In this document: one piece after another, positions 1 to 34,029 of the stretch
Layout of the letters: each line of letters begins with the position of its first letter
Position numbering within the stretch: position 1 is the stretch's first letter
The notes under the pieces: model-generated
Told to the model about the DNA's origin: nothing
Databases searched by the model: none
The model's input: only the letters and a program-made list of their open reading frames with translations
Assembly: GCA_021443335.1 (NCBI GenBank)
Contig: JABUUE010000011.1
Span: forward strand, 1 to 34,029
Direction of reading: 5' to 3'
DNA length: 34,029 nt
From: Bacteroidaceae bacterium
Lineage (GTDB): Bacteria > Bacteroidota > Bacteroidia > Bacteroidales > Bacteroidaceae
Made by a program: the position numbers and the translations under genes

Positions 1-246
1 TGGATGGAGTGCGCCATACTCTTTGAGAGCGGTTTTGATAGGCTTGTTGACAAGGTGGTATGTGTTGCCGCACCGCTTGAACTGCGAATACAACGCATCA
101 TGAAGCGCGACAGTCTCAATCGAGAGAAGGCGCTCGAATGGATAAACAAGCAGATGCCGCAACAAGAACTCCTAAGCCGCTCAGACCACATTATATATAA
201 TGATGGCGAACATGACCTCATGGAGCAGATTGCAAACATTAAGTAG
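1..246 (+). CDS. coaE: dephospho-CoA kinase, C-terminal part (5' truncated by window edge)
   Basis: Protein ...VVCVAAPLELRIQRIMKRDSLNREKALEWINKQMPQQELLSRSDHIIYNDG matches the CoaE C-terminal pattern (R..RD, QM....K...AD.VI.N.G); reading frame is open to the window start. Confidence 0.85.
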   Translation, partial: WMECAILFESGFDRLVDKVVCVAAPLELRIQRIMKRDSLNREKALEWINKQMPQQELLSRSDHIIYNDGEHDLMEQIANIK

Positions 247-300
247 TAAGTGCGAAGTGCTAAGTAGTAAGTACGAAATATTAAGTGTTAAGTACAACAA
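241..300. repeat. short tandem repeat, about 21-bp period (AAGTAGTAAGTRCGAARTRYT), about 3 units
   Basis: aagtagtaagtgcgaagtgct / aagtagtaagtacgaaatatt / aagtgttaagtacaacaa read directly. Confidence 0.8.
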
Positions 301-318
301 AAAACAAATAAATAATTT

Positions 319-747
319 ATGAAAGATACTATTCTTGCCATCAATGGCAAACCTGGACTTTATAAACTTGTTTCTCGTGGCAATAACAGTCTCATCGTAG
401 AGACTCTTGACGACGCTCACCGCCGTATGCCGGTGTTTGCTTCCGACCGCATAACCAGTCTGCGCGACACAGCGATGTACACTGATGACGAGGATAAACC
501 GTTGGTGGAAATTCTCGATGCCCTCTACAAGAAGGAAGAGGGAAAGGAGTCGTCTCTCAACTACAAGAAGGCGTCAAGCAAGCAGCTGCGCGAGTATTTC
601 GCAGAGATTCTCCCTGACTTCGACCGTGAGCGCGTTCACGACAGCGACATAAAGAAGCTGCTCCAGTGGTACAACATACTCGTAAAGAATGGTGTAACAG
701 ATTTCTTGGAGCAGGAGACGGAGGAGAGTGAGGGTGCAGAAAACTAA
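319..747 (+). CDS. DUF5606-like conserved Bacteroidetes protein
   Basis: MKDTILAINGKPGLYKLVSRGNNSLIVETLDD...; conserved Bacteroidetes family recognised from sequence. Confidence 0.7.
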   Translation: MKDTILAINGKPGLYKLVSRGNNSLIVETLDDAHRRMPVFASDRITSLRDTAMYTDDEDKPLVEILDALYKKEEGKESSLNYKKASSKQLREYFAEILPDFDRERVHDSDIKKLLQWYNILVKNGVTDFLEQETEESEGAEN

Positions 748-762
748 TACATCACTTACTTG

Positions 763-1401
763 ATGACCACCAAAGCACGCTACGATTACATACTATCATA
801 TTTTAAGGAGACGGAGCCGAATGTAACTACCGAGTTGGATTTCGGCTCTGTCTTTCAACTGTTGGTGGCTGTAATGCTCAGCGCGCAATGTACCGACAAG
901 CGCGTCAATCAAGTTACTCCTGAGCTTTTCCGTGCTTTTCCCGATGCTCCTTCGCTGGCCAAGGCTGAGCCGGAGGATGTGTTCCCTTATATTCGCAGTG
1001 TGTCGTATCCTAACGCCAAGGCGAAACATCTTGTGGAAATGGCAAGAATACTGTGCGAGAAATACGAGGGGGAAGTGCCACATTCTTTTGAAGAGCTTGT
1101 AACCCTTCCTGGTGTCGGGCGCAAGACTGCCAATGTGATAGAGGCTGTAGCCTATGGCAAGGCAGCGATGCCTGTTGATACCCATGTCTTCCGTGTGGCA
1201 CATCGCTTGGGGCTTGTTCCCAAGACTGCCAACACTCCACTGAAGGTGGAGATGAAGCTAAAGGCTAATATTCCAGATGAGTATATGGCAGATGCTCATC
1301 ACTGGATACTTCTTCACGGCCGTTATATCTGCCAGAGTCGCAAGCCCAAGTGTGATAAATGTCCTTTCGCCTCCATCTGTCCGTCAGCAGTAGGAACATA
1401 A
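763..1401 (+). CDS. nth: endonuclease III
   Basis: LPGVGRKTANVI HhH motif, VDTHVFRVAHRLGL and C-terminal C-x6-C-x2-C-x5-C iron-sulfur motif (CQSRKPKCDKCPFASIC); ATG at 763 preferred over TTG at 760. Confidence 0.95.
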   Translation: MTTKARYDYILSYFKETEPNVTTELDFGSVFQLLVAVMLSAQCTDKRVNQVTPELFRAFPDAPSLAKAEPEDVFPYIRSVSYPNAKAKHLVEMARILCEKYEGEVPHSFEELVTLPGVGRKTANVIEAVAYGKAAMPVDTHVFRVAHRLGLVPKTANTPLKVEMKLKANIPDEYMADAHHWILLHGRYICQSRKPKCDKCPFASICPSAVGT

Positions 1402-1448
1402 ATAAACCAACCCACCCTTAACACGTGTTGAGGGTGGGTTGGTTTATT
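1401..1448. terminator. strong bidirectional hairpin terminator between convergent nth and GH30 genes
   Basis: aataaaccaacccacccttaacac|gtgttgagggtgggttggtttatt, near-perfect 24-bp arms, A/T tracts on both sides. Confidence 0.9.
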
Positions 1449-1456
1449 TGACGCTT

Positions 1457-3412
1457 TTATCGTTTTATCACCTTTTTGCCATTCTTTATATATATGCCTG
1501 GTGCAGACGGTGAAACGTGTTTGCAACCGAAGATATCATAGACTTCATTGCTGTTGTTGCCTTCAAGTTGTACTGGAGTAACGATTCCTGTTGGATCGTT
1601 GAGTACGAGACGGACATTGCCGAGAAGCGCTTCTGTGAAGTTTGCGGAAGCTCGTGGCACTTGCCATTTCAGTACGTAGTCGCCCTTTTCTGTAACCTCA
1701 AATGAGAATTGCTTGTCTGTGGTCTGAGTGATACGTGAGCCGGAGCCAGAGGTTGAGACGAATGCCGTTGGTGCCGCCGCCAATCGTGCCACCTCCTTGT
1801 CGCCTACGCGCTGTACGGAAGCTGTGACTGTTGGTAGTGCCTTCCATCCGACTATGGAGTAGGAGAGTGTGTAGTTGCCTGGTTCGAGGGTGAGTCTATA
1901 GCCAGTTTCTTCGCCGTAGGTCACATAGCCAACGTCTGCAGTGCCTGTGCGGAAATAGAAGCCGTAGGTCATCATACCTTCTGGAGAGAACGACATGATT
2001 CGTGGACCGAGGGAGTAAGTGCCGGCATGACGAATGCCTTCTTCCGACTTTGAACGCCAGCCAGCCGGAATGGTTCCTGCTCCGTAGAGATCGTAGTTGT
2101 CTGTCATGACGGCCTCTCCTGCGTCAGAGCCATCATCAATATCGGTGCGGGCGGCACTCTTTTTGAAAATGAATGTGTTGACGCTGTAAGGCTCGATGCT
2201 TACGTTCGGAGTGTAAGTCTCCTCGTCAACCTTTACTGTTGTCTTTATCATGCTTCTCGTCTCGTTGGTCTTAATCTTATTGCCGCCGAGGGTGAAGAAT
2301 GGCAGGGTTATTTGCGTGTTGTATGTGTCGGCACTTGGGTTGATAATCATCACAACAATGCTGTCGCCTGAATCTGTGAGATAGGCAGAAGAAGACAGTT
2401 TGCCGCTATCGTCAGTGAGCGAATGACGGACGCGAGTGGTGCCCGAAACGTATTTTGCGTAGTGGGAGAGAATGTAGCCGCGTTTTGTTATTTCATTGTT
2501 TGTCGTGCCGTATTGACCATCGCCGAGACAACCATAGAAACGCTTCAGCGAATAATGTACCCATGCGCTGAAATTGGCAAGCATGGCGTCGTTGATGCTG
2601 CGGGCGAAGAGGAAACCGTCATCCTTCCAGTTTATGTCCTTGCCCTCGTTCTGCTGGCGCTCATTGATAAGGTATTCGGTCATCCATACTTCCTTGCCTT
2701 TTTGTGTTGCAAGCGGATAAGCCGAGCCGTCCCAACCATAGAAATGACCGCCGAGAATGTCAAGCTCTTCGCATGCTTCTGGGTCGTTGAGAATAGGGTC
2801 GTGGATGCTGCGTGTGAAGTGGACAGACTCAGGAGCTATAATCTTGCAGCCGATGCGATTGCCGTAAAGACGGAGGAACTTGACAAACTGCGCACCTGTC
2901 CATACACAGCTTTGATAATCGGGACTCCAATCGGGCTCGTTCTGTAGCGATACAGCATCAATAGGTGCGCCTTGCTCCTTCATATACTCATAGTAGGAGT
3001 TCAGGAGATTTGCCCAATCCTCGTAATGCTCTTCAAGGAGTGAACCGCCTTTGACTTCCGACTTGTTTGATTTCCACTCCGCAGGTGGCGACCATGGTGA
3101 GGCGAAGATGAATGCTCCATGCTGCTTTGCTCTCTTGGCATTGGCAATGCTGGCGCCCCATCCGTTTTTGTTGTTTGCAAGATATAGGCGAAGGATATTC
3201 AAGCCTAATTGGTGGTCGCCTTTGCCGAACAGCTTGTCCATATTGGTGTCGTTAAGCCAATATTCCCATGTCGGACTTGGCGAGAAGCCGCCGAAGCCTG
3301 TAACATGCTGGAACTTGATGCGGCTGTCGATGTTAATGCTTGCCTCTTTAGTCTCGCCGCAGATGTTCAGTGCAAAGAGCAGCGAGATGATAGTAATAAA
3401 CGATTTCTTCAT
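1457..3412 (-). CDS. secreted glycoside hydrolase family 30-like enzyme with C-terminal module and T9SS-type C-terminal tail
   Basis: Signal peptide MKKSFITIISLLFALNICG; SLQNEPDW and EVWMTEYLINE motifs; C-terminal EVYDIFGCKHVSPSAPGIYIKNGKKVIKR resembles Por/T9SS sorting tails; start moved to internal Met (MKKSF) at 3412. Confidence 0.8.
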   Translation of the reverse strand: MKKSFITIISLLFALNICGETKEASINIDSRIKFQHVTGFGGFSPSPTWEYWLNDTNMDKLFGKGDHQLGLNILRLYLANNKNGWGASIANAKRAKQHGAFIFASPWSPPAEWKSNKSEVKGGSLLEEHYEDWANLLNSYYEYMKEQGAPIDAVSLQNEPDWSPDYQSCVWTGAQFVKFLRLYGNRIGCKIIAPESVHFTRSIHDPILNDPEACEELDILGGHFYGWDGSAYPLATQKGKEVWMTEYLINERQQNEGKDINWKDDGFLFARSINDAMLANFSAWVHYSLKRFYGCLGDGQYGTTNNEITKRGYILSHYAKYVSGTTRVRHSLTDDSGKLSSSAYLTDSGDSIVVMIINPSADTYNTQITLPFFTLGGNKIKTNETRSMIKTTVKVDEETYTPNVSIEPYSVNTFIFKKSAARTDIDDGSDAGEAVMTDNYDLYGAGTIPAGWRSKSEEGIRHAGTYSLGPRIMSFSPEGMMTYGFYFRTGTADVGYVTYGEETGYRLTLEPGNYTLSYSIVGWKALPTVTASVQRVGDKEVARLAAAPTAFVSTSGSGSRITQTTDKQFSFEVTEKGDYVLKWQVPRASANFTEALLGNVRLVLNDPTGIVTPVQLEGNNSNEVYDIFGCKHVSPSAPGIYIKNGKKVIKR

Positions 3413-3505
3413 TTTATATTTGTAAGATGTGTACAATTTTGATAGTGGAATTAAGGTGAAAACAGTTAACCCGGTAATTTGAGCACTTGCGAACTGTGAA
3501 GAATC

Positions 3506-3844
3506 TTATAGTTCCATTGCTTCCAACAACAATTTTAGTTCACTGTCTGTTATTGAACTTCGTTCAGATTTGTCGTATATATAAAGAAATGTTAGTGTTC
3601 CGTCAAGCTCGGTGGTAATAGCATCAACATAAGTTATAATCCTTGCGCCGCCGCTCTTTCCTTTCCCTTTGCTTCGTATAGCCATACGAACCTTTCGGAG
3701 ACCATTACCGAGGTCAGCCCCTTGGTGTGGATTTACTTGAAGACTTTCTTTTAGTTTCTTCAAATCTTGAGTTAGCGAGTGATGTTTCTTTCTAAGTCGG
3801 TCAAACTGCTTTTCAAATGGACGGGTATTTTTGAACTCAATCAT
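3506..3844 (-). CDS. RelE/ParE-superfamily toxin-like protein
   Basis: MIEFKNTRPFEKQFDRLRKKHHSLTQDLKKLKESL...GLRKVRMAIRSKGKGKSGGARIITYV...LTFLYIYDKSERSSI; RelE-like fold pattern; start overlaps upstream gene stop by 8 nt. Confidence 0.75.
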   Translation of the reverse strand: MIEFKNTRPFEKQFDRLRKKHHSLTQDLKKLKESLQVNPHQGADLGNGLRKVRMAIRSKGKGKSGGARIITYVDAITTELDGTLTFLYIYDKSERSSITDSELKLLLEAMEL

Positions 3845-4169
3845 AATATCCTGCCATTTCTTTTTGTTCAACCTCCGCAATAAAATCATCAAACGGTCTT
3901 GCTTGTGCTCTTCCCGCTTTTATTTCTTTGAGTTCAAGTATAGCTTCGCGGAAACCATCAAGGATTTCTTGGTCCTCCTTGCTCCTAATGGGTTTAGCAG
4001 TAGGAATGGCTATAATCTTGTTAGCGAACCCTTTGACATATTCTAAAATGTTTTGGAGTGCATTGTCGTCATTGCGTAGAAGTGCCAATTGGTCCATGAT
4101 GTTGCGCTCTGTGGCTGTCATACCGTATGTGGTCATTTGTTCTTCAACAATGTTTTGATTCTCTTCCAT
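3837..4169 (-). CDS. putative antitoxin partner of RelE-like toxin
   Basis: MEENQNIVEEQMTTYGMTATERNIM...; immediately upstream and 8-nt overlapping (ATGATTGA) with toxin gene; small acidic N-terminus; no HTH recognised. Confidence 0.6.
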   Translation of the reverse strand: MEENQNIVEEQMTTYGMTATERNIMDQLALLRNDDNALQNILEYVKGFANKIIAIPTAKPIRSKEDQEILDGFREAILELKEIKAGRAQARPFDDFIAEVEQKEMAGYYD

Positions 4170-4217
4170 AATAATTCTCGTGTGGCTAAAGATGGTTTTG
4201 TTAACTCTATTCGGCAG

Positions 4218-4225
4218 CAAAGATA
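4218..4225 (-). promoter_or_regulatory. putative Bacteroidetes -7 box (TATCTTTG) for the TA operon
   Basis: CAAAGATA on + strand = TATCTTTG on - strand, about 50 nt upstream of the antitoxin ATG. Confidence 0.5.
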
Positions 4226-4416
4226 TGTTTTTTTCGCTTATCTCCCAAATTATTCTGCTTTTTTATGTAGAAGTGATGGCTAAAAACGCCTCTTTAGAGT
4301 GTTATAAGTTGCGTATTGTCATTATTTTTAATGTTAAATTGAAAAACATTTAGAGAGAACCTCCCATTCTTTCTTAAAAGTTGTAACTTTGCGGCGACAA
4401 AGTAAAACATCACTAT

Positions 4417-4578
4417 ATGTCAGACAATAGAACGCAAGGAAAAGCAAAATATGAAAAGCCGAAGATAACGGTGCTCGAGGTAGAATCGGAGAACTTGTTG
4501 GCTGCGTCTGGTGATAATAGCGAGAATGTGTCAATAATACAAGGTCAAGGATTGGTTGATTTGATATTTGCTTTATAG
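4417..4578 (+). CDS. small 53-aa peptide (MSDNRTQGKAKYEKPKITVLEVESENLLAASGDNSENVSIIQGQGLVDLIFAL), below the ORF-track size cutoff
   Basis: Intact ATG-TAG ORF; TAACTTTG -7-like box at 4384-4391; sequence pattern K-Y-x-x-P-x-I-x-V-(x)n-E-x-x-x-L-L-A-A-S-G. Confidence 0.6.
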   Translation: MSDNRTQGKAKYEKPKITVLEVESENLLAASGDNSENVSIIQGQGLVDLIFAL

Positions 4579-4737
4579 CAAGCGCAAAATATTTTTACTA
4601 TAACGATGACAATTCTGGCGGCTTTCAAGTAGGGTTTAAACGATAGTAGTTTAGTTCTTGTAAGCTCCAAAGAAGTTGTTCTAACACGAAAGGGGGCAAT
4701 TAAATACCCGGAAATAGACAAAAAATCATATAAAAAC

Positions 4738-4768
4738 TTTGCAGGTTCAAAATTATTGATTAATTTTG
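4738..4768 (+). promoter_or_regulatory. Bacteroidetes sigma-ABfr-type promoter for rpsU (TTTG-N19-TAATTTTG)
   Basis: TTTG 4738-4741, 19-nt spacer, TAATTTTG 4761-4768 matches TTTG / TAnnTTTG consensus. Confidence 0.8.
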
Positions 4769-4891
4769 CACCCACTTTCGAGTGTTGACGAGCCTTTGTG
4801 GGCAAGTCAGGCCAATAAGTGTTAATAGTAAAAATAATAATAAATCCAAGGGATATACTTGAATGTCCCTACAAACAAACTCACAAACAAA

Positions 4892-5083
4892 ATGATTATT
4901 GTACCAGTTAAGGAGGGTGAAAACATCGAGCGCGCCCTCAAAAAGTTCAAGAAAAAGTTTGAAAGAACAGGTGTTATTAAAGAGCTTCGCGCTCGTCAGC
5001 AGTTTGACAAGCCATCAGTAAAGAAGCGTCTCAAGATGCAGCACGCTATCTATGTACAGAAGCTCCGCACCGCTGAAGACTAA
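4892..5083 (+). CDS. rpsU: 30S ribosomal protein S21
   Basis: MIIVPVKEGENIERALKKFKKKFERTGVIKELRARQQFDKPSVKKRLKMQHAIYVQKLR; start shifted from 4859 to 4892. Confidence 0.95.
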   Translation: MIIVPVKEGENIERALKKFKKKFERTGVIKELRARQQFDKPSVKKRLKMQHAIYVQKLRTAED

Positions 5084-5094
5084 AAAATACAATC

Positions 5095-5128
5095 GCCCAT
5101 ACTCCTAACAGAGTGTGGGCTCTTTTTT
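5095..5128 (+). terminator. intrinsic terminator between rpsU and the recombinase gene
   Basis: GCCCATACTC-CTAACA-GAGTGTGGGC followed by TCTTTTTT; T-run ends one base before the next ATG. Confidence 0.85.
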
Positions 5129-6013
5129 ATGATAGACCAATTCATCAACTATCTGCGCAACGAACGCAACTATTCGGAGCAGACTATCTCGTACTATGAG
5201 ACGACGAATGTGGAATTTCAGTCGTATTTCACATTCCTTGACTCTACCTTGTCGTGGGCAACTGTTGACAAGGATGTTGTGCGTATGTGGATGGAGAGTC
5301 TGATGGATCAGGGAGAGGCGGCAGGCACTGTCAACAAGAAACTGTCGGCTTTGAGGACCTTCTACAAATACCTTATGCGTAAAGGGGTGGTTACGGTAAA
5401 CCCTATGTCAACAATAAAAGGTCCGAAAAAGGAAAAGCCGCTGCCTGTTTTTGTTAGAGAGAATGAGATGAATCGGCTTCTTGACATACCGATGGATGAG
5501 GGTGAGCCGACGTATGAGGCTGTTCTTGCACGCACTATTGTGCTTATGCTTTATGAGACGGGTATGCGTAGAGGAGAGTTTCTTTCGCTGAGAGACAGGG
5601 ACATAGACTTTATCAACAAGCAGATAAAGGTTACGGGAAAGAGAGACAAACAGCGTATCATACCGTTTGGAGAGGAGTTGGAGCAAGCTGTGAAGGGATA
5701 TGTTGCACTGCGCGACGAGAAATTTCCCAACCATCCAGACTGTTTCCTTATTAACAAGAAGGGCAATATGATGAGTGTGGGAGAATTTTATACGATAGTT
5801 CGCGCCCAGTTGTCGCTTGTTACCACAATAAAAAAGCGCAGCCCACATGTGCTACGCCATTCTTTTGCCACCGCAATGCTTAACAACGGTGCTAATTTGG
5901 AGAGTGTGCAGAAACTGCTTGGCCACGCAAGTCTTGAGACCACGCAGGTATATACCCACACCACCTTTGAGCAACTTAAACGAGCATATAAGGATGCTCA
6001 TCCGAGAGATTAG
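5129..6013 (+). CDS. xerC: tyrosine recombinase XerC/XerD-type
   Basis: LYETGMRRGE, SPHVLRHSFATAMLNNGANLESVQKLLGHASLETTQVYTH: catalytic R..HxxR..H..Y set present. Confidence 0.9.
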   Translation: MIDQFINYLRNERNYSEQTISYYETTNVEFQSYFTFLDSTLSWATVDKDVVRMWMESLMDQGEAAGTVNKKLSALRTFYKYLMRKGVVTVNPMSTIKGPKKEKPLPVFVRENEMNRLLDIPMDEGEPTYEAVLARTIVLMLYETGMRRGEFLSLRDRDIDFINKQIKVTGKRDKQRIIPFGEELEQAVKGYVALRDEKFPNHPDCFLINKKGNMMSVGEFYTIVRAQLSLVTTIKKRSPHVLRHSFATAMLNNGANLESVQKLLGHASLETTQVYTHTTFEQLKRAYKDAHPRD

Positions 6014-6044
6014 GTCTGCTAACCCCCAAAAGTGGTGAGGTGAG

Positions 6045-6095
6045 TAATGACTGCAGACTAATGACTGCAGACTAATGACTGCTGAGTAATGACTT
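6045..6095. repeat. 14-bp tandem repeat TAATGACTGCAGAC, about 3.6 units
   Basis: taatgactgcagac taatgactgcagac taatgactgctgag taatgactt. Confidence 0.9.
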
Positions 6096-6097
6096 GT

Positions 6098-6841
6098 TTA
6101 CCCCTTTATCTTCGGGTATTTACGGAACCATCCGTCCCAGCGCAGGCGCATCACTCCGAAGAAGGCTTCGCCGAAGATGCCGCCAGACATCTTTGATACT
6201 CCCTCCCTGCGGTTGATGAATATTACAGGCACCTCCTTTATCTTAAAGCCTATTTTGTAAGCCGTGAACTTCATCTCTATCTGGAAGCCATAGCCTTTGA
6301 AACGCACCTTGTCGAGTTCGATGGTTTCCAGCACGCGGCGCTTGTAGCATTTGAAACCGGCTGTTGTGTCGTGAATCTGGAATCCGGTGACAAACTTCAC
6401 ATACTTAGACGCGAAATAACTCATCAGCACTCGTCCGATAGGCCAGTTTACAACATTGACACCGCTGACATAGCGTGAGCCTATGGCGAGGTCGTAACCC
6501 TCATCGTGGCATGCCGCATAGAGGCGTGGCAGGTCGTTCGGGTCGTGTGAGAAGTCGGCATCCATCTCAAAGATATAGTCGTATCCGTGCTCCAAAGCCC
6601 ATTTGAAGCCAGTGATGTATGCCGTGCCAAGACCAAGTTTGCCACTGCGTTCAACGATAAAGAGGCGGTCGGTAAACTCCTCTGCCATCAGTCTTTTCAC
6701 GATTGCCGCTGTTCCGTCGGGGCTTCCGTCGTCGATGACAAGGATGTTGAAACCGTTAGGCAATGCAAGCACCGCGCGAATAATCTTTTCTATGTTCTCT
6801 TTTTCGTTGTAGGTCGGTATGATAACGATAGAATCTGCCAT
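6098..6841 (-). CDS. polyprenol monophosphomannose synthase-like GT2 glycosyltransferase
   Basis: IVIIPTYNEKENIEKIIRAVL, VIDDGSPDGTAAIV, EMDADFSHDPNDLP: DPM1-like GT2 motifs. Confidence 0.9.
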   Translation of the reverse strand: MADSIVIIPTYNEKENIEKIIRAVLALPNGFNILVIDDGSPDGTAAIVKRLMAEEFTDRLFIVERSGKLGLGTAYITGFKWALEHGYDYIFEMDADFSHDPNDLPRLYAACHDEGYDLAIGSRYVSGVNVVNWPIGRVLMSYFASKYVKFVTGFQIHDTTAGFKCYKRRVLETIELDKVRFKGYGFQIEMKFTAYKIGFKIKEVPVIFINRREGVSKMSGGIFGEAFFGVMRLRWDGWFRKYPKIKG

Positions 6842-6869
6842 AGTTACTGATATTGTGTAAAAACGCAGA

Positions 6870-6877
6870 CAAAGGTA
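6870..6877 (-). promoter_or_regulatory. putative -7 box TACCTTTG upstream of the GT2 gene
   Basis: CAAAGGTA on + strand. Confidence 0.45.
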
Positions 6878-6978
6878 TAAATAAATTGTGGAACACGAGA
6901 AATGTTTGACAATATTTTATTGCAAAAGTCGAAAAAAAACTAAAATAAGGTGAAAAAGCTTACTAAACCAAAGGTTTC

Positions 6979-7110
6979 ATCGTTGCATCTTCCTATGAAA
7001 CTCGTTGTTTGTTTCTATGATGTTTGTTGCCTGTTTCTATGATACTCAGTGCCTGTTTCTATGATACTCAGTGCCTGTTTCTATGATACTCGTTGCATTT
7101 CCCTTAGGAT
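6979..7110. repeat. array of six 22-bp-period direct repeats, consensus about CTCGTTGCCTGTTTCTATGATA
   Basis: Units: atcgttgcatcttcctatgaaa / ctcgttgtttgtttctatgatg / tttgttgcctgtttctatgata / ctcagtgcctgtttctatgata x2 / ctcgttgcatttcccttaggat. Confidence 0.9.
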
Positions 7111-7115
7111 TACGC

Positions 7116-7220
7116 TTCAAAAAATGCATTTTTTGAACCTTTTCTCATAGAGAAACGAGTCGTTTCCCTATAGCTTTTAAATTGTTTGCCATAGAGAGAT
7201 TATTAGCTTCTCCCTATGGC
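7116..7220. repeat. three consecutive palindromes/hairpins (7116-7137, 7147-7171, 7188-7220)
   Basis: TTCAAAAAATG|CATTTTTTGAA perfect; ATAGAGAAACGA-g-TCGTTTCCCTAT; GCCATAGAGAGA-...-TCTCCCTATGGC. Confidence 0.8.
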
Positions 7221-7268
7221 AGATAGATACATATTGTGCATCCGACAAGTTGAGCAATAGAACCCACC

Positions 7269-8411
7269 TTAACTAAAAATAAGTTCCGCTAATATGCCGT
7301 CAGATACAAATAGTTTGTTGGGCGACAGGCGTACTATAGTATCGTTTTTGTCAGAGATAATCTCCACAAGTCCTTTGGATGCAAGACGTTTGGCGGTGCT
7401 TGTGAAGTAATCGGCGAGAGTGGGGGAGCAGTGCTTGCGGACATGTTCGGCGCTAAGCCCTTGGTTTGTTCGCATGGCGGTGGTTATAAGGTCGTTGTAA
7501 TGTGTTGCGGAATCAATGTCTTCGCTGCCATCAATTACGGATATGCCTTCGTTGACTCTTCGGATAAATTCGTTGATATCGCAGATGTTCCAATAGCGTT
7601 TCCGTGTGGGTGATGGCTGTTGGATAATTTCAAGGCCGTGCGCCCCTGCGCCCAAAGCAAGGTAAGGCTTGTCTTGCCAGTAGCCAGAGTTGTGACGCGA
7701 GTGGAAACCAGGCAAGCAGAAATTGGATATTTCGTAATGCTCATATCCTGCCGATTTTAGTTTCTGACATAGCGTGTAATACTGTCGCTCTAATGTGTCT
7801 TCATCGGGTAATGGAGGAAGGCTGCCATCGCTCAGCCTTTTGTGGAGTACGGTGCCCTCTTCTACGGTAAGGCAGTATGCCGAGATATGGTTAGGCTTTA
7901 TCCTGATTGCCTCCTCAATTTCAGCAATCCACTCTTCGTCGGTCTCAGCCGGAAAGCCAAACATGAGGTCGATAGACACATTATTAATATTACGCGCGCG
8001 TAGAAGGTTAACCGCCTCGCGTGCCTTGTCGGCGGAATGGCGTCGGTTGATGAGTTTCAGTCGCTCGTCGTTGAATGTCTGAATGCCCAACGAAACACGG
8101 TTGACGCCGCAGCGCTGTAGCGTCTCTGCCAGTTCGTCTGTAACATCATCGGGGTTACATTCCACAGTGAATTCGCCACCGCCGTCAAGCATTTTCCTGC
8201 ATTCTTCAAGCAGTCGCTGGAGGTCGTCGCGCTCAATGACCGATGGAGTACCGCCGCCCAGATATACAGTGTCGGTGTGTGTTGGCTGCAATGCCGTGAG
8301 CTGCCTTATAATAACATCTACATACAGCCTTCTCAGCTCCATCTTTGTGGTGGAGAAAAAGTTGCAATAGATGCATCGTGATTTGCAGAAAGGCACGTGT
8401 ATGTATAGCAT
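7269..8411 (-). CDS. hemW: radical SAM family heme chaperone HemW
   Basis: MLYIHVPFCKSRCIYCNFFST (CxxxCxxC), TVYLGGGTPSVI, VNRVSLGIQTFND, LTVEEGTVL; start reset to MLYIHV at 8411. Confidence 0.92.
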   Translation of the reverse strand: MLYIHVPFCKSRCIYCNFFSTTKMELRRLYVDVIIRQLTALQPTHTDTVYLGGGTPSVIERDDLQRLLEECRKMLDGGGEFTVECNPDDVTDELAETLQRCGVNRVSLGIQTFNDERLKLINRRHSADKAREAVNLLRARNINNVSIDLMFGFPAETDEEWIAEIEEAIRIKPNHISAYCLTVEEGTVLHKRLSDGSLPPLPDEDTLERQYYTLCQKLKSAGYEHYEISNFCLPGFHSRHNSGYWQDKPYLALGAGAHGLEIIQQPSPTRKRYWNICDINEFIRRVNEGISVIDGSEDIDSATHYNDLITTAMRTNQGLSAEHVRKHCSPTLADYFTSTAKRLASKGLVEIISDKNDTIVRLSPNKLFVSDGILAELIFS

Positions 8412-8579
8412 ATTATGACTGAATAAGGTGGGATAAAGAGTTAATTTTCGTGCAAAATTAAAGATTTTTGTCAATTTATTTTGCTGTTAAAAGAAAAAGT
8501 TATAATTTTACCGCTGATTTACGTCAAATCGTAATCTATCTGAACAGAATATAAAAGATAAACTAAAACTTATATATCC

Positions 8580-10733
8580 ATGAAAACTTTTCAAACTAAC
8601 GAGATTAAGAACATTGCCCTCTTGGGTAGTGCTGGTTCTGGTAAGACCTCTCTCGCTGAAGCCCTTCTTTACGAAAGCGGGGTGATTAAGCGTCGTGGTA
8701 GTGTTGACGCTAAAAACACAGTAAGCGATTATTTCCCTGTAGAGCAGGAGTATGGCTACTCCGTATTCTCAACAGTGTTCAATGTTGAGTGGCTGGGAAA
8801 GAAGCTTAATATCATTGACTGCCCGGGTTCTGACGACTTTGTTGGCGGAGCTATCACCGCCCTGAATGTTACTGACCAGGCAGTTATTCTTATTAATGGA
8901 CAATATGGTCCAGAGGTTGGCACGCAGAACAACTTCCGTTATACAGAGAAACTCAAGAAGCCTGTTATCTTCCTCGTTAACCAACTTGACAAGGAAAACT
9001 GCGACTTCGACACTGTTGTTTCACAAATGACAGAGGCTTACGGCCCGAAGTGTGTGCAGATACAGTATCCTCTCCAGACAGGTCCTAACTTCAATGCCCT
9101 CATCGACGTGCTTCTGATGAAGAAGTATTCTTGGGGTCCAGAAGGTGGTGCGCCTACTATCGAGGACATTCCTGCAGAGGAAATGGATAAGGCAATGGAA
9201 CTTCACAAGGCTCTCGTTGAGGCTGCTGCCGAGAACGACGAGGAACTGATGGAGAAGTTCTTTGAGACAGAGACCCTTACAGAGGACGAGATGCGTGCGG
9301 GTATCCGCAAGGGCTTGGTAACACGCTCTATCTTCCCTATCTTCTGTGTATGTGCAGGTAAGTCTATGGGTGTTCGCCGCTTGATGGAGTTCCTCGGCAA
9401 TGTCGTGCCTTTCGTTTCTGACATGCCAAAGGTTCACAACACTCGCGGTGAGGAAATCACTCCAGACGCATCCGCTCCAGCATCACTCTATTTCTTCAAG
9501 ACAGGTGTGGAGCCACATATCGGTGAGGTTTCTTACTTCAAGGTTATGCAGGGTAGTGTTAAGCCTGGTGACGACCTCAACAACTCTGATCGTGGCTCAA
9601 AGGAGCGTATAGGCTCTCTCTACACTTGCGCTGGCGCTAACCGTCAGGCTGTTGACCAACTTGTTGCTGGCGATATTGGCTGTACAGTGAAGCTGAAGGA
9701 TGTTAAGACAGGCAACACTCTTAACGCAAAAGAGGTTGACAATAAGTTCGACTTCATCCGCTATCCAAATTCTAAGTATTCTCGTGCCATCGTTGCCAAG
9801 AACGAGGCTGAGACAGAGAAGATGATGACAGCCCTCGTGAAGATGCGTCAGGAAGACCCAACATGGGTTGTTGAGCAGAGCAAGGAGCTTCGTCAGATAC
9901 TCGTTCATGGTCAGGGTGAGTTCCACCTTCGCACACTGAAGTGGCGTATGGAGAACAACGAGAAGATTATGATTGACTATCAGGAGCCACGCATCCCATA
10001 TCGTGAGACTATCACAAAGACTGCACGCGCAGACTATCGTCATAAGAAGCAGTCTGGTGGTGCTGGTCAGTTCGGTGAGGTTCACCTTATCGTTGAGCCT
10101 TACGCAGAGGGAATGCCAGACCCTACATCATACACTTTCAACGGTCAGGAGTTCAAGATGAACATCCGTTCTCGTGAGGAGATTGACCTTGAGTGGGGTG
10201 GTAAGCTCGTGTTCATGAACTCTGTTGTCGGTGGCGCAATCGATACTCGTTTCATGCCTGCAATCTTGAAGGGTGTCATGGAGCGTATGGAGCGTGGACC
10301 ACTGACTGGTTCTTATGCACGCGATGTTCGCGTTATCGTTTACGATGGTAAGATGCACCCGGTTGACTCTAACGAACTTTCATTCATGCTTGCTGGTCGT
10401 CAGGCTTTTGCAGAGGCGTTCCGCAATGCTGGTCCGAAGGTTCTTGAGCCTGTATATGACCTTGAGGTATTCGTGCCATCAGACTATATGGGTGATGTGA
10501 TGTCTGACCTTCAGGGCCGTCGTGCAATGATTATGGGTATGGACTCAGAGGCTGGTTACCAGAAACTTCAGGCAAAGATTCCTTTGAAGGAGCTTTCTAA
10601 CTACTCTATCGCATTGAGCTCTATCACTGGCGGTCGTGCATCGTTCACATCCAAGTTCGCTTCTTACGAGCTTGTTCCTAACGATATCCAGCAGCAACTC
10701 ATCGCTGCTCACGACGCTGAGACAGAGGAATAA
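8580..10733 (+). CDS. elongation factor G paralog (EF-G2-like; divergent GTPase motifs)
   Basis: Full-length EF-G architecture (717 aa); G1 GSAGSGKTS, G3 DCPGS, G4 NQLD differ from canonical AHIDAGKTT/DTPGH/NKMD. Confidence 0.9.
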   Translation: MKTFQTNEIKNIALLGSAGSGKTSLAEALLYESGVIKRRGSVDAKNTVSDYFPVEQEYGYSVFSTVFNVEWLGKKLNIIDCPGSDDFVGGAITALNVTDQAVILINGQYGPEVGTQNNFRYTEKLKKPVIFLVNQLDKENCDFDTVVSQMTEAYGPKCVQIQYPLQTGPNFNALIDVLLMKKYSWGPEGGAPTIEDIPAEEMDKAMELHKALVEAAAENDEELMEKFFETETLTEDEMRAGIRKGLVTRSIFPIFCVCAGKSMGVRRLMEFLGNVVPFVSDMPKVHNTRGEEITPDASAPASLYFFKTGVEPHIGEVSYFKVMQGSVKPGDDLNNSDRGSKERIGSLYTCAGANRQAVDQLVAGDIGCTVKLKDVKTGNTLNAKEVDNKFDFIRYPNSKYSRAIVAKNEAETEKMMTALVKMRQEDPTWVVEQSKELRQILVHGQGEFHLRTLKWRMENNEKIMIDYQEPRIPYRETITKTARADYRHKKQSGGAGQFGEVHLIVEPYAEGMPDPTSYTFNGQEFKMNIRSREEIDLEWGGKLVFMNSVVGGAIDTRFMPAILKGVMERMERGPLTGSYARDVRVIVYDGKMHPVDSNELSFMLAGRQAFAEAFRNAGPKVLEPVYDLEVFVPSDYMGDVMSDLQGRRAMIMGMDSEAGYQKLQAKIPLKELSNYSIALSSITGGRASFTSKFASYELVPNDIQQQLIAAHDAETEE

Positions 10734-10751
10734 AATACTATTATTTGTGAT

Positions 10752-11654
10752 ATGGCACACTACGTTCGGTTTGATTGGGCAATGAAACGCTTGCTGCGCG
10801 ACAAGGCAAACTATGTCGTGCTGGAGGGATTGTTGTCCTCGTTGCTGAACAAGGAAATAAAGATTACGGAAATCCTTGAGGGCGAAAGCAATCAGGACGC
10901 AGAGGACGACAAGCAGAACCGCGTGGACGTGTTGGCGACCGACGAGAAGGGTGTGCTATATCTAATAGAGGTGCAGAACAATAGCGAGACGGCTTATTTC
11001 CAGCGTATGCTCTTCGGCACGTCAAAGCTAATCACGCAATATATCAAGCGTGGTTGCGACTATGGGCAGATTCGCAAGGTTTACTCCGTCAACCTCGTCT
11101 ATTTCAACCTCGGCATGGGCAAGGACTATGTTTATGAGGGTACGACGGAGTTCCGCGGTATACACACCGACGAGGTGCTTAACCTTTCGCCGTTCCAGAT
11201 GCAACAGTTTGATGCTGACGGGGTGAAAGACCTTTTCCCTAAATACTATATCCTTAAAATCGACGGCTTCGACAAGGTTGCCAAGACACCGCTTGACGAG
11301 TGGATGTACTTCCTAAAGGATGGTTCTATCGCCGACAAGCCAAAGGCTCCAGGATTGGAGCGCGCAAAGGAGGTTATGCTCTACGACACGATGAGCGAGT
11401 CAGAGCGCCGCCACTACGACCGTGTGATGATGGATGCTGCCATCATACGCGACAATGTAGAGACAGCGAGGGTGGAAGGTCGTGCAGAAGGCGAAGCAAA
11501 AGGTCGTGCGGAAGGTCGTGCGGAAGGCGAAGCAAAAGGCCGTGCAGAGGAAAAAATCGGCATAGCTCGCAATCTTAAATCCTTGGGACTGCCGACAGAG
11601 CAGATAGCGCAAGTTACGGGGCTAAGGACTGAGGAAATATTGCGTCTTAACTAA
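10752..11654 (+). CDS. Rpn family recombination-promoting nuclease / PD-(D/E)XK nuclease family protein
   Basis: DWAMKRLLRDKANYVVLEGLLSSLL, NRVDVLATDEKGVLYLIEVQ (D...ExQ/PDDEXK), RMLFGTSKLITQYIKRGCDY, then (G-R-A-E)n charged repeats. Confidence 0.85.
   Translation: MAHYVRFDWAMKRLLRDKANYVVLEGLLSSLLNKEIKITEILEGESNQDAEDDKQNRVDVLATDEKGVLYLIEVQNNSETAYFQRMLFGTSKLITQYIKRGCDYGQIRKVYSVNLVYFNLGMGKDYVYEGTTEFRGIHTDEVLNLSPFQMQQFDADGVKDLFPKYYILKIDGFDKVAKTPLDEWMYFLKDGSIADKPKAPGLERAKEVMLYDTMSESERRHYDRVMMDAAIIRDNVETARVEGRAEGEAKGRAEGRAEGEAKGRAEEKIGIARNLKSLGLPTEQIAQVTGLRTEEILRLN
11472..11550 (+). repeat. intragenic 12/24-bp coding repeats encoding EGRAEGEAKGRAEGRAEGEAKGRAEE
   Basis: ggtcgtgcagaaggcgaagcaaaa / ggtcgtgcggaa / ggtcgtgcggaaggcgaagcaaaa / ggccgtgcagag. 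Confidence 0.9.
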
Positions 11655-11678
11655 AGACAAAAAGTAAGTAATATAGTG

Positions 11679-11716
11679 AAGGTGTGTCAAGAAGAAAATT
11701 GGCACACCTTTTTTTT
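11679..11716 (+). terminator. intrinsic terminator after the nuclease gene
   Basis: AAGGTGTGTCAA-gaagaaaa-TTGGCACACCTT + TTTTTT. Confidence 0.85.
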
Positions 11717-11890
11717 CATTTTTTTTTGCAAAATATTAAATTGAAAGTTGTTCGCGGATTTTGCTTTCAGATAGAAACAAGAAGATTTTTGTTTAAAAGA
11801 AGAGAGTGTTTTGTGATATGTAATTTATAGGAAAGCTATAATTTTGCATCATCAACACAGACTAAATGTATTATTAGGTATTGTTTTAAG

Positions 11891-13264
11891 ATGAAAAAAA
11901 GATGGCTTATTCTTATGTCGGCGATGACACTCATTGCTGTTGCTGGCTTGTTTGCGAAAGAACCTTCTTTCGAGTGTGACTGGAATACGATAGATCGCGC
12001 GGATGTGGCGTGGCTAATCACTGCTACAATCTTCGTGCTGATGATGACCCCTGGTCTCTCATTCTTCTACGGCGGAATGGTCGGAGCAAAGAATGTGATA
12101 AGTACAATGTTGCAGAGTTTCATAGCCATGGGTATTATCTGTGTCATGTGGATGGCATTTGGCTTCAGTCTTGCATTTGGTGATGACATAGGCGGTATAA
12201 TAGGTAATCCGCTCTCTTTCCTTATGATGGAGAATGTGGGTGGCGACATATATGTGACTCCGTCAGGAAAGATTGTTGGCGGCGCGACAATACCTCTTGC
12301 CTTGTTTGCTTTGTTTCAGATGAAGTTTGCCATTATTACACCTTCTCTGATTACTGGCAGTTTTGCCGAGCGCGTGCGTTTCTCCGGATATCTGTTCTTC
12401 ATGATTTTCTTCTTCATATTTATATATTGTCCGCTTGCGCACATGACATGGCATCCCGACGGATTGTTCCTGCAGTGGGGCGTTGTTGACTTTGCTGGTG
12501 GTATTGTTGTTCATGCGTCGTCAGGTGTGGCTGCATTGGCGGGCGCGATATTCTTAGGCAGACGTACAACGGAGAAGTCTGAGCCCGCAAACATCCCCTT
12601 CGTCTTACTTGGCGCCGCCATGCTTTGGCTCGGCTGGTTTGGCTTTAACGCTGGCAGCTCGCTTCATGCTGACGGCATTGCTGTCAAGGCATTCTTGAAC
12701 ACAACCGTTGCCAGTGGTACGGCAATGATGACATGGATATTCTTCGACTGTCTTCGTGGTCGTAAACCTTCAGCCATGGGCGCCTCTGTGGGTTGTGTCG
12801 TTGGTCTTGTTGCTATCACTCCTTCTGCTGCTTATGTGACTGTTGGTCAGGCGACATTCATATCGTTTCTTATCGCGATATGCTGTAATATTACGGTTTA
12901 TTGGCGTGAAAAGAAGATGAATGTTGACGATGCCCTTGATGTTTTTCCAACACACGGCACGGGCGGTATTCTCGGAACAGTGCTCACAGGAGTCTTTATT
13001 CAGGAAGGTTTGATTGCTGGCACATGGGAGGGCGTGGTCGTTTTCCTCTATCATCTTCTCGCTATTGTCATTGTGGTAGCATATACATTCATCGTAAGTT
13101 ACTTTGGCTACTGGATTATCGATAAGATGATTCCTATGCGTGTGAGCCATCAGAGTGAGATGGTAGGTCTCGATTTTTCTCAACACGATGAGCATTATGG
13201 TCTTGCTCATGTGGGCGAAAGGGAGATTGCTGAATATGAGGAGCATATAAAGTCAAAAGGATAA
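11891..13264 (+). CDS. amt: ammonium transporter (Amt family)
   Basis: TPGLSFFYGGMVGAKNVISTML, VVDFAGGIVVHASSGVAALAGAIFLGRR, WLGWFGFNAGSSL, FPTHGTGGILGT. Confidence 0.95.
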   Translation: MKKRWLILMSAMTLIAVAGLFAKEPSFECDWNTIDRADVAWLITATIFVLMMTPGLSFFYGGMVGAKNVISTMLQSFIAMGIICVMWMAFGFSLAFGDDIGGIIGNPLSFLMMENVGGDIYVTPSGKIVGGATIPLALFALFQMKFAIITPSLITGSFAERVRFSGYLFFMIFFFIFIYCPLAHMTWHPDGLFLQWGVVDFAGGIVVHASSGVAALAGAIFLGRRTTEKSEPANIPFVLLGAAMLWLGWFGFNAGSSLHADGIAVKAFLNTTVASGTAMMTWIFFDCLRGRKPSAMGASVGCVVGLVAITPSAAYVTVGQATFISFLIAICCNITVYWREKKMNVDDALDVFPTHGTGGILGTVLTGVFIQEGLIAGTWEGVVVFLYHLLAIVIVVAYTFIVSYFGYWIIDKMIPMRVSHQSEMVGLDFSQHDEHYGLAHVGEREIAEYEEHIKSKG

Positions 13265-13311
13265 TGAACGTGAGTTCATTGTTATTAGTAGTTTTTGTTA
13301 CATTTCTTTCT

Positions 13312-13345
13312 GGGCGGATTCTTTCGCAGAGTCCGCCCTTTTATT
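13312..13345 (+). terminator. intrinsic terminator after amt
   Basis: GGGCGGA-ttctttcgcagag-TCCGCCC followed by TTTTATT. Confidence 0.8.
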
Positions 13346-13440
13346 GTACCATTGTATATAATACGCGATAAGTGTTCGGTATATCTCTGAAAACATACTT
13401 GATATTTGTTTTTCTTTCCAAAAATGCAAAATAACAAAGA

Positions 13441-13577
13441 TTTATTTTTTGTTTCCCTCGCTTAATCGGACTCGGCTTTGCCGCTTGCAAGGCAAGAATT
13501 TTAAATAAGTTACTCACGCTCGGAAATAAAAATAAATGGGATTTATTTTGTATTTCCCTCGCTTAATCGTAACTTTG
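13441..13577 (+). promoter_or_regulatory. duplicated promoter module upstream of the sigma-54-type regulator; functional-looking copy TTTG(13547)-N19-TAACTTTG(13570-13577)
   Basis: TTTATTTTTTGTTTCCCTCGCTTAATCG (13441-13468) repeated as TTTATTTTGTATTTCCCTCGCTTAATCG (13542-13569); only the second has a TAnnTTTG box. Confidence 0.7.
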
Positions 13578-13586
13578 TCCCCCGAA

Positions 13587-14561
13587 ATGGATACATCACA
13601 ACTTCAACAGGTAAAGCAGAGGTACGGCATTGTGGGCAACAGTGACGGGTTGAATCGTGCCATTGATATTGCGCTTCAGGTGGCGAACACAGACATTTCC
13701 GTGCTTATCAACGGTGAGAGCGGAACAGGAAAGGAGATTATTCCGATGATTCTCCATGACAACTCCTTGCGCAAACGCAAGAAACTGTTTGCGATAAACT
13801 GCGGCGCGATTCCTGAAGGAACTATTGATGGGGAACTGTTTGGTCACGAGAAGGGTTCTTTCACGGGGGCTGTTGGCGAGAGCAAAGGCTATTTTGGTGT
13901 TGCTGACGGTGGCACTCTGTTCCTTGATGAGGTTGGCGAACTGCCTTTGGCAACACAGGCGAAATTGCTGCGTGTGCTTGAGAAGGGTGAGTATATCCGT
14001 GTGGGAGGTCAGAAGGTGGAGAAGACTGATGTGCGCGTGGTGGCAGCTACGAATGTCAATCTGCTGAAAGCCATCAGTGAAGGTCGTTTCCGCGAGGACC
14101 TCTATTACCGCCTGAATGCGATACAGATAAAGTTGCCGCCGTTGCGTGAGAGGGGAGAAGACGTGTTACTGCTTTTCCGTCTCTTTGCCATGCAGGCTGC
14201 CGAGAAGTACAAACTACCGCTTATAACCCTTGATGAGGCGGCTAAACAACATGTACTTAACTACAAGTGGCCTGGAAATATCAGGCAGTTGAAGAACGTA
14301 ACGGAGCAGATAGCCGTTTTGTCTAAGAAGAAGGTGCTGAGTGTGGAGGATATTATTGACTTCGTGCCGCGAAACACAGACTCTACGGCACTGGCTGTAA
14401 CCTCACCCGACAGCAAAGACCACAGTTATCGCAGCGAGCGTGAAGCGCTGTTCGCAATGATTTTCGAACTCCGCAATCAGATATTCCATCTGTCGCATGA
14501 GTTGGAACAGATAAAGCGCGAGCTTAATATAGAGGATATAACAACGATAGAAGAATCTTAG
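13587..14561 (+). CDS. sigma-54 interaction domain AAA+ transcriptional regulator
   Basis: GESGTGKE Walker A, ELFGHEKGSFTGA, GGTLFLDEVGELP Walker B, REDLYYRLN, LPPLRERGED, WPGNIRQLKN; start reset to MDTSQ at 13587. Confidence 0.88.
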   Translation: MDTSQLQQVKQRYGIVGNSDGLNRAIDIALQVANTDISVLINGESGTGKEIIPMILHDNSLRKRKKLFAINCGAIPEGTIDGELFGHEKGSFTGAVGESKGYFGVADGGTLFLDEVGELPLATQAKLLRVLEKGEYIRVGGQKVEKTDVRVVAATNVNLLKAISEGRFREDLYYRLNAIQIKLPPLRERGEDVLLLFRLFAMQAAEKYKLPLITLDEAAKQHVLNYKWPGNIRQLKNVTEQIAVLSKKKVLSVEDIIDFVPRNTDSTALAVTSPDSKDHSYRSEREALFAMIFELRNQIFHLSHELEQIKRELNIEDITTIEES

Positions 14562-14565
14562 ATAT

Positions 14566-15078
14566 ATGCAAAGAAAGATTACCATAATATGCGGCTTGGC
14601 ATTGTCTCTGCTGCTTGTTGCTTGTAGCGTGAAGTACAGCTTGAACGGCGCAAGTATTGATTATACAAAGACAAAGACAATAACCATTGCCGATTTCCCA
14701 ATACGCTCAAGTTATGTTTGGGCGCCGATGAGTTCCATCTTCAACAATGCCTTGAAGGATATTTTTTCTGTGAACACCAAACTTACGCAGGTGCGTCGTA
14801 ACGGTGATTTGAAGATAGAGGGTGAGATTACCAACTACACGCAGCGCAATAAGTCGGTTACGGCTGAAGGAACCTCTGCTCAGGTGGAACTGACGATGAC
14901 TGTTAATGTGCGCTTCACGAATAATAAGAACCATGTTGAGGACTTTGAAAGACAATTCTCCGCTTCCCGACCATACGCTTCAAACCAGTCTCTGAACTCT
15001 GTGCAGGAGCAGTTGGTGCAGGAGATGTCAAAGGATATAACAGAACAGATATTCAACGCAACAGCATCTAATTGGTAA
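14566..15078 (+). CDS. LptE-like LPS-assembly lipoprotein
   Basis: Lipoprotein signal LLLVACS; SVKYSLNGASIDYTKTKTITIADFPI... Bacteroidetes LptE pattern. Confidence 0.75.
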   Translation: MQRKITIICGLALSLLLVACSVKYSLNGASIDYTKTKTITIADFPIRSSYVWAPMSSIFNNALKDIFSVNTKLTQVRRNGDLKIEGEITNYTQRNKSVTAEGTSAQVELTMTVNVRFTNNKNHVEDFERQFSASRPYASNQSLNSVQEQLVQEMSKDITEQIFNATASNW

Positions 15079-15142
15079 TAATATTTACTATTGGACCATT
15101 TACTTTCTACTATTACTTAATTGTTGATAATTTACAAATCTC

Positions 15143-15946
15143 TTGATAACTGAACTGATAAATAATCCGCATCTTCTGGACAAGCAGACATTGTATGAGC
15201 TGCGTGAGATTGTTGCACAATATCCTTATTACCAACCGGCGCGACTGCTGATGTTGAAGAACCTATATGTACTGCACGACACTTCGTTTGACGAGGAGTT
15301 GCGTAGAGCTGCTATATATGTGGCTGATAGACGAAAGCTCTTTGAACTGGTTGAGGCAAAGCATTATGAATTGAAATCCGATAATCAGCAACAAGTGGCT
15401 GATGGTCAGTTGTCAACAGTATCACGCACCTCATCGCTCATAGATAAATTCCTTGACAATATACCAGAGGAGCAAAGTCAGGACCAGAAGCAGAAACCAC
15501 TGCCTTGGTATGTTACCAACGACTATATGCAGTTGCTGTCGGATGGTGACGACTCATTGTTGCCGCTCGTCAAGGATGGACAGGCGGAGCAGAGCAGGCA
15601 CGACTCTATCATCGAAGGATTCTTGAGCCAAGGTGGTAAGGTTACGCTGCCAGAGATTACCGCTGAGGAGGAAAAGGCTATTGTTGATGCCATCCATCTC
15701 AACAGCATACATGACGAATTTATTGAGCCGCAAAAGACAAAGCAAACAAGTAAAAAGCGAAGCGAAAACCAACTTATTTCAGAAGAATTGGCTCAAAAAT
15801 ACATAAAGCAGGGCAATTATTTGCAGGCAAAAGAAATAATTACGCAATTAAATTTGGATAATTCCGAAAAAAACATTTACTTTGCAGACCAAATACGCTT
15901 TTTAGACAAGCTGATAAGGCTTACAGGAGCAGAAAATCAGGCTTAA
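15143..15946 (+). CDS. conserved Bacteroidetes hypothetical protein (TPR-associated), TTG start
   Basis: LITELINNPHLLDKQTLYELREIVAQYPYYQPARLLMLKNLYVLHD; conserved position between lptE-like and secG; ORF opens with TTG. Confidence 0.6.
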   Translation: MITELINNPHLLDKQTLYELREIVAQYPYYQPARLLMLKNLYVLHDTSFDEELRRAAIYVADRRKLFELVEAKHYELKSDNQQQVADGQLSTVSRTSSLIDKFLDNIPEEQSQDQKQKPLPWYVTNDYMQLLSDGDDSLLPLVKDGQAEQSRHDSIIEGFLSQGGKVTLPEITAEEEKAIVDAIHLNSIHDEFIEPQKTKQTSKKRSENQLISEELAQKYIKQGNYLQAKEIITQLNLDNSEKNIYFADQIRFLDKLIRLTGAENQA

Positions 15947-15981
15947 GAAGCGTTGTAAATGAAAACTAAAATAAATCAAAT

Positions 15982-16419
15982 ATGTACACAGTACTTGTAA
16001 TTCTTATCGTTATCGCAGCACTCCTTATGATAGGCATTGTGCTCATTCAGGAGTCAAAAGGTGGCGGTCTTGCATCTGGCTTCAGCAGTGGCAACCAGAT
16101 TATGGGTGTTCGCAAGACCACAGATTTCATAGAAAAAGCCACTTGGGTGCTTGCCGCAGCAATGGTTGTTATCAGCATTGGCTGTGCTTATGTTGTGCCA
16201 AAGGCAACAGCTGAGTCAAGCGTAATTGAAAATGTGGCCACTCCAAAGCAACAGCAGACAGCTCCAACAAACCTCCCTGGTTTCGGCGCATCTGAGCAGA
16301 AGGCACCAGCATCAGAGCAGAAGACTGAGGCTCCTGCTACTGAGAACGCAAAGCCAGCAGATAATGCTGCTCCTGCCGCTGCTGCTGAGACACCAGCAGA
16401 GCCTGCTGCAAAGAAGTAA
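15982..16419 (+). CDS. secG: preprotein translocase subunit SecG with long Ala/Pro/Glu-rich tail
   Basis: MYTVLVILIVIAALLMIGIVLIQESKGGGLASGFSSGNQIMGVRKTTDFIEKATW. Confidence 0.92.
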   Translation: MYTVLVILIVIAALLMIGIVLIQESKGGGLASGFSSGNQIMGVRKTTDFIEKATWVLAAAMVVISIGCAYVVPKATAESSVIENVATPKQQQTAPTNLPGFGASEQKAPASEQKTEAPATENAKPADNAAPAAAAETPAEPAAKK

Positions 16420-16479
16420 GCATTGTATGCTTGAACCCATTTGTCTTCTTAAAGATAGTTATGGGTTAGAACGAAATTG

Positions 16480-16510
16480 CCGGTCGCAACTCAATGATGT
16501 TGTGACCGGC
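16480..16510 (+). terminator. hairpin terminator after secG
   Basis: CCGGTCGCAAC-tcaatgat-GTTGTGACCGG followed by cgtaattttctt. Confidence 0.7.
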
Positions 16511-16517
16511 GTAATTT

Positions 16518-16583
16518 TCTTGTAACTTCTTGAACTTCTTGAACTCCTTGAACTCCTTGAACTCCTTGAACTCCTTGAACTCC
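16518..16583. repeat. 9-bp tandem repeat TCCTTGAAC, 7 units, directly upstream of dnaG
   Basis: tcttgtaac ttcttgaac x2, tccttgaac x4, tcc. Confidence 0.9.
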
Positions 16584-16590
16584 CTGATTC

Positions 16591-18519
16591 ATGATTGACA
16601 GAATAACCATAGCGAAGATAATGGATGCCGCAGACATAGTGGATGTGGTGTCTGACTTTGTGTCGTTGAAGAAATCTGGTGCAAACTACAAGGGATTGTG
16701 CCCTTTTCATAACGATCGCACACCTTCGTTTATGGTGTCGCCAGCAAAAGGTTACTGCAAGTGTTTCTCGTGTGGCAAAGGCGGAAATGCCGTAGGCTTC
16801 ATTATGGAGCATGAGCAGTTGACATATCCTGAGGCATTGAAATATCTTGCACGCAAGTACAATATCGAGGTGCAGGAGAGGGAATTGACTGATGACGAGC
16901 GCAGGGCGCAGACAGAACGCGAGAGCCTTTTTATCGTCAATGAATGGGCGGCGAATTATTTTGCGGACAATCTGCACAAAAGCTCTGATGGTGTTTCCAT
17001 AGGATTACCTTATTTCCGCAGTCGTGGTTTTCGGGACGACATCATAGAGAGGTTCAAACTCGGCTTTGACCTTGGAGACCGTAAGGCTTTGGCACAGAAG
17101 GCTGTTGCGGAAGGTTACAAGGGCGAATATCTCGAAAAGACGGGTATATGCTATAAGACTGACCGTGGCGAACTGATAGACAGGTTTGCTGGTCGCGTAA
17201 TCTTCCCTTGGTTCGGACAGAGTGGAAAGATTGTCGGCTTTGGAGGTCGTCTGCTTGATGCCAGGACAAAAGGCGTGGCGCAGAAATATGTAAACTCTCC
17301 AGACAGTGAAATTTACCATAAGGATTCAGAACTGTATGGTCTGTTCCAAGCCAAGAGAGCCATCGCCAAGGAGAACCATGTGTATATGGTCGAGGGCTAT
17401 ACCGATGTCATTTCCATGCATCAATGTGGCATAGAGAATGTTGTTGCCAACTCGGGAACAGCGTTGTCTGTTAAGCAGATAGGCATACTCCACCGTCTGA
17501 CACCGAATATAACATTGCTTTATGACGGCGATGAGGCTGGCGTTCATGCGGCAATGAGAGGAACTGACATGCTCCTTTCGCATGGCATGAATATCAAGGT
17601 GCTTTTCCTTCCTGATGGTGATGACCCCGACAGCTTCGCACGCAAGCATAGTGCGGAGGAGTTTCGCGATTATGTGGAACGCAACCAGACAGATTTCATA
17701 GACTTCAAATGTCAGGTGTTGCTTCAAGGTGTAACAGACCCGATGAAGCGTGCAGAGGCGATAGACAATGTTCTTCTCAGTGTGTCGTTGATAAAGGACC
17801 AGATAAAGCGCTCCATGTATGTTACTCTGTGTGTAGAGAAATTAGGCGTTAAGGAGGAAACGATAGTGCGCCGTGTTAACAAGTTTATCCATGACGAGAT
17901 AGAGCAAAGAAAAAAAAGGAAAGAAAGGGAAAAAGTCTTGGTTCAGGAACAACCACCGATAGTGCCCGAGACAGCTTCTGCACCAGTAGAGAATGTCCCG
18001 ACGAAGTTGTCCAAACTTCAAGAGATAGAGACGCTTATTATTCAGATGGTTGTCAGACACGGCGAGATGCTTATGCCTACGGAACCGCAAGTTACATTAG
18101 CACAACTCGTGGCCTCTAACCTTGCAGAAGATGAATTGCAATTCTCAATACCTATATATAATAAGATATTGGAGGATGCTGTGGAGAAGTCGGGTGAAGA
18201 TGATTTTGTGGCGGAGAAGTTCTTTATGCGCCATGAAGACTATGATATTAATAATGCCGCCACTCGATTGATTATGGATCAAGCCAATGTGAATGTGAAG
18301 CCGGATGAGATGGATGAGACGAAACTTGTTGCGCAAACTGTAAAGAATCTTAATCATTTGTTCATTGATTTGCGCTTGCAGATGATTTCTGAGCAGATAG
18401 TGGAAGCAAGACAGCGTTTGGCAACAGCTACTGCCGACGAGATGGCTACGGCGATGAGCCACTATAAGCAGTTGAAGGAACTTCAGAAGACGGTGGCGCA
18501 GATGGCAGGAAGGAATTAA
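16591..18519 (+). CDS. dnaG: DNA primase
   Basis: CPFHNDRTPSFMVSPAKGYCKCFSCGKGGN zinc motif; VEGYTDVISMHQCGIENVVANSGTAL; LLYDGDEAG TOPRIM. Confidence 0.96.
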   Translation: MIDRITIAKIMDAADIVDVVSDFVSLKKSGANYKGLCPFHNDRTPSFMVSPAKGYCKCFSCGKGGNAVGFIMEHEQLTYPEALKYLARKYNIEVQERELTDDERRAQTERESLFIVNEWAANYFADNLHKSSDGVSIGLPYFRSRGFRDDIIERFKLGFDLGDRKALAQKAVAEGYKGEYLEKTGICYKTDRGELIDRFAGRVIFPWFGQSGKIVGFGGRLLDARTKGVAQKYVNSPDSEIYHKDSELYGLFQAKRAIAKENHVYMVEGYTDVISMHQCGIENVVANSGTALSVKQIGILHRLTPNITLLYDGDEAGVHAAMRGTDMLLSHGMNIKVLFLPDGDDPDSFARKHSAEEFRDYVERNQTDFIDFKCQVLLQGVTDPMKRAEAIDNVLLSVSLIKDQIKRSMYVTLCVEKLGVKEETIVRRVNKFIHDEIEQRKKRKEREKVLVQEQPPIVPETASAPVENVPTKLSKLQEIETLIIQMVVRHGEMLMPTEPQVTLAQLVASNLAEDELQFSIPIYNKILEDAVEKSGEDDFVAEKFFMRHEDYDINNAATRLIMDQANVNVKPDEMDETKLVAQTVKNLNHLFIDLRLQMISEQIVEARQRLATATADEMATAMSHYKQLKELQKTVAQMAGRN

Positions 18520-18520
18520 G

Positions 18521-19162
18521 ATGCAGAAACGGAATTATCAGAAAGAACTTGACGCACTAATAGAAAAAGAGATTGGTGCTGAGAGTCAGGAACTCCCAAC
18601 GCTCCTGTTACATTCTTGTTGTGCGCCATGTAGCAGTTATACGTTGGAATATCTGTCGCGCTATTTCCGCATCACAGTCTTGTATTTCAACCCTAATATT
18701 ATGCGCAAGGAAGAGTATGAGAAAAGGGTGGGGGAGCAGCAAAGATTGATTGGCGAGCTTGACGCTTCCATATCTTTTCTTGCTGGCAGATATGAGCCGC
18801 GGGAGTTTGTTGAGGCTGTCAAGGGTATGGAACATGAGCCGGAAGGCGGCAAACGGTGTTGGACATGTTACCAATTACGCCTTGAAGAGGCTGCAAGAAT
18901 CGCAAGCGAAAAGGGTTTCGACTTCTTCTGTACCACACTCAGTATCAGCCCGCTGAAGCATGCCGACTGGCTGAACTCCATCGGAGAGGAACTGTCGCAA
19001 AGGTATGGAGTACGCTGGCTACCAAGCGATTTCAAGAAGAAAGGTGGTTATAAGCGGTCGATAGAATTGTCGAAAACACATAATCTATATAGGCAAAACT
19101 TTTGCGGTTGTGAATATAGCCGAGCGGAGAATGCCGCAAAATGCAACAATCCCGACGAGTGA
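18521..19162 (+). CDS. queH: epoxyqueuosine reductase QueH
   Basis: LLLHSCCAPCSSYTLEYL, YFNPNIMRKEEYEKR, CWTCYQLRLEEAA, SISPLKHADWLN, YRQNFCGCEYS. Confidence 0.92.
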   Translation: MQKRNYQKELDALIEKEIGAESQELPTLLLHSCCAPCSSYTLEYLSRYFRITVLYFNPNIMRKEEYEKRVGEQQRLIGELDASISFLAGRYEPREFVEAVKGMEHEPEGGKRCWTCYQLRLEEAARIASEKGFDFFCTTLSISPLKHADWLNSIGEELSQRYGVRWLPSDFKKKGGYKRSIELSKTHNLYRQNFCGCEYSRAENAAKCNNPDE

Positions 19163-19181
19163 AAATCGCCGGGATTGTTGC
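19143..19181. terminator. hairpin whose 5' arm lies inside the queH coding end and whose loop carries the stop codon
   Basis: GCAACAATCCCG (19143-19154) / CGGGATTGTTGC (19170-19181). Confidence 0.7.
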
Positions 19182-19266
19182 GGTATAAGATGTGCTCAAA
19201 GTAAGTGTACACTCTAAGTTATGCAGAAGCATAATCAGCAGTTAGTCGCTTATGTTTAGAGCCCAC

Positions 19267-19992
19267 CTATAATGTAAATGTTGTCAGGTCGTATGTCTGT
19301 TCAAGGCAGCGTGAAGCGTAGTTGTCGGCGCATTGCAACAGGATGACGAGTGCCGACTGGTCTAATGCCTGATAGAATGATGTGCGCAGTGATGAGCCTT
19401 TCTCGCCCATGTCAAACATACCCATGTGCCAACGGATAGCGAGAATTTCGTCGGTAGTGAGTCTTATCAGGCAACTCAGACGGTAGAGGGATTTCTCTGC
19501 ATGCCCCATAGGCAGTTGGTCGTCGATACCCCAGCCAAGATATTTAATCCAGTTTTTCCCGTCTTTAGTGAATTTCTCTTCAGGGTAATACATGCCTATC
19601 TTGCAGAGGTCGTGGAAGAGCGCAGCAACGGCTATTGTCTCGTCGCTGAACTTTTGTGCCACGATAGATTCCTTGCTCTCAATATCTTCCGCAAGAAGTT
19701 TGTCGTTAAGGGCTTTCGCTGTCTTGAAGACATTGATGGAATGCTTGCACAGACCGCCAGGGCAGTTCAGATGGAACATTGTTGAGGAAGGCGCGGTGTA
19801 GAAGTCGGTCTTCTCTAAATAGTCGAAGATTTTGCCGAGCGATGCCTTGCGCTCGCTTGTTACGTACTGTTCGCAGATGCTTTTGAACTCAGCCTTGTTC
19901 TTCTCTATGTAATTTTGAAACTTAGGCAAGATATGTTGCTCATATCTTGCCTTTATGTTTTCGCGCCTCTGTTGTTCTATTCCGTCAATCAT
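19267..19992 (-). CDS. HD-domain phosphohydrolase-like protein
   Basis: GLCKHSINVFK, VAALFHDLCKIG, IRWHMGMFD: HD signature. Confidence 0.75.
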   Translation of the reverse strand: MIDGIEQQRRENIKARYEQHILPKFQNYIEKNKAEFKSICEQYVTSERKASLGKIFDYLEKTDFYTAPSSTMFHLNCPGGLCKHSINVFKTAKALNDKLLAEDIESKESIVAQKFSDETIAVAALFHDLCKIGMYYPEEKFTKDGKNWIKYLGWGIDDQLPMGHAEKSLYRLSCLIRLTTDEILAIRWHMGMFDMGEKGSSLRTSFYQALDQSALVILLQCADNYASRCLEQTYDLTTFTL

Positions 19993-20007
19993 GGGTTGGA
20001 TTCTTTG

Positions 20008-20322
20008 TTAGAGTAATGCTTTGATTTTCTCTTCAATCTTAGCTTTTGGAGCCGCTCCTACCATGCGGTCAACCTCTACGCCGTTCTTCAAGAAAACGAC
20101 TGTTGGCACATTGCGTACGCCAAACTCCATAGCGGCATCTTCACACTCCTCCACATCGCATTTGCCTACGACAACCTGACCGTCATACTGCTCTGCGAGC
20201 TGTGCGAGGAAAGGAGCGATTACGCGACAAGGACCACACCAAGTAGCCCAGAAGTCCAATACTACTGGCAGACTGCTGTTCTTTACTTCTTCAAAATTCT
20301 GTGGGGTTACTCTGATTTCCAT
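20008..20322 (-). CDS. trxA: thioredoxin
   Basis: VLDFWATWCGPCRVIAPFL, VRNVPTVVFLKNG. Confidence 0.95.
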   Translation of the reverse strand: MEIRVTPQNFEEVKNSSLPVVLDFWATWCGPCRVIAPFLAQLAEQYDGQVVVGKCDVEECEDAAMEFGVRNVPTVVFLKNGVEVDRMVGAAPKAKIEEKIKALL

Positions 20323-20368
20323 AATATATAGTTTTTATTAGTGTTATTGATGATTTTCTTATTTGCCG

Positions 20369-20376
20369 CAAAGTTA
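20369..20376 (-). promoter_or_regulatory. putative -7 box TAACTTTG upstream of trxA
   Basis: CAAAGTTA on + strand, about 45 nt upstream of the trxA ATG. Confidence 0.5.
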
Positions 20377-20424
20377 CATAATTATATTTAAACGCAAGAC
20401 AAACACTCGAAATATTATGTTTTT

Positions 20425-21747
20425 TTAATATCTCAGCCATTTTATCAAATCCTTCATTGATGGCTTCTGGCCGTACATAAGTATGCCGATGCGGTAAATC
20501 TTAGATGACAGGATTGTTGTGGCTATTGCAGTGATGTAGAGTATGACCAATGACAACAGCACGCTCCAGACAGGTATGTCAAACGGCATCCTGACCATCA
20601 TCACTATTGGTGAGGTCAGTGGAATATATGAACACCACACCGCCAACGGACCGTTAGGGTTCTCTATTGAGAACATTGCCGCATAGAGGGCAAAGATGAA
20701 AATCATTATTATAGGCATTGTGAACTGACTTGCGTCCTGCATTTCGTTGACGGCAGCTCCGAAGGCTGCAAAGAGTGATGCAAACAGTAGGTAGCCGCCA
20801 ATGAAGAAGAGCACGAAGAAAATTGTGATGCTTACGAAGTCCATGGCGCCCACAAACTTCAATATGTCAGCGACAGGACTGTTAGCCATCTCTTGCATCT
20901 GTGCCATCTGTTCGGGAGTTATTCCTGCGCCTGTCTCTGGTATTGTTGTTACTCCATAGATAGTACCAAAGGTAAGGCTTATGCCCACAATCATTGTTCC
21001 CCAGATAGCCATTTGGAACAAACCGACCAGACCCACGCCTATAATCTTTCCTGCCATCAGCTGCCACGGCTTGACAGATGAAACGATAATCTCCACAATG
21101 CGGTTGGTCTTCTCTTCCATCACGCTGTTCATTATCATACTGCCGTATGCCATGATGAACATATATATGAAGGTCGATAGGAAAAGCCCGATGAGAGCTG
21201 TGAAGGTGGCGTCTGATTCCTTGTCGCCATCATCAGTCTTGCGAATGGTCTTGACAGAGAACCCCACATCGGCAGACTTGATAATCTCCTCCACATTTGG
21301 CAGATTGAAGGCTGACAGGCGGTCTGTGCGAATCTTGTCGCGCAAGACATAGTTCACCTCGCGTTCAACCTCTGTCGGTGTCTCTTCAACAGAATATATA
21401 AGTGCTGTGCCGTCCTTTGCTTGTGTCAGCGTGTCGGGGATGTAAAGAATCTGATTGTAGAGTGCGCCTTCAACCTTCAGTTGGTTTGTTATCTCCTCTA
21501 TTGGGCGCTTGTCGTCAACGACAACAAACTTGATGTTCTCCCTGTCCTTGAATTCCTTGGCATAGATGCCTGTGTTGTCAACGATGCCCACGGTGAATGT
21601 CTCGCCGCTGTCGGCCTGAGCGAGGAGCGCAGGAACGGCTACTACAATCGCCATTATCAACGGCATAAGCAGGGTGAGAATGATGAACGACTTTTTCCTC
21701 ACCTTTGTCATGAACTCACGCTGAATGATAATCCATATCTTATTCAT
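20425..21747 (-). CDS. ABC-2 type transporter permease (NatB/YhaP-like)
   Basis: MNKIWIIIQREFMTKVRKKSFIILTLLMPLIMAIVVAVPALLA; GSMIMNSVMEEKTNRIVEIIVSSVKPWQLMAGKIIGVG. Confidence 0.88.
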   Translation of the reverse strand: MNKIWIIIQREFMTKVRKKSFIILTLLMPLIMAIVVAVPALLAQADSGETFTVGIVDNTGIYAKEFKDRENIKFVVVDDKRPIEEITNQLKVEGALYNQILYIPDTLTQAKDGTALIYSVEETPTEVEREVNYVLRDKIRTDRLSAFNLPNVEEIIKSADVGFSVKTIRKTDDGDKESDATFTALIGLFLSTFIYMFIMAYGSMIMNSVMEEKTNRIVEIIVSSVKPWQLMAGKIIGVGLVGLFQMAIWGTMIVGISLTFGTIYGVTTIPETGAGITPEQMAQMQEMANSPVADILKFVGAMDFVSITIFFVLFFIGGYLLFASLFAAFGAAVNEMQDASQFTMPIIMIFIFALYAAMFSIENPNGPLAVWCSYIPLTSPIVMMVRMPFDIPVWSVLLSLVILYITAIATTILSSKIYRIGILMYGQKPSMKDLIKWLRY

Positions 21748-22495
21748 TGTTGCCCTCCTTTCCTACTACTTTAAGGAATATCTCGTTCATTGACGGATAT
21801 ACCTCCTTTACTATCACCTTTTTCTCGTGCTGGAACTGCTCTTGGATTTCTGCAACTGTGCCTTGGAGTATCACTTTTGAGTTGTTGATGAGCGCGATTT
21901 TGTCGCACACCTCTTCCACAGATGCCATATTGTGTGTGGAGAAGATAATGGTATGTCCCTTGTCGCGGAGTTGCAAAATCTCGTTCTTGAGCAGTTCGGC
22001 ATTCACTGGGTCGAAGCCAGAGAAAGGCTCGTCGAATATGAGCAATGGCGGCTCGTGGAGCACTGTCGTGATGAACTGCACCTTTTGCTGCATACCTTTT
22101 GAGAGTTCTTCAAGTTTCTTGTTCCACCAAGGCATGATGTCAAATTTCTCAAACCATTTCTCCAGTCGCTTTCTTGCCTCGTTGGCAGACAGACCTTTCA
22201 GTCGCGCGAGATATATGGCTTGTTCGCCCACCTTCATCTTTTTGTATAGTCCGCGCTCTTCCGGCAGATAGCCAATAGAGAGCATATCGTTCTCGCAGAG
22301 AGGATGACCGTCGAAGATTACTTCTCCGCTATCGGGCAGCGTGATGTGGTTTATGATACGGATAAGTGTTGACTTGCCGGCTCCGTTAGGGCCAAGCAGT
22401 CCGAACACCTTTCCGCGAGGCACGGCAATGCTCACATCGTCAAGCACCTTGTGGGAGCCGAAACTCTTGTGAATGTTGTTGGCTGTTAGAAACAT
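21740..22495 (-). CDS. ABC transporter ATP-binding protein
   Basis: GLLGPNGAGKST, LEELSKGMQQKVQF, LLIFDEPFSGFDPVNAELL; 8-nt overlap with permease. Confidence 0.94.
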   Translation of the reverse strand: MFLTANNIHKSFGSHKVLDDVSIAVPRGKVFGLLGPNGAGKSTLIRIINHITLPDSGEVIFDGHPLCENDMLSIGYLPEERGLYKKMKVGEQAIYLARLKGLSANEARKRLEKWFEKFDIMPWWNKKLEELSKGMQQKVQFITTVLHEPPLLIFDEPFSGFDPVNAELLKNEILQLRDKGHTIIFSTHNMASVEEVCDKIALINNSKVILQGTVAEIQEQFQHEKKVIVKEVYPSMNEIFLKVVGKEGNNE

Positions 22496-22511
22496 GGTTG
22501 TATTTGTGGGG

Positions 22512-22554
22512 TTTTCGAGGTTTCGAGGTTTCGAGTTATCGAGATTTCGAGATT
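22512..22554. repeat. 8-bp tandem repeat (G/A)TTTCGAG, 5 units, between argD and the ABC ATPase
   Basis: ttttcgag gtttcgag gtttcgag ttatcgag atttcgag att. Confidence 0.85.
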
Positions 22555-22579
22555 ATTATCTTGAGCTCCTTAATTTGGG

Positions 22580-23725
22580 TTACAACGCTTTCTGGAATTT
22601 CTGCAGGAAGTCGTTTGCTTCTTCCATTGACAGGCAGAGAGGTGGCAGCAAGCGCAGTGTGTTTGTGCCTGCACAGCCAGTGAAGCAATGCTCGTCGAAG
22701 AGCAGGCGGCTTCGTATTTCCTTGTAAGGCTCAGTCAGCTCGATGCCAATCATCAGACCGCGACCGCGCACTTCGGCAATCTTGTCTGGGCGTTGCGCCT
22801 GGATTTTCTTTAACTCAGAGATAAGATACTCGCCCACCTTGTTGGCATTCTCTACAAGTCCTTCTTGCTCAATGACATCAAGCACGGCGAGGGCGGCTGC
22901 GCAGGCAAGGTGGTTGCCTCCGAAGGTAGTGCCGAGTTGTCCATAGACAGGCTTCAGCTCTGGCGATATAAGTACGCCGCTCATAGGGAAACCGTTGCCG
23001 ATACCTTTCGCCACAGTGATAATGTCTGGTCTTAACTCGCCTTCTGTGAGCCACTGGTGAGCGAAGAACTTTCCGCTCCTGCCGTAGCCGCACTGTATCT
23101 CGTCGCAGATGAGCAGTGTGCCGTTCGCCTTGCAAGTCTTGATAAGTTCCTGAAGGAAGTCGGCTTCAACCATCTGAATGCCGCCAACACCCTGTATGCA
23201 CTCTATGATGCAGGCGCACACATCGCCTTTCTCTAACTCCTTCTTCCATGCCTCAATATCGTTTATCGGAAGATAGGTGACATGCTTTCCGTCGTTTATC
23301 GGAGCTATGATTTTAGGGTTGTTTGTTACCTCTACCGCAAGCGATGTTCTTCCGTGGAATGCTTTCTGGGCTGATAGCACTCGTGTGCGACCATTGATGA
23401 ACGATGCTAATTTCAGCGCGTTCTCGTTGGCTTCAGCGCCAGAGTTCACAAGGAAGAGCTGGTAGTCGTCGTAGTCGCAAACCTTGCCAAGTCTTTCCGC
23501 AAGCTGCTGCTGGAGTTTGTTGACAACAGAGTTGCTGTAGAATCCTAATTTGTTAAGTTGCTCTGTCAGCACCTCCACATAGTGAGGATGGCAATGGCCT
23601 ATGCTAATTACGGCATGACCGCCATAGAGGTCAAGATATTCAGTGTCGTTTTCGTCCCATACATGGCAACCCTTGCCACGAACAATGTTTATTGGGAATA
23701 ATGGGTAAACATCAAAAAGTTTCAT
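22580..23725 (-). CDS. argD: acetylornithine (succinylornithine) aminotransferase, class III
   Basis: NSGAEANENALKLAS, AFHGRTSLAVEVT, LLICDEIQCGYGRSGKFFAHQW, VAKGIGNGFPMSG. Confidence 0.9.
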   Translation of the reverse strand: MKLFDVYPLFPINIVRGKGCHVWDENDTEYLDLYGGHAVISIGHCHPHYVEVLTEQLNKLGFYSNSVVNKLQQQLAERLGKVCDYDDYQLFLVNSGAEANENALKLASFINGRTRVLSAQKAFHGRTSLAVEVTNNPKIIAPINDGKHVTYLPINDIEAWKKELEKGDVCACIIECIQGVGGIQMVEADFLQELIKTCKANGTLLICDEIQCGYGRSGKFFAHQWLTEGELRPDIITVAKGIGNGFPMSGVLISPELKPVYGQLGTTFGGNHLACAAALAVLDVIEQEGLVENANKVGEYLISELKKIQAQRPDKIAEVRGRGLMIGIELTEPYKEIRSRLLFDEHCFTGCAGTNTLRLLPPLCLSMEEANDFLQKFQKAL

Positions 23726-23736
23726 TGTAGTATGTT

Positions 23737-24771
23737 TTAGAAAGCTGCTGCTTTAAGGTTCAAGCCTGCTTTTTCGTCAATGTTAAACATAAGGTTCATA
23801 TTTTGTACTGCCTGTCCGACAGCACCTTTGAGCAGATTGTCGATGATGGAGGTAACGACAATCTTCTTTCCGAACACCTCCGTATGCACGAGTGCTTTGT
23901 TGGTGTTGACAACCTGTTTAAGGTCGAGAGCCTTGTCAGAGTAGTGGGTGAACTCCGCGTCTTTGTAGAAGTCCTTGTACATTGCTGCCACTGTTTCCGC
24001 ATCAGTCGCCTTGTCAAGGGTAACTACCTCAGTGCAGAATATGCCGCGCGCGAAGTCGCCGCGATAAGGTATGAAGTCAACAGTGAAGCCGCTGTTCTCG
24101 TTGCTTGCGTTGATAGGCTCGTTGAGAGTGTCGATGGCGCGAGGCGCATCAGTTGGACGCAGCTCGTTGAGTGTCTGCGTAATCTCGTGAAGATGCTGGT
24201 GAGTGAAGAGCTTATACACGGAGAAGTTGTTGTTGCGCCAAGAGAAATGTGTTGTTGCGCCAGGCTTTTGTCCTGCGCCGGTAGAACCTGTTATGGCGTT
24301 TACAGCCACATCGTGTGTAAGCAGTCCTGCCTTTGCCAATGGCAGCAGTCCGAGTTGTATGCAGGTGGCGAAGCAACCAGGGTTGGCAAGATGGTTACAT
24401 TTGCAAATCTCGTCGCGGTAAATCTCTGGCAGACCGTAAACATAGTCGTGGTCGCCCTTTATGCGGAAGTCCTGTGCAAGGTCTATGATTTTCACGTTTG
24501 CCGGTATTGTGTGTTCCTTCAGGAACGCCTCGCTCTTGCCGTGACCGAAGCAGAAGAACACCACATCAACCTTGTCGAAAGGCATTTCGCTTGTGAACTT
24601 CAGGTCGGTATCGCCTATCAGTCCTTCGTGAACATCGCAGACGTTGTTGCCCGCGTTTGATTCAGAGTTGGCGAAAACAATCTCTGCCTGTGGGTGGTTT
24701 ATGAGCAGGCGTATCAGTTCGCCGCCTGTATATCCCGCCGCACCAAGAATACCAATTTTTATCTTTTCCAT
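23737..24771 (-). CDS. argC: N-acetyl-gamma-glutamyl-phosphate reductase
   Basis: IKIGILGAAGYTGGELIRLL, LANPGCFATCIQLGLLPL, ITGSTGAGQKP. Confidence 0.96.
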   Translation of the reverse strand: MEKIKIGILGAAGYTGGELIRLLINHPQAEIVFANSESNAGNNVCDVHEGLIGDTDLKFTSEMPFDKVDVVFFCFGHGKSEAFLKEHTIPANVKIIDLAQDFRIKGDHDYVYGLPEIYRDEICKCNHLANPGCFATCIQLGLLPLAKAGLLTHDVAVNAITGSTGAGQKPGATTHFSWRNNNFSVYKLFTHQHLHEITQTLNELRPTDAPRAIDTLNEPINASNENSGFTVDFIPYRGDFARGIFCTEVVTLDKATDAETVAAMYKDFYKDAEFTHYSDKALDLKQVVNTNKALVHTEVFGKKIVVTSIIDNLLKGAVGQAVQNMNLMFNIDEKAGLNLKAAAF

Positions 24772-24786
24772 TTTTATTATGTATTT

Positions 24787-24930
24787 AGGTGGGTTCTATA
24801 AATTAGTGCCCACAAGTTAAATCATTAATGGGTTTATATATGGCTTGGTCATTTTGAGTTTTTTATTGGCATCTTATCTTCTCAATAAAAACTCTCAAAA
24901 ATGTCTCAAGCTAATTTATAGAACCCACCT
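24787..24930. mobile_element. MITE-like element, 144 bp, perfect 20-bp terminal inverted repeats
   Basis: AGGTGGGTTCTATAAATTAG (24787-24806) and exact reverse complement CTAATTTATAGAACCCACCT (24911-24930); inner inverted repeat CATTTTGAGTTTTTTATTG / CAATAAAAACTCTCAAAAATG. Confidence 0.75.
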
Positions 24931-25035
24931 TTAAAGTACTTGCGAAGGCTAATGCTAATAGTTCGTGCTTTGCACGAGGCTAATGGTTAATGGCTATAGT
25001 TCACAAAATGTGAGCCTACAAGAGTAACTATTCAG

Positions 25036-25073
25036 TCCTCCCCCCTTGTGGGGGGAGTTAGAGGGGGGTGCTT
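25036..25073. repeat. C/G-run palindromic element copy A overlapping the pdxB stop
   Basis: tcctccccccttgtggggggagttagaggggggtgctt. Confidence 0.75.
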
Positions 25074-26032
25074 GTCTCCAACACCACCGGATATTCCTCT
25101 CTGAACCTCTCGAACAGTTCGGGATTAGCCATGAGTTTGTTGTGGTCACTCATAGGGTTATAGCCGATTTGCCCATCGCTTGGCGGCGTAATCTCTGCCG
25201 GGTGAGGGAGGTTGAAGAAGTCGCATAGCGCGCGGACAATCATGTTGTCGGCGTTGACCTTTCCGTTTGCCGAATAACCAGCGATGTGAGGAGTGGCTAT
25301 GAAGCAGCGTTTCAGCAGTTCCCTTGAGATGTTGGGCTCGTTCTCCCATGTGTCGATGACCAGTTCTGAGACAATTCCCCTGTCCTTCGCGTCGATAAGG
25401 GCGGCGGTGTCAATGACAGGTCCGCGGGCTGCGTTTATGATTACCGGCTTCTTCGTCAGTCGGCGGAAGAAGCCCCTGTCTGCCATGTGATATGTGGGGT
25501 AGGGACCGTCCTTGGTCAGCGGTGTGTGGAAAGTGATGATGTCGCAGTCGTAAACCTTGTCGAAAGTCTGTTCGGGGAATAGCAGAGGGTCATAGACATA
25601 CACATCCAAGCCCATATCCTTTGCCATTCTCGCCACCTTGCTACCCACATGACCGTGACCGATGACCGCCATCGTTGTACTTCGTAGTCCGCTTTTTGCC
25701 CTTTCATGGATGGCAGCCTTCAGACATTCTCTGACATACTGGCACACGCTGCCGGAGTTGCAGCCGGGGCAGTTTGTCCAGAATATTCCGCGCTTGGCGA
25801 GATACTCGGTGTCGATATGGTCGAAGCCTATTGTCGCTGTCCCCACAAACCGCACCTTCGAGCCTTCAAGAAGTTCCGCGTCGCATCGTGTCCTTGTGCG
25901 CACGATCAGTGCGTCGGCATCTGTAAGGTCTGCCTTCTTGATGTCGGTGGCATGGAGGAAAACCACCTCATCGGCTATTCCCTCAAGCGTTTCCCTGATA
26001 TATGGGATTTTGCTGTCGCAAACTATTTTCAT
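25058..26032 (-). CDS. pdxB: 4-phosphoerythronate dehydrogenase
   Basis: MKIVCDSKIPYIRETLEGIADEVVFL; FVGTATIGFDHID; MAVIGHGHVGSKVARMAKDMG; INAARGPVIDTAALI. Confidence 0.93.
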   Translation of the reverse strand: MKIVCDSKIPYIRETLEGIADEVVFLHATDIKKADLTDADALIVRTRTRCDAELLEGSKVRFVGTATIGFDHIDTEYLAKRGIFWTNCPGCNSGSVCQYVRECLKAAIHERAKSGLRSTTMAVIGHGHVGSKVARMAKDMGLDVYVYDPLLFPEQTFDKVYDCDIITFHTPLTKDGPYPTYHMADRGFFRRLTKKPVIINAARGPVIDTAALIDAKDRGIVSELVIDTWENEPNISRELLKRCFIATPHIAGYSANGKVNADNMIVRALCDFFNLPHPAEITPPSDGQIGYNPMSDHNKLMANPELFERFREEYPVVLETSTPL

Positions 26033-26064
26033 CGCTAAAGTCTCTTTTTGTGCGGAATTTGTTG

Positions 26065-26092
26065 CAAAGGTATAAAAAAAATTCTAACTTTG
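26065..26092. promoter_or_regulatory. overlapping divergent promoters: TACCTTTG (-, pdxB) at 26065-26072 and TAACTTTG (+, DUF4254) at 26085-26092
   Basis: Two TAnnTTTG boxes on opposite strands 12 bp apart in the 98-bp divergent intergenic region. Confidence 0.6.
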
Positions 26093-26130
26093 TCGCCAAA
26101 ATTAGAAATTAATTAATCTTTTATTGAACT

Positions 26131-26739
26131 ATGACATTCACACAGACCGCTAACGAAGTCTTTAACAAAGCAATCAACGATTATCATATAAAGGATGACA
26201 TAGAGACTCCGATAAGCAATCCCTACTCTGAAGGCACGATAGAAAACCGTCTGTATCTGAAAAACTGGATAGATACGGTGCAGTGGCATTTTGAGGATAT
26301 TATACGCGACCCGAACATTGACCCAGTGGAGGCTTTGGTGCTAAAACGCCGTATCGACAAGAGCAACCAGGACCGCACCGACCTCGTGGAGCAGATAGAC
26401 TCCTATTTCCTTGAGCTATACGCTGATGTTAAGGTCGTTCCCGATGCACAGATAAATACGGAAAGTCCTGCGTGGGCTGTTGACCGTCTGTCTATCCTCG
26501 CCCTGAAGATTTATCACATGAAGGAGCAGGTGGAGCGCGAGGGCGTATCGCAAGAGCATGTCCAGAAGTGCCAGGCAAAGCTGAATGTGCTGCTCGAACA
26601 GCAGGTTGACCTATCAACAGCCATCGACCAGCTCTTGGCAGACATAGCCGCTGGCAGAAAATACATGAAGGTTTACCGCCAGATGAAGATGTACAACGAC
26701 CCAACGACCAATCCTGTGCTGTATAAGAACAATGGATAG
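26131..26739 (+). CDS. DUF4254-like protein
   Basis: NPYSEGTIENRLYLKNWIDTVQWHFEDIIRDPNIDP; paired with a GT9 gene. Confidence 0.8.
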   Translation: MTFTQTANEVFNKAINDYHIKDDIETPISNPYSEGTIENRLYLKNWIDTVQWHFEDIIRDPNIDPVEALVLKRRIDKSNQDRTDLVEQIDSYFLELYADVKVVPDAQINTESPAWAVDRLSILALKIYHMKEQVEREGVSQEHVQKCQAKLNVLLEQQVDLSTAIDQLLADIAAGRKYMKVYRQMKMYNDPTTNPVLYKNNG

Positions 26740-27802
26740 TATCCTCATCATACGGCTATCAGCCCTTGGCGATGTTGCGATGTTAGTGCCTGTAGTGAAG
26801 GCGTTAGCATCGCAACATCCTGATTTAAGGATTACCGTTCTTTCCGCAAAGTTCCTGCGCCCTCTTTTTGAGGATATCTCCGACAATGTGAGCTTCGTGC
26901 CGTTCGACAAGAAAGGGGAGCATAGGGGACTAAAGGGACTTTACCGTCTCTACAGGCAATTGAGGAAGGAAGGCTTTACCTATGTTGCTGACTGCCACGA
27001 CGTGTTGCGTACGAAGGTTCTGCGCCTTTTGTTTGCTTTTGACAACATCTTGTCTGTCTTCGGCAGAGGAGCAAAGACTGCCGTGGCGCATATCAATAAG
27101 CATCGTGCAGGCAAGCGCGCTTTGGTGCGTGAGAAGAACAAGGTGCTTGTCCAGCAGCCCACCTCATTCGAGAATTATGCGGAGACGATAGGGCAGTATC
27201 TGAATCTACACCTCTCCCTAACCCTACCCCCAAAGCGGGGAGGGGACTATAAAGTTAGTCTCAAGAACTGCTTACAAGAAAGTGAATCAAACAGTAAAGC
27301 ATCTATCGGCATCGCTCCTTTTGCCGCTCACGAGGGTAAGATTTATCCGTTAGAGAAGAGCTTTGAAGTTCTTCGACTGCTGCTCGACCGCGGCTGTAAG
27401 TTATATCTTTTCGGGGCTGGCGAGAAGGAACTTGCCGTGTTCCGCGATTGGCGCGAACGACTTGGCGGCTGCGAGAATGTCTTGCTTCCACCTTATGGCG
27501 AGGGAGGACTGAAGGCGGAGCTGCGGCTGATGGCGCAGTTGGACTGCATGATTACCATGGACAGCGGCAATATGCACCTCGCCTCCATCGCAGGTACGCG
27601 GGTGGTAAGCGTCTGGGGTGCAACGCATCCCCTTGCCGGTTTTCTCGGCTGGCAGCAGAACGTCGCCGACTGTGTGCAAATAGATATGCCCTGCCGCCCC
27701 TGCAGCATCTACGGCAACAAGCCCTGTCGCTTTGGCAATTATCCTTGCCTTAACCGCATTACACCCGAAGACATAGTGAACAAAGTCTTGGGCGAGACTT
27801 AG
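26732..27802 (+). CDS. glycosyltransferase family 9 (heptosyltransferase-like)
   Basis: ILIIRLSALGDVAMLVPVVKAL; MITMDSGNMHLASIAGTRVVSVWGATHP; 8-nt overlap with upstream gene. Confidence 0.9.
   Translation: MDSILIIRLSALGDVAMLVPVVKALASQHPDLRITVLSAKFLRPLFEDISDNVSFVPFDKKGEHRGLKGLYRLYRQLRKEGFTYVADCHDVLRTKVLRLLFAFDNILSVFGRGAKTAVAHINKHRAGKRALVREKNKVLVQQPTSFENYAETIGQYLNLHLSLTLPPKRGGDYKVSLKNCLQESESNSKASIGIAPFAAHEGKIYPLEKSFEVLRLLLDRGCKLYLFGAGEKELAVFRDWRERLGGCENVLLPPYGEGGLKAELRLMAQLDCMITMDSGNMHLASIAGTRVVSVWGATHPLAGFLGWQQNVADCVQIDMPCRPCSIYGNKPCRFGNYPCLNRITPEDIVNKVLGET
27209..27246. repeat. C/G-run palindromic element copy B, inserted in-frame in the GT9 gene
   Basis: cacctctccctaaccctacccccaaagcggggaggggac. 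Confidence 0.75.
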
Positions 27803-27840
27803 GGGGAGTGTGATATGAGTTGCTATGAGTTGCTATGATA

Positions 27841-27950
27841 CTTGAGATCTGTATCCCTGATACTCGAAGCGAGTTTCTATGATACTCGAAGCGAGTTTCT
27901 ATGATACTCGAAGCGAGTTTCTATGACACTCAAATCATCTTCCTTAGAGA
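27841..27950. repeat. second 22-bp-period array, consensus CTCGAAGCGAGTTTCTATGATA, five units
   Basis: cttgagatctgtatccctgata / ctcgaagcgagtttctatgata x2 / ctcgaagcgagtttctatgaca / ctcaaatcatcttccttagaga. Confidence 0.9.
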
Positions 27951-28062
27951 ATCGATTTAGAACTCCCCGTGAAACATATCAAAACTCTATGACAAAATTT
28001 TTTTTTCTCCCTGCGTTTTGACCCAAATGTCATAGGAAAATCGAGCGAACCGCTGTGAAACA

Positions 28063-28102
28063 TTTTTAACCCAAACGTCCCAATGAACTTTTTGGCTTTA
28101 AG
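28063..28102. repeat. about 40-bp hairpin element copy 1
   Basis: tttttaacccaaacgtcccaatgaactttttggctttaag. Confidence 0.6.
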
Positions 28103-28228
28103 GTGTAATATGGGTGTTATGCTTTACTTTTGTGGAAGATACTGAAGATTTGTGCGCTTTTGTTTCGTGGTTTACAGAATATTCACTAAATTTGCCGCGG
28201 TAAACTAAGATTAATAATCAATACTGCC

Positions 28229-28897
28229 ATGATAAAAGTAACAGCTGTACACACTGCAATGGCTTTGGTAGAGCCATTGACAAAGATTTTTCGTGAGTAT
28301 CTACCAGAAGTGAAACTAAACCACATAGCAGACGACAGCCTCATTCAGGAGGTTATTGCCAACAATGAGGTTACGCCAGCCGTGAAACGCCGACTGTTGG
28401 CTTATTATTTGACAGCCGCTGACAGTGGGGCTGATGTGGTCTTCAACTGTTGTTCTTCTGTTGGTGACATTGCTGATTTGGGCAACACCATAGCACCGAT
28501 TCCTGTCTTCCGTATAGACTATCCTATGGCGGTGCAGGCAGTAAACTCGGCAAAGCGCATAGCCGTTGTGTCAACACTCAGCACCACTCTTGACCCAACA
28601 CGCCGACTGTTGGAGCGCGCTGCCCGTGAGGCGGGTAAGGATGTGGAGCTGATAGACGCTCTCGCTGACGGTGCCTTTGCTGCCGGACAGAGTGGCGACG
28701 GAGCGACACACGACCGTCTTATTCAGGAAGCGGCGGAAAAGGTTGCCGATAAGGTAGATCTCTTTGTCCTTGCCCAAGGCTCAATGGCGCGCATGGAGCA
28801 GAAACTTTCGGAGATAACCGGCAAGCCTGTGCTTTCAAGTCCGGTGTCTGGAGTTAAGGGGTTGAGAGAGTTTTTACAGGCGCAGGGAAAGATTTAA
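28229..28897 (+). CDS. aspartate/glutamate racemase superfamily protein
   Basis: DVVFNCCSSVGDIADLG and LFVLAQGSMARM regions carry paired active-site positions of the Asp/Glu/hydantoin racemase family (the second Cys is not evident). Confidence 0.75.
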   Translation: MIKVTAVHTAMALVEPLTKIFREYLPEVKLNHIADDSLIQEVIANNEVTPAVKRRLLAYYLTAADSGADVVFNCCSSVGDIADLGNTIAPIPVFRIDYPMAVQAVNSAKRIAVVSTLSTTLDPTRRLLERAAREAGKDVELIDALADGAFAAGQSGDGATHDRLIQEAAEKVADKVDLFVLAQGSMARMEQKLSEITGKPVLSSPVSGVKGLREFLQAQGKI

Positions 28898-28931
28898 GCC
28901 ATATATGTTCTATTGAATTTTTGGGGTTTAA
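28893..28931. repeat. about 40-bp hairpin element copy 2 (contains racemase-like gene stop)
   Basis: tttaagccatatatgttctattgaatttttggggtttaa. Confidence 0.65.
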
Positions 28932-28943
28932 CCAATCTGAATT

Positions 28944-30188
28944 ATGAAAAAACGAACTTGGATTCTTGTCCTATTGGTTCTTCTCGGTGTAATAACCTTT
29001 CTCGACCGCATAAACATCAGTGTTGCCGGCGAGTCGATGATGAGGGATTTGCACCTGAGTGAGAAAGAGTGGGGCTGGATAATGAGCATCTTCACCCTCT
29101 CGTATGGACTTATGCAGTTACCGATGGGTGCCCTTGGCGACAAGCGTGGCCATCGCTCCATACTGTCGTTGATAGTGCTATGGTGGTCTGCCTTCACCTT
29201 CTTTACAGGCATGGCTGGCGGCTTTGTGTCGCTTCTCGTCATCCGCTTTCTGTTCGGTGTGGGCGAGGCTGGCGCTTCGCCTTGCAGCACGGGCGTTGTC
29301 AGTCGCTGGTTTCCGAAGGAGGAAGTGGGCAAGGCGCAAGGCTTTATCTGGGCGGCAAGTCGTATGGGTGGTGCGCTGACGCCGTTTATTGTCATCCCGA
29401 TAGTGGCTGTCGATTGGCGCTGGGCGTTTTATATCATGGGAATTGTAGGCTGTCTGTGGGTGGTGTTATGGTATCTTTTCTATCGTAACGACCCTAAGCA
29501 GATGAGAGGAATTACCGAGGAGGAACTGTCGGAGATACCGCAGTTGGATGTTTCCGCAGTAGAGTCATCGCGGCAGAAGTCAGAGGATGCCATTCCTTGG
29601 CGGCGAATGTTCACATCTGTGCAGTTCTGGCTTCTTCTCTCAATGTATTTCTTTTACGCTTTTGCCAGTTGGTTCTTCTTCACTTGGTTCCCGATATTCA
29701 TGAGCAAGGGTCGCGGATTTGACCAGAGCGAACTGACTTACGCCATTGCTGTGCCTTTCCTTATGAGTATGGTGGGCAACATCTTTGGTGGTTATCTAAC
29801 AGATAAGCTTACGGCGCGTTATGGACTGAAGGTTGGGCGTAAGGCGCAAGGTGTGGGCGCTCTTGTTGTAAGTGCGATATTCATGTTCCTTGCTGCGTTT
29901 ATACCGGGTAAGATGGAAGTGTTCATCTTCCTCTCGCTGTGCTTTGGCGTGATAGACCTTATGCTGCCAAGTGCGTGGGCTTTGTGTATAGATATCGGCA
30001 AGAAATATGCGGGTGCGGTGTCTGGCGCCATGAACACTGCCGGTAATCTCGGCGGCTTTGTCTGCGCCACACTCTTTGGCTATCTCGTAAGCTCCACTGG
30101 CGACTATAACCTTCCGCTCTATTGCATCTCGGGAATGTTGGTGATAAGCGCGGTGCTGTTCATGTGTATTGACCCGACGAAGGAATAA
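28944..30188 (+). CDS. MFS transporter, anion:cation symporter (hexuronate/aldarate-like) type
   Basis: FLDRINISVAGESMMRDLHLSEKEWGWIMSIFTLSYGLMQLPMGALGDKRGHR; SRMGGALTPFIVIPI. Confidence 0.88.
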   Translation: MKKRTWILVLLVLLGVITFLDRINISVAGESMMRDLHLSEKEWGWIMSIFTLSYGLMQLPMGALGDKRGHRSILSLIVLWWSAFTFFTGMAGGFVSLLVIRFLFGVGEAGASPCSTGVVSRWFPKEEVGKAQGFIWAASRMGGALTPFIVIPIVAVDWRWAFYIMGIVGCLWVVLWYLFYRNDPKQMRGITEEELSEIPQLDVSAVESSRQKSEDAIPWRRMFTSVQFWLLLSMYFFYAFASWFFFTWFPIFMSKGRGFDQSELTYAIAVPFLMSMVGNIFGGYLTDKLTARYGLKVGRKAQGVGALVVSAIFMFLAAFIPGKMEVFIFLSLCFGVIDLMLPSAWALCIDIGKKYAGAVSGAMNTAGNLGGFVCATLFGYLVSSTGDYNLPLYCISGMLVISAVLFMCIDPTKE

Positions 30189-30196
30189 AATAAAGT

Positions 30197-30256
30197 AGTT
30201 CAAGGAGTTACAAGAAGTCCAAGAAGTTCAAGGAGTCCAAGAAGGCTAAGAAGTTC
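30197..30256. repeat. 9-bp tandem repeat AGTTCAAGG/AGTCCAAGA (reverse complement of the dnaG-upstream repeat)
   Basis: agttcaagg agttacaaga agtccaaga agttcaagg agtccaaga aggctaaga agttc. Confidence 0.85.
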
Positions 30257-30272
30257 TAATAAAAATAATATT

Positions 30273-31103
30273 ATGCGAAAAATAATTGTTACGGTGGCTC
30301 CCGTATGTCACGTAGGGAAGACTGTTCCTGCGGTTAGTAAGAATCCGCTTACGCCTGAGGCTATTGCTGAGGATGTGATAAACTGCGCAAAACTTGGCGC
30401 TTCGATGGTACATCTGCACACGCGAGACCTTGAAGGCAATATCACTTTCAAACTTGATGTGTTTCAGCAGACTATCGACCTTATCCGTAAGGAAAGCGAT
30501 ATCATAATCCAAAGTTCTACTGGCGGTTTGTCGTCCCTGAGTCTTGAAGACCGCTGCGTATGTCTTAATGTACCAGCGGTGGAGATGGCAAGTCTGAATA
30601 TGGGTTCGGTGAACTTCGGCGATACTGTCTATGTGAACACGCTGCCTGAGATTCGCTATTGGGCAGACCGCATAGAGAAGGCTGGCGCTGTTCCGGAGAT
30701 GGAGCTGTTTGACCTCTCTCATGTTGAAACCTGCACACGTCTTGCCGACGAGGGTGTTCTTCGTCGTCCACTGCATTATAATTTCTGTGTCGGTCCTGGC
30801 GCATCAAGCAATCTGAGTGCTAACGCAAAGGTTCTGCAACTGATGCTTGCGCTTGCGGAAGAAGGCTCTTCATGGGGCGTGAACCACGATGCCATGAAAG
30901 ACCAGACGCTGCTCGCCACAGCCATTGGTATGGGTGCTAATGCTGTTCGCGTAGGCTTTGAAGATAGTTTCTATTATGCTGAAGGAAAGGCTGCCGAGAC
31001 CAATGCGGAACTTCTCCAACACCTTCTGGAAATCCTTGACCGCTTGGGATGCGAACCAGCAACACCAGACGAGGCACGAAGAATGTTAGGTATGAAACGA
31101 TAA
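30273..31103 (+). CDS. BKACE family (DUF849) beta-keto acid cleavage enzyme / 3-keto-5-aminohexanoate cleavage-like
   Basis: ITVAPVCH..., GASMVHLHTRDLEGN metal-binding HxH, ALAEEGSSWGVNHDAMKDQTLLATAIGMGANAVRVGFEDS. Confidence 0.85.
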   Translation: MRKIIVTVAPVCHVGKTVPAVSKNPLTPEAIAEDVINCAKLGASMVHLHTRDLEGNITFKLDVFQQTIDLIRKESDIIIQSSTGGLSSLSLEDRCVCLNVPAVEMASLNMGSVNFGDTVYVNTLPEIRYWADRIEKAGAVPEMELFDLSHVETCTRLADEGVLRRPLHYNFCVGPGASSNLSANAKVLQLMLALAEEGSSWGVNHDAMKDQTLLATAIGMGANAVRVGFEDSFYYAEGKAAETNAELLQHLLEILDRLGCEPATPDEARRMLGMKR

Positions 31104-31114
31104 CCTTATACCCT

Positions 31115-32509
31115 ATGCTTTCCCAAAATAACATACGGCTCGTCTGTCTTGATGACGACCCGACAGGTATTCAGACTGTCCACAGTTGTCTGTTGCTTAC
31201 GGAATGGACCGACGAGGCGATAGATTCGGCTTTTCGTGACAGTGTGCCGTTCTTCTATATACTCACAAACACCCGCGCGATGACTCGCAAGGAGGCTGCC
31301 GAGGTAACAAGGGAAGCTATGCGCGCCGTGCTGAGGGTTAATGAAAGATACGGTTACAAGTTGATTTTCGTTTCTCGTAGCGACTCCTGCCTGCGCGGAC
31401 ACTTCCCGTTAGAGACTGATGTCATGCACGAGGTGATAAGGGAAGGCGCTTCGTCTGCAAACTCATTGCCGTCAAAACGGATAACCTTCTTCTGTCCTTC
31501 GTTTATTGAGGCTGGACGATTTACCAAAAACGGCATCCATTACCTGCAGGATGGCGACAGGCTTATCCCTGTTCACGAGAGTGAGTTTGCGCGTGACAAT
31601 GTCTTTGCCTATCACCATTCCGACCTTCACGATTACATAGAGGAGAAACTTGGAACAGGTGATTTCCTGTATCATCTGCTCTCTCTCTCTGATTTCCAAA
31701 AGCAAAATGCGGAGGGACAGGCTGAGATGTTGGCTTCTCTTATGGCAAGTATCAGTGAGACACCGTCGCAGGTGTTTATCGCGATTGATGCCGCCGATTA
31801 CAGCCACCTTTACAATTTTGCTGCCGCCCTTTTGGAATATACGAAAAACAGTGAAGGTCACATCGTGATACGCTCATCGTCGTCGCTGCCCAAAGCCATT
31901 AGCGGCATTGACGACAAACCGTTGCTCACTGCCAATGACCTTATGGCAGAGTCTGATGGCGGTCAGCAGAAACCTATATTTATTGTTGGCTCCCATGTGA
32001 AGAAGACAACAACGCAGCTTGAGAATTTGTTAATGTGCGAAGATACTGTGGGCATAGAACTTGACATTGAGCGCATATTGAATGAGCCAGATGCACTGTG
32101 GCAGGAGGTGTGTGCACAATTAAAAACTCTCAACTCTCAGCATAAAACACCTGTTGTTTATACCTCACGCAAGGAGGTGAGACTTGCTGATGCCGACCAG
32201 CGTCAGCGACTTGGTCAGACGGTTTCCGACTTCCTCGTCAGCATTGTCCGTCGTTTGCCTTATCGTCCGTCGTGCATCATCGCCAAGGGTGGCATAACAT
32301 CACATGACATTCTCACCCATGGTTTACAAATAAAGACGGCGCGAGTGATGGGGCAGATACTCTCTGGCGTTCCCTGCATACGCACTGGTAGCGACGCCAC
32401 TTTCCCTAATCTCCCTTACATCATCTTCCCGGGGAATGTGGGAACGGAAACCGCTCTTGCAGAAGTGCAGGCCCCCCTCGGTCCCCACATTAGGGGGGAA
32501 GGGGTATGA
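31115..32509 (+). CDS. four-carbon acid sugar kinase family (DUF1537) protein
   Basis: VCLDDDPTGIQTVHSC; FFYILTNTRAM; KLIFVSRSDSCLRGHFPLETDV; IIAKGGITSHDIL; IRTGSDATFPNLPYIIFPGNVGT; start reset to MLSQNN at 31115. Confidence 0.88.
   Translation: MLSQNNIRLVCLDDDPTGIQTVHSCLLLTEWTDEAIDSAFRDSVPFFYILTNTRAMTRKEAAEVTREAMRAVLRVNERYGYKLIFVSRSDSCLRGHFPLETDVMHEVIREGASSANSLPSKRITFFCPSFIEAGRFTKNGIHYLQDGDRLIPVHESEFARDNVFAYHHSDLHDYIEEKLGTGDFLYHLLSLSDFQKQNAEGQAEMLASLMASISETPSQVFIAIDAADYSHLYNFAAALLEYTKNSEGHIVIRSSSSLPKAISGIDDKPLLTANDLMAESDGGQQKPIFIVGSHVKKTTTQLENLLMCEDTVGIELDIERILNEPDALWQEVCAQLKTLNSQHKTPVVYTSRKEVRLADADQRQRLGQTVSDFLVSIVRRLPYRPSCIIAKGGITSHDILTHGLQIKTARVMGQILSGVPCIRTGSDATFPNLPYIIFPGNVGTETALAEVQAPLGPHIRGEGV
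32470..32508. repeat. C/G-run palindromic element copy C forming the C-terminus of the DUF1537 gene
   Basis: ggcccccctcggtccccacattaggggggaaggggtatg. Confidence 0.65.
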
Positions 32510-32513
32510 TTAC

Positions 32514-32556
32514 CTTTTAACCCATATACGTTCTAATGAACTTTTTGGGTTAAAAG
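32514..32556. repeat. about 40-bp hairpin element copy 3 with perfect 11-bp arms
   Basis: CTTTTAACCCA ... GTTCTAATGAAC ... TGGGTTAAAAG. Confidence 0.8.
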
Positions 32557-32619
32557 TAGTAAGTACAAAGTGTGATTACCCACTTAAAGTCTGGAAAGAA
32601 ACCTCCAAAACATATTATT

Positions 32620-32656
32620 CCCCTCTCCTGATGGAGAGGGGTTAGGGGTGAGGCTT
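32620..32656. repeat. C/G-run palindromic element copy D abutting the LacI-type gene stop
   Basis: cccctctcctgatggagaggggttaggggtgaggctt. Confidence 0.8.
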
Positions 32657-33716
32657 ATATTAATGTTCTATGGTAGAAATCGACATTCTCCTTTGACAGC
32701 AGTTCGATAGGCATGTAGTTCACTGGCTTTATCTCCTGTTTGAGGACAATGCTCTTGAACAGTGAGTCGATGCAGTGGAAGCCTTGCATAAAGGCGTGCT
32801 GGGCTATAAGGAAGGAAATAGAGCCTCGGCGCAGGCATTCGGCGTTTCTCGGCACCATGTCGTAACCCATAATCTTCACGTCTGTGCGCTTGGTATATAT
32901 GAGGAACTCTCCCACAAGGTAAGCCTTTGAAGCGAAGGTGATGCAGTGGTGTACGTCGGGATGACTGTCGAAAAACTCTTCGAGCGTCTTTGCGTAGTCC
33001 TCAGGTTGTGTCTCTAACGGCAGGTCAAGCTCTAAAATCTCCACATCCGGAAAATGGCCGCGCATATAGTTCTTGAAGCCTATCTCGCGGTTCTCCTGCT
33101 GCTTGCTGGAGACCTTGCCGTTCTTCATCTGCTTCATAAGCATTATCTGCTTGTCGCGCGAGGCAAGGAGCATGAGCATCTTGGCGGCGAAATAACCGCT
33201 GGAGAAGGAGTCTTGGCCAAAGAAAGATAGTGGGTTGAGCTCGGGGAGATAGGAGTCAAGGAGCATTATTGGTATGTCTAAGGCATGGAGCTTGTCGGTG
33301 AAAGGCTTTGTTACATCGGCATGCACAGGAACAAGTACCACAGCCGATGGTTGTGCCTTGATGCAGATGTCGCATTGACGCATGAAGTCGTCCATGTCGT
33401 AGCGTGAGTAGTAGAGCGTGCGTGTCTCAATGTTGAAGTCGCTTCTGTGCTCGCAGGCTTTCTGTATGCCTTCTTCTATCTCTGCCCAGTAGGCCTCGGA
33501 AGAGTGCTGTGGAAGGATGACGTAAAAAGTGTACTCCTTATTATAGGCTAATGCCGACGCGTACATGTTGGGCTTGTAGTTGATGCTGTCGAGCACTTCT
33601 TCAACCTTTTTCCTTGCAATCTCTGACACGTTCGGGCGGTTGTGAAGTACTCTGTCAACGGTGCCCACGCTGACACCTGCCTGTTCTGCTATATCCTTTA
33701 TCCTAATCTTTGCCAT
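32655..33716 (-). CDS. LacI family transcriptional regulator with substrate-binding domain
   Basis: IRIKDIAEQAGVSVGTVDRVLHNRPNVSEIARKKVEEVLDSINYKPN HTH and hinge, followed by periplasmic-binding-like domain. Confidence 0.92.
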   Translation of the reverse strand: MAKIRIKDIAEQAGVSVGTVDRVLHNRPNVSEIARKKVEEVLDSINYKPNMYASALAYNKEYTFYVILPQHSSEAYWAEIEEGIQKACEHRSDFNIETRTLYYSRYDMDDFMRQCDICIKAQPSAVVLVPVHADVTKPFTDKLHALDIPIMLLDSYLPELNPLSFFGQDSFSSGYFAAKMLMLLASRDKQIMLMKQMKNGKVSSKQQENREIGFKNYMRGHFPDVEILELDLPLETQPEDYAKTLEEFFDSHPDVHHCITFASKAYLVGEFLIYTKRTDVKIMGYDMVPRNAECLRRGSISFLIAQHAFMQGFHCIDSLFKSIVLKQEIKPVNYMPIELLSKENVDFYHRTLI

Positions 33717-33737
33717 TGTCTATGTTTAGTTGTGGTG

Positions 33738-33745
33738 CAAAGTTA
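33738..33745 (-). promoter_or_regulatory. putative -7 box TAACTTTG upstream of the LacI-type gene
   Basis: CAAAGTTA on + strand. Confidence 0.5.
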
Positions 33746-34029
33746 GTGTTTTTCTTTCACTCATAAACAATAAACGGATATATTTTCAGCGAAAAATGCT
33801 GTTACGAAGCCTACAAATTGTTTTATTTTAAGAGTTTCTGTGTTTTCGCACAACAAATTGTGTGTTTTTGTTGTGGTTTCATTTGATTTATTGTACCTTT
33901 GTAAAATAAAATGGCTTTTAAGTAAGTGGTCAAAATTAGTTTGATGTTAGATTGTACTATGTTTGGATGCAGATTTAGATAAAATGCTCCCGCTCGGCAA
34001 TTTGAAAGCAAGCTTTCATTGCCCTCGCT

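Follow-up and report, generated by a model that had tools for sequence, protein, structure and literature searches.

The stretch of 34,029 nucleotides analysed here, which will be referred to as the window, corresponds to C22:1-34029 in a genome of 2.91 Mb and 125 contigs (G000). Within the window a tandem array, locus 2, begins 12 bp after the stop of a gene encoding a family-9 glycosyltransferase (26732-27802), and an Asp/Glu-racemase-like gene (28229-28897) is located downstream. The nearest named relatives of a neighbouring gene derive from 'Bacteroidaceae bacterium' MAGs of horse faeces (55-59 % identity); size and content of the genome suggest a Prevotella-like genus. Orthologues of the glycosyltransferase are present in two horse-gut MAGs, in which the genes downstream differ, so that an empty site is not definable. 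The glycosyltransferase gene itself carries a C/G-rich palindromic repeat as an in-frame insertion (27205-27250). In-frame repeat insertions were seen in this gene in three species, apparently at matching places; AATGCGT heptamers were detected in L252 (3474-3526 and 3750-3781), and AATTCAG/AATGCAG heptamers in L253 (3463-3571 and 3787-3857; protein NAECRMQNSE-like). Elsewhere in the window, a 9-bp tandem repeat (CTTGAACTC, 7.6 copies, 16519-16587) lies just before an ORF at 16591.

The initial annotation had described locus 2 as a 22-bp array of five units at 27841-27950. The array and its period were recovered, TRF reporting 3.4 copies of a 22-bp unit with 98 % match (27858-27931), but the count changed to three near-identical and three decayed units. 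Units start at 27815, 27837, 27859, 27881, 27903 and 27925; those at 27859, 27881 and 27903 are identical (GATACTCGAAGCGAGTTTCTAT, together 27859-27924), and those at 27815, 27837 and 27925 are decayed. The sister array proposed at locus 1 was also found by TRF (6980-7096, 5.3 copies). Both arrays do finish in TTCC(C)TTAG; what had been taken for decay of the final unit is, however, TTCCTTAG, the boundary to a conserved module. The palindrome noticed at locus 2 likewise exists but extends past CTCG-AAG-CGAG to GATACTC-GAAGC-GAGTTTC. Allowing up to 3 mismatches, TTTCTATGATACTCG occurs 11 times in the window compared to 0.82 expected, a number reached in 0/100 shuffles. The module flanking locus 1 differs from that at locus 2 (Table 1).

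Table 1. Coordinates of the array and module features in the window
Feature	Position	Strand	Evidence
Locus 1 lattice array, five units, GATACTCAGTGCCTGTTTCTAT type	6997..7106	+	TRF, sequence, phasing
Perfect palindrome TTCAAAAAATGCATTTTTTGAA, module beside locus 1	7116..7137	.	sequence; common to C114 array locus
Locus 2 lattice array, six 22-bp units	27815..27946	+	sequence, TRF, phasing
Single dyad unit GATACTC - GAAGC - GAGTTTC, then 3-bp spacer TAT	27859..27877	.	sequence, information profile (164 units)
Near-palindromic pivot TTCCTTAGAGAA, array/module boundary	27940..27951	.	sequence; perfect TTCCTAAGGAA in C72 copy
Conserved right-hand module, ~130 bp	27940..28069	+	genome search, alignment
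GTGAAACAT, first conserved copy within the module	27969..27977	+	sequence, alignment
GTGAAACAT, second conserved copy, module right end	28055..28063	+	sequence, alignment

Searching the genome with the pattern GATACTC-N15-GATACTC and phasing the matches yielded 34 loci with 164 units. The shared unit is GATACTC-n5-(GAG/CTG)TNTC-n3, that is two inverted half-sites (GANAC / GTNTC) per 22 bp, and the variable parts are the 5-bp and 3-bp spacers together with the GAG/CTG alternation. At least 34 arrays have a common lattice, and a constant part, different from the one first proposed, reaches well beyond the two loci. The half originally named as constant, TTTCTATGATA, is limited to the 'TAT' subfamily, one of the n3 subfamilies (TAT, GCC, GGC, CCT and ACC); elsewhere in the genome its place is taken by TTTCGCCGATAC, TGTCCCTGATAC or TTTCACCGATAC. 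Over the 164 units of the 34 loci the information profile is mirror-symmetric, with values of 1.50, 1.33, 0.42, 1.67, 1.39, 0.92 and 0.68 at positions 1-7, values of 1.55, 0.94, 0.68, 1.77, 1.39, 0.73 and 0.53 at positions 19-13, and 0.05-0.33 in the spacers (8-12 and 20-22). As a check on circularity, only the N15 block, which is unconstrained by the search pattern, was scored: among 33 distinct N15 blocks, drawn from 22 loci, G15, T16 and C19 were present in 33/33, whereas about half had GA and about half CT at positions 13-14.

Analysis of Watson-Crick covariation revealed pairing above shuffles at no half-site pair and pairing below expectation at 6/14 and 7/13; at pair 3/17, T-T was the most frequent combination. 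This lack of compensatory pairing, together with T-T at 3/17, argues that the symmetric bases are recognised in the DNA duplex and do not form a hairpin stem under selection. Spacers were more alike within a locus (2.70/5) than between loci (1.51/5), which supports the earlier proposal of local expansion from a locus-specific unit. Many arrays of G000 have no module, their spacers being nearly random and their half-sites invariant. The arrays lie in unrelated flanks, for the most part outside divergent gene pairs, next to unrelated housekeeping and sugar-utilisation genes, and no neighbouring gene is common to them, which argues against regulation of one pathway.

At a threshold of E <= 1e-6, the module adjoining locus 2 was found at about 26 distinct places in the genome, and some of these places, several in number, are near the end of a contig. 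The copies have sharp ends, mostly 72-97 % mutual identity and unrelated flanks. The 22-bp register continues through the module, where units (for example CTCATAGRGAAACGAGTCAAAA) have the opposite orientation, and the modules of G000 carry GTGAAACAT as direct repeats in place of terminal inverted repeats; no target-site duplication was seen by eye. The Y1 transposase TnpA-REP (PF01797), the first candidate to consider for a recombinase, gave 0 matches in G000 (89.9 % complete) and was positive in 5/14 control genomes. The motif GTGAAACA in the module (27969-27977 and 28055-28063) equals half of the bacterial parS site, TGTTTCACGTGAAACA; coincidence is probable. Searching 398 genomes of the genus for the module in sister species returned weak partial matches at most, the best in G112. 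The modules are intergenic, adjoin gene 3' ends and avoid divergent gaps: where both neighbours were known (19 modules), 7 gaps were convergent, 12 tandem and 0 divergent, compared to 107/513 divergent gaps in the background and 1/15 for the elements of G256.

Relative to shuffles, folding was strong in the module copies C30 (z -6.4) and C88 (z -10.4) and no better in C22b (z -0.1), C57 (-0.2) and C73 (0.1). Rfam returned no family at gathering score, sub-threshold matches being likely due to chance, and a known RNA family was excluded on this basis. In L063 (C88, 711-813), L054 (C30, 336-455) and L055 (C39), a whole 22-bp unit repeats the adjacent unit perfectly but in inverted orientation; the same unit stands in direct orientation in the C42 and C73 copies. 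The inverted neighbours are possibly a trace of hairpin-templated copying.

The distribution of the arrays was analysed by scanning contigs C48 and C22 end to end with a PWM, which produced 0 matches in shuffled sequence. Arrays were located at 5.3, 28.8, 55.4, 73.3, 95.8 and 123.3 kb of C48 and at 7.0, 27.9, 56.0 and 76.4 kb of C22, the last 52 kb of which are free of arrays. The resulting intervals of 23.4 +/- 3.7 kb (CV 0.16) are more even than uniform placement (P = 5e-6, post hoc), and also more even than hard-core exclusion models of 13 kb (P = 0.002) and 17 kb (P = 0.018). For all multi-array contigs of G000 the CV was 0.37 (P = 6e-4), and 0.44 when modules were included (P = 7e-4). G256 behaved similarly (18 intervals, CV 0.37, P = 5e-5), with 0 intervals below 13 kb compared to 8.9 expected; the effect was weaker in G332 (P = 0.04), and the contig sizes of both genomes were partly assumed in these tests. 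All spacing tests are post hoc, comprise 8-18 intervals each and are conditional on the number of arrays per contig. Heptamer arrays of 21 bp in G000 were randomly placed (CV 0.87, P = 0.51).

In ~1.1 Mb from three species of the genus, 22 bp was the commonest or near-commonest TRF period (14/96, 20/78 and 10/26 arrays), the stretches of G061 and G000, though not those of G016, being partly picked around known arrays; 260 kb of other genera contained 0 22-bp arrays. Near-exact two-copy duplications showed a 22-bp peak as well, some with unrelated units (L127, L128, L148), and no such peak was present in a mixed set of 17 stretches from other members of the genus. With <=2 mismatches allowed, CTATGA cores spaced by 22 bp were detected in 126/398 genus genomes, often as a species-specific unit, with about 1/10 of genomes estimated to match by chance; the reversed-pattern control was confounded, AGTATC being the complement of GATACT, and in this way pointed to the species with GATACT. 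GATACT at 22-bp spacing exceeded its reversed control in 10/11 other species picked for it, with a maximum of 132 matches in G256, and was absent (0) from G016 and from three other genera. Dyad symmetry across the genus was modest (mean z 0.99 for 22-bp and 1.15 for 21-bp arrays), and the dyad rule is therefore firmly claimed for G000 only. DNA matching 27810-28075 was not found in phages or plasmids, and the exact patterns had 0 matches in viral contigs and 0 in GTDB contigs; a phage or plasmid origin was rejected on the absence of matches in phages, plasmids and viral contigs. A description of 22-bp arrays in this group was not found in the literature searched.

G256 harbours 60 bipartite elements of ~128 bp with terminal inverted repeats, each with a centre of 17-18 bp surrounded by six GATACT cores, of which three are inverted and three direct. 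Inner spacers of the two arms of one element had a similarity of 0.49 compared to 0.62 for random arms, the opposite of what a selected hairpin would produce. In these elements (L285-L299) the inner spacers usually differ in type, GTTTAATGTCGA versus RRAGCA..TCGA, and the outer spacers agree. Arrays of G332 (e.g. L259, L280) carry neighbouring spacers in both orientations (GAAGGCC / GGCCTTC, GAAGGTC / GACCTTC), separated by constant GGATGATACTTTG cores, and G348 (L151, 10602-10708) contains 11-bp units, CTATGAGATGC, with half the usual period and one unit per helical turn. A second class of minisatellites with 7-bp units (TAAGTAC, TAATGAC) and 14/21-bp superperiods is randomly spaced; it was observed in the window at 234-295 and 6045-6094 and in L120:7827-7918, L122:9129-9186 and L123:4908-4966. 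TAACTGA heptamer repeats of Beggiatoaceae may be compared with this class (PMC4679880).

Taken together, invariant half-sites, near-random spacers, dyad symmetry that lacks stem covariation, whole-turn spacing and over-even distribution fit operators for a dimeric protein acting at the scale of the chromosome. We tentatively interpret the arrays as 22-bp lattice elements that are spread over the whole chromosome, are confined to the genus and serve as putative platforms for a dimeric, probably chromosome-organising protein, a reading we consider plausible although it falls somewhat short of probable. Each unit would be a putative operator for a sequence-specific dimeric DNA-binding protein; the 22-bp period would place successive dimers on the same DNA face, so that 3-8 of them could bind cooperatively. 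The even spacing might point to a role of the whole chromosome's scale, such as nucleoid organisation, a supercoil-domain boundary or the marking of segregation or division. Tandem duplication would add and homogenise units, and the motif would drift between species together with its protein. Recruitment of gyrase may be considered as a variant of this interpretation: the E. coli enzyme binds BIME-2, and its motif is an extended one in which G/C variation is phased at 10 bp (PMC6379681). Bendability alone, however, would not require invariant half-sites. Several observations count against organising sites: other genus members have few or no arrays; the motif is quick to change between species, more so than is usual for organising sites with an essential function; the spacers of G256 are highly conserved too, as in copy-and-paste elements; over-even spacing was not seen in G042, whose ~9 arrays lie 32-307 kb apart; and G000 contains a close pair, an array plus a module 3.7 kb apart on C81.

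The main rival is a MITE family with target immunity: a non-autonomous element with an internal minisatellite whose transposase would bind the ends and sub-terminal 22-bp sites, evenness resulting from target immunity as in Tn7/Mu-like elements. The end sites of Tn7 and Mu measure ~22 bp, and dispersed copies, unrelated flanks and sharp-ended modules all speak for such an element, as do the 60 elements of ~128 bp with terminal inverted repeats in G256. BrickBuilt of Porphyromonas gingivalis is a precedent, being a MITE with a 23-bp minisatellite (PMC4596501). Target immunity would account for dispersal and exclusion but less well for the regularity, which exceeds that of a 13-kb exclusion zone alone (P = 0.002), and it does not account for position-specific conservation, since neutral decay of copies would not yield module-less G000 arrays with invariant half-sites and random spacers. 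Moreover, neither a Y1 transposase nor, by eye, a target-site duplication was found, and similar DNA is lacking in phages, plasmids and viral contigs. We regard this explanation as possible, though rather unlikely.

Even less can be said for functionless minisatellites, arising in this genus by replication slippage or duplication that favours steps of 22 bp (two helical turns) and owing their motif to descent and drift. The prominence of the 22-bp period in three species, its peak among near-exact two-copy duplications, some of unrelated units, and the homogeneity within loci are in line with this process. Slippage, however, accounts for period and homogenisation only; it leaves unexplained the invariant half-sites amid random spacers, their sharing by unlinked loci and species, and the even spacing, and the 17 mixed genus stretches lacked the duplication peak. 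It thus appears unlikely. A role at the RNA level, the array and module being transcribed behind genes and their hairpins stopping transcription or stabilising mRNA, is very improbable. The position next to gene 3' ends and the strong folding of C30 and C88 would suit it, but it is weakened by the fact that only some module copies fold, C22b, C57 and C73 doing no better than shuffles. Half-sites without covariation, inner spacers of G256 less alike than those of random arms (0.49 vs 0.62), and an even 23-kb spacing, unexpected for terminators, also oppose it.

If the arrays are indeed binding platforms, they would represent a first candidate chromosome-domain marker of Bacteroidales, differing between species; we know of no such marker comparable to MatP, SlmA or Noc in this order. 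A bolder version of the platform interpretation, which we consider doubtful, would see a new chromosome-organising system of one Bacteroidales genus in which each species has its own dyad lattice about every 23 kb, motif and protein co-evolving so fast that neighbouring species barely share sequence, yet share period, dyad geometry and spacing. The 22-bp lattice offers ready bait DNA for a protein search. Should the elements prove mobile, target immunity would have left in their even spacing a genomic trace of unusual clarity. In addition, the arrays may account for some assembly breaks, given that contigs end at several of the module copies.

Among known systems, iterons and the end sites of Tn7/Mu transposases are also ~22-bp repeated sites in helical phase. 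The lattices differ in being chromosomal and multi-copy, and no replication protein or transposase was recognised nearby. With the BrickBuilt MITE, which has a 23-nt period and about 19 copies per genome (PMC4596501), they share the order, an intergenic position and tandem repeats of near-equal period between non-repeated segments, and the about 26 module copies are dispersed, sharp-ended and set in unrelated flanks as in a MITE. Compared by description, the leader and tail of BrickBuilt carry terminal inverted repeats of IS5 type, whereas the lattice elements have a module in 22-bp register, a dyad unit, many module-less arrays and even spacing. REP and BIME elements are likewise short palindromic units that form mosaic clusters between genes, next to 3' ends, BIME-2 of E. 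coli being bound by gyrase (PMC6379681), and the modules resemble REPs in lying between genes, at 3' ends and outside divergent gaps. However, a REP/RAYT system is rejected because no Y1 transposase was found in the 89.9 % complete genome and stem covariation is absent, and the lattice elements have a fixed 22-bp lattice; as E. coli REPs lack clear clustering or periodicity (PMC12306157), the even spacing sets the lattice elements further apart. MatP-matS and SlmA offer another parallel, with scattered dyad sites, tens per genome (23 matS and 50 SlmA sites; PMC3116907), that are not bound to particular genes. Their sites are palindromes of 12-13 bp, whereas the lattices consist of 3-8 tandem dyads of species-specific sequence with a putative protein. 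As in these systems, the dyad is fixed at unlinked loci, and its distribution is non-random in both G000 and G256.
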